A stretch of 64,000 nt of DNA from Micromonospora siamensis. Lineage in GTDB: Bacteria > Actinomycetota > Actinomycetes > Mycobacteriales > Micromonosporaceae. The notes beneath the pieces are model-generated. The model saw only the letters and a list, made by a program, of their open reading frames with translations, did not search any database and had not been told where the DNA came from. Of this stretch, positions 1-64,000 are shown one piece after another. A program made the translations under genes and the position numbers. Each line of letters begins with the position of its first letter. Positions within the stretch are counted from its first letter, which is position 1. Where the stretch lies: positions 4,030,001-4,094,000 of the forward strand of contig NZ_LT607751.1 of assembly GCF_900090305.1 (NCBI RefSeq). The letters are read 5' to 3'.

Positions 1-528
1 CGCGGACGGGAGGCGCTGCACACCTTCTTCACCCTCGGCCTGCTCTTCCCGGCCGGGGCGGCGATCCTGCCGCTCTATCTCATGCTGCGCGACCTGAACC
101 TGGTCAACTCCTACTACGCGGTGATCCTCCCGCAGGTCGCGTTCCAGCTGCCGCTGACGATCGTGATCCTGCGGCCCTTCCTCGCCGCCATCCCCCGCGA
201 GCTGGAGGACGCGGCGGCGATCGACGGCGCGGGCCGGATCGGCTTCCTCTGGCGCGTCGCGCTGCCGCTGTCGCGTCCCGCCCTGGTCACCGTCGGGGTC
301 CTCGCGTTCGTGGCCAGTTGGAACGCGTTCCTGCTGCCGCTGCTGGTCCTCGGCGACGTCAACCTGCACACCCTGCCGCTCGGCGTGCAGAACTTCTCCA
401 GCCAGTTCTCCACCGACACCGCGGGCGTCCTCGCCTTCACCTCACTGGCGATGCTGCCCGCGCTGCTCTTCTTCACCCTCGCCGAGAAGCACATCGTCGG
501 CGGCCTCCAGGGCGCGGTCAAGGGCTGA
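1..528 (+). CDS. Carbohydrate ABC transporter permease, MalG type (5' end missing)
   Basis: C-terminal 175 residues of an inner-membrane permease of a sugar importer; the reading frame is open to base 1, so the start lies outside the window. It has several hydrophobic helices and the EAA cytoplasmic loop (ELEDAAAIDGAG followed by LPLSRP), which docks on the MsiK/MalK-type ATPase. The GLQGAVKG-type C-terminus is typical of MalG-like members of the CUT1 family. The GH3 glycosidase begins 36 bp downstream and a LacI regulator follows, an arrangement known from actinomycete cello- or xylo-oligosaccharide uptake loci (for example bxlEFG-bxlA). The substrate is therefore probably a beta-linked oligosaccharide; this is inference from context. 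Confidence 0.93.
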   Translation, partial: RGREALHTFFTLGLLFPAGAAILPLYLMLRDLNLVNSYYAVILPQVAFQLPLTIVILRPFLAAIPRELEDAAAIDGAGRIGFLWRVALPLSRPALVTVGVLAFVASWNAFLLPLLVLGDVNLHTLPLGVQNFSSQFSTDTAGVLAFTSLAMLPALLFFTLAEKHIVGGLQGAVKG

Positions 529-564
529 GTGGCAGCGGTACGCGCACAACCAGAAAGGCACACC

Positions 565-2889
565 ATGACTGAGGTCCACGCGGTGGTGGACGGGCCGGCC
601 CCGGCCCGGGCGACACCCGACCACGACCGGCCGGCCGGGCCGGCCGGCGAGGCACGCGTACGCGAACTGCTCGGCCGGATGACGCTCGAGGAGAAGGTCG
701 CCCAGCTCGTCGGCTTCTGGGAGAAGGAGGACGGTGAGGCGGTCGCGCCCCTGCAGGGCGAGTTCGGCGAGGCCGTGCGGCTCGAGGACTTCGCCCGGCA
801 CGGGCTCGGCCACGTCACCCGGGCGTACGGCACCCGCCCGGTCGACCCGGTGGCCCGCGCGGAGGAGCTGTGGCGGTTCCAGCGGAACCTGGTCACCGAC
901 ACCCGGCTGGGCGTCCCCGCCATCGTCCACGAGGAGTGCCTCACCGGGCTCTCGGCGTGGCGGGCCGCCACCTTCCCCACCCCACTGGCCTGGGGCGCCG
1001 CGTGGCATCCCGAACTGGTCGGCGAGATGGCCGCGGCGATCGGGGCCTCGATGCGGGCGCTCGGCGTCCACCAGGGTCTCGCCCCGGTGCTCGACGTGAT
1101 CCGGGACCCGCGCTGGGGCCGGGTCGACGAGTGCATCGCCGAGGACCCGTACCTGGTCGGCACGATCGGCACGTCCTACGTGCGGGGCCTCCAGTCGCAG
1201 GGGGTGCACGCCACCGTGAAGCACTTCGCCGGCTACTCCGCCTCGCGCGCCGGACGCAACTTCGCCCCGGTGCACGCCGGTCCCCGGGAACTCGCCGACG
1301 TGCTGCTCCCCCCGTTCGAGATGGCGGTCCTCGACGGCGACGTCCGCAGCGTCATGCACTCCTACGCCGAGATCGACGGGGTGCCGGTCGCCGCCGACCC
1401 GACGATGCTGACCGGCGTGCTGCGGGACCGGTGGGGCTTCGAGGGCACGGTGGTGGCCGACTACTACGGCGTCGCGTTCCTGCACCTGCTGCACCACGTG
1501 GCGGCGGACCACGCGGAGGCGGCCGGGCAGGCGCTCACCGCCGGTGTCGACATCGAACTGCCCACCGGCGACGCCTACCTCACCCTGCCGGCGGCGGTCC
1601 GCGCCGGCCGGGTCGACGAGGCGCTGGTCGACCGGGCGGTGCTCCGGGTCCTGCGCCAGAAGCTGGACCTGGGGCTGCTCGACGCCGACTTCACCGACGA
1701 GCCGCCCCGGGCGGTCGACCTCGACTCCCCGGAGCACCGGTCGATCGCCCGCCGGCTCGCGGAGGAGTCGGTCGTGCTGGTCGCCAACCGCGACGTCCTT
1801 CCGCTGCCCGCGGGCCGGCGGCTGGCGGTCGTCGGGCCGAACGCCGACCGGCAGGGCGCGCTGTTCGGGTGCTACTCGTTCCTCAACCACGTACTCGTCC
1901 AGCATCCCGGCGTGGCGACCGGCATCGACGTGCCGACCGTCCTCGACGCGGTCCGCGCCGAGTTCGGGACCGACCTGGTCACCTGGGCGGGCGGCTGCGA
2001 CGTGGACGGCGACGACCGGTCCGGGATCGCCGAGGCCGTCGCCGCGGTGTCCGCCGCCGAGGTGGCCGTCGCGGTCGTCGGCGACCACGCCGGCCTGTTC
2101 GGGCGGGGCACCGTCGGCGAGGGCTGTGACCGGGAGGACCTGGCGCTGCCCGGCGTCCAGCGTGAACTCGTGGAGGCGGTCCTGGCGACCGGCACGCCGG
2201 TGGTCCTGGTGCTGCTCACCGGCCGGCCGTACGCGGTCGACTGGGCGCTGTCGCGCTGCGCGGCGGTGGTGCAGGCGTTCTTCCCCGGCGAGGAGGGGGC
2301 CCAGGCGGTGGCCGGCGTCCTCTCCGGGCGGGTGAACCCGTCGGGTCGGCTGCCGGTCAGCCTGCCCCGGTCGGCGGGTGCCCAGCCGTACTCGTACCTG
2401 CACCCGGCACTGGGCCAGGGCAGCGAGGTGACCAACCTGCCGGCGACACCGGTGGCGGAGTTCGGCCACGGCCTGTCCTACACCACGTTCGCGTACACCG
2501 ACCTCACCGTGCCGGCCACCGTGCCGACCGACGGGGCGCTGCCCGTGACGGTACGCGTGACGAACACCGGCCCGGTCGCCGGCGACGACGTGGTGCAGCT
2601 CTACGGCCACGACCCGGTGGCCTCGGTGACCCGCCCGGTGGCGCAGCTGCTGGGCTACCGGCGGGTCCACCTGGAGCCCGGCCGGTCGGTCACCGTCGCG
2701 CTGACGGTGCCCACCACCCGGCTGGCCTTCTCCGACCGTACGCTCACCCGGGTCGTGGAGCCCGGCGACGTCGAACTCTGGGTGGGCACGAGCGCGCGGC
2801 GGGAGACCGGGACGTCGACCGTCCTGGTCGGCGACACCGTGCCGGTCACCAACGACTCGCCGCGGTGGACGACCAGCACGATCGGCTGA
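565..2889 (+). CDS. Glycoside hydrolase family 3 beta-glucosidase/xylosidase
   Basis: 774-residue GH3 enzyme expected to remove terminal beta-linked sugars from imported oligosaccharides. Order seen: N-terminal TIM-barrel with KHFAGYS (about residue 218) and the nucleophile region VVADYYG (Asp near 299), then an alpha/beta sandwich domain with GRPYAVDW and FFPGEEGAQAVAGVLSG, then a fibronectin type III-like C-terminal domain (VRVTNTGPVAGDDVVQLY). No signal peptide is visible, so it is probably cytoplasmic. I chose the ATG at 565 because AGAAAGG sits just upstream; an in-frame GTG at 529 would overlap nothing but has no such site. It is probably co-transcribed with the permease before it. Substrate could be cellobiose, xylobiose or a related glycoside. 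Confidence 0.93.
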   Translation: MTEVHAVVDGPAPARATPDHDRPAGPAGEARVRELLGRMTLEEKVAQLVGFWEKEDGEAVAPLQGEFGEAVRLEDFARHGLGHVTRAYGTRPVDPVARAEELWRFQRNLVTDTRLGVPAIVHEECLTGLSAWRAATFPTPLAWGAAWHPELVGEMAAAIGASMRALGVHQGLAPVLDVIRDPRWGRVDECIAEDPYLVGTIGTSYVRGLQSQGVHATVKHFAGYSASRAGRNFAPVHAGPRELADVLLPPFEMAVLDGDVRSVMHSYAEIDGVPVAADPTMLTGVLRDRWGFEGTVVADYYGVAFLHLLHHVAADHAEAAGQALTAGVDIELPTGDAYLTLPAAVRAGRVDEALVDRAVLRVLRQKLDLGLLDADFTDEPPRAVDLDSPEHRSIARRLAEESVVLVANRDVLPLPAGRRLAVVGPNADRQGALFGCYSFLNHVLVQHPGVATGIDVPTVLDAVRAEFGTDLVTWAGGCDVDGDDRSGIAEAVAAVSAAEVAVAVVGDHAGLFGRGTVGEGCDREDLALPGVQRELVEAVLATGTPVVLVLLTGRPYAVDWALSRCAAVVQAFFPGEEGAQAVAGVLSGRVNPSGRLPVSLPRSAGAQPYSYLHPALGQGSEVTNLPATPVAEFGHGLSYTTFAYTDLTVPATVPTDGALPVTVRVTNTGPVAGDDVVQLYGHDPVASVTRPVAQLLGYRRVHLEPGRSVTVALTVPTTRLAFSDRTLTRVVEPGDVELWVGTSARRETGTSTVLVGDTVPVTNDSPRWTTSTIG

Positions 2890-3051
2890 GCCGGACCCGC
2901 CGGTCGTCCCCGCGGGTGACGTCCGGCGGGTGCAGGGCTTCCGGAACAACTCCGCAACGTCTCGGAACGCCGGGCCCCTTCCGCGCTGTCGAGCACCCAC
3001 GCCGGTACGGCAAGATGAGCCGGGGCGGCACGGTGGGGTGAAGGAGACGCG

Positions 3052-4077
3052 GTGGGCGCGGACGACGAACGCAGGGTGACCATCACCGCGATCGCGCGGG
3101 AGGCCGGCGTCTCGGTGCCGACGGTGTCGCGGGTGCTCAACGGCCGGTCCGACGTCGCCCCCGGCACCCGGGAACGGGTGGAGGAGCTGCTGCGTCACCA
3201 CGGCTACCAACGCCGCTCCGCGCGTACGGTGACCCGCGCCGAGCTGGTGGACCTGGTCTTCAACGACCTGGACAGCCCGTGGGCGGTGGAGATCATCCGT
3301 GGGGTGGAGGACGTCGGGCACAACGCCGGCGTCGGCACCGTCGTCTCGGCCATCCACAGCCGGTCCACCTCGACCCGGCAGTGGTTGCAGAACCTGCGGG
3401 CCCGGGCCAGCGACGGGGTCATCCTGGTGACCTCGGACGTGACCCAGCCGTTGCACGCCCAGCTGCGCCGGCTCAACGTGCCGGTGGTGGTGGTCGACCC
3501 GGCCGGCGCCCCCGCCACGGACGTGCCGACCGTCGGCGCGACCAACTGGGCCGGCGGGATCGCCGCCACCCAGCACCTGCTCGAACTCGGGCACCGCCGG
3601 ATCGGCTTCGTCGCCGGCCCCACCCACCTGCTGTGCAGCCGGGCCCGGCTGGACGGCTACCGGGCGGCGCTGGAGGGGGCCGGCGTGCCGCTGGACGACC
3701 GGCTGGTCCGGCCCGGCGACTTCTACCACGCCTCCGGCTTCGCCGCGGGCACCGCGCTGCTCGACCTGGCCGAGCCGCCGACCGCCATCTTCGCGGCCAG
3801 CGACCAGATGGCCTTCGGGGTGTACGAGGCGATCCGTCGGCACGGCTCACGGGTGGCCGACGACGTCAGCGTGGTCGGCTTCGACGACCTGCCGGAGGCC
3901 CGCTGGGCCTCGCCGCCGCTGACCACGGTCCGGCAGCCGCTGGTCGAGATGGGGCGGCTCGCCGCCCGCACCGTGCTGCGGCTCGCCCGGGGTGAGCAGA
4001 TCGAGTCACCCCGGGTGGAGCTGGCCACCGAGCTGGTGGTGCGGGACAGCTCGGCGGTCCCGTCCGGGCGTCGCTGA
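3052..4077 (+). CDS. LacI family transcriptional regulator
   Basis: 341-residue repressor. Residues 5-55 form the LacI helix-turn-helix and hinge ([20 protein letters not shown], then an [13 protein letters not shown] tail). The rest is a periplasmic-binding-protein-like sugar-sensing domain, with the typical [15 protein letters not shown] segment near residue 285. It starts at GTG 3052 after an AAGGAGAC ribosome site. It lies 162 bp after the GH3 gene on the same strand, so it is the likely local repressor of the uptake and hydrolase genes, released by the incoming sugar. Its operator is not visible with certainty in this window. Confidence 0.93.
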
Positions 4078-4094
4078 GTCGACCGGCCCCCCTT

Positions 4095-5423
4095 TCAGTC
4101 GGGTTCCGGAAGTTTCGGCGTCGGCAGGGCGCTGGACGTGGCGGCGAGCCGGGCGGCCTGCCGGCGGCGGCGGGCCAGCAGGACCGCGCCTCCGGCGACC
4201 ACCAGGACGCCCGCCGCGGCGGCCGGCGTGCTGCCCGGCCACCCGCCGGCACCGCCGGTGGCCGTCCCGTTCAGCCCCGCGCCCCCGGCGAGCGCCGACG
4301 CCGCCACCGTCGCCGACGGGCTCGCGGACGTCGTCTCGCCGGGACGGACCAGCCGGCCCACCGACGCGTCGCGGGGCAGGGCGAACCCCCAGTCGAGCAG
4401 GGCGGCGCCCTGCTGCCAGCCGCGTTGGGTGGGGATCTCCGCGCCGAGCAGGGTCACCACCAGCCGCCGGCCGCCCCGCTCGGCCGCCCCCACGTAGGTG
4501 TGCCGGGCGACGTCGGTGAAGCCGGTCTTGCCGCCTAACGCCCCCGGGTAGTGGTCGAGCAGCTGGTTGTCGTTCTGGATCTGGAACGGCTTCTCGTGCA
4601 GGGCCGGCTGGCCGGGGATCTCCGCCACCCGGGTCGCGGTGTACCGGCGGAACGCCGGATCGGCGAAGCAGGCCCGGGCGATCAACGCCAGGTCGTACGC
4701 GCTGGTGAACTGGCCGGGCCCGTCCAGGCCGGACGGGGTGACGGCGTGGGTCTGGAGCGCGCCGAGCCGCCTGGCCTCCTCGTTCATCGCCCGCACCCCG
4801 CCGGCCAGCCCGTCGGGGCCCCCGCCGAGCCGGGCCAGGGCGTTGGCCGCCTCGTTGCCGGACTTCAGCAGCAGTCCCAGCCAGATCGTCTCGATCCGGT
4901 ACCGGCCGCCCTCGGCCAGGCCGACCGCCGAGCTGCCCGGCTCGATGGCCAGGTCCCCGGCGGTCAGGGTGACCTCCCGGTTCGGGTCCAGCCGCGGCAA
5001 CATGGTGGCCGCGAGCAGCAGCTTCTGCACGCTCGCCGGGCTGGCGTACTCGTGGGGGCCGCACCCGCCGAGCACCGCGCCGCTGTCCAGGTCGGCGACC
5101 ACCCACGAGGTCGCGGTGACCGGCGGCGGCGCGGGCGCCGACGGGGGCGTCACCAGGCCGGCGGTGGCCAGCGCCGCACCACCGACGGCCCGGGCGGCCG
5201 GGTCGGGCATGGGCGGCGGCTGCGGTGGCGGGGTGGCCGGGGCGGGGACGTTCGGGCACGGCGGCCCGGCGGCCAGCCGGCCGGCCCTGCCCGGCGCTCC
5301 GGTCCGGACCTGAGCCAGGGCGGGGTTCGGTGTGCCCGCCCTGGACCGGGCCAGGGCGGGCGCCGGCAGCGTCGACACCGGGGCGAGGAGGGCGGCGGCC
5401 AGCGCCGCGGACAGGCCTCTCAT
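4095..5423 (-). CDS. Secreted D-alanyl-D-alanine carboxypeptidase (peptidase S11), TTA codon
   Basis: 442-residue penicillin-binding-protein-type D,D-carboxypeptidase that trims the terminal D-Ala of peptidoglycan stem peptides outside the membrane. It has a signal peptide (MRGLSAALAAALL start), a Pro/Ala-rich linker, the serine motif SVQK near residue 131, SGN near 188 and KTG near 299. A C-terminal membrane anchor is followed by Arg-rich residues (GGAVLLARRRRQ). I prefer the ATG at 5423 over one at 5450: the signal peptide begins there and a TAGCCT box lies 8 nt upstream, as in a leaderless gene. The Leu codon just before GGKTG is TTA (complement of 4536-4538), rare in such genomes. A paralogue lies at 25947-27227. 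Confidence 0.93.
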   Translation of the reverse strand: MRGLSAALAAALLAPVSTLPAPALARSRAGTPNPALAQVRTGAPGRAGRLAAGPPCPNVPAPATPPPQPPPMPDPAARAVGGAALATAGLVTPPSAPAPPPVTATSWVVADLDSGAVLGGCGPHEYASPASVQKLLLAATMLPRLDPNREVTLTAGDLAIEPGSSAVGLAEGGRYRIETIWLGLLLKSGNEAANALARLGGGPDGLAGGVRAMNEEARRLGALQTHAVTPSGLDGPGQFTSAYDLALIARACFADPAFRRYTATRVAEIPGQPALHEKPFQIQNDNQLLDHYPGALGGKTGFTDVARHTYVGAAERGGRRLVVTLLGAEIPTQRGWQQGAALLDWGFALPRDASVGRLVRPGETTSASPSATVAASALAGGAGLNGTATGGAGGWPGSTPAAAAGVLVVAGGAVLLARRRRQAARLAATSSALPTPKLPEPD

Positions 5424-5431
5424 GGTCGCCG

Positions 5432-5437
5432 AGGCTA
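5432..5437 (-). promoter_or_regulatory. Putative -10 box of a leaderless transcript
   Basis: TAGCCT on the minus strand, exactly 8 nt before the ATG at 5423, and no Shine-Dalgarno sequence between. Matches the actinobacterial TANNNT -10 pattern, with transcription predicted to start at or next to the start codon. No good -35 is visible. The paralogous carboxypeptidase gene has the same arrangement. Confidence 0.45.
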
Positions 5438-5492
5438 GCCACGCCGACACGGACGGGTTGCCTGCTCAGCCGTTCGCGTCCGGCCGCCGTTG

Positions 5493-7424
5493 TCAGCGGG
5501 TAGGGTGCCGCCCACCCGGAGCCGGGCGGCCCGCACGCCGGGCACGCCACCGTCGCCCGCCCGCGCCGAGCGCCAGCCCGGTCGCGACGACCGCCAGCAG
5601 CAGCGCCGCCCGGTCCAGCACCGGTCGTAGCGGGGCCGCCGAGACGCGTACCGGGGCGGCGGTGGACGCACCGGCCGGGACGGTCCACGGGTGGGTGTCG
5701 GTGACCGGGGGCAGGCCGTCGCGGAGCACGGTCACCCCCACCCGCCACCGGCCGGGGCTGTGGATGTCGTCCACGGTCACCACCCAACCGTCGCCGGTGC
5801 GCGTGACCGGATGCACCGCCCGTTCCCCGTTCGGGCCGGTGAGCAGCAGCGACACCCCGGTCACCGGGCCGGGGGCCGGGCGGCGGGTGTCGTCGACGCC
5901 GACGCTGACGATGTTGCGTCCGGGCCGGTTCGGCCGCAGGGCCACGGTGTCGACCAGGTCGGACATCTGGCCGGTGACCTGCGGCTCGGCGCCCGCGACG
6001 GCGGTCGGCGGGAACGCCGGCCCCCGGCCCGGACCGGCGGCGGCGAGCGCCCCGGCCAGGCCGAGCGCGACGGCGAGCAGAGCGGCCTCGACGCGCAGCC
6101 CGCGCCGGGGCAGGTCGGTACGGCGCAGCCGCCGGGCGGTCCGCGCGCCGAGCAGCCCGGCCCCGACGGCCACGGCGACCTTGGCCACGAGCAGCAGCCC
6201 GTACGGGGAGCCGACCAGGGCGTCCACCGAGGCCACCTGCGGGCCGGTGAGCAGCAGCCCGGTGACGACCAGCAGGGCGAGGCAGGCCACGGCGAGGGTG
6301 GCGAAGGCCCGCAGCAGGGCGCGTACCTGCGGCGCACGGTCGGGGGCGTGCCGCAGCAGGGGCACCAGGGCCAGGGCGGCGGCCAGCACACTGCCCGCCC
6401 AGCCGCCGGCGGCGAGCACGTGCACCCCGCCGACCAGGGCGGTCCGCCAGGGGCCGCCCATCGGGTGACCGAGCAGCGCGGTGCCGGCGGCCGCCGCGAC
6501 CGCCCCGAGCGCGCCGACGACCACGGTCACCGGCACCCGGCGGGCCGGGCGACCGGTCATCGGCGCGCCCGACGCACGATCGACCCCGGCGGGCGGGAGT
6601 ACGTCCGGCGGGACGACGGGTGACGGGCCGTGGGCGATTCGGCGGGCGGCGAGCAGCGCCACCACCACCAGCGCGGCCGTGCCGGCCTCGCGGAGCAGCC
6701 AACGACCGCTGGTGAGCTGCGTGGCCAGCAGGCGCCACCGGTCGCCCGTCCCGGCCAGCTGGACGGCCAGCAGCAGGGGCGCGGCGAGCAGGGCGACGAT
6801 GCCCGCGTACCCGGCGACGATGAGCAACCGGCGGCGCGGCGCGAGCGCCGCCGGGTCGGCGCGGCGGGTGCCGGCGGCGTGCAGCGCGGCGAGCGCGGCA
6901 CCGCCGAGCAGCACCGACAGGCCGAGCAGGCCGACGGCGCGGGCGGCGGTCTCCCGGGGGCCGGGGCCGACCGGGCCGGCCACGCCGGCGGCGGTGACCT
7001 GCCGGCCGACGCCGAAGACCAGGGTGCCGCGGGTGGTGTGCAGGTCGTCGGAGGAGAGCGTCCGCCAGGAGACGTGGTACGTGTTGGGTGGCAGCGCGGG
7101 CAGCCCGGCGACCAGGGTGACCGGTTCCTCGCTGTCGGCGTCCTCGGCGAGCGGCGCGCCGTCGGTGTCGCGCAGCGCCAGCCCGGTCACCGCCCAGTGC
7201 CGGCCGTCCCCGTCGACCAGGCCGACCCGGGCGGCGGCGAGTTCCACGTGCTCGGTAAAGGCCAGGGTCAGCGTCTCCGGCGCCCGGTCCAGGACCGCGC
7301 CGTCGGCCGGCGCGCTGCTGGCCAGGTAGGCGTGGGCCTGCGCGGGCGCGGGTCCGGCCAGCACCGTCAGGGCGGCGACGCCGACGGCGAGCAGCAGCCG
7401 GCCGATCCGGGGCACGCCGGTCAC
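5493..7424 (-). CDS. CopC/CopD fusion copper protein
   Basis: 643-residue membrane protein. Residues 1-30 are a signal peptide, and mature residue 1 would be the His of HAYLASSAPADG, the usual N-terminal copper ligand of CopC. The CopC domain (to about 130) also carries FTEHVELA and SSDDLHTTRG. About eight membrane helices follow (about 155-470, the CopD domain). An extracytoplasmic C-terminal region (about 490-610, containing YtkA/FixH-like segments) ends in a last membrane helix and an Arg-rich tail. CopC-CopD fusions bind copper outside the cell and import it. The start GTG overlaps the stop of the gene before it (GTGA, 7421-7424), so the two are translationally coupled. As last gene of the cupredoxin operon it probably supplies or salvages copper for those proteins. 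Confidence 0.9.
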   Translation of the reverse strand: MTGVPRIGRLLLAVGVAALTVLAGPAPAQAHAYLASSAPADGAVLDRAPETLTLAFTEHVELAAARVGLVDGDGRHWAVTGLALRDTDGAPLAEDADSEEPVTLVAGLPALPPNTYHVSWRTLSSDDLHTTRGTLVFGVGRQVTAAGVAGPVGPGPRETAARAVGLLGLSVLLGGAALAALHAAGTRRADPAALAPRRRLLIVAGYAGIVALLAAPLLLAVQLAGTGDRWRLLATQLTSGRWLLREAGTAALVVVALLAARRIAHGPSPVVPPDVLPPAGVDRASGAPMTGRPARRVPVTVVVGALGAVAAAAGTALLGHPMGGPWRTALVGGVHVLAAGGWAGSVLAAALALVPLLRHAPDRAPQVRALLRAFATLAVACLALLVVTGLLLTGPQVASVDALVGSPYGLLLVAKVAVAVGAGLLGARTARRLRRTDLPRRGLRVEAALLAVALGLAGALAAAGPGRGPAFPPTAVAGAEPQVTGQMSDLVDTVALRPNRPGRNIVSVGVDDTRRPAPGPVTGVSLLLTGPNGERAVHPVTRTGDGWVVTVDDIHSPGRWRVGVTVLRDGLPPVTDTHPWTVPAGASTAAPVRVSAAPLRPVLDRAALLLAVVATGLALGAGGRRWRARRAGRPAPGGRHPTR

Positions 7425-7888
7425 CGCACCGGCACGTGGGCCAGGCGGCGCTGGCCCGACGTGATCTCGATGGTGTCGCCGCGTCGTACCGCGCCGTCCT
7501 TGTTCAGGTAGAGCAGGTAGTAGCTCTGGCCGGGGCGCAGCTCGTGGCCCTGCTTCATCAGCGCCGCCCGCCAGGCCAGCTTGCCGGAGCGCTCGTTGCG
7601 CAGCCGGGGCGGATGCTTCGTGTCGTTCTGGAAGGCGGACGCCTTCTGGGTGTCCAGCACCAGGTAGCGCAGCTCCACCAGGCCGCCGTCGCCCACCACG
7701 GCCGCCTGGGTGAAGCGGACGCCCAGGGCGGCCTCCAGCTGCCCGTCGTGCGGGACCGTGTAGCCCGGTCGGGCGGCGGCGTACCCGCCGAAGCGGACGA
7801 TCGAGATCGCGACCAGCGCCAGGACGAGCAGCGGGAGCACCAGCCGGCCAGGGCGGGGACGGGGGATGCGGAACGGGATCGCGGCCAT
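7421..7888 (-). CDS. Membrane-anchored extracytoplasmic protein of unknown function
   Basis: 155 residues. One membrane helix near residues 15-35 (LVLPLLVLALVAISIV) is followed by a hydrophilic domain that should face outside. I do not recognise a family. The domain contains DGQLEAALGVRFTQAAVV, a beta-rich middle (VELRYLVLDTQ), and a PGQSYYLLYLNKDG segment near the end. His residues are present but form no obvious copper motif. I chose ATG 7888 because GAGGAGG lies 7-8 nt upstream. It ends inside the start codon of copC/copD (GTGA overlap), so it belongs to the copper operon. A small copper chaperone or assembly factor for the cupredoxins is a reasonable guess, nothing more. Confidence 0.8.
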   Translation of the reverse strand: MAAIPFRIPRPRPGRLVLPLLVLALVAISIVRFGGYAAARPGYTVPHDGQLEAALGVRFTQAAVVGDGGLVELRYLVLDTQKASAFQNDTKHPPRLRNERSGKLAWRAALMKQGHELRPGQSYYLLYLNKDGAVRRGDTIEITSGQRRLAHVPVR

Positions 7889-7910
7889 CGTCGGGCCTCC
7901 TCGGGGGACG

Positions 7911-7938
7911 GTGGAGCCGGGCGGTGACCCGGCCCCAC
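7911..7938 (-). terminator. Stem-loop after the third cupredoxin gene (intra-operon)
   Basis: GTGG-A-GCCGGG pairs with CCCGGC-C-CCAC around a 5-6 nt loop, one mismatch, placed between the stop codon of the cupredoxin/Ig gene (7945) and the ribosome site of the next gene. There is no T-run. It may be a weak terminator or an mRNA-stabilising element that sets lower expression of the last two genes. Confidence 0.45.
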
Positions 7939-7944
7939 GTGGCG

Positions 7945-10914
7945 TCAGGGTGCGGTGTAGCGGGTGGAGGCGTAGTTGTCGAAGCTCAGCGAGCCGGTGG
8001 TGGTGGCGGTGCGGGCGACCAGGCCCAGCGCCGCCGACTCCACGGTCCGGCCGCTGGTGTCGCCGGTCAGCGTGCCGACGGAGACGGTGCCGACCTTGAG
8101 GGTGGCCGACCCCGCGGTGGCCGAGGCCCAGTCCAGCCGGACCGTGCCGCCGTTCGCGGCCACCCAACCGGTGTACGTCCAGCCGGCCGGCCGCAGCAGC
8201 CCGAGCCGGAACTGGTTGGTGGTGCCGTTGCGCCGGTACTGGACGACGGCCACCGCCGCGCCCGACGCGTTGGTCAACTGCTCGACGGTCACCACGGCGG
8301 TCTGCGGGTTGAAGGTGCCCAGAACGACGTCCGCCCTGGTGTGGATGGTGCGTTCCGCGGCCGGGGTGTCGTCGACGGCGTACCCGACGGTGCCGGCGAC
8401 GAGTTGGCCGGTGCCGGCCGACACCGTGCCGACCACCCGGGACCAGGCGCTGGTGCCTGTGGTGAACGCGTCGGCGAAGATCGCGTCCGGCGGGTCGACG
8501 GCGACGGTGACCGCGCCGGCCGTACCCCAGTTGCCCAGCGCGTCGCGGGCGCGGACCCGCAGGGTGTGGTTGCCGGCGCTGAAGCCGTTGAGGGCCACCG
8601 TGGCGGTGACGGCCGTGCCGGCGACCGTCATGGGACGGCCGTGGCCGACGCCGGGGTCGGCGCCCTCGTACCACTCGGCGGTGGTGACCGCGGAGGCCGC
8701 GTCGACGGCGGTGGCGCTCAGGGTGAGTGTCGCCGCCCGGGCGGTCGGGTTCGGGGTGGCGGTGACCGCGGTGACCACCGGTCCGGCGCGGTCCAGGGTG
8801 AAGGTGACCGGGGCCAGCGGGCCCCAGTTGCCGGCGCTGTCGCGGGCGTGCACCAGCACCTGGTGGGCGCCGTCGGCCAGCCCGGTCAGCTCGGTCAGCG
8901 GCAGCAGCCCGTAGGTGTTCTCGGTGGCGCCGTTGAACGACCCGTCGAGGGCGACGAAGGTGAACCCGGTGCCGTCGGCCCCGGCCACGTCGAGGAAGCC
9001 CTCCGCCGCGCTGACCACCGAGTGCACCCCGCCCGCGGTGGGGTCGGTGAACGCGGCGTTGATGCGCAGGCCGGTCGGGTCGGACGCGGAGCCCTGCCGC
9101 CCGTCGGTGGTGGCCGGGTCGACCGCGCCGGAGAGCAGGGTCGGCACGGTCCGGTCGACCACCAGGTCCGCGGTGGCGTACGGGCCCCACAGGCCGAACG
9201 AGTCGCGGGTGTGCACGAGCACGGTGTGCCGTCCCTCGGCCAGGGCGGCGGCCACCACGGCCGGGACGGTGCCCGACTCACCGGTGGCGGCGGCGCCCGG
9301 GTTGGCCAGGGCGAGCGGGGTGCCGGTGCCGTTGCCGCCGGTGGTGTCCACGAAGTATTCGGCGGCGGTGACGGTGCCGCCGAGGCCGGAGTCGTCGGCG
9401 GAGGCGGCGATCGTGATGTCGCCGGTGCCGGTGGTGGGGGTCGGGGTGAGCGTCACGCCGGTGGTGACCGCCCCGGTGACCGCCAGGTTGAGGGTGGTGC
9501 TGCCGACCACTCCCCAGTTGCCGGCGGCGTCGTGGCCGCGTACCCAGATGGTGTGCCGGCCCTGGGTGAGGGTGGTGAGCAGGTCGGCGGGGAGGGTGGC
9601 GGTGGCCCCGGTGACGGTCGGGCCGGCGCCGAAGCCCGCGCCGGTGAACGCCAGGCCGGTGCCCTCGGCGATCCGCAGGTCGTCGACGACCGCCTCGGCC
9701 CGGTCCACCACCGAGTTGCCGTTGCGGGCGTCGGTGAAGTCGGCGGTGACGGTCACCGTGTCCCGTACGCTCGCCGGATTCGGGGCGGCCCGCACGTTGC
9801 CGGCCGTCGGCCCGACGTGGTCGCCGCTGTCTGCGGGCGGGTTGGTGTCCAGGAAGGTCAGCATGCCGCCGAAGGCCTGCTGCGGGCTGACGCCGGTGAC
9901 CGTGACGCCGTAGCGCTGGCCGGCGTTGTTGAGCTGCCCGCCGGACTCGGCGAGGGCGAAGCGCCGCCCGTCCGGGCCGGCCGGAACGGCGACCACGGCG
10001 TCGACCGCCTGTCCGGGTTGCAGCGGCACGGTCACCGCCGCCTCCGGGTACGCGGCCGGCCGGGCGTCCTGCCCGACGATCGCCTGGTCCAGGCCGAACA
10101 GGGTCATCGGGTGCGGCTGCACACCGGCGGCGACGTAGCGCAGCAGCACGCGCCGGCCGACGTCGGTGGCGATCACGTCGGTCTCCGGGAACGCCTTGCC
10201 GTTGATCAGCCGGTACTTCGGCGCGTAGGCGCGCAGGTCGTAGCTGAGCGGGGCGGCGTTGAACGCCGGGTCCACCTCGGTGAGCACCAGCACCGCCTCG
10301 TCGTCGTAGACGCTGGTGGAGTCGCCGTACGCGCTGGGCCGCCCGCCGGCCGCGGGGGCGCGCACCACCAGCGCCCCGACCAGGCCCATGGCGACCTGCC
10401 GGGCGCCGAGGGCGGTGTGGCCGGCCTCGTACAGGTAGGTGCCGGGGCGGGTGGCGGTGAAGGTGTAGCTGCGGGTTCCGCCGGGCGCCGCGCCGGTGCG
10501 GTCCGGGGCGAGCCCGGTAACCGCCGGGAAGGCCAACGACAGGGCGTCGGCGAGTCCGTTGTGCACCGTGACGGTCACCCGCTGACCCTGGTCGACCACG
10601 AGCACCGGACCGGGCAGGGTGGCCGGCGCGGTGTCGGCGCCGGCGAACCCCCAGATCGGCACGGGTGCCGACGCGCCGGGCAGCACGACCGTGCCGGGCT
10701 TCGCCCACACGTCGCAGGTGGCCGTGCCGTCGCCGAGCCGGCAGCCGGTCTGCGGCAGCACGCCCTGTGGCGGGGCGGGGTCACCGGTCAGGGTCGCCGC
10801 CCGCCCGGTGGGTGTCGCGGCGGGTGGGGCCGCGGCGCGGGCCGGCGCCGGGCCGAGCGCCAGCAGCGCCACCGCCACCCCGGCGAGCAGCCGACGCGTA
10901 CGGGTCGATCTCAT
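7945..10914 (-). CDS. Secreted cupredoxin-like protein with Ig-like repeats, copper ligands largely lost
   Basis: 989 residues, exported by a signal peptide (MRSTRTRRLLAGVAVALLAL). Residues 80-370 form two multicopper-oxidase-like cupredoxin domains, but the copper motifs are degenerate. The usual HWHG position reads ALSLAFPA, the HCH position reads YEAGHTALG, and only HPMT (near 268) is kept in domain 2. The second HCH position reads ESGGQLNNAG. About four Ig-like or bacterial big-domain repeats follow (380-810; each includes a NPTA...TLTLSA-type strand and an AAE[GYW]F stretch). A jellyroll-like C-terminal region (about 816-989) ends in SFDNYASTRYTAP. ATG 10914 is preceded by GGGGAGGG. Third of three tandem paralogues, 20 nt after the previous gene. 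Probably a structural, non-catalytic or adhesive subunit. Confidence 0.88.
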   Translation of the reverse strand: MRSTRTRRLLAGVAVALLALGPAPARAAAPPAATPTGRAATLTGDPAPPQGVLPQTGCRLGDGTATCDVWAKPGTVVLPGASAPVPIWGFAGADTAPATLPGPVLVVDQGQRVTVTVHNGLADALSLAFPAVTGLAPDRTGAAPGGTRSYTFTATRPGTYLYEAGHTALGARQVAMGLVGALVVRAPAAGGRPSAYGDSTSVYDDEAVLVLTEVDPAFNAAPLSYDLRAYAPKYRLINGKAFPETDVIATDVGRRVLLRYVAAGVQPHPMTLFGLDQAIVGQDARPAAYPEAAVTVPLQPGQAVDAVVAVPAGPDGRRFALAESGGQLNNAGQRYGVTVTGVSPQQAFGGMLTFLDTNPPADSGDHVGPTAGNVRAAPNPASVRDTVTVTADFTDARNGNSVVDRAEAVVDDLRIAEGTGLAFTGAGFGAGPTVTGATATLPADLLTTLTQGRHTIWVRGHDAAGNWGVVGSTTLNLAVTGAVTTGVTLTPTPTTGTGDITIAASADDSGLGGTVTAAEYFVDTTGGNGTGTPLALANPGAAATGESGTVPAVVAAALAEGRHTVLVHTRDSFGLWGPYATADLVVDRTVPTLLSGAVDPATTDGRQGSASDPTGLRINAAFTDPTAGGVHSVVSAAEGFLDVAGADGTGFTFVALDGSFNGATENTYGLLPLTELTGLADGAHQVLVHARDSAGNWGPLAPVTFTLDRAGPVVTAVTATPNPTARAATLTLSATAVDAASAVTTAEWYEGADPGVGHGRPMTVAGTAVTATVALNGFSAGNHTLRVRARDALGNWGTAGAVTVAVDPPDAIFADAFTTGTSAWSRVVGTVSAGTGQLVAGTVGYAVDDTPAAERTIHTRADVVLGTFNPQTAVVTVEQLTNASGAAVAVVQYRRNGTTNQFRLGLLRPAGWTYTGWVAANGGTVRLDWASATAGSATLKVGTVSVGTLTGDTSGRTVESAALGLVARTATTTGSLSFDNYASTRYTAP

Positions 10915-10934
10915 CGTCGCCCTCCCCTGCCTGG

Positions 10935-12248
10935 TCACGCCGGGCACCCGGCGGGCGGGTCGATGCGGATCAGCGTCATCATCCCGCCGAAGCTCGCCCC
11001 GTAGTTGGTGGCCTGTTCCAGCGCGTGACTGTGCGCCACGTGGTAGTACTCGCCGCACTCGTTGTTCTGCACCACGCCGGGCGGCAGCTCCCCGGGCGTC
11101 CCACCGAGGTACGGGTTCTCCGCGAACCAGGTCTCCGGGCCGGGGCCGACGATCTGGTCCTGCAACGAGGGCAGCGGCACCGGGATCGGATTGCCCTGCG
11201 GGTCCCAGTGCTCGGCGTCCTTCCAGATCATCAGGGTGTCGACGGTCTGACCCGGTGAGACGTCGATGAGGAAGTTGGAGAAGGAGAGGTCCTGCCCGGT
11301 GGGGCCCTGCGCGGGCCGGCCGTCCCGGGCGATCAGCTGCTCGTCGCTGCCGTGCGGGTGGAACGGGTAGGCCACCGATCCGGCGTTGAGGTAGCGGATC
11401 AGCGCCGGCTTCGGGTTGCCCACCGGGTCGTACGGGCGTATGTGGATCAACGCCCCGTACGGCTGGGCGGGCAGCCACTCGGCGTGGTTGGGGGCGATGG
11501 TGTCCGGCATGCTGCGCCCGTTGATGGTGAAGTAGCGGGCCTTGTACCTCGTGAAGTCGTACGCCCGCCTGCGTTCGACGGCCAGGTGCAGGTCCGGGTC
11601 GATCTCGCCGAGCAGGTAGAGGTACTCGTGGTCGGGGTCGAACGCCGAGTCGGCCCGGTCGTTCTCCCGGTCCGGGTGGCCGGTGGGGCGGACCACGAGG
11701 GCGCCGTAGAGCCCCATCTGCACCTGCTTCTGGATGTCGGTGCCGGACTGGTAGAGGTAGGTGCCCGGCGGGCCGGCGGTGAAGGTGTAGGTGACCGCGC
11801 CGGTGTTCGCCGCGGCGGTGGTGGTCAGCGAGGTGAGGGTGCCGCTGGCGTCGGTCTCGGGCTGGGCCGGCCGCCCGTCGGCGAGCACCTGGGCCTGGCC
11901 GGGAAAGGTGATCGAGGTGGGCTCCGGCAGGCTGTTGTGCAGCACGACGGTCACCTTCGCGCCGGAGGTGACGCAGAGCGTCGGGCCGGGCAGCTGGAAC
12001 TCCCCGCCGCCGGAGGCGTAGCTCCACATGTAGATCGTGTTGCCGTCGGGCATGGCCGCGTACCCGCCGGTGGCGGTGAGGTCGAAGGCGTTGTCGGCGG
12101 CGGTCCGGCACTCCAGGCCGGCGGGCGGGCTGGCGGCCACCCGGTCCGGCCCGGGGACGACGAGCACGGCGACGACGGCCGCCGCGAGCGGCACCGCGCT
12201 CAGCCGCTTCCACCGGCCGAGGTTCGCAGGAAGCATCGGTACCCCCAT
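10935..12248 (-). CDS. Secreted multicopper-oxidase-like protein, copper ligands only in domain 2
   Basis: 437 residues. N-terminal signal/anchor (KRLSAVPLAAAVVAVLVV) and two cupredoxin domains. In domain 1 the copper positions are replaced (HNSLPEPTSITFPG near 103; GTYLYQSGTDIQ near 168). In domain 2 the ligands look kept: PFHPHGSDEQLIARDG near 294 matches the HPxHxHG site. EYYHVAHSHALEQ near 405 resembles the His-rich closing motif, though the usual Cys is absent. The preceding gene shows the opposite pattern. The start is either ATG 12248, one base after the upstream stop, or ATG 12236, which has GGGGG in front. The family oxidises metals or phenols with O2; the activity here is unknown. 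Confidence 0.88.
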   Translation of the reverse strand: MGVPMLPANLGRWKRLSAVPLAAAVVAVLVVPGPDRVAASPPAGLECRTAADNAFDLTATGGYAAMPDGNTIYMWSYASGGGEFQLPGPTLCVTSGAKVTVVLHNSLPEPTSITFPGQAQVLADGRPAQPETDASGTLTSLTTTAAANTGAVTYTFTAGPPGTYLYQSGTDIQKQVQMGLYGALVVRPTGHPDRENDRADSAFDPDHEYLYLLGEIDPDLHLAVERRRAYDFTRYKARYFTINGRSMPDTIAPNHAEWLPAQPYGALIHIRPYDPVGNPKPALIRYLNAGSVAYPFHPHGSDEQLIARDGRPAQGPTGQDLSFSNFLIDVSPGQTVDTLMIWKDAEHWDPQGNPIPVPLPSLQDQIVGPGPETWFAENPYLGGTPGELPPGVVQNNECGEYYHVAHSHALEQATNYGASFGGMMTLIRIDPPAGCPA

Positions 12249-12249
12249 C

Positions 12250-13509
12250 TCAGGCGTTCGCCCGGGTCTGCGCCGGGAGCGTGCCGGGCGGCGAGATCCG
12301 GATCTCGGTGAGCTGGCCGCCCCGCCCGCCGCCGGCGTTGGCCAGCGACGTCAGGTCGCGGTCGTAGAGCAGGTACGTGCCGGGTTCCGGTGCGGTGAGG
12401 ATGACGTCGCGGCTCTCCCCCGGTCCGATCTGCACGGTGCTGGTGACCTGGTACTCGGCGCTGCCGTCGCGGCCACGCAGCAGCGCGGCGTCCTTGCCGA
12501 CCACCAGCAGGTCGACACCGTCCACGGTGAGCGTGTGGTTCTGGTAGCCGAGGTTGGCCAGCCGCAGCAGCACCCGCTCCCCCGCGTTGGCGGTGATCAG
12601 CGACGAGATCGGCTGGTAGCGCAGCCGCCCGGCGGCCGGGCTGAGCGGGTCCCCGTTGGGGGCCAGGGTGTCCGGGTGGCAGCGCCCGTTGAGGGTGAAG
12701 AAGGAGGGCTTGTAGTCGGTCCAGTCGGTGGTCTGGATGTGCGCGTCCCGGTAGTGCGCCTCCGCCCACACCTCGCCGAGCATGAAGGCGAACTCACGGT
12801 CGTAGCGGGTGGTCCCGTCCCCGTCGTTGTAGACGTACCTGCCCGGTGGCACGTCCGCGGTGCCGGCGTTCTGCGTGGGCCGGACGTAGACGACGCCGGT
12901 CATGCCCATCTGCACGTGTTCGACGTCCTCGAAGTGGCAGTGGTACATGTACGTGCCGGCGTCGTGCGGTCGGAAGAAGTAGGTGAACTCCCGGCCGATC
13001 GGCACCGAGATGGACAGCTCCGGCACGCCGTCGAAGAGCGGGATGGCGTTGCGGAAGCCGTGCCAGTGCACGGTGTGCCCGTCGACCAGGTCGGGTCGTT
13101 GCGACAGCCCGAGGTTGGACAGCTTGATCGTGATGTCGGTCTCCTGGTCGAAGCCGAGCAGCGGGGCGCTGATCTGCGCCTTTCCCCGCTGGGCGGTCAC
13201 CTCCGTCGCCGACAGGCCGGTGACGTCGCGGAAGCCGAAGACGTACAGGTCGGAGCCGGCCGGGGCGAGCGGGTCCGGCCAGAACGGGCTGATCGGCGGG
13301 GAGCCCTGCGGCATGGAGACCCAGCCGTCGGTGGCGGCCAGGTGCAGGCTGGCCGTCGGGTTCGGCACCGCCCGGGGTAGCAGGGCCGCCGGCCGGCGCG
13401 GCTGGGCGTCGGAGCCGCTCTCCGGCAGGACCGCCCAGGTGCCCAGACCGGTGAGGCCGGCCAGCAGGGCACGCCGGCTGATGCTCCCCTGCCGTACGGG
13501 ATCGGTCAC
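12250..13509 (-). CDS. Tat-exported multicopper oxidase, copper ligands only in domain 1
   Basis: 419 residues starting at GTG 13509, with GAGGAGGA 5 nt upstream. The N-terminus (SISRRALLAGLTGLG) is a twin-arginine signal, as expected for a folded metalloenzyme. Domain 1 holds a full set of copper motifs: HTVHWHG near 146 and YHCHFEDVEHVQMGM near 185-200. The latter includes Cys, His and Met as in a type 1 site, with HxH pairs for the type 2/3 cluster. Domain 2 keeps one His (QNHTLTVDG), and its closing motif reads YLLYDRDLTSLANAGGG with no HCH. A trinuclear cluster normally needs His from both domains, so this protein probably needs a partner chain. The downstream gene starts one base after its stop. 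Confidence 0.9.
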   Translation of the reverse strand: MTDPVRQGSISRRALLAGLTGLGTWAVLPESGSDAQPRRPAALLPRAVPNPTASLHLAATDGWVSMPQGSPPISPFWPDPLAPAGSDLYVFGFRDVTGLSATEVTAQRGKAQISAPLLGFDQETDITIKLSNLGLSQRPDLVDGHTVHWHGFRNAIPLFDGVPELSISVPIGREFTYFFRPHDAGTYMYHCHFEDVEHVQMGMTGVVYVRPTQNAGTADVPPGRYVYNDGDGTTRYDREFAFMLGEVWAEAHYRDAHIQTTDWTDYKPSFFTLNGRCHPDTLAPNGDPLSPAAGRLRYQPISSLITANAGERVLLRLANLGYQNHTLTVDGVDLLVVGKDAALLRGRDGSAEYQVTSTVQIGPGESRDVILTAPEPGTYLLYDRDLTSLANAGGGRGGQLTEIRISPPGTLPAQTRANA

Positions 13510-13534
13510 GATCTCCTCCTCGATGGGTCGGGGT

Positions 13535-13568
13535 CCGGGGGCGGCCGCTGTGGGTCGACCGCCCCCGG
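13535..13568 (-). terminator. GC hairpin between scaffold gene and cupredoxin genes
   Basis: Perfect 10-bp stem (CCGGGGGCGG with CCGCCCCCGG) around a 14-nt loop, in the 98-bp gap after the 1727-aa gene. It sits 26 nt before the GTG start of the next gene, without a T-run. Together with the next stem-loop it may act as a partial terminator or processing site. Confidence 0.5.
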
Positions 13569-13569
13569 C

Positions 13570-13604
13570 GTACCGGCCGGTCCCGGCCGGCCGGGTGCCG
13601 GTAC
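13570..13604 (-). terminator. Second stem-loop directly after the scaffold gene stop codon
   Basis: GTACCGG pairs with CCGGTAC, and further CCGG/CCGG repeats lie inside, only 3 nt after the stop at 13608. In transcript order this hairpin comes first and the 13535-13568 hairpin second. The pair probably lowers read-through or protects the upstream message. Confidence 0.45.
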
Positions 13605-13607
13605 GGG

Positions 13608-16600
13608 TCAGCGGGGCCGGCGGGTCGGGGCGAGTGGGACCACGGGCAGTTCGTCGGCGCCCGCGTCGGGGTGCGGGAGCGCCCGGGGCTGCCCGTCGAT
13701 GTCGACGGGCGGGGCGACCACGGTGGTGGTGCCGTAGGTGCGGGTGAGGACGCCCAGGTCGCTGGCGGACGAGGTGGCGTCGGTGAGGTGCCAGTCGCCC
13801 ATCCGGGTCAGCGGCACCTGCTGGAGCACGATCACCGCCTGCCGGAAGGTCGGGAAGGTGCGGGAGGTGAGCACCGACACCGACACCGGGAACGGGTTGC
13901 GGAACCTGGGGTCGAGGCCCACCCGGTTGGTGGCGCTCGGCGCGGTGCCGGTGGTTTCCTGCAACACCGACTCGGTCGGGGTGAGCGGTCCGACCCCGTC
14001 GGCGGAGCCCATGTCCCAGTGCCGCACCGCCTCGCCGGCGGCGGCGCCGGCCGCGCCGATGCCGGTGACCGAGACGCCGTTCCACTCACCGGCCCGGTTG
14101 TCCCAGAAGACGTTGTCGAACATCTTCGGCCTGCTGAACGTGGGTGAGCCGGCCGGCAGGACCGCCTGGAGCTGGTCGCTGTTCGCGGCGGTGGACAGGC
14201 CGGCCGGAGCGGCGCGGCCGGTGCTGGTGGCCGCCGTGGCGGTGGTCAGGTTTCCGGCCACCGTGTTGGCCACGAACCGCACGTCCGGCGCGTCGTCGAG
14301 GGCGATGCCGCCGCCCTCGTGGGTGGAGATGTTGTCCACCAGCATGTTGTCGGTCACCGTGACCGGCACGTTGCCGACCTGGAGCAGCCGGACCCCACCG
14401 CCGTCGTCGTTGGCCAGGTTCGCCTCCACCAGGTTGCGGTCGATCGTGACCGCGCCGGAGCCGGGCGACAGCTTCGTCGGGTCCGCGGGCAGCTCACCGG
14501 CGACCATCACCCCGCCGGCCTCGTCGTACGACTGGTTGAGCCAGATCCGGTTGTTGGTGATCTTCCCGCCGGCGGAGCGGCCGTAGTGGCTGATCCCGCC
14601 GCCGTACTCGGCGGAGAAGTTGCCGCAGACCGCGTTGTGGTCCACCGAGTAGCCCGCGCTGCCGGCGAAGATGCCGACGCCACCGGCCAGGTTGGTGCCG
14701 CCGTTGTCCCGGATCTGGTTGCGGGCGACGCTGACGTGGTCGTTGCCGGTGTCCACGTACGGCGTGCCGATCCGGACGCCGCCCGCGTACGCGCCGCTGT
14801 TGGCGGCGATCACGTTGTCGGTGATCTGCGCATAGTGCAGCTGGGAGTGCAGGTAGACACCGCCGCCCTGGGTGATCAGCGCGCCGTCCGCGCCGACCGG
14901 GGTGTGCACGCTGCCGTTGGCGTTGACGTTGCCGGGGAAGTCGGACTGGTTTCCGCCGGTGATCCGGAGACCGGACACGGCCGGGGCGTTCAGCCGGGTG
15001 AACTGGTTCTCCCGGGCCAGCAGGGTTACCACGGCGCCGTCGGGTACCTCCGCCGGTGCGGCGTGCGGGGTGGACCGGACCAGGTCCACCCAGGCCGCGC
15101 CGGCCGGGTTGTCGATGCCGAAGCCCCGCCCGTCGAGCACCGACCCGGGGACGTACGTGCCGTCGGCGTACCGGCCGCCGGGGCCTACGCCGCGCAGCCA
15201 CACCGAGGAGTGCACGACCACGTTCTCGTAGTAGGCGCCGTACGGGTTGTCGGTGCCGGCGACGTGCGGCCAGACCGCGACGACGGCGGTGCCGCCGGCC
15301 CGGCTCGCCGCCTCGAGCGCCGCCTGGACGGTGGCGTACGTGGTCTCCCCCGGCCGGACCGCCGAGGCGGGCGGGTTGACCTGGAGCACCCGGGGGTTGC
15401 CGCGGCTGCCGGTGCCCGCGCCGTTGCCGACGATCTGGAGGGTGAGTCCGTCGACGGTCTTCTGGCCGTTGGCGGCGGTCACGCTGAGCACCGCCGCGCC
15501 GTGGGTCAGCTCGTCGGTCGGGTTGTCGCGGTTGGTCAGGGTGAGGGTGATCCGCCGGTCCGACCAGGAGGTCACGGTGACCCGTGGCGCCTCGGTGGGG
15601 TCGGCGAAGCCGGTGACGTCGACCCGCCCCGGGGTGGTGCCGAAGCCGCTGCCGGTCAGGGTGAGCTGCCGGTTCGGGTCGTTGCCGCGCAGGATCGGCC
15701 GGGAGGCGGCGTAGACCTGCGGGACGTCGGCGGCCGGGTCGCAGACCACGGCCCCGAGCTGCCCGGAGTCACCGCCGATGGCCACCGCCGCGACCTGGGT
15801 GGGCGCGGTGTCGGTCACCGTGTACAGGCCCGGCCAGGCCTGGAAGTTGGTGGCGATGGTGCGGTAGCGGGGGTTCCAGTTGGCGTTGAGGTGCCCCGGC
15901 TGGCCGGGGTCGTTGCCGACGAAGCGGTACATGTTCGGGCACGGCCCGGCCGGCAGCGGGCAGTTGTACGTGCTGGTCGACGGCTCGATCGCCTCGTACA
16001 TGCCGTTGAAGTCGGTGTCCACCGTGTCCACCAGCCGGCCCGCCCAGTCGTAGAGGCCGACCGGGACGTCCGGGAGGCCCTCCGCCTCGCCGAAGTTGCT
16101 GCTGCGCTTGTCCCGGGTGAGGCCGAGGTCGTTGATGACCAGCCCCCAGAAGTGGGTGGGCAGCGGGACCGGGGTGAAGAGGTTGAAGTTGGGGGCGCTG
16201 GCCTGCCCGGCGCGCACCTCGACCAGCTTGGTGTCGCACAGTGGGCGCGACTGGCCCTCGAACGGGCTGCCCCCGGCGTCGCGGAAGCCCGGGTCGGTGA
16301 CGTGCACGGTGTGCAGCGCGCCGGCACAGGAGGAGGTGATGCCGTTGCCCTGCGACGGCGGCTCACCCGGGTCGGGCTGCGGGTCCGGCGGCGCCGGCTG
16401 GTCGCCGGCCTGGTCCGCCGAGGGCGGGAAGTTCTCCTGGGGCAGGAAGCCGTCGCCGGCGAAGACGTTGACGTCCTCCTCCCGGGTCGGCTGGTACATC
16501 GCGCCACCGCCGACCGGGTTGTCCGGGCTCTCCACCGCGACCAGGTAGTCGTCGGGCGGCAGCGGCTGGGTCTGCCCGTCGGGCAGCGGGGCGTAGAGCG

Positions 16601-18791
16601 GCAGGTCGTCGTCGGGGCCCGGGTTGGCCGGGTCGCCCGGCGGGATCAGGTTCAGCTTCGAGTCGGCGAAGGCGTAGTTGCCGTTGACGGTCTGCCCGAA
16701 GTTGGTCGGGTCGTTGTCCGTGGGCGCGGCCTGGAAGCCCATCATCGGGGCCTCCACGCACATCTGGTTCGCCTCCCGACCGAATTCGGGCAGGGCCTGC
16801 TGGTCGGTCAGCGGCCGCCCGTCGAACATCCGCGCGGTGCAGCCACGCCCGGGCTGCCAGGTCTCCGAGGTGTACGCGTCGTTGAGCTCCGGCCCCTTCC
16901 GCAGCGACCCGTCCGCCTCGCGGACCGGCTCGCCGTCGGCGTCGCGCACCACCGCGTACAGGTGGACCTTCAGCCCGGGGATGCCCGGCTGGTACGGCTC
17001 GGTGACCGCGTACGCGGGGTCCAGCTCGTTGCGGGTGGTGTCGTAGGTGACGGTGCCGGCGATGCCGCCGTTCTCCGCCCCCCGGTACGGCTGCACCCCC
17101 CAGTCGACCCGGCCGGTGAGCCCGATGATGGGCAGCACGTCGACGTCGACGGCCGCGCCGAGCAGCGTGGTCGGGGTCGGCTCGTTGGGTGCCTGGAAGG
17201 TGATGCCGGTGGTCTTGTAGCGGGTGTTGAACGCCTCCAGCACCAGCCACCTGGTCAGCGGGTAAGCCTCCTTGATGGCGTAGTGCCCGGCGCTGTCGGT
17301 GACCACGCTGTTGGTGCCCTGGTCCATCAGGGAGTTGTCGCGTTCCTTGAGGACCACCGGGAAACGCGGCACGCCCTTCTCCCCCGGGTCCTGCCGGCCG
17401 TTGCCGTTGGTGTCGACGAAGACCGTGCCGGTGATCTCGGTGAACCAGCCGACCAGCGGCTTCGCCCCGACGTCGACGGTCCGCCCGCCGCTGACCGTGA
17501 CGTTGAACGAATCGAGCAGCATCTCCTGCGGGCCGTCCCAGAGGGTCAGCTGGTAGTCGCCGTCGGGCACGTTCGGGATCCGGAACGAGCCGTCCGCGCC
17601 ACCCCGGTCCAGGTAGACCATCCGGTCGCCGTCGCCCAGGTCGGACAGGGCCACCCAGGGCCGGGCCACCGGCCCGGCGATCTTCGCCCCGGCCACCCCG
17701 TCGGCCGGCAGCGTGACCCCGCCCTGGCCACCGACATAGGTGTACGCCTGAACGGCGGTGCCGGTGATCGCCCCGGACGCCGTGCCGGACAGCGGCGTCG
17801 GGGAGACGAACCCGAAGTCGACGTACGGCACCGGCTCACCGCCGAGGGTCTGCTCGGTGTCGTAGCCGGTGTCGCCCTCCTGCACCCAGACGTCCCAGTC
17901 GTGGCCGCCCTCCAGGGTGGTGGTCTGCACCCAGCTGCGTCCGCCGGGCGCGACGACCTGCGCCGCGTACCGGTCGGGGCCGAGGTTGGGGATGGTGATG
18001 TCGCCGTCGGCGTCGCTGCGGCAGCCGGTGGACTCCTCCGCGATCACCGGTCGGCCGTCGTCGTCGAAGACGACCCGACCGGTCGGGTGGTCGGCGTCCG
18101 GCGCGGTGTGCGCGTACCGCGTGCACAGCGGGTTGCCGTAGTAGTCGACGGTCACCTCGCCCATCACGTCGGCCAGGTGCGCGGTGAAACCGGCCAGCCC
18201 GTGCTCCGCGCCGACCTCGTACGTGCCGTCGACCGGCGCGGCGTCCTCGAAGACGCGCAGCCGCACGGTGCCCAGCGGCAGCGGGTACGGCTGCATGCCG
18301 ACGCTCACGTCGGTGGTCCGGCCCGGCGTCACGGTGAAGTGCTCTCCGTCGATCTTGTAGCCGTCGGCGGTGACCGAGATCAGGTAGCGGCCGGCGGGCA
18401 GGCCGTCCAGCGGCGTACCGGCGGCCAGGGTGTCCTGGTCGCCCTGGGCGACCACCGGCACCGCACCGGGGGTGTTGCGGATGGACGGCCAGCGGCAGTG
18501 GTCGGCGAAGTCCGGCGCGCTGGCCACCCCGGCGCGGGCCGGCAGGCAGTGCTCCGGGGCGTCGTGCGGGTCGCCGGAGTCGTCGGCGGTGATCAGCCAG
18601 TGGTAGGCGGACACCGGGTCGCCCCGCTGGACCTGCGGTCGCGGCCCGACCGTGCGGGCGCTCACCACGGCCAGGGTGATCGCGCCGGTGGTCGGTTCGG
18701 CGGCGGCCGGTCGCGGCGGTACGACGATCCCGACGAGCAGCAGGCAACAGGCGGACACGAACCAGCGCGGCCAGGTGGAACGACGCGGCAT
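13608..18791 (-). CDS. Giant secreted SdrD/TIG/beta-helix protein
   Basis: 1727 residues, the largest gene here and first of the copper operon. Residues 1-32 are a signal peptide (FVSACCLLLVGIVV). Residues about 100-430 hold carboxypeptidase-regulatory-like beta domains. Near 450-520 is an SdrD B-like domain (GTVFVDTNGNGRQDPGE). A region with several Cys follows, then an IPT/TIG-like domain near 1030-1100 (LTLTGSGFGTTPGRVDVTGF). Next comes a right-handed beta-helix (about 1140-1500), with rungs such as ITDNVIAANSGAYAGGV and GGGISHYGRSAGGKITNNRI. No membrane anchor or sorting signal is seen at the C-terminus, so it is probably released or bound by its partners. ATG 18791 follows GGGTGAGGG. It looks like an extracellular scaffold; a polysaccharide-binding or lyase role for the helix is possible. 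Confidence 0.88.
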   Translation of the reverse strand: MPRRSTWPRWFVSACCLLLVGIVVPPRPAAAEPTTGAITLAVVSARTVGPRPQVQRGDPVSAYHWLITADDSGDPHDAPEHCLPARAGVASAPDFADHCRWPSIRNTPGAVPVVAQGDQDTLAAGTPLDGLPAGRYLISVTADGYKIDGEHFTVTPGRTTDVSVGMQPYPLPLGTVRLRVFEDAAPVDGTYEVGAEHGLAGFTAHLADVMGEVTVDYYGNPLCTRYAHTAPDADHPTGRVVFDDDGRPVIAEESTGCRSDADGDITIPNLGPDRYAAQVVAPGGRSWVQTTTLEGGHDWDVWVQEGDTGYDTEQTLGGEPVPYVDFGFVSPTPLSGTASGAITGTAVQAYTYVGGQGGVTLPADGVAGAKIAGPVARPWVALSDLGDGDRMVYLDRGGADGSFRIPNVPDGDYQLTLWDGPQEMLLDSFNVTVSGGRTVDVGAKPLVGWFTEITGTVFVDTNGNGRQDPGEKGVPRFPVVLKERDNSLMDQGTNSVVTDSAGHYAIKEAYPLTRWLVLEAFNTRYKTTGITFQAPNEPTPTTLLGAAVDVDVLPIIGLTGRVDWGVQPYRGAENGGIAGTVTYDTTRNELDPAYAVTEPYQPGIPGLKVHLYAVVRDADGEPVREADGSLRKGPELNDAYTSETWQPGRGCTARMFDGRPLTDQQALPEFGREANQMCVEAPMMGFQAAPTDNDPTNFGQTVNGNYAFADSKLNLIPPGDPANPGPDDDLPLYAPLPDGQTQPLPPDDYLVAVESPDNPVGGGAMYQPTREEDVNVFAGDGFLPQENFPPSADQAGDQPAPPDPQPDPGEPPSQGNGITSSCAGALHTVHVTDPGFRDAGGSPFEGQSRPLCDTKLVEVRAGQASAPNFNLFTPVPLPTHFWGLVINDLGLTRDKRSSNFGEAEGLPDVPVGLYDWAGRLVDTVDTDFNGMYEAIEPSTSTYNCPLPAGPCPNMYRFVGNDPGQPGHLNANWNPRYRTIATNFQAWPGLYTVTDTAPTQVAAVAIGGDSGQLGAVVCDPAADVPQVYAASRPILRGNDPNRQLTLTGSGFGTTPGRVDVTGFADPTEAPRVTVTSWSDRRITLTLTNRDNPTDELTHGAAVLSVTAANGQKTVDGLTLQIVGNGAGTGSRGNPRVLQVNPPASAVRPGETTYATVQAALEAASRAGGTAVVAVWPHVAGTDNPYGAYYENVVVHSSVWLRGVGPGGRYADGTYVPGSVLDGRGFGIDNPAGAAWVDLVRSTPHAAPAEVPDGAVVTLLARENQFTRLNAPAVSGLRITGGNQSDFPGNVNANGSVHTPVGADGALITQGGGVYLHSQLHYAQITDNVIAANSGAYAGGVRIGTPYVDTGNDHVSVARNQIRDNGGTNLAGGVGIFAGSAGYSVDHNAVCGNFSAEYGGGISHYGRSAGGKITNNRIWLNQSYDEAGGVMVAGELPADPTKLSPGSGAVTIDRNLVEANLANDDGGGVRLLQVGNVPVTVTDNMLVDNISTHEGGGIALDDAPDVRFVANTVAGNLTTATAATSTGRAAPAGLSTAANSDQLQAVLPAGSPTFSRPKMFDNVFWDNRAGEWNGVSVTGIGAAGAAAGEAVRHWDMGSADGVGPLTPTESVLQETTGTAPSATNRVGLDPRFRNPFPVSVSVLTSRTFPTFRQAVIVLQQVPLTRMGDWHLTDATSSASDLGVLTRTYGTTTVVAPPVDIDGQPRALPHPDAGADELPVVPLAPTRRPR

Positions 18792-18882
18792 GCCCTCACC
18801 CCCTCGGTCAGCGGTGGCCCGCCGCGACGGTGCGCGGCCGGGCTGGTGTGAGGAGCATGGGTGGCGGTGGCGGGTCGACGAC

Positions 18883-18915
18883 CGTTCATGACGACGCCGT
18901 CATCGGAGCGTCATC
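18883..18915. promoter_or_regulatory. Direct repeats, putative OmpR-type operator in divergent promoter
   Basis: CGTCATC occurs at 18898-18904 and 18909-18915, exactly 11 bp apart, with a related CGTTCAT at 18883-18889. One-helical-turn spacing is typical for OmpR/PhoB-family regulators. The site lies between the copper operon (minus) and the two-component genes (plus), so the adjacent regulator could control both. Confidence 0.4.
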
Positions 18916-18998
18916 CTCGGGCGACCGCACGTGTCGCATCTACGACAGGAACTGTGCCCCGTTCGGCGGAAGCGTGAACGAACGCGAGGGGAGCTTCA

Positions 18999-19004
18999 TA
19001 TAGA
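18999..19004 (+). promoter_or_regulatory. Putative -10 box for the two-component operon
   Basis: TATAGA in an AT-richer spot 34 nt before the GTG at 19038. A poor -35 candidate (TGAACG, 18975-18980) lies 18 bp upstream. The surrounding 18792-19037 region holds no gene that I can support. Confidence 0.35.
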
Positions 19005-19037
19005 CGCCAGAAAGTCACCGACGGCTGTGGGGGCACG

Positions 19038-19706
19038 GTGGGACGGGTACTGGTGATCGAGGACGACGAACGGATCGGACGACTGGTCACCCGCGCGCTG
19101 GAGGGCGGTGGCCTGCTGACCGAGCGGGCGTCCTCCGGCAGCGCCGGGCTCGACGCGGCGCTGCGCCGCGACTACGACCTGGTGGTGCTGGACCTGATGC
19201 TGCCCGGCCTGGACGGGCGCCAGGTGCTGGACCAGTTGCGCGAGCGGCGACCGGAGCAGCCGGTGCTGGTCCTGTCCGCCGTGCCGGAGATCAGCACCCG
19301 GGTCGCGGTGCTGGAGGCGGGCGCCGCCGACTTCCTCGGCAAGCCGTTCGCGGTGGCCGAGCTGCTGGCTCGGGTCCGGGCCCGGATGCGCCCCGCGCCC
19401 GGCGGGGACGGCGGCCGGTGGCTGCGGATCGGGCCGGTGCAGCTCGACCTGCACCGGCGGCGGGTGACCGTCGACGGCGTCCGGGTGGAGCTGCCACTGC
19501 GGGAGTTCCTGCTGCTACAGCACCTGATGACCCGCGCCGGCCGGCCGTGCAGCCGCGACGAGCTGCTGGCCGACGTGTGGGGGTTGCACTTCGACCCGGG
19601 CAGCAACGTGGTCGACGTGTCGGTGCGCCGGCTGCGCGGTCGACTCGACCGGCCCGACCGGATCGAGACCGTACGCGGCGTGGGCTATGCGTACGCCACC
19701 GACTGA
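19038..19706 (+). CDS. OmpR/PhoB family response regulator
   Basis: 222 residues. Receiver domain (1-115): acidic pocket IEDDE, phospho-acceptor Asp near 51 in LVVLDLMLPG, and Lys in FLGKPF. The C-terminal winged helix (about 125-222) contains RVELPLREFLLLQHL and SVRRLRGRLDRP...RGVGYAY. It starts at GTG 19038 with only a G-rich stretch before it. The sensor kinase gene begins inside its last codons. The pair is divergent from the copper/cupredoxin operon, and tandem repeats of OmpR spacing lie between them, so copper or envelope stress sensing is a reasonable inference. Confidence 0.95.
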   Translation: MGRVLVIEDDERIGRLVTRALEGGGLLTERASSGSAGLDAALRRDYDLVVLDLMLPGLDGRQVLDQLRERRPEQPVLVLSAVPEISTRVAVLEAGAADFLGKPFAVAELLARVRARMRPAPGGDGGRWLRIGPVQLDLHRRRVTVDGVRVELPLREFLLLQHLMTRAGRPCSRDELLADVWGLHFDPGSNVVDVSVRRLRGRLDRPDRIETVRGVGYAYATD

Positions 19707-20856
19707 CCGCCTGCTGACCTGGATCTGGATCGTCTTCGCCACCGTCAACGTGGCGCTGATGTGGTTCCTGCCGGGCGAGGAGACCGTCCCGTTCCACCTG
19801 GTCTGGATCAGCCTGGCGCTGGTCTACGGCTTCACCACCTGGCGGCTGTCCCGGATGGTCGCGGCGCTGGCCGCCGTGACCACCACCACCGGGGTGATCC
19901 TGGCCCACCACGCGGCCGTCGGCGAGATCCGCTGGGAGGAGACCGCCGAGGAACCGCTGATGGCGGTGATCTTCATCGTGATGGCCTGGCACGTGCACCG
20001 CCGACACGTGCTGCTGCGCCAGATGCGGGGCCTGCGGGAGTCCGAGCGGGATCGCGCGCACCAACGGGAACTGCTGGTCCGGCTCGCCTCGCACGAGCTG
20101 CGGACCCCGCTGACCATCGCCCGCGGCTACACCGAACTGCTGCGCAGCACCCACGACGAGCCGTCGACGGTGGAGGACACCACGGTGGTCCTCGACGAGT
20201 TGGACAAGGCCACCCGCATCGCGCACCGCCTGGTCACGCTGATGCAGCTGGAGCAGCAGCCCCAGGCCCGGCTGGTCGACCTCGACGCGGAACTGGCCCG
20301 GATCGCCCGCCGCTGGGCGCCGGCCGCCGACCGCGACTGGTCCTGCCGGTCGGCCGTCGGCCAGAGCCGGGTCGACCCCGAGCGGCTGGAGGCGGCCCTG
20401 GACTGCCTCATCGAGAACGCGGTGAAGTTCACCGCGGCCGGTGACCGGATCGCGCTGGTCGGCCGGCGCGACGCCGACGGGTGGACGGTGGAGGTGGTCG
20501 ACTCGGGCGCCGGCATCCCGCCGGAGGTCGTACCCCGGCTCGTCGACGGCCGGCCGGGGCGGCCCACCGCCACCGGCACCGGTCTGGGGCTGGCCATCGT
20601 GCGGGCGGTCGCCGGGGCGCTCGGCGGCCGGGTGGTGGTGGGCGCCGGGCCGGACGGCGGCGCCCGGGTCGGCCTGTGGGTGCCCGAACGCGAGCCGGCC
20701 GGTACGCCGCGGCCGGGACCGGTCCGGCCGCGGTCGCCCGGCGGCCCGGCCACCCAGGCGGAACCGGACCGGCCGACCCGGAGGCCGGCCGGCCTGCGGC
20801 ACCCGGTGCGCAGCGTCGCGGACGGTGAACGGGGCGGGACGCGGCAGGTGTCGTGA
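19687..20856 (+). CDS. Membrane sensor histidine kinase
   Basis: 389 residues. Four closely spaced membrane helices (about 10-105) have almost no outside loop, so a signal would be sensed within the membrane or by the short loops. HisKA box SHELRTPLT (His near 136), N box CLIENAVKF, G1 VDSGAGIP and G2 GTGLGLAIV are all intact. The tail after 345 is Pro/Arg-rich. ATG 19687 overlaps the regulator gene by 20 bp, so the two are coupled. It is the partner kinase of the OmpR-type regulator upstream. Confidence 0.93.
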   Translation: MRTPPTDRLLTWIWIVFATVNVALMWFLPGEETVPFHLVWISLALVYGFTTWRLSRMVAALAAVTTTTGVILAHHAAVGEIRWEETAEEPLMAVIFIVMAWHVHRRHVLLRQMRGLRESERDRAHQRELLVRLASHELRTPLTIARGYTELLRSTHDEPSTVEDTTVVLDELDKATRIAHRLVTLMQLEQQPQARLVDLDAELARIARRWAPAADRDWSCRSAVGQSRVDPERLEAALDCLIENAVKFTAAGDRIALVGRRDADGWTVEVVDSGAGIPPEVVPRLVDGRPGRPTATGTGLGLAIVRAVAGALGGRVVVGAGPDGGARVGLWVPEREPAGTPRPGPVRPRSPGGPATQAEPDRPTRRPAGLRHPVRSVADGERGGTRQVS

Positions 20857-20903
20857 CGAGGAGGGTGGGGTAGCCCGGGGGGAAGGACATCGAAGGAGGA
20901 GCC

Positions 20904-21146
20904 ATGACCGACCCCCGATACGCCCCGCTCGGCCTCGCCGTCACCGGAGACCTCACCGAGGACGCCGGCGAGCGCGACGGCGGTCCCGTCGTCGGCGCCG
21001 ACGACGCCCGGGCCGACGCGGCGAACGCCGGCGCGGACACCGACCTGACCGGCGCCACCCGCGACTCCGACGGCACGCCGGTCGGTGCGGCCGACGCCGA
21101 CGCCGACCGGGCCCGGGCCGCCGGCGAGGAGCCGCTCCGACCGTGA
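20904..21146 (+). CDS. Small acidic, Ala/Asp-rich protein
   Basis: 80 residues, no family recognised. The coding call rests on a strong ribosome site (GAAGGAGGAGCC before ATG 20904), actinobacterial codon bias and a clear terminator after it. It starts MTDPRYAPLGLAVTGDLTED and continues with runs rich in Asp, Ala and Gly, so it is probably disordered. No membrane segment or Cys. The position after the kinase may be accidental, as 47 bp separate them. Confidence 0.7.
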   Translation: MTDPRYAPLGLAVTGDLTEDAGERDGGPVVGADDARADAANAGADTDLTGATRDSDGTPVGAADADADRARAAGEEPLRP

Positions 21147-21152
21147 CCACGC

Positions 21153-21184
21153 CCCGGGGGGCGGCCGGACCGGCCGCCCCCGGG
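21153..21184. terminator. Strong bidirectional terminator hairpin
   Basis: Twelve perfect base pairs centred on A21169 (GGGGGCGGCCGG with CCGGCCGCCCCC) in the gap between the convergent small acidic gene and the DMT transporter gene. GC-only, no T-run, as usual in high-GC actinobacteria. Confidence 0.7.
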
Positions 21185-21211
21185 CACCGGTGGGTCGGCG
21201 GGGCCGCCGGA

Positions 21212-22057
21212 TCAGCGGGCGGCCGGTGCCGAGCCGCCGGCCAGCCGGACCCCCGCCACGATGGCCGCCCCGGCGACCAGGAGCAGCGGGATCCGCGCCC
21301 CACCGAGGGAGAGCGTCTCGTGGAAGGCGGTCACCCCGATCAGCACACCGGCCACCGGCTCGGTCAGGGTGAGCGCGGTCAGCGGGGCGGCGATCCGACC
21401 ACTCTGGAACGCGTTCTGGTTGAGCTGCACGCCGAGCAGGGCCACCAGCACCAGCGCGGTCAGGCGGGGATCGGTCAGCAGCGCCAGCGGATTGCCGTGG
21501 ACCCCGGCGGCCACCGCCTTGAGCAGGGCGGCGGCCATCCCGTACAGCACTCCGGTGGCGACTCCGAGCAGGGCACCCCGGGCCGCGCCCGTGCTCGTCC
21601 GGGCCGCCAGGAGGCACAGGGTCACCACGCCGCCCACCCCCGCCGCCACCCACCACCAGGCGGCGGCGCTCGGGGCGTCGACCCCGGCGTGGGGGTCGGC
21701 GACGACCAGGAAGCCGATCAGCCCGGCCAGACCGACCAGCGTCGCCACCAGGTCACGGCGTCGCGCCCGCCGCCGGTTCCAGGCGGCCTCCAGCAGGACG
21801 GCCATGAAGAGTCCGGTGGCCATCAGCGGCTGCACGACGGCCAGCGGCCCGTACCGCAGCGCGAGAGCCTGGGCCAGGGTGCCGATCACGTCCGGGACCC
21901 AGCCGAGCTGCCACAACCGGGTGCCCAGCAGCCGCCAGAGCAGCCGGGGATCGAACGCCCGCCGCGCCGGCTGCCGCTTCGCCGCGCGCTCGTGCATGGT
22001 GGTGGAGAGAGCGAAGGCGAACGCCGCCACGAGGGCGGCCAGCACCGCGACGATCAC
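21212..22057 (-). CDS. DMT superfamily (EamA/NIPA-like) membrane transporter
   Basis: 281 residues with about nine to ten hydrophobic helices and small Arg-rich loops. It starts at helix 1 (VIVAVLAALVAAFAFALS), and the second half repeats the fold (TGVLYGMAAALLKAV, LTLTEPVAGVLIGVTAFHE). The LTEPVAGVL...E pattern is common in DMT carriers. Substrate unknown: a lipid-linked sugar, metabolite or cation such as Mg2+ are options. GTG 22057 overlaps the stop of the deacetylase gene (GTGA), so it belongs to the same operon as the glycolipid-type genes. Confidence 0.85.
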   Translation of the reverse strand: MIVAVLAALVAAFAFALSTTMHERAAKRQPARRAFDPRLLWRLLGTRLWQLGWVPDVIGTLAQALALRYGPLAVVQPLMATGLFMAVLLEAAWNRRRARRRDLVATLVGLAGLIGFLVVADPHAGVDAPSAAAWWWVAAGVGGVVTLCLLAARTSTGAARGALLGVATGVLYGMAAALLKAVAAGVHGNPLALLTDPRLTALVLVALLGVQLNQNAFQSGRIAAPLTALTLTEPVAGVLIGVTAFHETLSLGGARIPLLLVAGAAIVAGVRLAGGSAPAAR

Positions 22058-22821
22058 CGGTCGAGGGCCCGCTGCTCGCCCAGCGGTCCCACCGCCCAGC
22101 CCTGCCGCCGGCAGTGGGCGAGCAGCCGGGGCAGCGCGGCCAGGCTGGACCGCCAGGCGCCGGGGGCGGCCGTGCAGTCCGAGTCGTGCAGCAGGATCGT
22201 CCCGCCCGACCCGAGCCCCGCCCGGACGGTGTCGTGGACGCTGTCGCCGGTGGCCGTACGGGTCCAGTCCCGACCCCAGCAGGTCCAGAGGACGGGCCGC
22301 AGGTCCAGTCGGCGTGCCGCCAGCAGTGCGGCGCCGGTGAGCACCCCGTACGGGGGTCGGAAGAACAGTGGCCGGCGGCCGGTCACGGCCGTCACCAGGT
22401 CGCGGGTGCGGGACAGCTCCCGCCAGGTCGCCACCGGCCCGCGCAGCAGCAGGTTGCGGTGCTCCCACCCGTGTACGCCGACCTCGTGCCCCGCGGCGAC
22501 GATCCGCCGGCCCAGGTCCGGGGAGCGTTCCAGCATCGACCCGAGGACGAAGAAGGTCGCCCGCACGGAGTGCTCGGCCAGCACCGCCAGGAACCAGGGG
22601 GTCGACTCCGGGTCCGGGCCGTCGTCGAAGGTCAACGCCACCCGACCCGAGCCGACGCCCCCGTTCAGCCCAGGCAGGCACCACGACCGCAGCCCGGGCA
22701 GGGCGGTGAGGGCCGGGGCGACCTGCGCCGCGGCGAGGGAGACGGCGGCGGTCCGCAGCACCGGGCCCGCCCGGTGGAGCGCGGAGGCCCAGGGCAGCGC
22801 CACGCCCGGGTGCGGCCTCAC
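22054..22821 (-). CDS. Polysaccharide deacetylase (NodB homology) family protein
   Basis: 255 residues. N-terminal hydrophobic segment, then the NodB fold: TFDDGPDPE (catalytic base and metal Asp), HGWEHRN (metal His), RPPYG and the closing LHD in ILLHDSD. It should remove N-acetyl or O-acetyl groups from a glycan or glycolipid at the membrane. Both ends overlap the neighbouring genes by four bases (22818-22821 and 22054-22057), so expression is tightly coupled to the glycosyltransferase and transporter. Confidence 0.92.
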   Translation of the reverse strand: MRPHPGVALPWASALHRAGPVLRTAAVSLAAAQVAPALTALPGLRSWCLPGLNGGVGSGRVALTFDDGPDPESTPWFLAVLAEHSVRATFFVLGSMLERSPDLGRRIVAAGHEVGVHGWEHRNLLLRGPVATWRELSRTRDLVTAVTGRRPLFFRPPYGVLTGAALLAARRLDLRPVLWTCWGRDWTRTATGDSVHDTVRAGLGSGGTILLHDSDCTAAPGAWRSSLAALPRLLAHCRRQGWAVGPLGEQRALDR

Positions 22822-24059
22822 CGGCGGCCGATCCGGGTCAGGGCCGCCGACTGGGCCACGGCGACCAGCACGGCCATCGCGTCACCCACGATGTCCGCCA
22901 GCGCGGTCACCAGGGTGCGGACCCGCCCGGCGGGCGCCGGGGCCACCGGGGGCGCGGCGGCCAGCTCGGCTACCAGGCGGGCCGGATCGGTCGGGCCGGC
23001 GCTCACCCGGCCCGGCGGCGCCACGGGTCCACGGTGAGCGGAGCCGAGCGGCGCCGGGTCGTCGTCGAACGCGGCGGCCAGCGCGTCGAACGCCGGCCGC
23101 AACTGCTCCGGCGCGGGCACCCACCGGGTCAGCCCGTGTCGGGCCAGCACCGAGGCGTTGGCCCGGCCGTGCCCCGGGATCGGCCGGTAGGTGACCACGG
23201 GCAACCCGCTGGCCAGCGCCTCCTGGCAGGTCAGACCGCCGGCGTTCTCCACCACCAGGTCGACGGCGCGCATCAGCGCCGGCATGTCGTCGACCCAGCC
23301 GAACACGTGCTCGTGGTGGCGGAGCAACCGTTCCCGCAGCGTCTCGTTGCGTCCGCAGACCACCACCGGCCGGACCCGACCGGTCCCGGCGACCTCGGCC
23401 ACCGTGGTCTCCACCTCGCCGGCACCCCAGGCGCCCGCCACGATCAACGCCAGCCGGCCGTCGCGGGGCAACCCGAACCGGTCCCGCGCCCGGGCCCGGT
23501 CCTCGGTCGGCGGGGTGGCGAAGGCGGCCGGGACCAGCGGTTGCACCTCCCGCAGGCACACCGGGTCCGACACGTCGCGCAGCTCGGCGTGGCGCAGCGC
23601 GCAGTACACGTCCACGCCCGGTGAAACCCAGGTCGGGTGGACCACGAAGTCCGTCACGTAGGTGACCACCGGCACCCGTAGCCGGCGGCGCATCGGCCCG
23701 AGCAGCTGGTTGGCGAAGGGGTAGGTGGTGACCACCACCCGGGTGTCCGGCGGGATGCGGCGGCGCATCCGGCGACGGACCGGGCGCAGCAGGGCCCGGA
23801 CCAGCGCCACCGGGGCCCGGGAGCGGCTGGTGACGGTGAACAGCGCCTGGTAGCCCCAGGGCAGCCAGCGCAGGATCCCCCGGTACGCCTCCCGGAACGC
23901 CCAGCCCACCGGGGCCGGGAACGTGTCCAGCAGGTTCACCCGGTCGACCAGGAAGCCGTGCTCGCGCAGCCGCCGGGACAGCTCGGCGGCCGCGGTGTCG
24001 TGGCCGGCGCCCACGTCGGCCGACACCACGACGACCCGGCCGCGGCCCTGCTCCCTCAT
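22818..24059 (-). CDS. MGDG-synthase/MurG-like glycosyltransferase
   Basis: 413 residues of GT-B fold. It starts VVVVSADVGAGHDTAA, the monogalactosyldiacylglycerol synthase-type donor loop. The acceptor domain contains TTYPFANQLLGPM and THPTW-like VVHPTWVSPG. The nucleotide-sugar site is near 275 (VENAGGLTCQEALASG). Family members add hexoses to diacylglycerol or related lipids at the cytoplasmic membrane face. The last 60 residues are Pro/Ala-rich plus a hydrophobic stretch. Upstream lies the PAP2-flippase fusion, downstream the deacetylase, so a decorated glycolipid is the likely product. Acceptor and sugar are unknown. Confidence 0.88.
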   Translation of the reverse strand: MREQGRGRVVVVSADVGAGHDTAAAELSRRLREHGFLVDRVNLLDTFPAPVGWAFREAYRGILRWLPWGYQALFTVTSRSRAPVALVRALLRPVRRRMRRRIPPDTRVVVTTYPFANQLLGPMRRRLRVPVVTYVTDFVVHPTWVSPGVDVYCALRHAELRDVSDPVCLREVQPLVPAAFATPPTEDRARARDRFGLPRDGRLALIVAGAWGAGEVETTVAEVAGTGRVRPVVVCGRNETLRERLLRHHEHVFGWVDDMPALMRAVDLVVENAGGLTCQEALASGLPVVTYRPIPGHGRANASVLARHGLTRWVPAPEQLRPAFDALAAAFDDDPAPLGSAHRGPVAPPGRVSAGPTDPARLVAELAAAPPVAPAPAGRVRTLVTALADIVGDAMAVLVAVAQSAALTRIGRR

Positions 24060-24114
24060 CCGCCGCGCATTCCCAACGCCGGGTGATCCAATCCGGTCAC
24101 CTGCCGGCCGCAGG

Positions 24115-25692
24115 TCACACCAGGTTCCGGCGCACCAGCAGCCGCAGCGCGACGTACCCCGGCACCACCGGGATCCAGAAGCTGGCCAGCCGGTAGACCA
24201 GCACGCCGGCCACCGCCGTCACCACCGGTATCCCGGCCAGCAGCAGACCGGAGACCAGGGCCGCCTCGGTGGCGCCGAGGCCGCCCGGGGTGGGGGCCGC
24301 CGTGGCCACCCCCTCCCCCACGATGCACACCAGCACCACCGCGGGCACCGGCGCCAGCGCCACCGGCAGCCCCACGGCCAGCAGGGCGAACCAGAGACAG
24401 GCGCCGTAGGAGAGGGTGAGGCCGACGCTCACCAGGATCAACCGGCGGATCCGCCCGCTGTGCCGCAGCACCCGTACCGCGTCGGCGACCTGGTGGCGCG
24501 CGGACCGTATCCGGGCGCGCAGCCGGGGCACGGCGAGCGCCGCCGCCACCAGCGCCAGCACCCCCGACGCGACCAGGAGCACGGTCGTGGACCGGGTGGC
24601 CGCCACGGTGAGGTGGCGGCCGGTGGTCCGGGCGAACGGCAGCAGCACCGGCAGCAGCAGGACCACCGACAGGACGCCGGCCACCCGGGTCACCGCGACC
24701 GCCGTGGCCGCCGCCGGCACCGACAGCCCTCGCCGACGCAGATACCGCACGCCGAGCGCGACGCCGCCGACGCTGCCGGGCGCGACCCGGTTCGCGAAGG
24801 CGGCGGCGACCTGCACCAGCACCGTCTCCCGCAGCGGCACCCGCTCGGCGGTGGCGAGCCGCAGCGCGGCGGCGCTGAGCGGGTAGGTGGCGGCGGCGGC
24901 GAGCAGGGTGGCCGCGGCCCATCCCGGTCGGGCGTGCGCCAGCGTGTGCGCGGCGAGCCGGACCTGGGCGAGCTGGTGCAGCAGGAGGTACGCCAGCGCG
25001 CCCAGCATCACCAGCAGGAAGACGTCCCGCCGGCCGTACCGGCCCAGCCACCCCTGGCGGCCGGTAGGGCGGTCCGGGTGCCCCTCCGCTGCGGGGTGGC
25101 CGGGCAGCAGCCGGGTCAGGCCGGCCGAGAACCAGCCGACCAGCGCCCCGCCCAGCACGTCGACCGGCAGGTGCGCGCCGACGTGGATCCGGGCGAGGCC
25201 GACCGCCGCGACGGCCACCCAGACCGGCCAGCGCCACCGCCGGGGCAGGGTGGGGGCCAGCACCAGACCCAGCGCGGTCACCACCGCCACGTGGCCGGAG
25301 GGGTAGCCGTAGCCGTCGGGTACGTGGGCGGGCAGGCGGACGTCGGGCAGGTATCCGGCCGGCCGTCGGCGGGCCACCACCGACCGGATCAGCACCGCCG
25401 ACCAGTAGCCCAGGTTGCCCGCGAGCAGCAGGTCCCGGGCCAGGCGGAACCGCCGGGCGGCGGTCGCCGTCGCGGCCGCGACGAGGACCGCCGGGTACGA
25501 GCCGAGGGACATCACCGCCACCAGCGCCGGGGTGAACGCCGCCGGCAGCTGGTTGAGCAGCCGGAACAGGTCGCGTTCCGCGGGTCCCGGGGGGCGGTGC
25601 CGGGCCCAGAGGCTGAGCGCGGCGAGCAGACCGCCGGACACGGCCAGGCTGAGCAGGGACGCCGGGGAGGGTCGCCGGGTCCGGGCCGTCAC
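24115..25692 (-). CDS. PAP2 phosphatase fused to a LPG-synthase-TM (UPF0104) domain
   Basis: 525-residue membrane protein. Residues 1-210: PAP2 lipid phosphatase with VARRRPAGY (near 106), PSGH (near 130) and RIHVGAHLPVDVLGG (near 165-178), all three phosphatase motifs. Residues 235-525: flippase-like lysylphosphatidylglycerol-synthetase membrane domain, for example NRVAPGSVGGVALGVRYLRR and PTPGGLGATEAALVSG. The first half would release phosphate from a lipid phosphate outside, and the second half resembles proteins moving lipids across the membrane. It probably starts the glycolipid operon, 55 bp before the glycosyltransferase. Confidence 0.88.
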   Translation of the reverse strand: MTARTRRPSPASLLSLAVSGGLLAALSLWARHRPPGPAERDLFRLLNQLPAAFTPALVAVMSLGSYPAVLVAAATATAARRFRLARDLLLAGNLGYWSAVLIRSVVARRRPAGYLPDVRLPAHVPDGYGYPSGHVAVVTALGLVLAPTLPRRWRWPVWVAVAAVGLARIHVGAHLPVDVLGGALVGWFSAGLTRLLPGHPAAEGHPDRPTGRQGWLGRYGRRDVFLLVMLGALAYLLLHQLAQVRLAAHTLAHARPGWAAATLLAAAATYPLSAAALRLATAERVPLRETVLVQVAAAFANRVAPGSVGGVALGVRYLRRRGLSVPAAATAVAVTRVAGVLSVVLLLPVLLPFARTTGRHLTVAATRSTTVLLVASGVLALVAAALAVPRLRARIRSARHQVADAVRVLRHSGRIRRLILVSVGLTLSYGACLWFALLAVGLPVALAPVPAVVLVCIVGEGVATAAPTPGGLGATEAALVSGLLLAGIPVVTAVAGVLVYRLASFWIPVVPGYVALRLLVRRNLV

Positions 25693-25946
25693 CCCGGGCT
25701 ACCGGCCGGGCGTCGGTGGCCCGGCGCGGCCCACCGGCGCGGTCAGCGCCAGGCTGGAACGGTCCATGGGTCGACCATAGGCGCGGGCCGGGCGCGCGGA
25801 CCCGGCAACCGGTCAGCCGGCCGGCGAGGTCGTACGGGCCTGGTGGGCGGTGTGGTCGCCACGCGGGTGGTCGGGCAGGGCCCGGGCTCCGGCTGCTGCA
25901 CTCCCGCGCGTGGCGACGGGCGGAGGCCGGCCGCTGACCGGCCGGG
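25693..25946. other. Gene-free stretch between minus-strand genes
   Basis: I see no convincing gene or RNA. It should hold the promoter of the PAP2 fusion gene and the end of the carboxypeptidase transcript signals, but no clear box or hairpin stands out. Short open frames here lack ribosome sites. Confidence 0.4.
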
Positions 25947-27227
25947 TCAGGCGGCCCGGCGCCGGCCCGGACCGCGACGGCGCCGGCCCTGGTCCCGACG
26001 GCCCCGGACCAGGAACACCGTCACCAGCACGAACAACACCGCGCCCGCCCCGGCCGCCGCGGGCCACCACCGGCGGGTCCAGTCCTCGGCGGCCCGGTAC
26101 GCCGCCACCGGCCCCGGGGTGTCGGCCGGGTCGGGCTCGGTCGCGGCCGGTCGCGGCGAGGCGGCCGGTGCCGCCTGTTCCGCGGTCAGCTCCCCCGGCT
26201 CCACCAGCCGGCCCACGGAGGCGTCCTTCGGCAGGGAGAAGCCCCAGTCGAGCAGGGCGGCCCCCTGCTTCCAGCCGGCCAGCGGATAACGTTCCGCGCC
26301 GAGCAGCGTCACCACCAGCCGCCGGCCGTCGCGTTGCGCCGCACCGACGTAGGTGTGCCGGGCCAGCTCGGTGAAGCCGGTCTTGCCGCCCAGCGCCCCC
26401 GGGTAGTTGTAGATGAGCTTGTTCTCGTTCTGGATCTGGAAACCGGTCTGCTTCAGCGCCGGCTGGGCCGGGATCGTCGTGTTGCGGGTCAACGCGTACC
26501 GACGGAAGTCGGGGATGGCGAAGCACGCCCGACCGATCAGCGCCAGGTCGTACGCGCTGGTGAACTGGCCCTTGCCGTCCAGCCCGGAGGGGGTCACCGC
26601 GTGGGTCTGCAACGCGCCGAGCTCGCGGGCCCTGTCGTTCATCGCCTTGACGCCGGCGGGCACCGAGCCGGCGCCGAGCCGGGCCAGCAGGTTGGCCGCC
26701 TCGTTACCGGAGTTGAGCAACAGCCCCAGCCACAGGGTCTCCACCCGGTAGCGACCGCCCTGCACCAGGCCGACCGCCGAGCTGCCCGGTTCGATGTCCA
26801 GATCGGGCCGGGTGACGGTGGCCAGTTGTTTCGGGTCGAGCTTCGGCATCATGGTCGCCGCCAGCAGCAGCTTCTGGGTGCTGGCGGGGGTGCCGTACTC
26901 GTGCGGGCCGCAGGCGCCGAGCACCGCGCCGCTGTCCAGGTCGGCGACCACCCAGGAGGTCGCGGTGAGCGGCGGCGGGCTGGGCGCCCCGGGCGGGACG
27001 ATCAGCCCGGGGGTGGCCAGGGCGTCGCCGCCCACCCGCTGCGCCTCGGGCACCGCGGGCGGCGGCACCGGTCGGGGCGGCCGGTCCGCCTTCGGCGGCA
27101 CCGTGTGCGGGCACGGCACCGGTGTGCCGGCCGGCGCCGCGGCGGCCCGCGGGCCGGCGACCGCCGGGACCGGCGTCGTCGTGAGTACGGCGGCGGTGAC
27201 CGCGGCTGCCAGGGCCCGTCCTCTCAT
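25947..27227 (-). CDS. Secreted D-alanyl-D-alanine carboxypeptidase (peptidase S11), second copy
   Basis: 426 residues, close paralogue of the gene at 4095-5423. Signal peptide MRGRALAAAVTAAVL, Pro-rich linker, then VVADLDSGAVLGACGPHEY, STQK (near 112), SGN (near 172) and GGKTG (near 281). A C-terminal membrane helix (GAGAVLFVLVTVFLV) is followed by a basic tail. It trims D-Ala from stem peptides and limits cross-linking. The ATG at 27227 fits the signal peptide and has TACCCT 8 nt upstream, suggesting a leaderless message. A longer frame to 27311 has no support. Unlike its paralogue, it uses CTG rather than TTA before GGKTG. Confidence 0.93.
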   Translation of the reverse strand: MRGRALAAAVTAAVLTTTPVPAVAGPRAAAAPAGTPVPCPHTVPPKADRPPRPVPPPAVPEAQRVGGDALATPGLIVPPGAPSPPPLTATSWVVADLDSGAVLGACGPHEYGTPASTQKLLLAATMMPKLDPKQLATVTRPDLDIEPGSSAVGLVQGGRYRVETLWLGLLLNSGNEAANLLARLGAGSVPAGVKAMNDRARELGALQTHAVTPSGLDGKGQFTSAYDLALIGRACFAIPDFRRYALTRNTTIPAQPALKQTGFQIQNENKLIYNYPGALGGKTGFTELARHTYVGAAQRDGRRLVVTLLGAERYPLAGWKQGAALLDWGFSLPKDASVGRLVEPGELTAEQAAPAASPRPAATEPDPADTPGPVAAYRAAEDWTRRWWPAAAGAGAVLFVLVTVFLVRGRRDQGRRRRGPGRRRAA

Positions 27228-27235
27228 GGGTGAGG

Positions 27236-27241
27236 AGGGTA
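27236..27241 (-). promoter_or_regulatory. Putative -10 box of a leaderless transcript
   Basis: TACCCT on the minus strand, 8 nt before ATG 27227, with no ribosome site in between. Same geometry as the paralogous carboxypeptidase gene (TAGCCT, 8 nt). Confidence 0.45.
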
Positions 27242-27288
27242 GCGGGGAAGATCGTGTGGGGGGTGACCCACCCCGGCGTGGCGGGCGA

Positions 27289-27618
27289 TCAACCTGGCAG
27301 CGCCGTGCCACCGGAGTTGAGATGGAACGCCCGCTCCTCGGCGACCTCCCGGGCCCGCAGGAACCGGGTCGTCCACTCCGGATCGGCCTGCGGGATCCGG
27401 TCCACGACGTGCTCGTCGAGCGGGCCGCCGCCGTGGCGGGGCAGCAGCCCCACCGCGACGACCGTGTACCCGTCCCGGCCGTAGTGCACCACCTGCCACC
27501 GGGCCGAGCGGGCGGCCCGCCGGTCCACCGCCCGGCCCACCGCGAGGCAGAGCGGCAGGACCGCGAGAACCAGCGGGAGGAGCAGGATCAGCGCCCGCAC
27601 CGCGCCACCCCCCCTCAC
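27289..27618 (-). CDS. Small single-pass membrane protein
   Basis: 109 residues of unknown function. A strong N-terminal helix (ALILLLPLVLAVLPLCLAV) is followed by a soluble part with VVHYGRDGYTVVAVGLLP, ending near LNSGGTALPG. GTG 27618 overlaps the stop of the SPFH gene (GTGA at 27615-27618), which supports both the start and co-expression. It may be a partner of that membrane-scaffold protein. Confidence 0.7.
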   Translation of the reverse strand: MRGGGAVRALILLLPLVLAVLPLCLAVGRAVDRRAARSARWQVVHYGRDGYTVVAVGLLPRHGGGPLDEHVVDRIPQADPEWTTRFLRAREVAEERAFHLNSGGTALPG

Positions 27619-28643
27619 TTCAACGGTACGGTGGCTCCGGCGCCCGGCGCGTACGTGGTGACGCCGGGCGGCAACGCCTTGATGATGTCGATCTGCGCGC
27701 AGGCGGAGCAGGCGTTGTAGCCCTGCTGACGGGTCTTGTTCGCGTCGGCCTCGGCCCGGGCCTGGGCCACCTTGGCCTGGGCCTCGCTGACCGCCGCGTA
27801 CGCCGCCTGGGCCTTGTTGACCGCCTCCTGGACGGCCTGCGGCAGGGTCACCCGGGCCAGGTTGAACTTTATGCCCTCGAAGAAGTCGCCGCCGAGCATC
27901 TCGGCGAGGTCCTTGGGCAGGCTCTCGTTGACCGCCTCCTGGACCTTGGCGATGTTGGTGTTGTTGGCCTGTCCCGCCGCGTCCGGGTCGCCCGGGCCGG
28001 TGGCCGGGGCGCGCTGGGCGCCGTTCTGCACCAGGGCGCAGCTGGAGACCAGCTCCGCGCAGCGGAACTTGCTGATCTGGATACGCAGGTCGTTGTCGAT
28101 GACCGGCCGGACGATCGCGTCGAGGAAGCTGCTCCAGCCCTCGTCCCCGTCGTAGGCGTAGCGCAGGGTGCCGTCGACGCCGCGGAACTGCCGGGTGCCG
28201 AACTTGGTGTCGAACTGCGCGAGCGCCTTGGCGTCCAGGTTGAGGGTGAAGTAGATGGTGCCCTCGATGCCCATCTCCACGCCGTCGCTGGAGGGGGTGT
28301 TCACCACGTCCACGCCGGTCTTGTCGCCCCGGGCGGGGTCGGCGGTGATGGTGTAGAACCGCTGCTGGGCCGGGTAGCGGTGCATGGTGGAGTAGAGCCC
28401 GGTCCAGGTGCGCGCCGAGCCGGCCGGCACCACCTGGCGGACCCGGTTGTCGTCGAGCCAGCCGCCGTTGCGCACCACGCCGACCTCACCGCCGGCGGTC
28501 TTGTCGAAGCCGCTGACCAGCGCGCCGACGGCGACGATCAGCACGAGCACCGCGGCCAGCACCGATCCGACGATCGCGAACGCCCGGGACGGCACCCCGG
28601 ACGGCATTCCGGCCGGCGGCCGGCGGTACTGCGGCGTGTTCAT
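27615..28643 (-). CDS. SPFH/band 7 (prohibitin-like) membrane protein
   Basis: 342 residues. One membrane helix near 20-45 (FAIVGSVLAAVLVLIVAV) precedes an SPFH domain (GEVGVVRNGGWLDDNRVRQV, TADPARGDKTGVDVVNTPS). Then comes a helical, Ala/Glu/Gln-rich segment (about 275-315, AYAAVSEAQAKVAQARAEAD) typical of coiled-coil oligomerisation. The C-terminus has a CSAC pair. Such proteins form ring-like assemblies and organise membrane domains or proteases. ATG 28643 follows GGGGAGG. It is coupled to the small membrane protein downstream. Confidence 0.88.
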   Translation of the reverse strand: MNTPQYRRPPAGMPSGVPSRAFAIVGSVLAAVLVLIVAVGALVSGFDKTAGGEVGVVRNGGWLDDNRVRQVVPAGSARTWTGLYSTMHRYPAQQRFYTITADPARGDKTGVDVVNTPSSDGVEMGIEGTIYFTLNLDAKALAQFDTKFGTRQFRGVDGTLRYAYDGDEGWSSFLDAIVRPVIDNDLRIQISKFRCAELVSSCALVQNGAQRAPATGPGDPDAAGQANNTNIAKVQEAVNESLPKDLAEMLGGDFFEGIKFNLARVTLPQAVQEAVNKAQAAYAAVSEAQAKVAQARAEADANKTRQQGYNACSACAQIDIIKALPPGVTTYAPGAGATVPLK

Positions 28644-28704
28644 GGTGGACCTCCCCGACGTGGCGGGCGTCGCCCGCGCTCCGGGATCAGGTTGACAGCC
28701 CCCG

Positions 28705-29145
28705 TCAAGCCGCCGGCTCGGTCCCCGGCGGCGGCAGGGAGCGCAACCAGCGCCGCTGCCACGGGGTCTCGACGGCCCGCGGGTGGTAGTGGGCACGGAC
28801 CCAGGTCACCGCCTGCCCGACCGGCAGCCCGTCCAGCACGGCCAGCGCCGCCAGCGCCGTCCCGGTCCGGCCGATGCCGCCCCGGCAGGCCACCTCGACC
28901 CGCTCGCCGGCGTGGGCCCGGCGCAACGCCTCGCCCAGCGCGTCCAGCGCGTCGGCGCGGTCCACCGGGATCCAGAAGTCGGGCCACCGCACCCGCCGCG
29001 ACGGCCACGCCGGCGCCGGCCCGTCGACGAGCAGCAGGGTGAAGTCGGCGGGCGAGGCGGCTCTGCGGGCCGGCCGGCCGCGTACCTCCGCCCCGCCCGG
29101 CAGCACCACCACACCCGTCCGATCCGACCACGCGGCGACAGCCAT
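28705..29145 (-). CDS. Dual-specificity/PTP-fold protein phosphatase
   Basis: 146 residues. The signature ACRGGIGRTG (Cys and Arg of the CX5R loop, near 92-98) is the phosphate-binding loop of cysteine phosphatases. The rest is short for the family, and the upstream part (WSDRTGVVVLPGGAEVRGR) resembles small actinobacterial members. The target is unknown. Start uncertain: ATG 29145 gives a compact protein but has no good ribosome site; GTG 29229 would add 28 low-complexity residues. Confidence 0.8.
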   Translation of the reverse strand: MAVAAWSDRTGVVVLPGGAEVRGRPARRAASPADFTLLLVDGPAPAWPSRRVRWPDFWIPVDRADALDALGEALRRAHAGERVEVACRGGIGRTGTALAALAVLDGLPVGQAVTWVRAHYHPRAVETPWQRRWLRSLPPPGTEPAA

Positions 29146-29263
29146 TCCGTCATCGTGCCAGTGGCCGGCGCGCGCCGGGGGGACGCACGGGGACGCCCGC
29201 CGGATCTCGTCGATCCGGCGGGCGTCCACCGTTCACCAGGGAAGGAGAAACGTGCGGTGGCGG

Positions 29264-29911
29264 TCAGCTCTCCAGCCGACGGCGCCGCCAGACCATGGTC
29301 GCCAGGACCATGACCGCGCCCGCACCCAGCAGGCCGCCGCCGATCTTCATCGGGGTGCCGAGGCTGGCACCGGTGACCGGCAGGTGGTGCGGCGGCCGGT
29401 GGGGCGGCCGGTGGGGCGGCGGTCCCGGAGTGACGGTCACGCTGGCGCTGGCCGTACGCCCGGACGAGTTGCCACGCGCGGTGAACGTCCACAGCCCCGG
29501 CCGGGTCACCCGGTACTTGAAGGTGAACGAGCCGCTGCCGTCGACCTGCACGGTGAACCGTCGCGGCGGGTTGTTGCCGGTGAGCGAGGACCCGGGGGTC
29601 GGGGCCTGCTGCTGGTAGGCGACGGCGGCCATCGTGACGGTCGTACCGTCGCTGCGGCGCGCCGCGGCCGGCGCGGCGACGGGCAGGCCGCCGACCGTGA
29701 CGGTGATGGTCGCGATCTCGCCGGGCAGGAAGCCGGTGCCGACGCCGGTGACGATGGTCCCGGGAGTCGTCGACGACGGCGTGACCGTGAGCGTCGGCGG
29801 CGTGGGGACGTAGTCCGGCGGCGGCTGTGGCTGCGCGCCGAGTGCGGCGCCGGGCGCCGCCGCCACGGCCAGCCCCGCCGTGAGCGCCAAGATTATGCGG
29901 GATAGCCGCAT
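29264..29911 (-). CDS. LPxTG-anchored surface protein with Pro/His spacer
   Basis: 215 residues. Signal peptide (MRLSRIILALTAGLAVAAA), one Ig-like beta domain (TLTVTPSSTTPGTIVTGVGT to about 150), then a PPHRPPHRPPHH spacer made of 12-bp tandem repeats. It ends in a sortase signal: LPVTG, a hydrophobic helix and RRRR. It should be covalently fixed to the cell wall by a class E-like sortase. ATG 29911 has AGGAGGG upstream. Codons in the signal peptide (ATA, ATC, TTG) are unusual for this genome. The sortase itself is not in the window. Confidence 0.87.
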   Translation of the reverse strand: MRLSRIILALTAGLAVAAAPGAALGAQPQPPPDYVPTPPTLTVTPSSTTPGTIVTGVGTGFLPGEIATITVTVGGLPVAAPAAARRSDGTTVTMAAVAYQQQAPTPGSSLTGNNPPRRFTVQVDGSGSFTFKYRVTRPGLWTFTARGNSSGRTASASVTVTPGPPPHRPPHRPPHHLPVTGASLGTPMKIGGGLLGAGAVMVLATMVWRRRRLES

Positions 29912-29924
29912 GATGGATTCCCTC

Positions 29925-31703
29925 CTACTGTTCACAACTCGGTGCGGTGACAACTTGGGTGGTCCACGGGGTGGCGGTGGGTGTGGTTCTGAGCTCGGCG
30001 GCGCCCGCCGAGGTCTTGCCGGTCAGCAGACCGACGTCGAGGGTCCGGGTACGTCCGGGCGGCACCTCGACGTTGGCCACCGCGATCTGCCGGCGCCGGT
30101 CGTAGCCGCTGCCGAGGCCGATCTGCTCACCGTCGAGTCGACCGTCGACCACCGTGCCGCCGGTGGGGCTGTAGACGGAGACGAGCGTGCGGATGGTGTA
30201 CGGGTCGCCCGACCGACCCAGCCCCAGGACCGACTTGCTGAGCCCGGAGGCGGGGGCCGTCGAGTGCAACGTGAAGCGCAGGCGCAGCTCGCGGCGGCCG
30301 TCGGTGCGGCAGTCGCCAACGGTGAGGGTGGCCGCGGGCCGCACGTAGTAGCCGAGCTTCGCGCCGCTGCCGTCGTTGAGGTAGACGCCGACGGTCGGTA
30401 CGGCGTCCTTCTCCGGCAGGGTGCCGGTCAGTCGGCTGTCGTCGAGCATGCGCTGCTCCTCAGGTCGGGCACTCCAGAACAATACCCGCCCTTCAGTAAT
30501 CGAACGGTCAAAAGCCGACAAAAGGGTGCGAGGGTCAACATTTCTGGTGAAAAGCGCGTCGAAGACCGCTGCGGCGGCCGCGGCGAAGTAGCCGTCCTGT
30601 TCCTCCTCGTCGAGGTCCCGGTAGGCGTCGCTGAGCAGGGTGCGTACGGCGTGGTCGCCGGTCAGCGCCGGGCCGCCGGGAACGCTGACCGTGCCGATCG
30701 CCTTGAGCAGGTACGACAGCATCACCGGGTCCACCGCCAGCACCCCGTCCACAGCGGACCCGCCGCGCCGCCGGTACATCTCCCGGTAGAGCGCGGCGGC
30801 CGTCGGGAAGTGCGGGGTGAGGTTGACGTCGGCGGGGTACATGCCGGGCAAGTCGTTCCAGAGCGCCCGGGTCTGCGCGGGAACCTCCAGCGGCGGAACG
30901 AACCGACCGATCTTGGCGCTGGTGCCCTGCTCCACCATCCTGATCCGGCCACCCTCCGCGCGGATCACCGCGTAGGCGCCGAACATCCCGCCGGTGGCCC
31001 GCAGCTCCGCCAGGTTCTGCGACAGCAGGAGGTAGCTGCGGGGGCCGTCCGCGCCGAGCAGCGGCGGCAGCAGCTTCGCGCCCCGGTCGGCCGCGCCGGT
31101 CAGCTCCGCCAGCCGGTCCATCTCGGTACTCAACGCGCCGAGCGCCTCCCGGATCTGACTGACCAGGCTTTCCTGCGGCACGGCGGCCAACCGCGCGCGG
31201 ACCTCACGGACGACGCGGTCGGCCGCGGTGAGCTCGCCCGACACGGCGGTCAGCCGGCCCAGGTCCAGTCGCCCACCGCGGGGCACCAGCGACGCCAGGT
31301 CCGTGCGCAGCAGGCTGGGAAAGGCGCCGCGGGCCAGCTCGTCGATGGCGACCGAGATCTGGCGTACGGCGTTGAGGTCGTCACCCGCCCAGGGCGCGTG
31401 CTCGCCGAGCCACCAGCCGGGGTCACCGGTCGCCGAGCGGGCCTTCGCGGACTGCTCCTGCAGGGCGGCCAGGGTGCGCTGCGCCCGGTCGACGTCGCCG
31501 GCGACCACGTCGGCGCTGAGCTCGCGGGCCAGCCCCGCCGCGTTCATCAGGTGCGCCCGGGCCTGCCAACCGCGGAAGCCGACCCAGCCGACGCCGAGCA
31601 GCACCAGCGAGCCGACGACCAGGGACGCGAGCAGGGCACGACGGATCCGCGCCCTCCTGCGCCGCCGGGACCGCCGGCGATGCGACACACCCTTCTCGGT
31701 CAC
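29925..31703 (-). CDS. DUF4012 domain-containing membrane protein
   Basis: 592 residues. Arg-rich start, one membrane helix (ALLASLVVGSLVLLGVGWVGF), a helical region, then the DUF4012 core with RSYLLLSQNLAELRATGGMFG (about residue 230-250). The family is found with actinobacterial exopolysaccharide genes; its role is not known, perhaps a scaffold or ligand of the secreted polymer. I chose GTG 31703, preceded by GGAGTGGAG; TTG 31739 would add 12 residues without a ribosome site. A 90-bp AT-richer stretch (about 30468-30556) lies inside the gene without breaking the frame. Confidence 0.85.
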   Translation of the reverse strand: MTEKGVSHRRRSRRRRRARIRRALLASLVVGSLVLLGVGWVGFRGWQARAHLMNAAGLARELSADVVAGDVDRAQRTLAALQEQSAKARSATGDPGWWLGEHAPWAGDDLNAVRQISVAIDELARGAFPSLLRTDLASLVPRGGRLDLGRLTAVSGELTAADRVVREVRARLAAVPQESLVSQIREALGALSTEMDRLAELTGAADRGAKLLPPLLGADGPRSYLLLSQNLAELRATGGMFGAYAVIRAEGGRIRMVEQGTSAKIGRFVPPLEVPAQTRALWNDLPGMYPADVNLTPHFPTAAALYREMYRRRGGSAVDGVLAVDPVMLSYLLKAIGTVSVPGGPALTGDHAVRTLLSDAYRDLDEEEQDGYFAAAAAAVFDALFTRNVDPRTLLSAFDRSITEGRVLFWSARPEEQRMLDDSRLTGTLPEKDAVPTVGVYLNDGSGAKLGYYVRPAATLTVGDCRTDGRRELRLRFTLHSTAPASGLSKSVLGLGRSGDPYTIRTLVSVYSPTGGTVVDGRLDGEQIGLGSGYDRRRQIAVANVEVPPGRTRTLDVGLLTGKTSAGAAELRTTPTATPWTTQVVTAPSCEQ

Positions 31704-31804
31704 ACCAGACTCCACTCCGAAACGGACACAATCCACCAAATGCGTCTTCCGCCGTGAACAACGATCGTCGGCCGCGAACCGGACGGATCGCCGCGGGAAA
31801 TCCC

Positions 31805-33058
31805 CTATCCGAGGGCGCGGGACTCCGCCGGGGCGGTGCCCCGCGCCGGATGCCCGGCCTCCTGCAACATCCGCTCGATCCGGTCCACCCCGGCCCGCAG
31901 CGACATCTCCCGCAGGTACGCCTCCCGGCCGCGCCGTCCCATCTCGGTCCGCGCCGCGGCCGGGATCGTGGAGGCCAGCCAGAACCGGTCCGCCAGCGCC
32001 GCCCAGTCCTCCGGCGCGCAGGACAGGCCAGCCCGGGCCCGTTCCACCAGCTCCACGGTGTCCCCGCCGGCCGACGCGACCACCGGCGCGGCGCAGCTCA
32101 GGGCGGCCTGCAGCTTCGCGGGCACGCTCCCGCGCAGCTCCGGCAGGTCCCGCAGCATGACCAGCTGATAGTCCGCCGCCGCGTAGAGATCCGGCATCTC
32201 CAGGGCGGAACGCCGCTCGACGAAGCGCACGTTGTCGGCCCGGAGCTGGTCGGCGAGCCCCCGCACCCGCCGCTCCTCCCCGCCCGAGCCGACCAGCACC
32301 AGGTCCATCCGGTCACCGAGCGCCGCCGCGGCGCGTACCGCGGTCTCCAGGCCCTGACGCCGGCCGATGGTGCCGGCGTGCATCACCACGGTGCGGTCGC
32401 CCCGGCGGACCAGGTCCCGCGCCGCCCGGGAGGGTTCCGTCGGGCGGAAGATCCGCTCGTCGGTCCAGTTGAGCACCAGTTTCACCCGGGCCGGGTCGGC
32501 GCCGGCGGACACCACCAGATCGCCCATGGCCGGCGCGGTGACCGCGATCGCGTCGGCCTCCCGGTAGATCCGGGACATCGTCGCGCCGATCCGCCCCGAC
32601 CAGCGGCCACGCTCCGCACCCTGGGTGGCCTCGTCCTCCTCCGCCCAGACGTCCTGCACGTGGAGCACGGTCGGCACCCGGCCCAGCAGCCGCAGCAGGG
32701 CGGCGGTGGCGAAGGTGGTGGGCGGTAGCTGGAAGACGTACAACGCGTCGATGTCGGCGAAGTAGCGGCGACCGGCCACCGCGACGCTGCCGGCGAAGGA
32801 GAGGTACGCGGCCATCCGGGCCCCGGCCGAGCCGTCCCCGCGGGCGTACCTGGGCACCCGCCGGACGGTGAGCCGCTCGCTGTGCGTCTGGTGCCGCCAG
32901 CGCTGCCGCCAACCGGGATAGACGTGGCCCCCGGGATAGTCCGGAAAGCCGGTGAGCACCCGCACCTCGTGACCCCGGGCGGCCAACTCCTCGGCGAGGC
33001 TGCCCGGGACGAACGCCGGCTCCGGCGGGAAGTGGTAGGACAGGACGCCGATCTTCAT
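31805..33058 (-). CDS. Glycosyltransferase family 4 (WbuB-like)
   Basis: 417 residues, GT-B fold. N-terminal domain MKIGVLSYHFPPEPAF; donor domain with HAGTIGRRQGLETAV (near 225), VLVGSGGEE, and a typical EMPDLYAAADYQLVML segment near 290. It should transfer a sugar from a nucleotide donor onto a lipid-linked glycan in exopolysaccharide synthesis. Neighbours are the DUF4012 gene (downstream) and, divergently, the phosphatase/BY-kinase pair. Confidence 0.92.
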   Translation of the reverse strand: MKIGVLSYHFPPEPAFVPGSLAEELAARGHEVRVLTGFPDYPGGHVYPGWRQRWRHQTHSERLTVRRVPRYARGDGSAGARMAAYLSFAGSVAVAGRRYFADIDALYVFQLPPTTFATAALLRLLGRVPTVLHVQDVWAEEDEATQGAERGRWSGRIGATMSRIYREADAIAVTAPAMGDLVVSAGADPARVKLVLNWTDERIFRPTEPSRAARDLVRRGDRTVVMHAGTIGRRQGLETAVRAAAALGDRMDLVLVGSGGEERRVRGLADQLRADNVRFVERRSALEMPDLYAAADYQLVMLRDLPELRGSVPAKLQAALSCAAPVVASAGGDTVELVERARAGLSCAPEDWAALADRFWLASTIPAAARTEMGRRGREAYLREMSLRAGVDRIERMLQEAGHPARGTAPAESRALG

Positions 33059-33202
33059 CGGGCACCTCCGGATCGGTCCGGCGCGGCGGACCCGGGCCCG
33101 GCGGGCGCGTCGGCATAGGATCTGGTCCGCCCCTCACCGGCCGGTCGACAGCGCGCGCCGGCCGGCGCAGTCGTCACCCCGACGCCGTCGGAAGGGGCCC
33201 CC

Positions 33203-33757
33203 GTGGCCGACCGGATCCTCATCGTCTGCCATGCCAACCTGTGCCGGTCCCCGATGGCCGAGTACCTGGCCGCGAAGCTGATGGAGAAGCTTCCGGTCGA
33301 GGTCGCCAGTGCCGGCACCGCCGCCGAGGACGGCCTGGCGATGCATCCGTACGCCGCGGAGATCGCCGCCGGAACCGGAAGCGACCCGGCGGGTTTCCGC
33401 AGCCGCCGGCTGCGCCCCGAGCACCTCCTCGACGCCGGGCTGGTGCTTACCGCGAGCCGGCGGCAGCGCTCCCTGTGCGTCTCGCTCGCTCCCGGCGCGC
33501 TGCACCGCACCTTCACCCTGCACCAGTTCGCCCGCCTCGCCGAGGCCGCCGAACGACCGGACGACGCGGACGGCGGCGTGCTGCGCGCGGCGGTGCGGGC
33601 CGCCGCCCGCTGCCGGGGCCGACTGCAGCCCGCCGACCCCGGCGCCGACGACCTCTTCGACCCGATCGGCGGCACGGCCGCGGACTTCCGGCGCTGCGCC
33701 CGGCAGATCGAGCGCGCCGTACTGCCGGTCGCGGCGCTCATCGAGGCAACCGGGTGA
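33203..33757 (+). CDS. Low-molecular-weight protein tyrosine phosphatase (Wzb/Etp-like)
   Basis: 184 residues. The phosphate loop is at residues 9-16 (CHANLCRS, Cys9 and Arg15), and the general acid Asp lies in DDLFDPIG near 150. It would dephosphorylate the tyrosine kinase that controls exopolysaccharide chain length. It starts at GTG 33203 after GGAAGGGG. Its 3' end overlaps the convergent Wzz/kinase gene by 20 bp, which makes kinase and phosphatase partners by position as well as by function. Confidence 0.92.
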   Translation: MADRILIVCHANLCRSPMAEYLAAKLMEKLPVEVASAGTAAEDGLAMHPYAAEIAAGTGSDPAGFRSRRLRPEHLLDAGLVLTASRRQRSLCVSLAPGALHRTFTLHQFARLAEAAERPDDADGGVLRAAVRAAARCRGRLQPADPGADDLFDPIGGTAADFRRCARQIERAVLPVAALIEATG

Positions 33758-35201
33758 GCTGCTGGGTCTCGTCGTGGGCGGGACCGCCGCGGGCGTGGGC
33801 CCCGCCGGCCGCGGCCCGGGCCCGGTCCACCGGGACGGTGGCGGCCGGCGGCGCGACCAGCACCTTGTAGCTCTCGTAACCGTAGGCGTCGACCTTGGCC
33901 ATCTTCGCCATGTTCAGGACGCAGCCGAGCAGCCGGACGGAGACCGACTGCAACGACTGGGCGGCCGCGGCCACGTGCGTACGGTCGGTGCGTCCGTGCT
34001 GGCTGACCAGCAGCGCGCCGTCGGCCTGCACGGCGACCACCACTCCGTCGGTGACCGTTCGCAGCGGCGCGGTGTCGATGATCACGATGTCCGCCGACTG
34101 GCGCAGCACCACCAGCAGGTCGGCCATCGCCTTGGAACCGAGCAGCTCGCTGGGGTTGGGCGGGGTCGAACCGCTGGGCAGCACCAGCAGGGACTTGTCC
34201 CCCCAGCGCTGCACGACGTCGCCGACCTGCACGTCGCCGAGCAGCACGTCGGTCAGGCCGACGCCGGCCTCCAGGCCGAGGTAGTCGGCGACCTTCGGCC
34301 GGCGCAGGTCCGCGTCGACCAGGGCCACCCGCCAGCCCGCCTCGGCCAGCGCGATGGCCAGGTTGCAGGAGAGCGTGGTCTTCCCCTCCCCCTGCAGCGC
34401 GCTGGTCACCGCGATCACCCGGGCCGGCTCGTGGACGTCGACGAAACGCAGGTTGGTACGCAGCTTGCGGACCGCCTCCGCGCGCGGCGAGTTGGCCGCG
34501 TCCCCGACGATCAACGGCGCCGAGCGGGCGCTGCCGTCGAAGGGGATCTCGCCCAGCAGCGGGCTGCCGGTGACCCGTTGCAGGGTCAGCGAGTCGCGTA
34601 GGCGGGTGTCGAGCCGGGTACGCAGCACCGCCAGCGCCAAGCCGGCGAGCAGTCCGGCCAGCGCCCCGAGGACCAGGTTGCGGACGGGGTTCGGCGACAC
34701 CGGCGTCGAGCCGACCCGGGGGCCACTGATCACCTCGACCTTGATCGTCGCTCCGCCGCCGTCCGGCGGCGTCTCGATCTGCTTGACCAGGCTCACGAAC
34801 TCGGCGGCGATCGCCTCGGTGAGCTTGAGGGCGCGGGCCGCCTCGGTGTCGGTGAGGGTGGCCCGCAGCAGCACGGTGTCCGGCACGGAGGCGGCGACGA
34901 TCCGGCTCTGGACCTGGTCGGCGGTGAGCCCGAGCGGGGTCTTCGCCACGACGGTCTGCGCCAGGCGGTCGCTGCGCAGCAGGTCGACGTAGGACTTGAC
35001 GCGCTGCTGCATCAGGAAGTTGCCCTGGTACGCCTCGCCCACCCCCTTGCTGGACGTGGTGACGAAGAACGTCACCGAGGCTTCGTACCGGGGCACGCTG
35101 CGCACGGTGACGAGGGCGGAGGCGCCGAGGGCCACCATCACCGTGATCACCACGACCCACCAGTTGCGGCGAATCAGGCGCAGGCTGCTGCGTACGTCCA
35201 T
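33738..35201 (-). CDS. Wzz/CpsD-type chain-length determinant and bacterial tyrosine kinase
   Basis: 487 residues. Wzz part: membrane helix near 15-35 and a second near 175-195 enclose an outside domain. The kinase part starts near 240: Walker A SALQGEGKTT (about 267), Walker A' LVDADLRRPK and Walker B DIVIIDTAP. The C-terminal tail has only a small YGYESY cluster for autophosphorylation, then a Pro/Ala/Gly tail. It controls polymer length and export of the exopolysaccharide. ATG 35201 follows GGGAGG; an earlier in-frame start (35300) is not supported. Confidence 0.93.
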   Translation of the reverse strand: MDVRSSLRLIRRNWWVVVITVMVALGASALVTVRSVPRYEASVTFFVTTSSKGVGEAYQGNFLMQQRVKSYVDLLRSDRLAQTVVAKTPLGLTADQVQSRIVAASVPDTVLLRATLTDTEAARALKLTEAIAAEFVSLVKQIETPPDGGGATIKVEVISGPRVGSTPVSPNPVRNLVLGALAGLLAGLALAVLRTRLDTRLRDSLTLQRVTGSPLLGEIPFDGSARSAPLIVGDAANSPRAEAVRKLRTNLRFVDVHEPARVIAVTSALQGEGKTTLSCNLAIALAEAGWRVALVDADLRRPKVADYLGLEAGVGLTDVLLGDVQVGDVVQRWGDKSLLVLPSGSTPPNPSELLGSKAMADLLVVLRQSADIVIIDTAPLRTVTDGVVVAVQADGALLVSQHGRTDRTHVAAAAQSLQSVSVRLLGCVLNMAKMAKVDAYGYESYKVLVAPPAATVPVDRARAAAGGAHARGGPAHDETQQLTRLPR

Positions 35202-35260
35202 CAGGCCGGCCTCCCGTCGGAACGGACAACACCGCTGAGCTGCACGAAAACCCCCTAGTA

Positions 35261-35274
35261 ACGACACTCGTCGT
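35261..35274. promoter_or_regulatory. Inverted repeat in AT-rich divergent promoter region
   Basis: Perfect ACGAC-N4-GTCGT in the 188-bp gap between the divergent Wzz/kinase and CapD-like genes. The gap is the most AT-rich part of the window outside genes. Likely the binding site of an exopolysaccharide regulator, but no regulator gene is next to it. Confidence 0.4.
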
Positions 35275-35389
35275 GTAAGGATTGAATTCCCCCCACACAA
35301 CGTCAGACACCCTCGAACCGAATGTAGACGATTTAGAACTCAAATTGCCGCAAACCCCTCAGGCGGCGACCCGCAACCAGAGGGAGCCC

Positions 35390-37243
35390 ATGAATCCCGC
35401 ATCGCCCGCCCCGACGAGCCCGACCACACCCACGGCGAACCACCGGCGCGTCCGGGCCCTGTCTCTGTTAACGCTGGACGCGGCCGCCTGGTGCGCGGGT
35501 TTTCTGGCCGCCGCCACCACCCGGTACGAATTCGACCTCACCGAGCGGATCAGCGGGCTCGTCCTGGGCACCGCCCTCGCCTGCGCCGCCCTGCACGCCG
35601 GCCTCAACCGGGCCCGCCTCGTGCTGTGGGGGCGGCACCCCCTGGGCAGCGCCGGCGACGTGCGGGACCTGGCCGCCGCCGGGGCGCTGACGATCGCCGT
35701 CGCGCTGGCGGTGCTGCTGCCGGTGGACGTCCGCCCGATCCCGGCCAGCACGCCGCTGGTCGGCGGCGCGATCGCCCTGCTGCTGATGATGGGCAGCCGG
35801 GCCACCTTCCGGTTCCACCGTGAGCAGCGGGCACAGGCCGCCCCCTCCACCTCGCGGGCCCTGATCTACGGCGTCGACGACACCAGCGAGCGGCTGCTGC
35901 GGGTACTGCTCGCCGACCCCGCCGGCCGGTACCGCCCGGTCGGTCTCCTCGACGACGACCGCGAGCACCGGAACATGCGGCTGGCCGGCGTCCGGGTGCT
36001 CGGTGGCCGCGAGCAGCTCACCGATGCCGTCCGGGCCACCGGCGCGGACACCGTCATCTTCGCGACCGGGCACGCCGACCCGGAGCTGATGCGGGACGTA
36101 CGCGCCCGGACCCTGCAGGCCGGCGCGGCGTTCAAGGTGCTCCCCCCGGTGCACGAACTGCTCGACCGCCCGGTGGCGGTGACCGACGTACGCGACCTGC
36201 AGATCACCGACCTGCTCGGCCGGGCCCAGCGGGTCGCCGAGCTGGCGGTGGACCGCAACGGACTGGCCGGGCGGCGGGTGCTGGTCACCGGCGCGGGCGG
36301 CTCCATCGGCTCCGAGCTGTGCCGGCAGATCGCCCGCTGCGACCCCGGCGAGCTGATGATGCTCGACCGGGACGAGTCGGCGCTGCACGCCCTGCAGATG
36401 TCGCTGGACGGTCGGGCCATGCTGGACGGGCCCGAGCTGATCCTGGCCGACATCCGGGACCGGGACGGGATCGCCCGGGTGATCGCCGACCGGCAGCCCG
36501 ACGTCGTCTTCCACGCCGCCGCGCTGAAGCACCTCACCCTGTTGCAGCGGCACCCCGGCGAGGCGGTCAAGACCAACCTCCTCGGCACCCTGAACGTGCT
36601 CGACGCGTGCCGGGACGTGGCCGAGTTCGTGAACATCTCCACCGACAAGGCGGCCGACCCGGTCAGCGTGCTGGGCTACTCCAAGCGGATCACCGAGCGG
36701 CTCACCGCGCACTACGCCGAACGGTACGGCGGGGCGTACCTCAGCGTCCGGTTCGGCAACGTGCTGGCCAGCCGGGGCTCGGTGCTCACCGCGTTCGAGG
36801 CCCAGCTGCGCGCCGGGCTGCCGATCACCGTCACCCACCCGGACGTCACCCGGTACTTCATGACCGTGCAGGAGGCGGTGCAGCTGGTGCTCCAGGCCGC
36901 CTCCATCGGCCGGGGCGGCGAGGCGCTGGTGCTGGACATGGGCGAGCCGGTCCGGATCGCCGACGTGGCCCGGCGACTCGCCGACGAGGCGCCGAGCGGC
37001 GCCGAGATCGTCTTCACCGGGCTGCGTCCCGGCGAGAAGCTGCACGAGGACCTCTTCGGCGCCGACGAGGTCGACAGCCGACCGCTGCACCCGCTGATCT
37101 CGCACGTCCGGGTGCCGGCGCTGCGCCCGGAGGAGATCGGCTCCCTGGACCCGTACGGGGACCCGGCGGAGCTGGTCAAGCGGATGGAGGCGCTCTGCAC
37201 CCACCGGTCCACGGTCTGGCAGGCGCTGCCGACTCCCCGGTGA
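35390..37243 (+). CDS. CapD/FlaA1-type nucleoside-diphosphate-sugar dehydratase/epimerase
   Basis: 617-residue membrane enzyme. N-terminal membrane helices (about 25-145), a CoA-binding-like Rossmann domain (ALIYGVDDTSERLLR), then an SDR domain with VTGAGGSIGSELCRQ (near 305). Its catalytic Tyr/Lys is replaced as usual in this family by the GYSKR segment, and it ends near 560. It probably converts UDP-GlcNAc to a 6-deoxy sugar for the polysaccharide. ATG 35390 follows AGAGGGAG. Codon 27 is TTA (35468-35470), a rare leucine codon that in actinomycetes can tie expression to bldA. Confidence 0.92.
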   Translation: MNPASPAPTSPTTPTANHRRVRALSLLTLDAAAWCAGFLAAATTRYEFDLTERISGLVLGTALACAALHAGLNRARLVLWGRHPLGSAGDVRDLAAAGALTIAVALAVLLPVDVRPIPASTPLVGGAIALLLMMGSRATFRFHREQRAQAAPSTSRALIYGVDDTSERLLRVLLADPAGRYRPVGLLDDDREHRNMRLAGVRVLGGREQLTDAVRATGADTVIFATGHADPELMRDVRARTLQAGAAFKVLPPVHELLDRPVAVTDVRDLQITDLLGRAQRVAELAVDRNGLAGRRVLVTGAGGSIGSELCRQIARCDPGELMMLDRDESALHALQMSLDGRAMLDGPELILADIRDRDGIARVIADRQPDVVFHAAALKHLTLLQRHPGEAVKTNLLGTLNVLDACRDVAEFVNISTDKAADPVSVLGYSKRITERLTAHYAERYGGAYLSVRFGNVLASRGSVLTAFEAQLRAGLPITVTHPDVTRYFMTVQEAVQLVLQAASIGRGGEALVLDMGEPVRIADVARRLADEAPSGAEIVFTGLRPGEKLHEDLFGADEVDSRPLHPLISHVRVPALRPEEIGSLDPYGDPAELVKRMEALCTHRSTVWQALPTPR

Positions 37244-37372
37244 GGCCAACGTCGCAGCTCATCGGCTCGGCGGTGCCGGGCCGGTGCGGATAGGGTCGAA
37301 AGCCTGGTGTGCCGGGAAGTCTGGTCGGCGATGGTCCCTTGCCGCCCCGACACTCCGAGGTGAAACACGCCC

Positions 37373-38692
37373 ATGGCCTCCCCTCCCACCCGCACCGGCC
37401 CGTCCCGCCGGCTCTTCTCCCGCGGTTCCTGGCCCGAGGCCCGGTTCCTCGCCGACGTGCTGCGCACCGAGACCGTCGGCGGTGGTCTCCTGCTGCTGGG
37501 CGCGGTCGTCGCCCTGGTCTGGGCCAACTCACCGTGGGGAGACTCGTACGCCGCCCTGGGCCGGTGGGTTCCCTGGCCGGGCGGCGCCGCCCTGCACCTG
37601 GACCTCAACCTGGCCAAATGGGCCGCCGACGGACTGCTGGCGATCTTCTTCTTCGTCGTCGGGCTGGAACTCAAGCGTGAGTTCGTCGCGGGCGACCTGC
37701 GCGATCCTCGGCGTGCCGCGCTGCCGGTGGTGGCCGCACTGGGCGGCATGCTGCTCCCGGCGCTGTTCTACGTCGGGGTGGCTCTCGCGGCGGGTGGCGA
37801 GGGGCTGCGCGGCTGGGCCATCCCGACCGCCACCGACATCGCCTTCGCGCTCGCCGTGCTGGCGGTGATCAGCTCGCACCTGCCGCAGGGGCTGCGGGCC
37901 TTCCTGCTCACCCTGGCCGTGGTGGACGACCTCTTCGCCATCACCATCATCGCGGTCTTCTACACGGCGGAATTCCATCCCCTGCCGCTGCTGCTGGCGC
38001 TGGCGCCGATCGCCCTGTTCGGTCTGCTCGTGCAGCGGCGGAAGACCTGGTGGTGGGCGTTGATCCCGCTCGCCGTGCTCGCCTGGACGCTGGTGCACGC
38101 CTCGGGGGTGCACGCGACCGTCGCCGGTGTCCTGCTCGGCTTCACCGTGCCGGTGCTGCGCAGCCGGGGCAGCGGACCGGGCCTGGCCGAGCACCTGGAG
38201 CACCGTTGGCGGCCGGTGTCCGCCGGCTTCGCGGTGCCCGTGTTCGCCTTCTTCGCCGCCGGTGTGTCCCTGCGAGACGCCGACCTCGGGGCGGTGCTCA
38301 CCGACCCGATCGTGCTCGGCATCGCCGCCGGTCTGGTGCTGGGCAAGGCGATCGGCATCTTCGGCTCGACCTACCTGCTGGCCCGGTTCACCCGTGCCGA
38401 GCTCGACGAGGACATCAGCTGGGCGGACCTGGCCGGGGTGGCGCTGCTGGCCGGCATCGGGTTCACCGTGTCCCTGCTGATCGGGGAGCTGGCGTTCGGG
38501 GTGGGCAGCGCCGAGGACGAGCGGGTCAAGATCGCCGTACTCGCGGGGTCGGTCACCGCGGCCGTGCTGGCCTCGGTCGTGCTGATCCGGCGGAACAGGG
38601 TCTACCGGCGGATCGCCGAGCAGGAGACCCGCGACGCCGACGGCGACGGCGTGCCCGACGTGTACCAGCAGCGACCCGGCCGGGAGGCCTGA
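37373..38692 (+). CDS. nhaA: NhaA-type Na+/H+ antiporter
   Basis: 439 residues, about eleven or twelve helices. Paired Asp in VVDDLFAI (Asp185-Asp186) are the ion and proton ligands of NhaA, and [12 protein letters not shown] near 150 is also conserved. The hydrophilic C-terminus ([13 protein letters not shown]) resembles a Ca-binding motif but is short. ATG 37373 has GAGGTG upstream. It exports Na+ in exchange for H+. It ends before a strong terminator hairpin. Confidence 0.95.
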
Positions 38693-38706
38693 GCCGGGGC
38701 CGGGAC

Positions 38707-38739
38707 GGTCCGGTGGCGCGTCGACCGCGCCACCGGACC
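38707..38739. terminator. Long bidirectional terminator hairpin
   Basis: Perfect 14-bp stem (GGTCCGGTGGCGCG with its complement) around the loop TCGAC, in the gap between nhaA (plus) and the convergent small acidic gene (minus). No T-run. Confidence 0.8.
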
Positions 38740-38744
38740 GGCGG

Positions 38745-38948
38745 TCACCGGCGGTGCTGCCCGGCGCGCTGCTCCTGCTCCTCGTCGGTGTCGCTGAGCG
38801 CGTCGGTCAGCGGTTCGGTGAAGTCGTCGCCGGGCACGGCCACCGCCTCGGCCCGGTCCTGCTCGTCGGGGCGTCCGCCCGCCGGCGGCTCGGGTGCGGT
38901 GGCACCACCGGCGAAGCCGTACTCGTTGGGCTCGTCATGCTTGCTCAT
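38745..38948 (-). CDS. Small acidic protein coupled to DUF1622 locus
   Basis: 67 residues, very acidic (DFTEPLTDALSDTDEEQEQ), no known family. Real by position: ATG 38948 overlaps the stop of the gene before it (ATGA) and has GGGAGGATC upstream. No membrane segment or Cys. It is the last gene of a three-gene unit (DUF1622, membrane protein, acidic protein) before the shared terminator. Confidence 0.75.
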   Translation of the reverse strand: MSKHDEPNEYGFAGGATAPEPPAGGRPDEQDRAEAVAVPGDDFTEPLTDALSDTDEEQEQRAGQHRR

Positions 38949-39256
38949 GCGGTGATCCTCCCGCTTTCTTCCGGTTCGCGGAGCGCTGTCCAACTGTGAT
39001 CGTTCCCGCCTCCGGAGCGCCGAAACAACGGCGTGCGGGGCCCGGCCGCCAGCACCGACCAGAGCACCCGGCGCAGGCCGACTATCGCCGCCGCGCCGGC
39101 CAGGTCGGTCCAGCTCTGGTCCACGCCCAGGCGCAGCAGACCGGCGGCGGTCAGCAGGTCCAGCAGCACCCGCAGCGCGGTCCGCCATGATCCGGTGCCG
39201 ACCAGCACCGCCAGCCCGGAGAACAGCCCCGCCGCGGCGACCACCGTCGCGATCAC
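38945..39256 (-). CDS. Small membrane protein, unknown function
   Basis: 103 residues with two or three hydrophobic helices (VVAAAGLFSGLAVLV, ALRVLLDLLTAAGLLRL, LAGAAAIVGLRRVLWSVL) and a hydrophilic C-terminus. Family not recognised. Four-base ATGA overlaps join it to the DUF1622 gene upstream (39253-39256) and the acidic protein downstream (38945-38948), so all three are made together. Confidence 0.75.
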   Translation of the reverse strand: MIATVVAAAGLFSGLAVLVGTGSWRTALRVLLDLLTAAGLLRLGVDQSWTDLAGAAAIVGLRRVLWSVLAAGPRTPLFRRSGGGNDHSWTALREPEESGRITA

Positions 39257-39615
39257 GGCGGCGGCCCGGGCCGGCCCACCTGCTGCTGCTCCTGGGCTAT
39301 CTCCCGGCGAAGGAAGAAGTTGAGCGCCGTCCGGATGGTGGCGATCGCAGCCAGCTTGGCGATCTGGTCGAACGTCGGGGAGACCGCCGTACGCAGGATG
39401 TCCGCGGCCAGCTGGAACTCCAGGCCCAGCGTGAGGAACCGACCCAGCGACAGCCGGATCGGGGTGAAGACGGCGGCGTCGCGGCGCCGCAGCCCGTCGA
39501 CGACGAACCGCAGCGCCGCCCAGACCGCGCCGACGAAGATGATCACCGCGCCGGCGATCTCCACCACGGCGACCACCACCTGGTCACCCTGGTGCAGGAG
39601 CTCCTCCAGCCTCAC
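39253..39615 (-). CDS. DUF1622 membrane protein
   Basis: 120 residues. One long helix near 15-35 (VVAVVEIAGAVIIFVGAVWAAL) and a second hydrophobic stretch, with the conserved LGRFLTLGLEFQLAADILRT segment of DUF1622. Function unknown; members are often next to small membrane partners. First gene of the three-gene unit. Confidence 0.82.
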   Translation of the reverse strand: MRLEELLHQGDQVVVAVVEIAGAVIIFVGAVWAALRFVVDGLRRRDAAVFTPIRLSLGRFLTLGLEFQLAADILRTAVSPTFDQIAKLAAIATIRTALNFFLRREIAQEQQQVGRPGPPP

Positions 39616-39654
39616 CCGCAGGCGTTACCCGCCGCCGGGGCGGGTAGTCGGCGC

Positions 39655-40242
39655 TCAGGTCAGCTCGCGCACCGCCTCCAGGATCAGCCACAGGCCGCTG
39701 ATGGCGAAGAGCACCGCGGCACCGTACTTGATGGCCTTCTCCGGCAGCTTCTTTCCGAGCAGCCGGCCCACCAGGATGGCCAGCGCGTCCGCGGCGACCA
39801 TGCCGACCGTGGAGCCGAGCCAGGTGCCGAACCAGCCGTACTTGGTGGCCAGCGTGATGGTGGCCAGCATGGTCTTGTCACCCAGTTCGGCCAGGAAGAA
39901 CGCCACTCCGACCGCGACGATCGCGGACTTGCTGGACCGCTCCGCCTTCTGCCGCTCGGCCTCGGTCAGCTCGTCGCCGCGCAGCGTCCAGGCACCGAAG
40001 GCGAGGAACGCCAGACCGGCGATGAGCGAGATCCAGCCGGTCGGCAGGGTGGCGCCGAGGCCGTACCCGATGCCGACCGAGACGAGGTGCACCACCGCGG
40101 TGGCGACGGTGATGCCGATCAGAACCGTCACCGGCTTGTAGCGCGTGGCGAACGCCAGCGCCATCAGCTGGGACTTGTCGCCCAGCTCGGCGACGAAGAT
40201 GACGCCGAAGCTGACGACCAGCGCGACGAGGAAACCTTCCAT
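39655..40242 (-). CDS. GDT1/TMEM165 (UPF0016) Mn2+ exporter
   Basis: 195 residues, six helices in two repeats, each with the family signature (AELGDKSQ near 20 and AELGDKTM near 119) whose acidic residues bind Mn2+ or Ca2+. Bacterial members export manganese. It is preceded by a yybP-ykoY manganese riboswitch at about 40316-40411, which supports that function. The ribosome site GGGAAGG lies just before ATG 40242, where the riboswitch could expose or hide it. Confidence 0.93.
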   Translation of the reverse strand: MEGFLVALVVSFGVIFVAELGDKSQLMALAFATRYKPVTVLIGITVATAVVHLVSVGIGYGLGATLPTGWISLIAGLAFLAFGAWTLRGDELTEAERQKAERSSKSAIVAVGVAFFLAELGDKTMLATITLATKYGWFGTWLGSTVGMVAADALAILVGRLLGKKLPEKAIKYGAAVLFAISGLWLILEAVRELT

Positions 40243-40315
40243 GACAACCTTCCCGATCCGAGCCGGGACAAGGTCTGGGGCGCCCTCGACCCGGCTGCGT
40301 GTGAACAGCCTGAGT

Positions 40316-40411
40316 CGAAGGTCTCGCCCGCCCCACCGTCGGTGGGGCCGCGTGGCCGGACGCGGAACGCGTCAGTATGTCGACCACGACATTGGGGGCT
40401 ACTCCCCTTCG
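40316..40411 (-). promoter_or_regulatory. yybP-ykoY manganese riboswitch
   Basis: On the minus strand, CGAAGG and CCTTCG form the closing P1 stem at the two ends. The conserved loop GGGGAGTAGC lies just inside the 5' side and GGCGAGACC just inside the 3' side, as in yybP-ykoY RNAs. Middle helices (TGTCG...CGACA; CCCCACCG...CGGTGGGG) fit. It sits 74 bp before the GDT1-type Mn exporter and should turn that gene on when Mn2+ is high. Confidence 0.88.
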
Positions 40412-40419
40412 CGTCGCCC

Positions 40420-40425
40420 AGCCTA
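40420..40425 (-). promoter_or_regulatory. Putative -10 box before the riboswitch
   Basis: TAGGCT on the minus strand, about 8 bp before the riboswitch P1 stem begins. Position fits a transcript that starts at the aptamer; no clear -35. Confidence 0.35.
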
Positions 40426-40499
40426 GCCGACCCGACCCGGGGCGACCGGCCGGGGTGAACGGGCTCACCGCCGACCGGCCGCCACCCGGCCGGTCCGGC

Positions 40500-41465
40500 T
40501 CAGTCCGCGCGGGCCAGGCTCACCCCGAACAGGCCGTCCGGGTCGGTCCAGAAGCGCTCGGTGACGAAGCCCGCCCCCGCCAGTTCGGCCCGGATCCGCT
40601 CCGGGCGGAACTTCGCCGAGATCTCGGTACGCAGCTCCTCCCCCGCGGCGAACTCGACGTCCAGGTCCAGCACGCGTACCCGCATCGGGCGGCGGGCCCG
40701 CAGCCGCATCTCGATCCACTCCTGCTCCGGGTCCCAGACGGCGACGTGGTCGAACGCGTCGGTGTCGAAGTCGGCGCCCAGCTCCCGGTTGATCACCCGC
40801 AGCACGTTGCGGTTGAAGTCCGCCGTCACCCCGGCCGCGTCGTCGTACGCGGGCACGATCACCGCCGGGTCCTTCACCAGGTCGGTGCCGATCAGCAGCC
40901 AGTCACCGGCCTCCAGGGCGGCGCGCATCGCGGTGAGGAACTCGACCCGCTCGATCGGCAGCAGGTTGCCGATGGTGCCACCCAGGAAGGCCACCAGCCG
41001 CCGCCCGCCGGTGGGCAGCCGGTCCAACTGCCGGGTGAAGTCCCCGACGATGCCGCGGACCCGCAGCCCCGGGTAGTCGGTGGCGATCTGCGCCGTGGAC
41101 TGGCGCAACGCGCTGACCGATACGTCCAGCGGGACGAAGGTGCCCAGGCCGCCGCGCCGGGTGAAGGCGTCCAGCAGCAGCCGGGTCTTCTCCGACGAGC
41201 CGGAGCCGAGCTCGATCAGGGTCTTCGCGCCGGTGCACTCGGCGATCTCGCCGGCCCGTTCGGCCAGCACCGTCCGCTCGGCCCGGGTCGGGTAGTACTC
41301 CGGCAGCCGGGTGATCTCCTCGAACAGCTCGCTGCCCCGGGCGTCGTAGAACCACTTCGGTGGCAGCCACTTGGGTCGGGCGGTCAGCCCGGCCCGGACG
41401 TCCTCCCGCAGGCTCCGCCCGATGTCCTGCTCCTCCAGGTAGATCTCCAGTGGCTCCGCGCTCAT
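40500..41465 (-). CDS. egtD: Histidine N-alpha-methyltransferase (ergothioneine synthesis)
   Basis: 321 residues, SAM-dependent. It makes hercynine (trimethyl-histidine) from His, the first step of ergothioneine synthesis. SAM site LIELGSGSSEKTRLLL near 85 and FLGGTIGNLLP near 160 match EgtD; the C-terminal part closes the active site with RVLDLDVEFAAGEELRTEIS. Length is normal. Last gene of the egtABCD operon, 34 bp after egtC. Confidence 0.95.
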   Translation of the reverse strand: MSAEPLEIYLEEQDIGRSLREDVRAGLTARPKWLPPKWFYDARGSELFEEITRLPEYYPTRAERTVLAERAGEIAECTGAKTLIELGSGSSEKTRLLLDAFTRRGGLGTFVPLDVSVSALRQSTAQIATDYPGLRVRGIVGDFTRQLDRLPTGGRRLVAFLGGTIGNLLPIERVEFLTAMRAALEAGDWLLIGTDLVKDPAVIVPAYDDAAGVTADFNRNVLRVINRELGADFDTDAFDHVAVWDPEQEWIEMRLRARRPMRVRVLDLDVEFAAGEELRTEISAKFRPERIRAELAGAGFVTERFWTDPDGLFGVSLARAD

Positions 41466-41499
41466 CAGCCGTCCCTTCGCCTCGATGCGTTTCCGCCTG

Positions 41500-42297
41500 T
41501 CACGCGCCCACCAGGGCGCTCACCCGCACGCCGGTCGCGGTGGCCACCACCAGCCGACCGTCCGGCACCGGACGCCAGCCCGGGTCGTCGTCCGACGGCT
41601 CGGAGGCCAGCAGCACCGCCTCCGCCGTGGCGCGGACCGACAACGCGTGCCCGGCCACACTCGCCACCACCGTGCTCCCGTCGGTGAGCAGCAGGTTCAG
41701 CCGCGAGTCGGGGGCGACCGCGGCCACCGCGGCGACGGTCGCGGCGACCGCCTCGGCCGGCTCGACGCCCGCCCGCAGCCGGTGCCGGACCATCGCCCAG
41801 AGCAGCGCCGAGTCGGTCGGCGCGTCCAGGGTCAGCAGGTCGCGCACCGGCAGCTCGGCGGCGAGCCCGGCCACCGAGTCCGGCCAGCCGCGGACCACCC
41901 CGTTGTGGCTGAACAGCCAGCGACCCTCACCGAAGGGCGCCGCCGCGGTGGCCACCACCGGCATCCCGACGGTCGCCGACCGGACGGCGGCCAGCACCGC
42001 GCCGCTGCTGGTCGCCGCCGCCAGCTCCGGCAGCGTCGGGTCGCTCCAGATCGGCGTGTCCCGCCGGTACCGCACCGGCGTGCCGGCGCCGCGCGCGGGC
42101 TCGCCCCCGCTCTCCCGTCGCTGCCCCGGCGCCGGGTCGCGGGGATACCAGCCGACCCCGAACCCGTCGGCGTTGACCGTCCCCCCGCCGCGCATGTCGC
42201 GCGGCGCCCAGGACTGGCGCAGCAGCGAGTACGGCGGGTCGAGCAGCAGCGACCGCAGGGTGACCGGCGGCCCGAGGTACGCCAGGTGCCGGCACAT
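41500..42297 (-). CDS. egtC: Gamma-glutamyl hercynylcysteine S-oxide hydrolase
   Basis: 265 residues, class II glutamine-amidotransferase fold with Cys2 as nucleophile (MCRHLAYLG). It removes the glutamate from the sulfoxide made by EgtB. FSHNGVVRGW near 130 and NADGFGVGWY near 43 are conserved substrate-loop segments. I chose ATG 42297 because Cys must follow the start Met. It begins 34 bp after egtB. Confidence 0.94.
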   Translation of the reverse strand: MCRHLAYLGPPVTLRSLLLDPPYSLLRQSWAPRDMRGGGTVNADGFGVGWYPRDPAPGQRRESGGEPARGAGTPVRYRRDTPIWSDPTLPELAAATSSGAVLAAVRSATVGMPVVATAAAPFGEGRWLFSHNGVVRGWPDSVAGLAAELPVRDLLTLDAPTDSALLWAMVRHRLRAGVEPAEAVAATVAAVAAVAPDSRLNLLLTDGSTVVASVAGHALSVRATAEAVLLASEPSDDDPGWRPVPDGRLVVATATGVRVSALVGA

Positions 42298-42331
42298 CAG
42301 CGGCCCACCCCCGGCCCGGCGTGGCCCGCCC

Positions 42332-43663
42332 TCACCCGCGGGCCTCCTCGACGGTGGCGTCCCGGGCACAACGGAAGCCGCTGAAGATCTGCCGCCGGAT
42401 CGGGTAGTCCCAGTTGCGGAAGGTGCCCCGGCAGGCGGAGCGGTCGGTGCCGAACGAACCGCCGCGCAGCACCCGGTGGTCGTCGCCGAAGAAGGCCTCG
42501 GAGTATTCCCGGTAGGGGAAGGCCGTGAAGCCGGGATGCCCACGGAAGGTCGTCGAGGTCCACTCCCAGACGTCGCCGATGAGCTGGTGCACCCCCAGCG
42601 GCGAGGCCCCGCCCGGGTACGCGCCCACCGGCGCCGGCCACAGGTGCCGCTGGTCGAGGTTGGCGTGCGCGGAGGTGGGGTCCTCGTCTCCCCACGGGTA
42701 GCGGCGGGACCGCCCGGTGGCCGGATCCCACCGGGCCGCCTTCTCCCACTCGGCCTCGGTCGGCAGCCGCCTGCCCGCCCAGGTCGCGTACGCCTGCGCC
42801 TCGTGGAAGCAGACGTGCACCACCGGCTCGTCGTCGCGGACCGCCGACCAGCGGCCGAAGCGCCGGTACGCCCAGCCGTCGCCGTCGCGTCGCCAGTGCA
42901 TCGGCGCGGTCAGGTCGGCCTCGACCCGGTGCCGCCACCCCTCCTCGCTCCACCAGCGCGGGTCGTCGTACCCGCCCTCGGCGATGAACCGCCGGTAGTC
43001 CCCGTTGGTGACCGGGGCCGCGTCGATGACGTACGCGGGCAGCTCGACGGTGTGCGCCGGGCGCTCGTTGTCCAGCGCCCACGGGTCGGTCGAGGTGCCC
43101 ATGGTGAACGGCCCGGCCGGCACCAGCACCTCGCCGGCCACCCGCGCGGCCGGCTCCGGCGGCGGCGGGGCGTGCAGCACCGCCGGCCCGGAGCGCAGCT
43201 GGTGGGTGGCGAGCATCGTCTCGTCGTGCTGCTGCTCGTGCTGCACGATCATCCCGAACGCGAACCCGTCCTCGACCAGCTTGCGGTCGGTGAACCGGGT
43301 GCGGTCGAGCAGGTCGTAGACCTTGTCCCGGACCTGGGCCACGTACGCCCGCGCCTCGCCGGGCGGCAGCAGCGGCAGGGACGGGCGGTCCTTGCGGGGC
43401 TGTTTGAAGGCGTCGTAGAGGTCGTCGATGTCCTGGCGGACCGGTGGACGGCGGCCGACGTCGCGGACCAGCCAGAGTTCCTCCTGGTTGCCGACGTGGG
43501 CGAGGTCCCAGACCAGCGGCGACATCAGCGGCGAGTGCTGCCGCACCAGGTCCGCGTCGTCCACCGCGTCGGTCAGCAGGGCGGTCCGCTCCCGGGTACG
43601 CCCCAGCTCCGTCGCGATCCGGCCGCGCAGCCGCTCGGCCTCCGGTTGGTCGGTGATGGTCAC
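42332..43663 (-). CDS. egtB: Hercynine oxygenase
   Basis: 443 residues. N-terminal DinB-like domain with His ligands for iron (WDLAHVGNQEE near 56, QHEQQHDE near 141) and a C-terminal FGE-sulfatase-like domain (GDVWEWTSTTF, RVLRGGSFGT). It joins hercynine to gamma-glutamylcysteine using O2. GTG 43663 overlaps the stop of egtA and has GAGAGGGG upstream; the longer frame above it is noise. Confidence 0.95.
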   Translation of the reverse strand: MTITDQPEAERLRGRIATELGRTRERTALLTDAVDDADLVRQHSPLMSPLVWDLAHVGNQEELWLVRDVGRRPPVRQDIDDLYDAFKQPRKDRPSLPLLPPGEARAYVAQVRDKVYDLLDRTRFTDRKLVEDGFAFGMIVQHEQQHDETMLATHQLRSGPAVLHAPPPPEPAARVAGEVLVPAGPFTMGTSTDPWALDNERPAHTVELPAYVIDAAPVTNGDYRRFIAEGGYDDPRWWSEEGWRHRVEADLTAPMHWRRDGDGWAYRRFGRWSAVRDDEPVVHVCFHEAQAYATWAGRRLPTEAEWEKAARWDPATGRSRRYPWGDEDPTSAHANLDQRHLWPAPVGAYPGGASPLGVHQLIGDVWEWTSTTFRGHPGFTAFPYREYSEAFFGDDHRVLRGGSFGTDRSACRGTFRNWDYPIRRQIFSGFRCARDATVEEARG

Positions 43664-44889
43664 CGCAGTCCCCTCTCCGCGGCGGCGAGCCGCCGCCGGA
43701 TCCCTCGGCTGGTCTCCTCGTGCACGTCGGCGGGCAGGTGCAGTCTCGGCAGCGCGGACAGCGCCAGCTCGAACAGCGCCGCGGCGGCCCGGGCCAGCGG
43801 CGGGTCGGCCAGTCCGTAGCGGGCGGCGGCGTGCCACCGGTCGCCGACCGGACCGGCGGCGTCGAGAGCCGCGGCGACCGTGCCGGGCTCGGCGAACAGG
43901 GCCGCCAGCACCGCGAGGGCGATCCGCCAGTCCCGGTCGGGCTGGGCGTCGAGGTAGCGGATCTCCAGGTAGCCGCGGGGGCGTACCGGTGGGAACAGGG
44001 TGCTGACGTGGTAGTCCAGGTCGTCGGTGGTGGGTGGCCGGGGCAGTGCGCCGTCGATCCAGTCGGCGAAGGTCACCCCGGCCGGCGGGGTCCAGTCGGT
44101 GCCGGCGCCCCGCAGGCACAGCAGGGGCGCGGCCAGGACGTACTCCGTCCAGGCGGCGACCGGATCCCGGTCGGCGCGGTGCGGCGACCAGACCGGTCGG
44201 GTCCGGGCCGGGTCGATGGCCAGCCAGGCGGCCATCCGGGCCGACGCCCATCCGGTCCGGCGGCCGGCGTGCCGGTCGGCGGTGGCGAACGCGGCGAGCA
44301 GCGGCGGGCCGACGGCGTGCACCGCGGCCCACCGGGCCGGCAGCTCCGGCGCCTCTCCGGCATCGAGGCAGACCTGAAGCCCGGCGGTGCTGTACATCAT
44401 GGTGCGACCGGCCGGACCGCGGCGGTCGAACACGCATCGCATGGCCCGGTAACGGGGAGTCTCGACCACCGGGCGCGGGACCCGCCAGGGGTCGATGCCG
44501 GTGTCCCCGAGGACCAGTCCGCCCGCCTCCAGCAGGCCGGTCAACTGGTCGATGTCCCGCTCGGTGGCGCTGATCAGCGCGGCGACCGAGGGTCGCGGTG
44601 GGGTGGAGATCTCCACCTGCCCGCCGGGCTCCACCGTCACGGCCCCGCCGTGGGCCAGTGGCTCGGCCGGGCTGCCGCCGTCGAGGGTGGTCGGGCTGTG
44701 CCGCCCCAACGCCCTGCGGAGCCGATCCGGGTCGACCGGGCGCGCGGGGTCGGCGGCGTCGTGCACGGTCCATTCCAGTTCCACGCCGGTGTGGACCGGC
44801 GGCCCGGTCTTGAAGCAGATCCGGGCGAGGTGGCGGGCGGCGGCGTCCGCCTCCCGCAGGACGGGCCGGTCCAGTCCGGGCATCGTCAC
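43660..44889 (-). CDS. egtA: Glutamate-cysteine ligase (ergothioneine type)
   Basis: 409 residues. ATP-dependent GCS2-type ligase that makes gamma-glutamylcysteine for EgtB; motifs HTGVELEWTVHD (near 35), STAGLQVCLD and the ending PRGYLEIRYLD of the ligase fold. Start at GTG 44889 (ATG 44883 also possible), with GGGGGAGGAG somewhat far upstream. First gene of egtABCD; the four-base GTGA overlap with egtB shows coupling. A TATCAG-rich patch near 44985-44992 may hold the promoter. Confidence 0.92.
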   Translation of the reverse strand: MTMPGLDRPVLREADAAARHLARICFKTGPPVHTGVELEWTVHDAADPARPVDPDRLRRALGRHSPTTLDGGSPAEPLAHGGAVTVEPGGQVEISTPPRPSVAALISATERDIDQLTGLLEAGGLVLGDTGIDPWRVPRPVVETPRYRAMRCVFDRRGPAGRTMMYSTAGLQVCLDAGEAPELPARWAAVHAVGPPLLAAFATADRHAGRRTGWASARMAAWLAIDPARTRPVWSPHRADRDPVAAWTEYVLAAPLLCLRGAGTDWTPPAGVTFADWIDGALPRPPTTDDLDYHVSTLFPPVRPRGYLEIRYLDAQPDRDWRIALAVLAALFAEPGTVAAALDAAGPVGDRWHAAARYGLADPPLARAAAALFELALSALPRLHLPADVHEETSRGIRRRLAAAERGLR

Positions 44890-45110
44890 CAAGGGTCCGG
44901 CTCCTCCCCCGCGTTGGGTCCGCCTCCGCCGCCGGGCGCCACCCATCGTTGCCGGGGGCGGCGTCCGCGGTCTCACCATCTTCTGTCTATCAGACGAATT
45001 TCGCCTGCCCGGCCGGACGGATTTTTGTCCGGGTCGGCGACCGGCGTACCGGCGCGCAGCGGCTCGCGCCGGCGACCCGATGCCCCGGACGAATCGGGTG
45101 CGACGAGGAG

Positions 45111-46007
45111 TCAGCGGGAGCTGGCGTCCGGTTCGGGCCCGGCGGCCCGGCTCGTGGGGGTGGTGGCCGCACCGGTCGCGCGCGCGGAAGCGTCGGTCGC
45201 CGGCCTGGACCGGCGCGGCGAGGCGCCGGTGGCCGGCTCGGTGCGGTGCGGCGAGGCGCCCGGTGCCGATGCGGTGCGGTGCGGTGAGGCGCCGGGCGTC
45301 GGCGGGGTACGGTCCGGGCCCGGCGTGCCGTCGCCCGTGGGCGGAACCAGCTGCCGGCAGTAGCCGGCGACCTGCTCGGGGCCACCGGCCACCTCGACCA
45401 GCGGCTGGAACCCCGGGGTGCGCAGCGCCTTGCCCCGTTGCTCGGCCGGCTTGGCCAGGTAGGCCCGGCACAGGCCGAACAGCTGCGCCGGGGTGGGGCG
45501 GGGCCCGGCACCCGACGGTCCGGTGCTCGGGGCGGCGCCGGAGGTGGCCACGCCGGGGCCGGCACCAGGGCCGGGGCCGGTGCCGGGGTCGGTGCGGGTA
45601 CCGGTGGGTGAGGAGCCGCCGGTCGCATCGGGGCCGGCGCCGGAGGTGCCCGGTCGGGGCGGGGCGGGTTCGTCCCGGTCGAGGGTCACCGCCGCGAACG
45701 CCGCGCCGGCCGTCGCGGTGGCGGCGACCCCGGCGATCCAGGCCACCGCTCCGGTGGTCAGCCGCCGGCCGGTCGCCCGCGTCGGGGCGGGTGCGGGCGC
45801 GGCCCGGGCCGCGCGGAAGGCGGCCAGCGCCTGCTCCTCCCCGGCCAGTTCTCCCGGTCGCGGCGGCGCCGCCGCGGCGGCGAGCAGCCGGCCGAGCGGG
45901 TCGGCGGGCGCCGACGGGCGCGGCGTCGCCGCGGCGTCGAGCAGCCGCTCGCTCTCGTCGCGGTCGACGGGTCGGTCGGACCGGTCGGGCCGACGCGGAA
46001 AGGTCAT
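45111..46007 (-). CDS. Membrane protein next to sigma factor (anti-sigma-like), low-complexity tail
   Basis: 298 residues. Acidic/Arg N-terminus (about 1-85), one membrane helix near 90-115 (AVAWIAGVAATATAGAAFAAV), then an outside part rich in Pro, Gly, Ala and Thr, with two Cys around LCRAYLAKPAEQRGK and GYCRQL. The C-terminus repeats GASPHRT-like units. The position directly after an ECF-like sigma factor suggests an anti-sigma or sensor role, but the zinc motif HxxxCxxC is absent. ATG 46007 has GAGGGGA upstream. Confidence 0.72.
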   Translation of the reverse strand: MTFPRRPDRSDRPVDRDESERLLDAAATPRPSAPADPLGRLLAAAAAPPRPGELAGEEQALAAFRAARAAPAPAPTRATGRRLTTGAVAWIAGVAATATAGAAFAAVTLDRDEPAPPRPGTSGAGPDATGGSSPTGTRTDPGTGPGPGAGPGVATSGAAPSTGPSGAGPRPTPAQLFGLCRAYLAKPAEQRGKALRTPGFQPLVEVAGGPEQVAGYCRQLVPPTGDGTPGPDRTPPTPGASPHRTASAPGASPHRTEPATGASPRRSRPATDASARATGAATTPTSRAAGPEPDASSR

Positions 46008-46023
46008 CCGGAATCCCCTCACA

Positions 46024-46662
46024 TCACCCGTCCGCCGGTTCGGCCCGCGAGGTGTCGGGCGCCTGCCGGCCCCGGCCGCTGCGCGGCCGAGGGGGCGTCC
46101 CCTCGGCCGTGGCGGGCGGTGGGGACTGGTCGTGTCGTTCCATCATCGCGGCGAGCCGGCGCAGACCGCGGTGGGCGGCGGTGCGGACGGCCCCGGGTCG
46201 GCGGCCCAGCACCCGGCCGGCGGTCTGGGCGTCCAGCCCGATGACGGCGCGCAGCAGCACCGCCTCGGCCTCGCGCGGAGGCAGGGTGGCGATCATGGCG
46301 AGCGCCGACTCGGTGCCGATCGTCTCGCCGGCCCGCTCCTCGGTGTCGGCGTCCCCGGCCAGCTCACTGAGCGCCTGCACCGGCACCGGCAGCGACGGGC
46401 GCCGGCGTTGGCGGCGCAGATGGTCCATCGCCCGGTTCCGGGCGATCGTCACCGTCCAGGCGCGGAACTCGCCCCCGGCGAAGGTCGGCAGGTCGCGGGA
46501 GATCTGCAACCACGCCTCCGAGGCGACGTCCTCGGCGTCCACGCCGACCAGCGCGGTCAGGTAGCGCAGCAGGCCCGGCTGGAGAGTGCGGTAGAGGAAG
46601 CGGAACGCGTCCTCGTCCCCTGCCTGCGCGGCGGCGACGGCCTCGTTCAGCTCACCCGTCAT
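46024..46662 (-). CDS. ECF-type RNA polymerase sigma factor
   Basis: 212 residues. Region 2: FRFLYRTLQPGLLRYLTAL...DVASEAWLQISRD and the RAWTVTIARNRAMDHLRRQRRR linker side. Region 4: LPPREAEAVLLRAVIGLDAQTAGRVLGRRPGAVRTAAHRGLRRL, residues about 120-165. A 30-residue tail is rich in Pro, Gly and Arg. It should direct transcription of a stress or envelope regulon; the partner gene follows after 16 bp. Confidence 0.92.
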   Translation of the reverse strand: MTGELNEAVAAAQAGDEDAFRFLYRTLQPGLLRYLTALVGVDAEDVASEAWLQISRDLPTFAGGEFRAWTVTIARNRAMDHLRRQRRRPSLPVPVQALSELAGDADTEERAGETIGTESALAMIATLPPREAEAVLLRAVIGLDAQTAGRVLGRRPGAVRTAAHRGLRRLAAMMERHDQSPPPATAEGTPPRPRSGRGRQAPDTSRAEPADG

Positions 46663-47201
46663 GGAGCCGCCGTCCCGGCCGTGGCGCAGCGGCCCGGTCC
46701 GACGCCGTACGCCGCCCGACGCGCGATCCCGGTTCCCAGCAGCACCTTCAGCCCCCCGCTGACCTGATCACCCCGGACGTCGTCCACCCCGGGCGACAGG
46801 TTCGTCACTCGGCACCGGGCACGGCCGGCGTCGGGCACGGCGTACCAGAGCCGTGGGGTCGGCCCGAGCCGCGCTAACGCTAGGAGGGGAGGCGGACGGG
46901 AACAAGCCGTGGCCACGCGCGCCGGGAGTGACATATCTCAACTTGTGCACACGGAGTGTCGGCGTAACGGAGAACGGCCCTTGGACGCTGCACCCCGCGC
47001 GGGCCGCGGACCAGCTCAGCCGTAATGACCGTTGTGCCTGCGTACCGGTCGTCCTGATCGATTTGCGTCACCACTCGCCTGCACCCGGTGACAGGGTAAC
47101 CGTCGCATCAAGGGATGCGGGATGCCGGGCGGTCCGGCCCGGCGGCCGGTCGCCGAGACGCTGACACATCCTCTTCGCCGATCCTGGGTACCGTAGTCCC
47201 C
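46663..47201. other. Gene-free divergent promoter region (about 540 bp)
   Basis: Separates the sigma-factor operon (minus) from the kinase gene (plus). No gene with a credible ribosome site. An AT-richer patch at about 46928-46955 (ACATATCTCAACTTGTG) may be the promoter core of the sigma gene. The kinase -10 candidate lies at 47189. A 91-codon minus-strand frame (46659-46934) is listed among rejected items. Confidence 0.5.
47189..47194 (+). promoter_or_regulatory. Putative -10 box of the leaderless kinase transcript
   Basis: TACCGT followed by 7 nt and the GTG start at 47202. There is no ribosome site in between. Fits the TANNNT pattern of leaderless actinobacterial genes. Confidence 0.45.
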
Positions 47202-48641
47202 GTGTTGTCTTCGGGAGTCGTGCTCAGCGGTCGGTACCGCCTGGACGAACGTGTCGCCACCGGCGGCATGGGTGACGTCTGGCGGGCCACCGACCAGGTG
47301 CTCGGGCGGCAGGTCGCCGTAAAGGTCCTGCTCCCGGCGCTGGTCTCCGACCCCGACTTCATCGCCCGCTTCCGGGCCGAGGCCCGGATCATGGCCGCGC
47401 TGCGCAACCCCGGCATCGTGCAGGTCTTCGACTGCGGCGAGGACGATCTCCCCGACGGCAGCCGGGCCGACTACCTGGTGATGGAGTTCGTCGAGGGCGA
47501 GCCGCTGTCCCGGCGGATCGAGGCCGCCGGCCGGCTCGGCGTGGCCGAGACCATGTCGGTGGTGGCCCAGGCGGCGCAGGCGCTGCACGCCGCGCACGCC
47601 GGCGGCATCGTGCACCGTGACGTCAAGCCGAGCAACCTGCTGGTCCAGGAGGACGGCACCGTCGTCCTGGTCGACTTCGGCGTGGCCCGGTCGGCCAACG
47701 TCACCAGCATCACCAGCACCAACGCGGTCCCGGGCACCGCGCTCTACATGGCGCCCGAGCAGGCGTCCGGTCGTCCCGTCTCGGGCGCGACGGACATCTA
47801 CGCCCTCGGCGCGGTGGCCTACTGCTGCCTGACCGGCGGGCCGCCCTTCACCGGCGAGAACCCGCTCCAGGTCGCCGTCCGGCACCTCGACGACGAGCCG
47901 CCGCCGCTGCCGGAGGAGATCCCGGCACCGGTGCGGGACCTGGTGACCCGCGCCCTCGCCAAGGAGCCGACCGACCGCTTCGCCACCGGCGCGGCGATGG
48001 CGGAGGCCGCCCGGGCCGCCGTCGCCGATCCGTCCGCGCCGACCGCCGTGTCGGCCGTTCCGCTGCGCGGCGCCACCGACACCCGCGACGACATTCCGGT
48101 CGTCCCGGCCGCCGCCGTGGCGACGCCGACGGCCAGCCGGGTCCGGCGCGGACCCCTGGTCGGGGCGGTCGCCGCGGTGCTGGTCGCCATGGCGAGCCTC
48201 GCCGCGGCGCTGGCTGTCATGAACCCGACCGGTGGGCCACCCGCGGTCGACATCAGGAGCCCCGCGCCCGCGGCGGTGCCCAGCGGCGAACCTTCCCGGC
48301 CACGGCAGGGCGGCGGCGGGAACGCCGAGTCCGAGGTGGTCCAGCCGATCGGCCGGCCGGGCGGGGGCTACAACAACCGGCCCAGCGAGACCGTCAGCGG
48401 GTCGCCCCGACCCACGGCGTCCGCCACCGCGGCCTCGCCCTCGCCGAGCGCGTCCAGCGCACCGGCCTCGCCGTCCGCCACCACGACGACCAGCGCGCCG
48501 GCGCCGACCGCCACCAGCACCTCCCCGGCCGCCCCGGTCGACCCGGCGCCCACCACGACCGAGCCGACCGTCACCACCGAGCCGGTGCCCACCGACCCGC
48601 CGGCGCCGACCGAGGCGCCGGTCGAGCCACCGGCCGGCTGA
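47202..48641 (+). CDS. Membrane-anchored serine/threonine protein kinase (PknA/B-like, no PASTA)
   Basis: 479 residues. Kinase domain 1-265: GRYRLDERVATGGMGDVW (Gly loop), AVKVL (Lys), IVHRDVKPSNLL (catalytic loop), VDFGVAR (DFG), MAPEQ. One membrane helix near 330-350 (VGAVAAVLVAMASLAAALAV) is followed by about 120 residues of Pro/Thr/Ser repeat outside, with no PASTA or other folded domain. It phosphorylates cell-envelope or division targets; what it senses is unclear. GTG 47202 is preferred over 47115 for the VLSSGVVLSGRYRLD start and the box 7 nt upstream. Confidence 0.93.
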   Translation: MLSSGVVLSGRYRLDERVATGGMGDVWRATDQVLGRQVAVKVLLPALVSDPDFIARFRAEARIMAALRNPGIVQVFDCGEDDLPDGSRADYLVMEFVEGEPLSRRIEAAGRLGVAETMSVVAQAAQALHAAHAGGIVHRDVKPSNLLVQEDGTVVLVDFGVARSANVTSITSTNAVPGTALYMAPEQASGRPVSGATDIYALGAVAYCCLTGGPPFTGENPLQVAVRHLDDEPPPLPEEIPAPVRDLVTRALAKEPTDRFATGAAMAEAARAAVADPSAPTAVSAVPLRGATDTRDDIPVVPAAAVATPTASRVRRGPLVGAVAAVLVAMASLAAALAVMNPTGGPPAVDIRSPAPAAVPSGEPSRPRQGGGGNAESEVVQPIGRPGGGYNNRPSETVSGSPRPTASATAASPSPSASSAPASPSATTTTSAPAPTATSTSPAAPVDPAPTTTEPTVTTEPVPTDPPAPTEAPVEPPAG

Positions 48642-48681
48642 CCGGGCCGTCGCGCCGGGACGACATCCGGCATCTCGGCCC

Positions 48682-48696
48682 GTCCCGGACCGGGAC
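48682..48696. terminator. Short bidirectional terminator hairpin
   Basis: GTCCCG-GAC-CGGGAC in the 109-bp gap between the convergent kinase gene and ABC permease gene. Small perfect stem, no T-run; likely but weaker than the others. Confidence 0.45.
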
Positions 48697-48751
48697 AGCC
48701 ACCACCCGCCGCACCCCGGCCCGGACCCACCCGGGTCGGTAGGTACCCGAT

Positions 48752-51322
48752 TCACTCCGCGCCGAGCGCGGCCACCACCGGTCGGGCCAGCGCCCGCCGG
48801 GCGGGCAGCACCGACGCGGCCACGGCCGCCAGCAGCGCCGCGGCGACCAGCAGGCCCAGCCGACCCCAGGGCAGCGTCAGCGTGAAGCCACCCGCGATCC
48901 GGGCCAGCGCACCCATCGCGGCGCCGGCCACCAGCACACCCACCGCGACGCCGAGCAGCGCGCCGGCCGCCGCGGTCAGCGCCGCCTCCAGGGCCAGCAG
49001 GAGACGCAGCCGGGCCCGGCTCAGGCCCACCGCCCGCAGCACGGCGTGCTCCCGCGCGCGTTCCAGCACCGACAGGCCGAGGGTGTTGGCCACCCCGACC
49101 AGCGCGATCACCACGGCCAGGCCGAGCAGCACGGTGACCAGCCCGAGCAGCATGTCGACCGTGCCGGTGAGCATCCTCTTGTAGGCCGCCCGGTCCAGCA
49201 GGTTGACCGTCGGGTACGCCCGCAGGACCTGCTCGATGGCCGCCCGAGCCCGGTACGCCGGCACGCCGGCCGCCGGTTGCACCTCGGTCAGGAAGCCGCG
49301 CTCGGCGGGGAACAGCGCCGCGAAGTCGGCGTCCGGCAGCTCGAGGACGTGACCGGTGGGGACCCCGCGCATGCCGCCGAGCGAATCGTCGCCGGCCACC
49401 ACCGCGGCCACCTCGAACCGCCGGCCGGCGACGCTCACCGGTGATCCGACCGTCCAACCCCGCTCCCGGGCCAGTTCCCGGTGCACCAGCACCCGCCCGG
49501 GACGCAGGTCGCTCCGGCTGCCCTCGAGCACCTCACCGGCCGACCGGGCGACCAGCGCCGGGTGGGCGGCGCGTACCTCGACGCCGTCGACGACCCGGCT
49601 GCGCTGCTCGTGCACCACACCCAGCTCGGGGCGGGCGGCCAGCGCGGCGGTGACCCCGGGGGGCAGGTCACCGCCGATCCCGGTGACCAGGTAGTCGACC
49701 CCGATCCGGGAGTCCACGGCACGTTCGATGCTCGCCTTGACGCTGGCCGCACCGACGACGAACGCCGCCACCAGAGACACCCCGACGACGAGCGCTCCGG
49801 CGGTGGCGGAGGTGCGCCGCGGGTTGCGTACCGCGTCGGCGACGGCGAGCGTCGCGGTGGCGCCGAGCAGTGGCCGCAGCGGCAGGGCGCAGAGCCGCAC
49901 CAGGGCGGGCACCAGCAGCGGGCCGTACAGCACGACGCCCAGGAAGGTGAGGATCCCGCCAGCCGCGACGAGGAGGACCTGTCCCCCGGCGACCGCCGCC
50001 GCGAGCGCTCCGCCGCCGGCGGCGAGGGTGACCGCGCCCGCCGCCAGCCGGACGCGGCCGGGGCGGCGGGCGGGGGCGACCGCGCCGTCGGTGAGCGCGG
50101 CGACCGGCGGCACCCGGCTGCCCTGCCAGGCCGGCAGCGCGGCCGCCACCAGGGTGGTCAGCGTGCCCACGGCGAGGCACCCCAGCACCGTCGGCGTCCG
50201 CACCGCGACGGCCCCGCCCGAACCGGTGGGCACGTCGAGCGCGGCGCCGACCCGCCGCAGGACGACCGCCAACCCGACCCCGGCCAGCACCCCGAGCGCC
50301 GAGGAGAGCAGGCCGAGCACCCCGGCCTCCAGCAGCGCCGCGCGGAACAGCTGGCCCCGGCCGGCACCCACCACCCGCAGCAGGGCGGTCCGCCGGGTCC
50401 GCTGGGCCAGCACGATGGTGAAGGTGTTGGCGATGACGAAGGCGGCCACCACCACCGCCACGGCGGCGAAGGCCAGCAGCACCATGGAGAACTGGCGTAC
50501 GTCCCGGACTGCCTCCGCCACCGCCGCGTCGAGGATCTGCTGGCGGGTCCGGACGGTGCCCGCAGCACCCACCACGTCGGCCACCCGGACGGTCAGCGCG
50601 GCGATGGGCGTACCCGGCGCGGCGGCCACGAGGATCCGGCCGTAACCGGACGCCCCGGAGGCCGCCAAGGCGTCGGAGCCGACCAGGCCGATGAACGGGC
50701 CGCCGACGTCGCGTACGCTGCCGGCCACGTCGACCGTGCCGACCAGGGTGTACGCCCGGGCCGCGCCGCCGCCCCCACCGACCCGGACCGGGGCGCCGAG
50801 CCGGAACCCCTGCCGGGCCACCGTCGGCGCGTCGAGCACCACCTCGCCCGGGTGACCGGGCAACCGGCCGGCCACCACGTCGTACGAGCGCAGGGCCGGT
50901 TCGGTGGGCACGGCGGCGAGCAGGGCGTAGCCGAGCAGCGGCCGCCCGTCGGCGCCGAGCAGGCCGCCCTGGGCGGTCAGCTCCCCCGCCGCGGCGGCCA
51001 CCCCGGGCACCGCCCGCACCCGGTCCACCAGCGCCGGTGGCAGGGCGGCCGTCCCGGCGTACACCCCGAGGTCGGTGTGCCGGTCGAAGGCCCCGGCCCG
51101 GTCGTACGCCCCGGCGCGCATCCCGTCGGTGACCATCAGCGTGCCGGCCAGGAAGGCGACGCCGAGCACGACGGCGAGCGCGCACAGCGCCGACCGGGAC
51201 GCCTCGGCCCGCAGCGTGCGCAGGGTGACCCGGAGCAGACCGGTGGGCGGCGCGGCGTGGGACCGGCGCCCCGGACGCGGGTGCCGCCCCCGGGCGGCGG
51301 GCGGCGCTGGTGGAACGGACAT
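48752..51322 (-). CDS. ABC transporter permease, FtsX/MacB type
   Basis: 856 residues, about eight helices in two FtsX units: unit 1 helix near residue 45 (ALCALAVVLGVAFLAGTLMV) and a cluster at 265-370, with large outside domains; unit 2 ends near 850. It has the shape of a macrolide-exporter or lipoprotein-release permease that needs a separate ATPase. No ATPase gene is beside it. The LuxR-type two-component system is upstream on the same strand, 180 bp away, with an inverted repeat between. Export target unknown. Confidence 0.92.
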   Translation of the reverse strand: MSVPPAPPAARGRHPRPGRRSHAAPPTGLLRVTLRTLRAEASRSALCALAVVLGVAFLAGTLMVTDGMRAGAYDRAGAFDRHTDLGVYAGTAALPPALVDRVRAVPGVAAAAGELTAQGGLLGADGRPLLGYALLAAVPTEPALRSYDVVAGRLPGHPGEVVLDAPTVARQGFRLGAPVRVGGGGGAARAYTLVGTVDVAGSVRDVGGPFIGLVGSDALAASGASGYGRILVAAAPGTPIAALTVRVADVVGAAGTVRTRQQILDAAVAEAVRDVRQFSMVLLAFAAVAVVVAAFVIANTFTIVLAQRTRRTALLRVVGAGRGQLFRAALLEAGVLGLLSSALGVLAGVGLAVVLRRVGAALDVPTGSGGAVAVRTPTVLGCLAVGTLTTLVAAALPAWQGSRVPPVAALTDGAVAPARRPGRVRLAAGAVTLAAGGGALAAAVAGGQVLLVAAGGILTFLGVVLYGPLLVPALVRLCALPLRPLLGATATLAVADAVRNPRRTSATAGALVVGVSLVAAFVVGAASVKASIERAVDSRIGVDYLVTGIGGDLPPGVTAALAARPELGVVHEQRSRVVDGVEVRAAHPALVARSAGEVLEGSRSDLRPGRVLVHRELARERGWTVGSPVSVAGRRFEVAAVVAGDDSLGGMRGVPTGHVLELPDADFAALFPAERGFLTEVQPAAGVPAYRARAAIEQVLRAYPTVNLLDRAAYKRMLTGTVDMLLGLVTVLLGLAVVIALVGVANTLGLSVLERAREHAVLRAVGLSRARLRLLLALEAALTAAAGALLGVAVGVLVAGAAMGALARIAGGFTLTLPWGRLGLLVAAALLAAVAASVLPARRALARPVVAALGAE

Positions 51323-51345
51323 CGGTCGACCCCCGTGCGGTCGGT

Positions 51346-51367
51346 GACAGGACTGTCTCCGACGCTA
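51346..51367 (-). promoter_or_regulatory. Candidate promoter/operator of the ABC permease gene
   Basis: A TAGCGT box (51362-51367, minus strand) is followed by the inverted repeat GACAG-N2-CTGTC (51346-51357), just upstream of ATG 51322. Its place between promoter and start suggests binding by a repressor or by the upstream LuxR-type regulator. Confidence 0.3.
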
Positions 51368-51502
51368 GGGACACCCGCACCGGCGCCGCGTCCGTCCGCC
51401 GGGGCGGGCCGGCTCCGCCCCGGGTCGCCCCCGACCGGGCAGCCCGTACGTCCCAGGTCGTAGCGGCGGCACAGCACAGGGGCGGATGGGCGCAGGGGCG
51501 GG

Positions 51503-52168
51503 TCAGCTGCCCGGGACGACCAGCCCGCTCTCGTACGCCAGGACCACCGCCTGCACCCGGTCGCGCAGCCGCAGCTTCGCCAGGATCCGCCCGACGTGCG
51601 TCTTCACGGTCGCCTCGGCGACGTGCACCCGGGCGGCGATCTCCGCGTTCGACAACCCCTCCGCCACCAGCAGCAGCACCTCCCGTTCCCGGTCGGTCAG
51701 CAGGGCCAGCCGCGGGTCCTCGGCGGGCCCCGGGCCGAGCTGGCCGGCGAACCGGTCCAGCAGGCGGCGGGTGATCGGCGGGGCGACGACCGAGTCGCCG
51801 GCCGCGACCACCCGGATCGCGGCGAGCAGCTCCTCCGGCGGCACGTTCTTGAGCAGGAAGCCGCTCGCCCCGGCCCGGAGCGCGGCGAACGCGTCCTCCT
51901 CGGAGTCGAAGGTGGTCAGCACCAGCACCCGCGGCGGGCCGGCCGGCCGGTCCAGGCAGATCCGCCGAGTCGCCTCCACCCCGTCCATGGTCGGCATCCG
52001 GACGTCCATCACCACCAGGTCGGGGCGGGTCCGTTCGACCACCCGCAGCGCGTCGGCGCCGTCGATCGCCTCGCCGACCACCTCCAGGTCGGGCTGGGAG
52101 TCCAGCACCATCCGGAAGCCCGCCCGCACCAGCGCCTGGTCGTCCGCGATCACGATCCGCACCGTCAT
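51503..52168 (-). CDS. NarL/LuxR family response regulator
   Basis: 221 residues. Receiver with Asp near 54 (LVVMDVRMP) and the ADDQ acidic pair; LuxR-type helix-turn-helix at about 155-210 (LTDREREVLLLVAEGLSNAEIA). ATG 52168 overlaps the kinase stop (ATGA at 52165-52168). Target genes are not visible apart from the ABC permease just downstream. Confidence 0.95.
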   Translation of the reverse strand: MTVRIVIADDQALVRAGFRMVLDSQPDLEVVGEAIDGADALRVVERTRPDLVVMDVRMPTMDGVEATRRICLDRPAGPPRVLVLTTFDSEEDAFAALRAGASGFLLKNVPPEELLAAIRVVAAGDSVVAPPITRRLLDRFAGQLGPGPAEDPRLALLTDREREVLLLVAEGLSNAEIAARVHVAEATVKTHVGRILAKLRLRDRVQAVVLAYESGLVVPGS

Positions 52169-53355
52169 GCCGTACTCCCCTCCGGGTCCGCCGCCGGCAG
52201 CGGCAGCCGCGCCTCCACCCGCCAACCCCCGCCCGGGCGGGGGCCGACGGCCAGACTGCCCTCGTACACCCCGACCCGCTCGCGCATGCCCACCAGGCCG
52301 TGCCCGCCGGGCGGCGCGGGCCGCTCCGGTCGGCGGCCCCGACCGTCGTCGACCACCCGGACCACCACGGCCTGGTCGTCGCGAGTCAGCTCGACCGTGA
52401 CGGCGGCCCCCGGGCCGGCGTGCTTGAGCGCGTTGGTCAGCGCCTCCTGCACCACCCGGTACACGGTCAGCTCCAGCCCGGGTGGCAGGGCCGGCTCGGC
52501 GGGGGCGGTGTACGTGGTCCGCAGCCCGGCGGCGCGGAAGCGGTCCAGCAGCGCGGGCAGTTCGGCGACCGCCGCCCGGCGGTGCGTCGGCTCGGGCACC
52601 ACCTCGGCGACGTCCGGCTCCGGCTCCCGCAGCACGCCGACCAGGCGGCGCATCTCCCCCAACGCCTGCCGGCCGGTGTCGGCGACCACCCGGACCGCCT
52701 CGCGGGCCCGGTCCGGGTCGCGGTCGAAGGTGAAGCGGGCGCCGTCGGCCTGGGCGATCATCACGGCCATGCTGTGCGCCACCACGTCGTGCAGCTCCCG
52801 GGCGATCCGGGCGCGTTCCCCGGCCACCGCCGCCCGGGCCTCGGCCTCCCGCTCGCGTTCCAGGGTGGCCGCGCGTTCCTCCAGGCTGCGTACGTAGAGC
52901 CGGCGGGTGCGCACGTTGACCGCCGCGAGCCACACTCCCCCGGTGACCAGGCCGAACCAGATCGCGCTGATCCACCACGGGGCCGGACTGACCGTCGTGC
53001 CGGCGGCCAGCAGCACGCCGACGGCGGCCACCGCGCCGGCGATCACCCCGTCGCGCAGCCGGTCGGCGTAGGCGACGACGCTGTAGAGGGCGACCAGCAC
53101 GGCGACGTCGTAGGCCAGCGGCCCCCACCCGGCGAGCACCTGGACCAGGGCGAGCAGCCCGACCACCACGGCCACCATCGACGGGTGGGAGCGGCGGAAC
53201 AGCACCGCCACCGCCATCACCGCGCCGACCAGCGTCGCCACCCAGCCGCCCGGCTGGGCGGCCGCGCCGGCGACGGCGAAGAGCACCACGAGCGCGCAGA
53301 CGGCGACGTCGAAGGCGACGGAGCGCAGCGGGCGGCCGAGGACGGTGCGGTTCAC
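52165..53355 (-). CDS. NarL-type sensor histidine kinase
   Basis: 396 residues. Five to six helices (1-145), HisKA_3 with ARELHDVVAHSMAVM (His near 189), then an HATPase domain with EALTNALKHAGPGAAV and GHGLVGMRERV. It lacks an outside sensing domain, so it probably senses membrane stress. Co-translated with the LuxR-type regulator. Confidence 0.95.
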   Translation of the reverse strand: MNRTVLGRPLRSVAFDVAVCALVVLFAVAGAAAQPGGWVATLVGAVMAVAVLFRRSHPSMVAVVVGLLALVQVLAGWGPLAYDVAVLVALYSVVAYADRLRDGVIAGAVAAVGVLLAAGTTVSPAPWWISAIWFGLVTGGVWLAAVNVRTRRLYVRSLEERAATLEREREAEARAAVAGERARIARELHDVVAHSMAVMIAQADGARFTFDRDPDRAREAVRVVADTGRQALGEMRRLVGVLREPEPDVAEVVPEPTHRRAAVAELPALLDRFRAAGLRTTYTAPAEPALPPGLELTVYRVVQEALTNALKHAGPGAAVTVELTRDDQAVVVRVVDDGRGRRPERPAPPGGHGLVGMRERVGVYEGSLAVGPRPGGGWRVEARLPLPAADPEGSTA

Positions 53356-53441
53356 GGCCTCCCAGCGTACGGGCCGGACCGGCGTCGATGTCGCCCCTGG
53401 CCCGCCGGGCGGGCCGCCGGCGTGGTGGCAGGATCGGCGCC

Positions 53442-54665
53442 GTGGATCCCGCCGGCGGACCGAGCGCCCGCACCGAACGCGTGTCCGGGTGCCGGGCGCA
53501 CCCGCTGGACGTGGTGGCCGTCGTGCTGGCGGTGGCCGGCGCCGGCTGCGCGCTGACCGGGCTGCTGCCCCGCGCCGAGGCGGTCGCCACGGTGCAGCGG
53601 GTCCTGCCGCTGCTGCTCTTCCTCGCCACGGTGGTGGTGCTGGCGGAGCTGACCGCGGTGGCCGGGGTCTTCGACGCGGTGGCCACCCGGCTGGCCATCG
53701 CCGCCCGCGGCCGGTACGCGGTGCTCTTCGGGCTCTGCGTCGGCTTCGCCTCGCTGACCACGGTCGTGCTGAACCTGGACACCACGGCCGTGCTGCTGAC
53801 CCCGGTGATGCTGGCGCTGGCCCGCCGGCTGGGGCTGCCCGCGGTGCCGCTGGCGATGACCACCGTCTGGCTGGCGAACACGGCCAGCCTGCTGCTGCCG
53901 GTGTCGAACCTGACCAACCTGCTCGCCGCCGACCGGATCGACCTCGCCCCCCTGTCGTACGCGGCCCGGATGGCGGCGCCGCAGCTCGCCGCGGTGGCGG
54001 TCACGGCGGTGCTGCTGTGGTTCTGCTGGTGGCGCCCGGGCCGGCGGGGCGGGGGTGGGTTCCGCAGCCCGCCCCGGCACGTGCCGGCCGACCGGTGGCT
54101 CTACCGCACGGCGGTCGCCGGCTGCCTGCTCTTCGTCGCCGGCATCCTGGCCGGGGTCCCGATCGGGCTGGCCTCCACGGTGGCCGCGGCGCTGGTGCTG
54201 GCGGGGTTCCTGGTGCGGTCCCGGGGCACGCTGCGCCCGGCGCTGGTCCCGTGGCGGCTGCTGGTCTTCGTCACCGGCCTGTTCCTGGTGGTGCAGACGC
54301 TCGGCCGGTACGGCCTCGACAACCTGGTCGGGTGGCTGCTCGGCCCGGACGGCGGGGCGCTCGGCGCGCTGCGGGCCGGGGGCACCGGGGCACTGCTGTC
54401 CAACCTGGTGAACAACCTGCCGGCGTACGTGGCCGGCGAGGCGGTGCTCCCGGTCGGCGACGAGCCCCGGCTGCTGGCCCTGCTGATCGGCACGAACGTC
54501 GGCCCGCTCGCCACCCCGTGGGCGTCGCTGGCCACCCTGATCTGGTACGAGCGCTGCCGGGCCGCCGGGGTGACCGTGCCGACGGCCCGGTTCCTGGCCA
54601 CCGGCGCGCTGCTCGCGGTGACCGCCACCCTGGCCGCCGTGGCGGCCCTGCTGCTCACGAGCTGA
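53442..54665 (+). CDS. ArsB/SLC13-type anion permease
   Basis: 407 residues, about ten to eleven helices. VLNLDTTAVLLTPVMLALAR near 115 and LVNNLPAYVAGEAVL near 310 are the two re-entrant motifs of the ion-transporter superfamily. Substrate could be arsenite, antimonite or a dicarboxylate; no arsR or arsC gene lies here. Start uncertain: GTG 53442 has AGGATC near by, while ATG 53388 would add 18 basic residues. Divergent from the NarL-type kinase gene. Confidence 0.87.
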   Translation: MDPAGGPSARTERVSGCRAHPLDVVAVVLAVAGAGCALTGLLPRAEAVATVQRVLPLLLFLATVVVLAELTAVAGVFDAVATRLAIAARGRYAVLFGLCVGFASLTTVVLNLDTTAVLLTPVMLALARRLGLPAVPLAMTTVWLANTASLLLPVSNLTNLLAADRIDLAPLSYAARMAAPQLAAVAVTAVLLWFCWWRPGRRGGGGFRSPPRHVPADRWLYRTAVAGCLLFVAGILAGVPIGLASTVAAALVLAGFLVRSRGTLRPALVPWRLLVFVTGLFLVVQTLGRYGLDNLVGWLLGPDGGALGALRAGGTGALLSNLVNNLPAYVAGEAVLPVGDEPRLLALLIGTNVGPLATPWASLATLIWYERCRAAGVTVPTARFLATGALLAVTATLAAVAALLLTS

Positions 54666-54682
54666 CCGGCTGACCGGTCGGG

Positions 54683-56284
54683 TCAGCGGATGGGCGTACG
54701 GCGGGTGGGGCGCGCCCCGACCAGCCGGCGCACCAGCGGGGCGGCGTTCCACCGGGCGGCGCCCACCAGGTCGCGGGCGTGCTCCAGCACGGTGTGGTCG
54801 GGTCGGGCCAGTCCCTCGGCGATCGCCCGGTCGAGGTCGTTGCCGCAGCGGGTGAGCACCGTGTCGAAGTCCCGCCGGACCGGCTCCAGCCGGTCGTAGC
54901 CGAAGGAGCGGTGCAGCCGGGCGAAGAGCGGCTTGTAGAGCCGGGTCCGCTCGTGCAGCCCCGACGAGTACGACATCGGGTTCTTCGGCCGGTGCCGGAC
55001 GTAGTCGGGCAGCACGTCGGCGAAGGCCTGCCGCAGGATCCACTTCTCCTGGCCGTCGCGCAGCTTGAGGTCCACCGGCAGCCGCATGGCCAGTTCCACC
55101 ACGCTCAGGTCCAGGAACGGCACCCGGGCCTCCACGCCGTGGCCCATGCTGGCCCGGTCGATGCGCTGCAACTCGGTACGGCACAGGTTGCGGATCTTGT
55201 GCAGGAAGAGCCGCCGGGAGTGCTCGGGGCCGACCTGGTGGTACATCGGGTAGCCGCCGAACAGCTCGTCGGAGCCGTCGCCGGTGAGCACCACCTTGAT
55301 CCCCAGCTCGTGCAGCCGACGGAAGATCGGCACCGACACCACCGCGTTGATGATGTCGCCGTACTCGGTCAGCTCGGAGACCCGGATGGCCTCCCGCACG
55401 TCGGCCAGCCGGATGTCGCGCGGGCGCAGCTCGATCACCTCGTGGGCGACGCCCAGGTCGGCGGTGAGCCGCCGGGCGTACGCCACGTCCGGGCTGTCCG
55501 GCACGCCCACGGTCACCGCCACGCAGTCGGGGTGCTGTTCGCGGACGTGCAGCAGCGCCAGCGAGCTGTCCAGGCCGCCGGAGAGCACCACCCCGACGGT
55601 GAGGTCGGTGTCCACCCGCATCCGGATGGCGTCGGTGAGGGCGACCCGGACGAGCAGGGCGGCCTCGTCCGGGTCGTCCACCACGGGCAGTCCCTCGCCG
55701 AGGGTGAGCAGGTCGACGTGCGGGGCGAGCCGCACCTCGCCGTCCGGGTCGGCCCAGCCGTGGTGCCCGGGTGGCACCTCGACGATCGGGGCGCCGTGCC
55801 CGACCAGCGCCTTGACCTCGGAGGCGACGTGCAGGCAGCCCGGCGTGCGGGCCCAGTACAGCGGCTTGACGCCGAGCGGGTCGCGGGCCAGGTAGGCCCG
55901 GCCGGTGGCCCGCTCGACGACGGCGAACGCGTACTCGCCGCGCAGTCGGCGCACCGCGTCCCCGCCCCAGCGCAGGAAGGCGGCGAGCACCACCTCGGTG
56001 TCACTGCCGCTACGGAAGGCGTACCCGAGCCGCGTCAGCTCCGCGCGCAGCTCGTGGTGGTTGAAGACCTCGCCGTTGTAGCAGAGCACGTGGCGCTCGT
56101 CGGCGGACACCCACGGCTGCACCGCCCGCTCCCGGTCCACCACCTTCAGCCGGCGTACGCCGGTGAGCAGGCCGTTCTCCTGCCGGGTCTCGGTGACCTC
56201 ACCGCGCGGGGCGAGGACGGCGAGCATCTGCCGGAAGACGGCCGGGTCCGCCTCCGGTCCGAGGCTCAGGGCGATGCCGCACAC
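54683..56284 (-). CDS. Glutamine-hydrolysing asparagine synthase family protein
   Basis: 533 residues. N-terminal class II glutaminase with Cys2 (MCGIALSLG), NGEVFNH and RGEYAFAVV; synthetase domain with the ATP loop VLSGGLDSSLA near 232. Either real asparagine synthase, or an amidating enzyme acting on another carboxyl group; actinobacterial LtsA, which amidates diaminopimelate of peptidoglycan, is a larger relative. The M15-like protein starts the operon and its stop is only 4 bp before this GTG start, which favours a cell-wall role. Confidence 0.9.
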   Translation of the reverse strand: MCGIALSLGPEADPAVFRQMLAVLAPRGEVTETRQENGLLTGVRRLKVVDRERAVQPWVSADERHVLCYNGEVFNHHELRAELTRLGYAFRSGSDTEVVLAAFLRWGGDAVRRLRGEYAFAVVERATGRAYLARDPLGVKPLYWARTPGCLHVASEVKALVGHGAPIVEVPPGHHGWADPDGEVRLAPHVDLLTLGEGLPVVDDPDEAALLVRVALTDAIRMRVDTDLTVGVVLSGGLDSSLALLHVREQHPDCVAVTVGVPDSPDVAYARRLTADLGVAHEVIELRPRDIRLADVREAIRVSELTEYGDIINAVVSVPIFRRLHELGIKVVLTGDGSDELFGGYPMYHQVGPEHSRRLFLHKIRNLCRTELQRIDRASMGHGVEARVPFLDLSVVELAMRLPVDLKLRDGQEKWILRQAFADVLPDYVRHRPKNPMSYSSGLHERTRLYKPLFARLHRSFGYDRLEPVRRDFDTVLTRCGNDLDRAIAEGLARPDHTVLEHARDLVGAARWNAAPLVRRLVGARPTRRTPIR

Positions 56285-56288
56285 CGGC

Positions 56289-57239
56289 TCAGATCCCCAG
56301 CTCGGCCTCGTACGCCCGGCGCAACCGCGTCCGGGCGGCGGGGGCGAGGCAGACGTGCCAGGCCTGCCCCTCGTCGACCACGTTGACCTCGCCGGCCTCC
56401 TGCCGGGCCAGCAGCAGGTCGGCCAGGACGTCGGCGGCGCCGAACCGGCGGAACCAGTGCATCTCGACGTCGACGGCCCAGCCGAGGCAGTGGCCGCTGG
56501 GCACCATCGCGGCGTAGCCGAGGCGGCGCAGCCGGTACTGGTGTTCGGCGCTGCGGACCAGGCTGGTCACCCAGAGCGGCGGGGTGCCCGTGGGCGCGGT
56601 GGCGGTGAACTCGCGGCCGATGTCGTTGAGCAGCGCCACCACCTCCCGGCGGGAGCGGCGGAAGCGGACCCCGGCGGTGTGCGGGCGGGAGCCGGGCAGC
56701 ACCCGGCGGCGCACCGCCCGCAGTCCCCGGCCGACCAGGGTCGCGGGTTGCTCCTGGTAGCGGAAGCGGATCAGGTCCCGTCGGCGCAGCCATTCCAGGT
56801 CGACGAGTTCCTGGCTGCCGTCGACCTCGGCGTCGGTGAGGAACGGCGCGGTGTCCCGCCACCACATCACGTCGATGCGGGAGAGCAGGTAGATCCGGAC
56901 CAGCGCGGTGAGGTCGACCGCCGAGGTGCGGCCGTTGGGCTGGTAGCGGGCCATCTCCAGCAGCAGGGTCTCGCGGGCGCCGACGTAGCCCTGCGGGGTG
57001 GCGTCGAGCACCGCCACGATCGCCGGGTCGCGCAGCCTGTCGTCGAGCAGCGCCTGCCGGGCCCGGGTCGAGGGGGCGTCGGTCAGCGCGCCCAGCTCGA
57101 CCAGGAGGTCCAGCACCGCGCCCCGGTACGCGGCCACGTCCGGCGTCGTCGGGGCGGTGGGCTGCGGCCGGCGGAACGGCGTGGTGGACGGGAGGAAGGA
57201 GCCGGACTGGTGACCGGGACTCCGGCTGGGCACGCGCAT
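56289..57239 (-). CDS. DUF5715-like, putative M15-type metallopeptidase-fold protein
   Basis: 316 residues. The C-terminal half has the zinc ligand pattern of M15 D,D-peptidases: SGHCLGWAVDVEM near 246-258 and EGQAWHV near 297 (His, Asp, His, with Glu/Trp). The N-terminal half is helical and binds something unknown. No signal peptide seen, so it may be a cytoplasmic relative that lost secretion, or the true start is different. ATG 57239 is supported by GGGAGAGG; a GTG nine codons earlier is possible. Paired with the asparagine-synthase-like gene. Confidence 0.75.
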   Translation of the reverse strand: MRVPSRSPGHQSGSFLPSTTPFRRPQPTAPTTPDVAAYRGAVLDLLVELGALTDAPSTRARQALLDDRLRDPAIVAVLDATPQGYVGARETLLLEMARYQPNGRTSAVDLTALVRIYLLSRIDVMWWRDTAPFLTDAEVDGSQELVDLEWLRRRDLIRFRYQEQPATLVGRGLRAVRRRVLPGSRPHTAGVRFRRSRREVVALLNDIGREFTATAPTGTPPLWVTSLVRSAEHQYRLRRLGYAAMVPSGHCLGWAVDVEMHWFRRFGAADVLADLLLARQEAGEVNVVDEGQAWHVCLAPAARTRLRRAYEAELGI

Positions 57240-57332
57240 GGTGGAGGTCCTCTCCCGGTACGACACGGTGTGCTGAACCTGAAACCCACCGTAGGCACTT
57301 GGAGAGGACGAACCCCGAACAATCCTCCTGTC

Positions 57333-58145
57333 TCACCCCAATGAGGGGCGATTCCCTCCGCCGGCGCTGAGCGCCTGCACCCGCGCGTACGACGGGACGT
57401 CCGGCAGGGCGGGGGCGGCGCCGTCCCGGACAGTGGTGGCGACGTCCAGGACGGCGCCGAGGGCGGCGCGGAACAGCAGCGATCCGGTGCTCACCCGCGC
57501 CACCCCCAGCCGGCCGAACTCGGCCAGGTCGGGTCCGCCGGGCCGGTACAGCAGGTTCAGCGGCGCGGGCAGCTCGGCGACGAGGACCCGGACCGGCCCG
57601 GGATCGGTCACCCCCGGGGTGAAGATCCCGTCGGCGCCGGCCGAGAGGTACGCCCGCCCCCGCCCCAGGGCCTGCTCCAGCGGGTCGGCCACGCCCAGCC
57701 ACCAGGCGTCGGTACGCGCGTTGACGAACAGCCCCGGCACGGCCGCCTTCACCGCCGCCACCTTCGCCGCGGTGACCTCGACCGGGGCCAGGTCGCCGTC
57801 GGCGCGGCCGTCCTCGATGTTCACCCCGACCACGCCCAGGTCGGCCAGCTCGGCGACGTAGTCGGCCACCTCGGCGGGGTCGTGGCCGAACCCGGCCTCC
57901 ACGTCCACGGTGAGCAGCACGGGCAGCGGGGCGAGCAGCCGGGCGAGGGTCAGGTTCTGCGCCCGGGTGGCCGCGGCGCCGTCCGGCAACCCGTGCGCCG
58001 CCGCGACGCCGAGGCTGGTGGTGCCGACGGCCGGGAATCCGGCGGCGGCGAGGGCGGCGGCCGAGGCGTGGTCCCAGGCGTTGGGCAGCAGCAGCGGCCG
58101 GCCGGGGCGGTGCAGGTTGCGGAAGGCGGCACGGCGGTCGGTCAT
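57333..58145 (-). CDS. Isocitrate lyase/PEP mutase superfamily enzyme
   Basis: 270 residues, TIM-barrel fold. LLLPNAWDHASA, LLTVDVEAGFG (metal Asp), VGVNIEDG and NARTD segments are typical for the PEP mutase/2-methylisocitrate lyase-like branch; the usual lyase KKCGH loop is not present. The exact substrate is unknown. Stop at 57333, start overlapping the P450 stop (ATGA at 58142-58145). Confidence 0.92.
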   Translation of the reverse strand: MTDRRAAFRNLHRPGRPLLLPNAWDHASAAALAAAGFPAVGTTSLGVAAAHGLPDGAAATRAQNLTLARLLAPLPVLLTVDVEAGFGHDPAEVADYVAELADLGVVGVNIEDGRADGDLAPVEVTAAKVAAVKAAVPGLFVNARTDAWWLGVADPLEQALGRGRAYLSAGADGIFTPGVTDPGPVRVLVAELPAPLNLLYRPGGPDLAEFGRLGVARVSTGSLLFRAALGAVLDVATTVRDGAAPALPDVPSYARVQALSAGGGNRPSLG

Positions 58146-59161
58146 CGGGGCCTCACCTCGAGACTGGTCGGGACACGGAGGGTGGGGTGCGGGGCGTACC
58201 GGACCGGGCCGGGGGCCGGGCGGCAGCGCCCGCGCAGCACGTCCAGCACCCCGGCGGCCAGCGCGAGCGCGTGCCGCTCGCCGGGGCAGCCGCGGGGGCC
58301 GGCGCCGAAGGTGAGCGCGCCGTCCGGCCGTCCGGGCACGAAGCGGTCCGGGTCGCCGAAGACCGCCGGGTCCCGGTTGGCGGCGTCGAAGCGCAGCAGC
58401 ACCGCCTCCCCCGCGGCGACGTCACGCCCGCCGAGGTTCGTCGGGGCCACCGCCACCCGCCGGGTGCCGCGGACCGGCGGGTCGAGCCGGAACACCTCGG
58501 CGAGCAGGTCGGCCGAGTCGTGACCGGCCGGCGTGTCGAGCAGGTGCCGGGCGCCGGCCGCGATCAGGCCGGCGGTGGCGTCGCAGGCCTGGACCAGCAG
58601 GCCGAGCCGGTTCGCGGTCCGCTCCGGCTCCCCGGCCGGCGACAGCGCGAGCAGGTCGGCAAGCGCGGCGTCCGCGCGGTGCACCAGGTCGGCGGCGACG
58701 CCCGGGTGGTAGGCGGCGGCGACGTCCGCAACCGCCGGCCCGGCCAGCTCGGGCCGGTCCAGGCCGAGCCGCCCGGCCAGCACCTCCACGGGTACGCGTC
58801 GCGCGAGCGACCCGATCACGTCGACCGCGTTCCCCGCCCGGTCGAGGATCGCGGCGGTGGCGGACGCGGCCTCCGCGCGCAACCCGTCCGGGTCGAGGTC
58901 GGCGAGCGCGGCGACGCCGTACGCCCGCCGGGCGCGGTGCTGGTCCGGGCCGCTGAACCGGCTGACCGTGGCCCGCAGCCAGGCCAGCGTGCCGGGTGGG
59001 CCGGCCGGTCCGACGGCGGGAACCGTGAGGGCCGGATCGGTCAGCGCGGCGCGGACGTCGGCGTACCGGGTCACCGACCAGCCGGTGCCGGGGTCGCGGG
59101 TGGGTGCGCCGCAGGGCGGGGTGTCCGGGGCGGGATCGACGACGGGCCAGGGGTGGGTCAC
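58142..59161 (-). CDS. Short cytochrome P450 family protein
   Basis: 339 residues, about 60 shorter than a usual bacterial P450, mainly at the N-terminus. Kept: ExxR in LAEVFRLDPP (near 220), heme loop TFGAGPRGCPGERHA (Cys near 292). The I-helix reads QACDATAGLIAAG, not the usual AGxxT-type oxygen-binding sequence, so activity is uncertain. Translationally coupled to the PEP-mutase-like enzyme, so the two may act in one modification pathway. Confidence 0.88.
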   Translation of the reverse strand: MTHPWPVVDPAPDTPPCGAPTRDPGTGWSVTRYADVRAALTDPALTVPAVGPAGPPGTLAWLRATVSRFSGPDQHRARRAYGVAALADLDPDGLRAEAASATAAILDRAGNAVDVIGSLARRVPVEVLAGRLGLDRPELAGPAVADVAAAYHPGVAADLVHRADAALADLLALSPAGEPERTANRLGLLVQACDATAGLIAAGARHLLDTPAGHDSADLLAEVFRLDPPVRGTRRVAVAPTNLGGRDVAAGEAVLLRFDAANRDPAVFGDPDRFVPGRPDGALTFGAGPRGCPGERHALALAAGVLDVLRGRCRPAPGPVRYAPHPTLRVPTSLEVRPR

Positions 59162-59343
59162 CCGGCCGAGGCTAGGCGCGGATCGCTTCGGCGGGCGCCG
59201 AACCGTCGCGGCGTGTCGACGGTTGCGCGCAGGAGGGGGCGACGGCGCTCGATGTCACGACGGCAGGTGGAGCTCGGTGAACTCCCGATCCGTCGACGTC
59301 GAGCCGGCGGACCTGCGGGTCGGGCCCGGCGCGCCGGCGGCAC

Positions 59344-60090
59344 TCAGGCGCGGCCTCCGCCCGTCTCCTCGCGCGGCGGCGGTGCCAGGTCGGCGGGTGT
59401 GACGCCGAGCAGCGCCGGCAGTGCCTCGGCGCCGGCCGGGGTGAGCCGGACCGCGCGCCCGGTGCCGGAGGCGATCCACCCCAGATCGCGCAGGTGGCGG
59501 CAGAGCGCCGCGCCGAGCGCCCCGGCCAGGTGCGGGCGGCGTTCGGTCCAGTCGAGGCAGTCGCGGACCAGCGGACGGCGGGTGCCGCGCAACGGCTCGG
59601 TCGGTACGCCGAGGGCGGCCAGCCGGTCCCAGCCGGCCGGGGTGACGGCGAGGCCGCCGGCCCGGTCGAGCAGGCCCTGGCGGAGCAGCCCGTCGAGCAG
59701 CGTCACCCCGAGCCGGCCCGCCAGGTGGTCGTAGCAGGTCCGGGCGTACGCCAGGGCGGTGCCGGCGGCGGCGACCCGCAGCGAGCCGGCGGGCCGGGGT
59801 GGGGCCGGGGCGTGGCCGGCCAGGTCCTCGATCAGCTGGGCCACCGACGGCCCGGCCAGCCGCAGGTAGCGGTGCCGGCCCTGCCGCTCCTCGGCGAGCA
59901 GGCCGCCGCGGACCAGGCGGGTCAGGTGTTCGGTGGCGGTGGAGGGGGCCACCCCGGCGTGCCGGGCGAGCTCGCCCGCGGTCCACGCCCGCCCGTCGAG
60001 CAGGGCCAGGCAGAAGGCGGCCCGGGTGTCGTCGGCGAGCAACCCGGCGAGCTCCGACATCCCCCGGCCGGCGGCGGCGATCGCGGTCAT
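59344..60090 (-). CDS. ArsR-type winged-helix transcriptional regulator
   Basis: 248 residues. Residues 12-90 form an ArsR-like winged helix (WTAGELARHAGVAPSTATEH, LLAEERQGRHRYLRL). The C-terminal 150 residues are an extra domain of unknown ligand. No Cys cluster for metals was seen. It is divergent from the GH43 gene, with a strong operator candidate between, and is upstream of the P450 unit. Confidence 0.87.
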   Translation of the reverse strand: MTAIAAAGRGMSELAGLLADDTRAAFCLALLDGRAWTAGELARHAGVAPSTATEHLTRLVRGGLLAEERQGRHRYLRLAGPSVAQLIEDLAGHAPAPPRPAGSLRVAAAGTALAYARTCYDHLAGRLGVTLLDGLLRQGLLDRAGGLAVTPAGWDRLAALGVPTEPLRGTRRPLVRDCLDWTERRPHLAGALGAALCRHLRDLGWIASGTGRAVRLTPAGAEALPALLGVTPADLAPPPREETGGGRA

Positions 60091-60140
60091 CGCCCCATGA
60101 TGCCGCGCCGGCCGCGTCGATAGCAGGCCGGCAGCTCTTT

Positions 60141-60164
60141 ACAACGTTGTAGTAAACGTTGTAG
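60141..60164. promoter_or_regulatory. Operator: ACAACGTTGT palindrome with tandem AACGTTGTAG repeats
   Basis: Perfect palindrome ACAACGTTGT (60141-60150) overlapping two copies of AACGTTGTAG (60143-60152 and 60155-60164), 12 bp apart. The central CG is typical of LacI/GalR operators in actinomycetes. It lies in the 132-bp gap between the ArsR-type gene and the GH43 gene, and would block or allow transcription of the latter. Confidence 0.6.
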
Positions 60165-60222
60165 ACAGTGTGGACCGCAGTGACCCTTGTCGACTCCACC
60201 GCCAACCACCAAGGCAGGTCTG

Positions 60223-62433
60223 ATGGGACACCTCCACCGCGGCGGCGCCGTTGCCGCCGTACTCGGTCTGCTGCTGGCCGCGACGCCGGCCGCAGCCGAC
60301 CCGCCCGACCGTTACCGCAATCCGATCTCCGCCGACTTCGCCGACACCTTCGCCGACCCGGTCGTCGTCCGCGGCCCCGACGGCCTCTGGTACGCCTACG
60401 GCACCAGCGACCCGCTGAAGGAGGGCGAGAAGACCGCCCACCGGGTGCCGGTGGCCCGCTCGGCCGACCTGGTCGACTGGACCTACGTGGGCGACGCCTT
60501 CGGCCCCGACCAGCGTCCCGCCTTCGCCGCGCCCGGCGCCGCCTTCTGGGCCCCCGACGTGCGCCACCTCGACGGCCGCTGGGTGATGTACGTGACGGTC
60601 ACCGACACCACCGTCTCCGGCGACACCTTCGACACCGCCGTCGGGGCGGCGACCGCGCCCAGTCCGGCCGGGCCGTGGACCTTCAGCGACACCCCGGTCG
60701 TGGCCCCCCGTCCCGGGCCCGGCGGCGGCTACCTGTGGACCATCGACCCGAGCCAGTTCACCGACGTCGACGGCACGAAGTACCTCTACTACGGCAGCTA
60801 CTACGGCGGCGTCTCGGTCACCGAGCTCTCCCCCGACGGGCTGCGCGCGGTCGGCGAGCCGACGCTGGTGGCCGTCGACAACAAGTTCGAGGGCAGCTAC
60901 GTGCTGCGCCACGACGGCTGGTACTACCTCTTCGCCTCCACCGCGAACTGCTGCGCCGGCCCGGCCACCGGCTACTCGGTGCACGTCGGGCGCTCCCGCA
61001 GCCCACGCGGCCCGTTCGTCGACCGCGAGGGCGTCCCGCTGACCGCGTCCCGGGCCGGCGGCACGCCGGTGCTCACCCAGAACGGCAACCGCTGGATCGG
61101 CACCGGCCACAACGGCTTCCTCACCGACCTGTCCGGCCAGGACTGGATCGTCTACCACGCGATCGACCGGGCCGACCCGTACCTGGACGAGCCGTTCGGC
61201 ATCAACGAGCGGCCGATGCTGATCGACCGCCTCGACTGGGTCGACGGCTGGCCGACGGTCAACGCCGGCGCCGGACCGTCCGACGGGCCGCGGCCCGCCC
61301 CGGTCACCACCGCCCGCCTCGACGAGCGCTTCGGCTCCGCCTCCCTCGCCGACTGGCGCAAGTCGAGCGGCGACTGGCGGGTCACCGGTGGCGCGCTCAC
61401 CGGCTCCGGCACGCTGACCTCCCGGTCGGGCACCGGCGGCGACGTCCGCGCCGAGGCCGACCTGCGGGTCGGCGACGCCGACGCGGCGGGGCTGTCGCTC
61501 GGCGGCCGGGTCACCGTCACCGTCGACGCCGCCGGCCGGCTGGCCGCCCGCCAGGGCAACCGCACCGTCACCTCGGCCGCGCCGGCCGGCTTCGACCCGG
61601 CCGACCGGCACAACCTCGCCGTCGAGGTACGCGGCCGCCAGCTCGTCGCCGAGCTGAGCCCCGCCCGCCTCGGCGACCAGCTCGCCACCGTCACGCTGCG
61701 GCTGGACCGCCCGGCGGCCGGGCCGCTCGGCCTGGTCGCCACCGCAGGCCGGGCCGAGTTCGACAACGTCAGCGCCGCCCGGCTGTACCGGCCGGTCAGC
61801 AGGGTCGCCGCTCCCCCGCGGGTCGGCGCGCCACTGCCGGCCTACTCCGACGAGTTCACCGACGGGCTGGACCCGGCCTGGCAGTGGATCCGGCGCAACC
61901 CCGAGGCCACCGTTGCCGGCGGGGAGCTGCGCTGGCCGGTCGAGGCGGCCGATCTCACCGGCACCGGCAACACCGCCGGGGTGCTGCTGCGCGACGCGCC
62001 GACCGGCGACTACGTCGCCGAGACCAAGGTGACCCTGGACCTCGGCGAGGAGACGGTCCGCAACTTCCAGCAGGCCGGCATGGTCGCGTACGTCGACGAC
62101 GACCGGTTCGCCCGGCTGTCCCAGGTGGCCATCTGGAACACCCGGCAGGTCGAGTACGGCTACGAGCTGCCCTTCGCCGGCCAGCCGGTGTACGGCGGCA
62201 ACATCGTCGGCCCGCCGGCGACGACCACCTGGCTGCGGCTCGCGCACCACGTCGACCCGGCCACCGGGGAGCACGAGTTCCGGGCCGGCTCCAGCCGGGA
62301 CGGGGTGACGTGGACCTGGGGCGGGGTGTGGACCTTCCCGGCCGGGACCACGCCGAGGATCGGCCTGGTGGCACACGGCGGGTCCGAGCCGCCGGTGACC
62401 GCCGAGTTCGACTACCTGCGCTTCTACCGCTGA
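60223..62433 (+). CDS. Secreted GH43-type glycosidase (arabinanase/xylosidase)
   Basis: 736 residues. Signal peptide (GGAVAAVLGLLLAATPAAA), GH43 five-blade propeller to about residue 360, with FADPVVVR (Asp near 45), WTIDPSQF (Asp near 175) and FEGSYVLR (Glu near 223) as the acid/base and pKa triad. Two beta-sandwich (ConA-like) domains follow (about 370-530 and 545-736). It should act on arabinan or arabinoxylan outside the cell. ATG 60223 has AAGGCAGG upstream. Regulated by the operator before it. Confidence 0.92.
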   Translation: MGHLHRGGAVAAVLGLLLAATPAAADPPDRYRNPISADFADTFADPVVVRGPDGLWYAYGTSDPLKEGEKTAHRVPVARSADLVDWTYVGDAFGPDQRPAFAAPGAAFWAPDVRHLDGRWVMYVTVTDTTVSGDTFDTAVGAATAPSPAGPWTFSDTPVVAPRPGPGGGYLWTIDPSQFTDVDGTKYLYYGSYYGGVSVTELSPDGLRAVGEPTLVAVDNKFEGSYVLRHDGWYYLFASTANCCAGPATGYSVHVGRSRSPRGPFVDREGVPLTASRAGGTPVLTQNGNRWIGTGHNGFLTDLSGQDWIVYHAIDRADPYLDEPFGINERPMLIDRLDWVDGWPTVNAGAGPSDGPRPAPVTTARLDERFGSASLADWRKSSGDWRVTGGALTGSGTLTSRSGTGGDVRAEADLRVGDADAAGLSLGGRVTVTVDAAGRLAARQGNRTVTSAAPAGFDPADRHNLAVEVRGRQLVAELSPARLGDQLATVTLRLDRPAAGPLGLVATAGRAEFDNVSAARLYRPVSRVAAPPRVGAPLPAYSDEFTDGLDPAWQWIRRNPEATVAGGELRWPVEAADLTGTGNTAGVLLRDAPTGDYVAETKVTLDLGEETVRNFQQAGMVAYVDDDRFARLSQVAIWNTRQVEYGYELPFAGQPVYGGNIVGPPATTTWLRLAHHVDPATGEHEFRAGSSRDGVTWTWGGVWTFPAGTTPRIGLVAHGGSEPPVTAEFDYLRFYR

Positions 62434-62438
62434 CCCGA

Positions 62439-62474
62439 CCGGCGCCGCCCACCTCACCCGGTGGGCGGCACCGG
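62439..62474. terminator. Bidirectional terminator hairpin
   Basis: CCGGCGCCGCCCAC pairs with GTGGGCGGCACCGG around an 8-nt loop (13 of 14 pairs). It covers the 3' end of the 2H-ligase gene and the gap to the GH43 gene. Confidence 0.7.
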
Positions 62475-62990
62475 CGTGTCGGCGTCCAGGGCGGTCACCG
62501 TGCGGGACTCACCGTCGTAGCTGCGCGCCGCCACGAACTCCCCCGCCGGGCGGTCCACGCACACCACCGCCCGGGCCCGCCGCCGGTCGGCGTCCCGGAA
62601 CCGCAGCGCCAGGCTCAGGTGCGGCACCCACCGTCCGGGACGGTGCCACGGATTCGCCCCCTCGGCATCGCCGAGCACGTCCCAGACCGCGGCGTGCAAC
62701 GCCACCAGCTCCGGGGTCGGACGCACCAGCCACACCAGCGGCGCGCTGCCGTCGAGCACCTCCACCCGGTCGAGCCGGACCGGGACCGGCAGCGCCGCGG
62801 CGCAGAGATCGACCAGGCGCTCCCGCGCCCCGGGCGGGAACGCGTCGACCGCGGCGAGGGTCAGGTGCGGCCGGTTGGTGGGGTGGACGTTGCGGGCCAG
62901 GCTGGGCAGCCCGGCCTCGGCCAGCCGCGTCCAGGCCGCGCGTACCCCGTCCTCCAGCGGCGCCGAGCAGAGCAGTTCGACCGTACGCAC
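62454..62990 (-). CDS. 2H phosphoesterase (2'-5' RNA ligase/LigT-like)
   Basis: 178 residues. Two HxT/S motifs, NRPHLTLA (near 40) and WVPHLSLA (near 119), give the two His of the catalytic site, in line with cyclic phosphodiesterase or RNA ligase activity. GTG 62990 has TACCCT 6 nt upstream and no ribosome site, so the mRNA may be leaderless. Substrate unknown, probably RNA or nucleotide 2',3'-cyclic phosphate. Confidence 0.85.
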   Translation of the reverse strand: MRTVELLCSAPLEDGVRAAWTRLAEAGLPSLARNVHPTNRPHLTLAAVDAFPPGARERLVDLCAAALPVPVRLDRVEVLDGSAPLVWLVRPTPELVALHAAVWDVLGDAEGANPWHRPGRWVPHLSLALRFRDADRRRARAVVCVDRPAGEFVAARSYDGESRTVTALDADTPVPPTG

Positions 62991-62996
62991 GCCGTC

Positions 62997-63002
62997 AGGG
63001 TA
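62997..63002 (-). promoter_or_regulatory. Putative -10 box of a leaderless transcript
   Basis: TACCCT on the minus strand, 6 nt before GTG 62990. Same class of site as upstream of the two carboxypeptidase genes and the kinase gene. Confidence 0.4.
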
Positions 63003-63047
63003 GACCGGCCCGGTGTGGCGGACGGTCCGACGGGGAACCGCAGCGGG

Positions 63048-63482
63048 ATGAGCATGCTGAACACCGACGACGAACGACACCTGCGCCGGGCGGTGGCGCT
63101 GGCCGGCGTGGCCAGGGCGGCCGGTGACGGGCCGTTCGGGTCGCTGCTGGTGGCCGCCGACGGGCGGGTGCTCGCCGAGGAGGTCAACACCGAACGGACC
63201 GACCGGGACGTCACCGCCCACCCGGAGCTGAAGCTGGCCCGCTGGGCGGCCCGCGAGCTGGACCGCAACGCAGCGGCCGCGACCACCATGTACACCAGCT
63301 GCCAGCCGTGCCCGATGTGTGCGTTCGCGATCGACCGCTCCGGCCTCGGCCGGGTGGTGTACGCGCTCAGCGCCGACCAGCTGGTGACCCTGCGCCCCTC
63401 GGCGGCTCCGGTGCCGCCCCGGGTGACCTACCTGGGGCCGGCGTTGCTCGACGAGGCGCGGGTGCCGGTCGAGGAGTTCTGA
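63048..63482 (+). CDS. Cytidine/deoxycytidylate deaminase-fold nucleoside deaminase
   Basis: 144 residues. Zinc motif HPE (near 56, with the catalytic Glu) and PCPMC (near 88), as in guanine/tRNA adenosine-type deaminases. Small substrate pocket suggests free base or nucleoside rather than tRNA. ATG 63048 (or 63054, second Met) near the divergent 2H-ligase gene. Confidence 0.88.
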   Translation: MSMLNTDDERHLRRAVALAGVARAAGDGPFGSLLVAADGRVLAEEVNTERTDRDVTAHPELKLARWAARELDRNAAAATTMYTSCQPCPMCAFAIDRSGLGRVVYALSADQLVTLRPSAAPVPPRVTYLGPALLDEARVPVEEF

Positions 63483-63485
63483 CCC

Positions 63486-64000
63486 CTACAGCCAGCCCGC
63501 GTCGCGGGCGATCCGGACCGCCTCGGCCCGGTCGGCGGCGCCGAGCTTCTGCACCCCGGCGGTCAGGTAGTTGCGCACCGTCCCCGGCGACAGGTGGGTA
63601 CGCCGGGCGATCACCGCGACCGGGGTGCCGTACTCGGCCAGCCGCAGGGTCTCCAGCTCCCGCGGGGTCAGCGGGCACTCGGGCAGGGTCAGCGCGTCGG
63701 CGGCGAGCGCCGGGTCGACGTACCGGCCGCCGCCGTGCACCCGGCGGATCACGTCGGCGAGGGCCCCGCCGGGCGCACCCTTGGGCAGGAAGCCCCGGGC
63801 GCCGGCGGTGAGCGCCTGGCGCAGGTGCCCGGGGCGGCCGTGGCCGGTGAGGATCACCACCGCGCACGCCGGCAGCGCCCGGGCCAGCTCGGCGGCGAGC
63901 TCGATCCCGCCGGGCGGTGGCATCTCCAGGTCCACCACGGCCACGTCCGGCCGGTGGGCCAGCACGGCGTCGACCGCCTCCCGCCCGGTCGCGGCCTGGG
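63486..64000 (-). CDS. LuxR-type response regulator (5' end missing)
   Basis: Frame is open through the window end, so the start is outside. Receiver segment with the acceptor Asp in DVAVVDLEMPPPGG, Lys in FLPKGAP; C-terminal LuxR helix-turn-helix PLTPRELETLRLAEYGTPVAVIARRTHLSPGTVRNYL. It ends with TAG at 63486. Its kinase is not visible. Confidence 0.92.
   Translation of the reverse strand, partial: QAATGREAVDAVLAHRPDVAVVDLEMPPPGGIELAAELARALPACAVVILTGHGRPGHLRQALTAGARGFLPKGAPGGALADVIRRVHGGGRYVDPALAADALTLPECPLTPRELETLRLAEYGTPVAVIARRTHLSPGTVRNYLTAGVQKLGAADRAEAVRIARDAGWL

Follow-up and report, generated by a model that had tools for sequence, protein, structure and literature searches.

The three tandem multicopper-oxidase-like proteins MCO1, MCO2 and MCO3 of Micromonospora siamensis, encoded within the window analysed here (the whole stretch of 64,000 nucleotides), are likely to form an obligate hetero-assembled oxidase that arose from a type C homotrimer by triplication and reciprocal loss of copper ligands, a reading to which we assign a probability of about 0.83. 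The full multicopper oxidase complement, a T1 site plus eight trinuclear His, is present in MCO1 and MCO2 jointly and in neither alone, and this ligand pattern argues for a heteromer rather than a type C homotrimer. We infer the physical complex, its stoichiometry, its copper loading and its oxidase activity from the sequences.

Division of the copper ligands between tandem genes

The features considered are the following:

13608..18791, minus strand: large protein, first gene of the conserved cluster, with CarboxypepD_reg-like, SdrD_B-like and beta-helix regions
12250..13509, minus strand: MCO1, two cupredoxin domains, the first with the T1-bearing half site, the second without ligands
13054..13077, minus strand: HTVHWHGF, MCO1 residues 145-152, with H145, H148 and H150
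12901..12942, minus strand: HCHFEDVEHVQMGM, MCO1 residues 190-203, with H190, C191, H192, H198 and M203
10935..12248, minus strand: MCO2, two cupredoxin domains, with no ligands in domain 1 and the complementary four-His half site in domain 2
11349..11360, minus strand: HPHG, MCO2 residues 297-300, both His kept in 76/76 loci and 16/16 new loci
11025..11033, minus strand: HSH, MCO2 residues 406-408, both His kept in 76/76 loci and 16/16 new loci
7945..10914, minus strand: MCO3, two cupredoxin domains without copper ligands, followed by Ig-like repeats in a tail of some 600 aa
7421..7888, minus strand: small protein (155 aa), hydrophobic over a stretch close to its start (read by eye)
5493..7424, minus strand: CopC-CopD fusion (PF04234, PF05425)

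The genes of MCO1, MCO2 and MCO3 are open reading frames at these coordinates, and the complementary ligand loss that the original prediction described for them holds in coordinates, in motifs and in conservation across loci. The predicted span (7421..13509) does cover the three genes, although its start also takes in the small protein, which is not one of them.

Domain 1 of MCO1 carries HTVHWHG (145-151) and HCHFEDVEHVQMGM (190-203), and domain 2, reading NHTLTVDG and YDRDLTS, has no HxH, so that the predicted arrangement of ligands in the first domain and no HCH-type motif in the second is recovered from the motifs themselves. Going by canonical oxidases, we take H145, C191, H198 and M203 to be the T1 ligands and H148, H150, H190 and H192 to be the trinuclear half. 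The HWHG first proposed is present but incomplete, given that the full motif is HxxHxHG; this adds the T1 His and thus places the whole T1-bearing half on MCO1. By eye, the start of MCO1 is twin-arginine-like (SRRALLAG).

As had been predicted, the motifs of domain 1 are gone in MCO2, which reads PTSITFPG and YQSGTDIQKQVQMGL there, and HPHG and HSH are found in domain 2. They align with HTHG and HDH of domain 2 of 3g5w, with a very low score over the HSH stretch, and the structure model of MCO2 is poor in this domain (pLDDT <50 at 357-400 and 402-425).

MCO3 reads LSLAFPA, YEAGHTALGARQVAMGL, QPHPMTLFG and LAESGGQLNN, without ligand pairs, and the domain search finds the Ig-like repeats, in line with the predicted loss of ligands and gain of repeats. 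Its profile alignment to type C two-domain relatives spans residues 101-346, which indicates that the two-domain fold of the ring subunits has been kept. In 75 loci, including cut and frame-broken ones, MCO3 was located after MCO2. Of the three proteins it shows the lowest conservation, with domain scores of 0.558 and 0.545 vs 0.643-0.695, calculated without the seven loci in which MCO3 runs into a contig end. The tail pattern tracks clades, an observation that we count against the preferred explanation.

The neighbouring genes are also recurrent. A relative of the large protein lies upstream of MCO1 in all 77 loci with room or a match, a relative of the small protein follows MCO3 in 53 of the 63 loci with room, and a CopC-CopD relative is found downstream on the same strand in 41 of these 63. 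The CopC-CopD fusion is likely to serve copper supply. Searches of Pfam and NCBIfam gave no match for the small protein.

Conservation of the split across three phyla

The split ligand pattern was found in Actinomycetota, Chloroflexota and Bacillota. It is near-invariant in 79 loci, which are the distinct loci among the best 80 of 99 relatives found with six peptide patterns, all derived from MCO1, and it holds in 16/16 further loci recovered with a profile instead of peptide patterns. H145, H148 and H150 of MCO1 are kept in 79/79 and 16/16 loci; C191, H192, H198 and M203 in 79/79 and H190 in 78/79, with all five present in the 16 new loci. All eight MCO1 ligands are therefore present in 94/95 loci, the one exception being a metagenome assembly (L008) with L in place of H190, and all four MCO2 ligands are present in 92/92. 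Since one of the six search patterns contained HCH, the conservation of HCH in the 79 loci is partly built in, but this bias does not reach the other MCO1 motif, any part of MCO2 or the 16 loci found by profile. Two new loci lie near old ones (L159 at 98% to L074, and L143 at 95% to L072).

These ligand counts leave out L158, whose MCO2 is frame-broken, L139 and L140, whose clusters are broken, L138, treated separately below, and L148, L154 and L156, which are identical to L046, L038 and L043, respectively, as well as eight other Micromonospora genomes, G579 and G467. The division of ligands between MCO1 and MCO2 is confirmed as old, strict and not a product of chance.

Exceptional genomes and single-gene relatives

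In both genome samples, MCO1 was present in every genome with a clear MCO2. L138 has the only unbroken MCO1 encountered without MCO2 in the same genome; three of its four trinuclear-half His are lost, its T1 ligands are kept and MCO3 is still present. In L140 (G569), no MCO2 was found and MCO1 is split into two frames, with HTIHWHG and HCHFEPVEHIQMGM intact; this counter-case would be accounted for by a recent break or a faulty assembly. The prediction that the site forms only between different chains gains support from the complementarity in three phyla, from this co-occurrence and from the His loss in L138.

In the tree, MCO1, MCO2 and MCO3 form three clades. Homologues with both halves on one chain, which had been named beforehand as evidence against a split site, do occur (15 of the 16 single-gene relatives read, without G403; L129 is a single-gene relative with damaged sites), but they make up separate clades, and none of them is an orthologue of MCO1 or MCO2. 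These relatives look like the presumed homotrimeric ancestral form and so account for the split rather than refute it. A fused four-domain chain, L146, unites both halves, with no third unit, and displays the same complementary loss, independently of the three-gene split. Three-in-one fusions were not seen among the MCO1 orthologues of the Bacillota sample, as judged by open-frame length, a measure that is uninformative in high-G+C genomes; the protein search is blind to chains >1.75 times the query length.

Covariation between MCO1 and MCO2

Covariation is concentrated on the predicted interface: of the top 100 pairs, 45 join domain 1 of MCO1 with domain 2 of MCO2 (26.9 expected), and 16 connect the motif regions of the two proteins (1.1 expected). 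The figure of 45 lies above all 40 shuffles when partners are exchanged within five broad groups (mean 34.9, maximum 41); with 14 or 29 finer groups, whose shuffles average 43.9 and 44.5, no such excess is seen. Because the signal survives shuffling inside the finer clades, common ancestry could be its source, and we do not count it as proof. Enrichment is found as well for an unpredicted pair, domain 2 of MCO1 with domain 2 of MCO2 (2.6-fold, 16 of the top 50), and is absent from the two other predicted ring contacts: domain 2 of MCO1 with domain 1 of MCO3 accounts for 4 of the top 50 and domain 2 of MCO3 with domain 1 of MCO2 for 0.

Proposed assembly and alternative explanations

Like the homotrimeric relatives, the ancestor would have been a homotrimer in which each chain carried the T1-bearing half in domain 1 and the four-His half in domain 2, with a trinuclear cluster between domain 1 of one chain and domain 2 of the next. 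After triplication, reciprocal loss would have left MCO1 with the domain-1 half, MCO2 with the domain-2 half and MCO3 with neither. The T1 copper of MCO1 would take up the electrons, which would pass to a trinuclear cluster that reduces O2 and to which MCO1 and MCO2 each contribute four His; with the cluster ligands so divided, no chain would be an oxidase alone. MCO3 is most likely the third subunit, filling the third place of what is probably a 1:1:1 ring, which would make the assembly a heterotrimer with one active site and the split-chain counterpart of ceruloplasmin and other six-domain oxidases. We hold with moderate confidence that a three-site homotrimer gave way to a one-site obligate heterotrimer, kept in three phyla, with the loss repeated in a fused four-domain chain.

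The shared site could also be real with a working unit of MCO1 and MCO2 only, as a four-domain heterodimer or a dimer of dimers, and with MCO3 as an accessory or attachment protein. L146, which holds both halves but no third unit, and the low conservation of MCO3 point this way. We nevertheless regard it as rather unlikely, an estimate that concerns this stoichiometry as a variant of the preferred explanation and is not additional to it: MCO3 keeps the fold of a ring subunit, follows MCO2 in so many loci and persists in L138 without it, and, according to PMC13151041, the solved two-domain relatives are trimers. That the copies are decaying or are purely structural surface proteins, with no oxidase made, seems the least probable reading. 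The absence of ligands from MCO3, the damaged sites of L129 and the broken clusters of L139 and L140 are compatible with it, but 12 ligand positions that are near-invariant over three phyla are not what decay leaves, and the frequent presence of a CopC-CopD relative downstream also speaks against it.

Hardly more probable is a homotrimer of MCO1 alone, with T1 copper and a partial site like that of a copper nitrite reductase, and with MCO2 binding copper separately. Nitrite reductases have T1 copper and one inter-chain T2 copper, whose inter-chain His is provided by the second motif of domain 2; at this motif, MCO1 has HxH in 0/96 rows. Moreover, the half site of MCO2 is invariant, which another use would not need, and the trinuclear-half His of MCO1 vanish with MCO2 in L138.

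We also consider it improbable that MCO1-3 are a split version of MnxG, the six-domain manganese oxidase. A total of six cupredoxin domains with one complete site would suit this origin, as would the lack of an export signal, by eye, in the Bacillota proteins read, which is expected of spore-surface oxidases. According to PMC3600357, however, T1 in bacterial six-domain oxidases sits in domain 2, with the cluster at the junction of domains 2 and 3, whereas MCO1 carries T1 in its first domain and MCO2 the partner half in its second, which is the type C side of the interface. A simple split of MnxG was rejected since the published position, compared by description only, falls on the opposite side.

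Comparison with known systems

The type C two-domain oxidases 3g5w and 2zwn, the Nitrosomonas europaea blue copper oxidase and a metagenome two-domain laccase, respectively, share with MCO1-3 two cupredoxin domains per chain, N-terminal T1 motifs and a matching four-motif pattern. They are the best PDB relatives by sequence, although one search ranked 7rab first for MCO2 alone, and they are among the best fold matches for the MCO1 and MCO2 models, which align with 3g5w across both domains. In the Foldseek and VIA lists, the copper nitrite reductase 4kns ties with 3g5w for both models, and fold alone thus cannot tell oxidase from nitrite reductase. In these type C oxidases the trimer is made of one protein with both halves on each chain, whereas here the halves lie in two genes and a third gene has none: MCO1 has the N-terminal T1 ligands without the domain-2 half, MCO2 lacks the T1 ligands and the domain-1 half, and MCO3 has neither half.

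The Mnx complex of Bacillus, with MnxG, is a multi-subunit copper oxidase, as we propose here, but mnxG is its only multicopper oxidase gene, and MnxE and MnxF are reported to have no similarity to characterised proteins. Fungal heterodimeric laccases also have two different chains; these are a complete laccase chain and a small non-laccase subunit, and the copper site is not known to be shared. A shared trinuclear site is otherwise known between identical chains or within one long chain. We found no description of a heterotrimeric or split multicopper oxidase in the open-licence PMC literature; a report elsewhere is possible. The best 120 listed proteins are named in databases as multicopper oxidase, as 'hypothetical protein' or not at all, and our reading suggests that many database 'multicopper oxidase' entries may be inactive if expressed singly.

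The large oxidases, ceruloplasmin among them, are believed to stem from small symmetric enzymes through duplication, fusion and the loss of redundant copper sites. MCO1-3 seem to follow this route without fusion, which opens its intermediate steps to experiment, and sequenced genomes hold intact single-gene, three-gene split, fused four-domain and partner-lost forms. Ceruloplasmin was matched in the profile search with MCO3, and its absence from the 50 fold matches listed for MCO1 and MCO2 is meaningless. The six-domain oxidases ceruloplasmin and hephaestin match MCO1-3 in their number of cupredoxin domains and, according to PMC3600357, retain a single trinuclear cluster where three are presumed to have existed, the others having gone through ligand loss. 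In both, however, the domains form one chain with the cluster between domains 1 and 6, whereas the window has three separate open reading frames and, unlike in those proteins, the T1 beside the cluster belongs to an N-terminal domain. If our reading is true, the obligate heterotrimer of MCO1, MCO2 and MCO3 would be the trans-assembled counterpart of ceruloplasmin.

Copper ligands divided between neighbouring genes

The three oxidase paralogues belong to a compact gene run on the minus strand of the window:

13608-18791, minus strand: large protein, 1727 aa, with SdrD_B-like and beta-helix regions
12250-13509, minus strand: MCO1
10935-12248, minus strand: MCO2
7945-10914, minus strand: MCO3
7421-7888, minus strand: small protein, 155 aa, hydrophobic stretch close to the N-terminus, without a Pfam or NCBIfam match
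5493-7424, minus strand: CopC-CopD fusion

The gap between MCO1 and MCO2 is 1 base and that between MCO2 and MCO3 is 20 bases. Relatives of the 155-aa protein adjoin the oxidases in 53 of the 63 loci with room for them.

Domain 1 of MCO1 contains both HTVHWHG and HCHFEDVEHVQMGM, and these supply the type-1 (T1) copper ligands H145, C191, H198 and M203 together with one trinuclear half (H148, H150, H190 and H192); the other half is gone from domain 2. MCO2 is the mirror image, with a blank domain 1 and H297, H299, H406 and H408 in domain 2, and MCO3 has neither half site. The original prediction, that MCO1 keeps its motifs in domain 1 only, MCO2 in domain 2 only and MCO3 almost none, agrees with this reading. 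M203, rather than M201, was taken as the T1 methionine because domain 1 of MCO2, which lacks a T1 site, also has Met at the M201 position (76/76) but mostly Leu at that of M203 (69/76). Each histidine was assigned to T1, T2 or T3 copper on the model of canonical oxidases; by this scheme T2 and both T3 coppers would each need histidines of both chains, so that neither MCO1 nor MCO2 alone would hold a T2 or T3 copper with a full ligand set.

Conservation and co-occurrence of the split

A search with MCO1 of 84,980 species, one genome each, yielded 99 relatives, the best 80 of which were kept and represent 79 distinct loci from Actinomycetota, Chloroflexota and Bacillota, the nearest being that of Micromonospora mirobrigensis (96% identity over MCO1). 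Among these best 80 of 99, HTxHxHG of MCO1 was whole in 79/79 loci, C191, H192, H198 and M203 were kept in 79/79 and H190 in 78/79, and the four MCO2 histidines were kept in 76/76. In 76 of the 79 loci the gene immediately downstream of MCO1 is MCO2, which had no part in this search; the remaining three are contig ends. MCO3 comes next in 75, some cut or frame-broken. No row of MCO1, MCO2 or MCO3 had regained HxH at a lost motif position; two shifted HxH strings occur near lost motifs, in MCO2 of L063 and MCO3 of L035. One search pattern held the HCH motif, and the reading was therefore repeated on profile-found loci: 19 clusters were read, three were identical to loci of the 79-locus set, and all twelve ligand positions were present in 16/16 of the new split clusters. 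An Oscillochloris genome carries genes of two cluster copies in tandem (L036, 91-14859).

The MCO1 profile was positive in 8/394 Actinomycetes and 9/101 Micromonospora genomes (the window's own included in each), 14/299 Bacillota (E < 1e-100) and 7/301 Chloroflexota (E < 1e-150). A second match adjoined MCO1 in 7/7 positives of the Chloroflexota sample and 9/9 of the Micromonospora sample. The MCO2 profile found the same 8/394 Actinomycetes and 13 of the same 14 Bacillota, and no genome in these two samples had a clear MCO2 (E < 1e-100) without MCO1. One genome (G467) has MCO1 and MCO2 on different contigs.

Of 68 loci, 43 have a C-terminal tail of at least 120 aa on MCO3 and 14 have one on MCO2; 11 have no such tail on either protein and 0 have it on both. 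This would be expected if a single tail suffices for each complex; the counts follow clades. The 14 loci with an MCO2 tail (145–255 aa) and no MCO3 tail are L047, L048, L050, L051, L053, L055, L056, L058, L060, L061, L062, L064, L067 and L077; the four of these tails scanned had no Pfam match. Covariation between MCO1 and MCO2 favoured the predicted interface, but the signal did not exceed that from shuffling within fine clades, and no enrichment was seen at the two remaining ring contacts predicted (MCO1 D2-MCO3 D1 and MCO3 D2-MCO2 D1); covariation is only suggestive as support for the interface.

Clusters without MCO2

MCO2 profile searches of two genomes with a cluster, G445 and G569, found no MCO2; in G445, only MCO1 and MCO3 matched.

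L138 (G445), 8657-9691 and 7613-8656, minus strand: cluster without MCO2
L140 (G569), 4549-6043, plus strand: broken cluster, MCO1 over two frames

In L138, MCO1 is a 344-codon open frame that retains H145, H190, C191, H198 and both Met, with H148, H150 and H192 replaced by Tyr, Glu and Tyr. The T1 site has persisted beyond the trinuclear half, as would be expected if that half needs MCO2 to be useful. Since three of its histidines are lost and the T1 ligands kept, this MCO1 may have become an electron-transfer protein with a single copper. L140 counts against this argument, as its MCO1, in two frames beside an MCO3 fragment and a first gene also in two frames, retains both copper motifs; recent breakage and decay, or an assembly fault, would explain this counter-case. 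L138, the sole unbroken case without MCO2, is strong evidence, short of proof.

Single-gene relatives and origin

Longer single-gene relatives (474–569 aa, L124-L137) occur in 14 genomes, 13 of Bacillota and one of Chloroflexota, and shorter ones (374–389 aa, L144 and L145) in two further Chloroflexota genomes. Read by eye, both halves are intact in one chain in 13/14 longer and 2/2 shorter singles, the damaged one being L129.

L129, 4816-6240, plus strand: single-gene relative with damaged HTVHILG, HCFAEASEH and YVHGG across both domains, HNH kept
L146, 572-3019, minus strand: fused chain, 815 aa, Chloroflexota genome

In a 51-row tree, MCO1 (100/99), MCO2 (100/97), MCO3 (99/93) and the longer singles (100/95) each form one clade, and Bacillota split off inside MCO1 (89/84), MCO2 (100/98) and MCO3 (99/92); a second, larger tree had 88 rows. 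Midpoint rooting makes MCO2 and MCO3 sisters and places the singles beside MCO1, a root that is not inferred and does not fix the order of duplication. In the simplest account, a homotrimeric two-domain oxidase gene would have been triplicated once, early, its copies would have lost ligands reciprocally, and the three genes would since have been inherited or transferred jointly.

The fused L146 chain has four cupredoxin domains followed by an end that looks plastocyanin-like by eye, with HTIHLHG and HCHQNNVEHQQMGM in domain 1, HAMHLHG and HDH in domain 4, and domains 2 and 3 blank. Both its halves cluster with L144 and L145, the shorter intact singles (100/99), apart from MCO1-3 in the 51-row tree; therefore, reciprocal ligand loss seems to have arisen twice, once in trans (MCO1-3) and once in cis (L146).

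Possible function and relation to known oxidases

A CopC-CopD copper-handling protein belongs to the operon (41 of 63 loci with room), which argues for a metal-loaded enzyme. No relative of it or of the small protein was found beside the oxidases in L063, L068, L070, L073, L075, L079 and other Bacillota loci; several of the genera named for these loci (Moorella, Thermincola) are anaerobes, although the proposed enzyme would reduce O2. In the window, the large protein and all three oxidases begin, as judged by eye, with stretches resembling export signals, and so does the large protein of L149 and L151; no such start was seen on the three oxidases of eight Bacillota loci or on five Bacillota copies of the large protein. 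Because some of these Bacillota form spores, a place at the spore surface, like that of CotA and MnxG, is a reasonable guess for their oxidases. Metals and phenols are the usual substrate candidates for such oxidases.

A protein database search scored 7995 proteins, and 3846 of these, which include some other than MCO1, reached E <= 0.001. The names among the best 120 of the 3846 are generic: variously worded forms of multicopper oxidase, hypothetical protein, or no name at all. In the portion of the open-licence literature available, no split, heteromeric, heterotrimeric or heterodimeric multicopper oxidase was found beyond the term heterodimeric laccase, under mostly fungal titles. The parts are already known; what appears new is the division of an oxidase's active site among paralogous genes.
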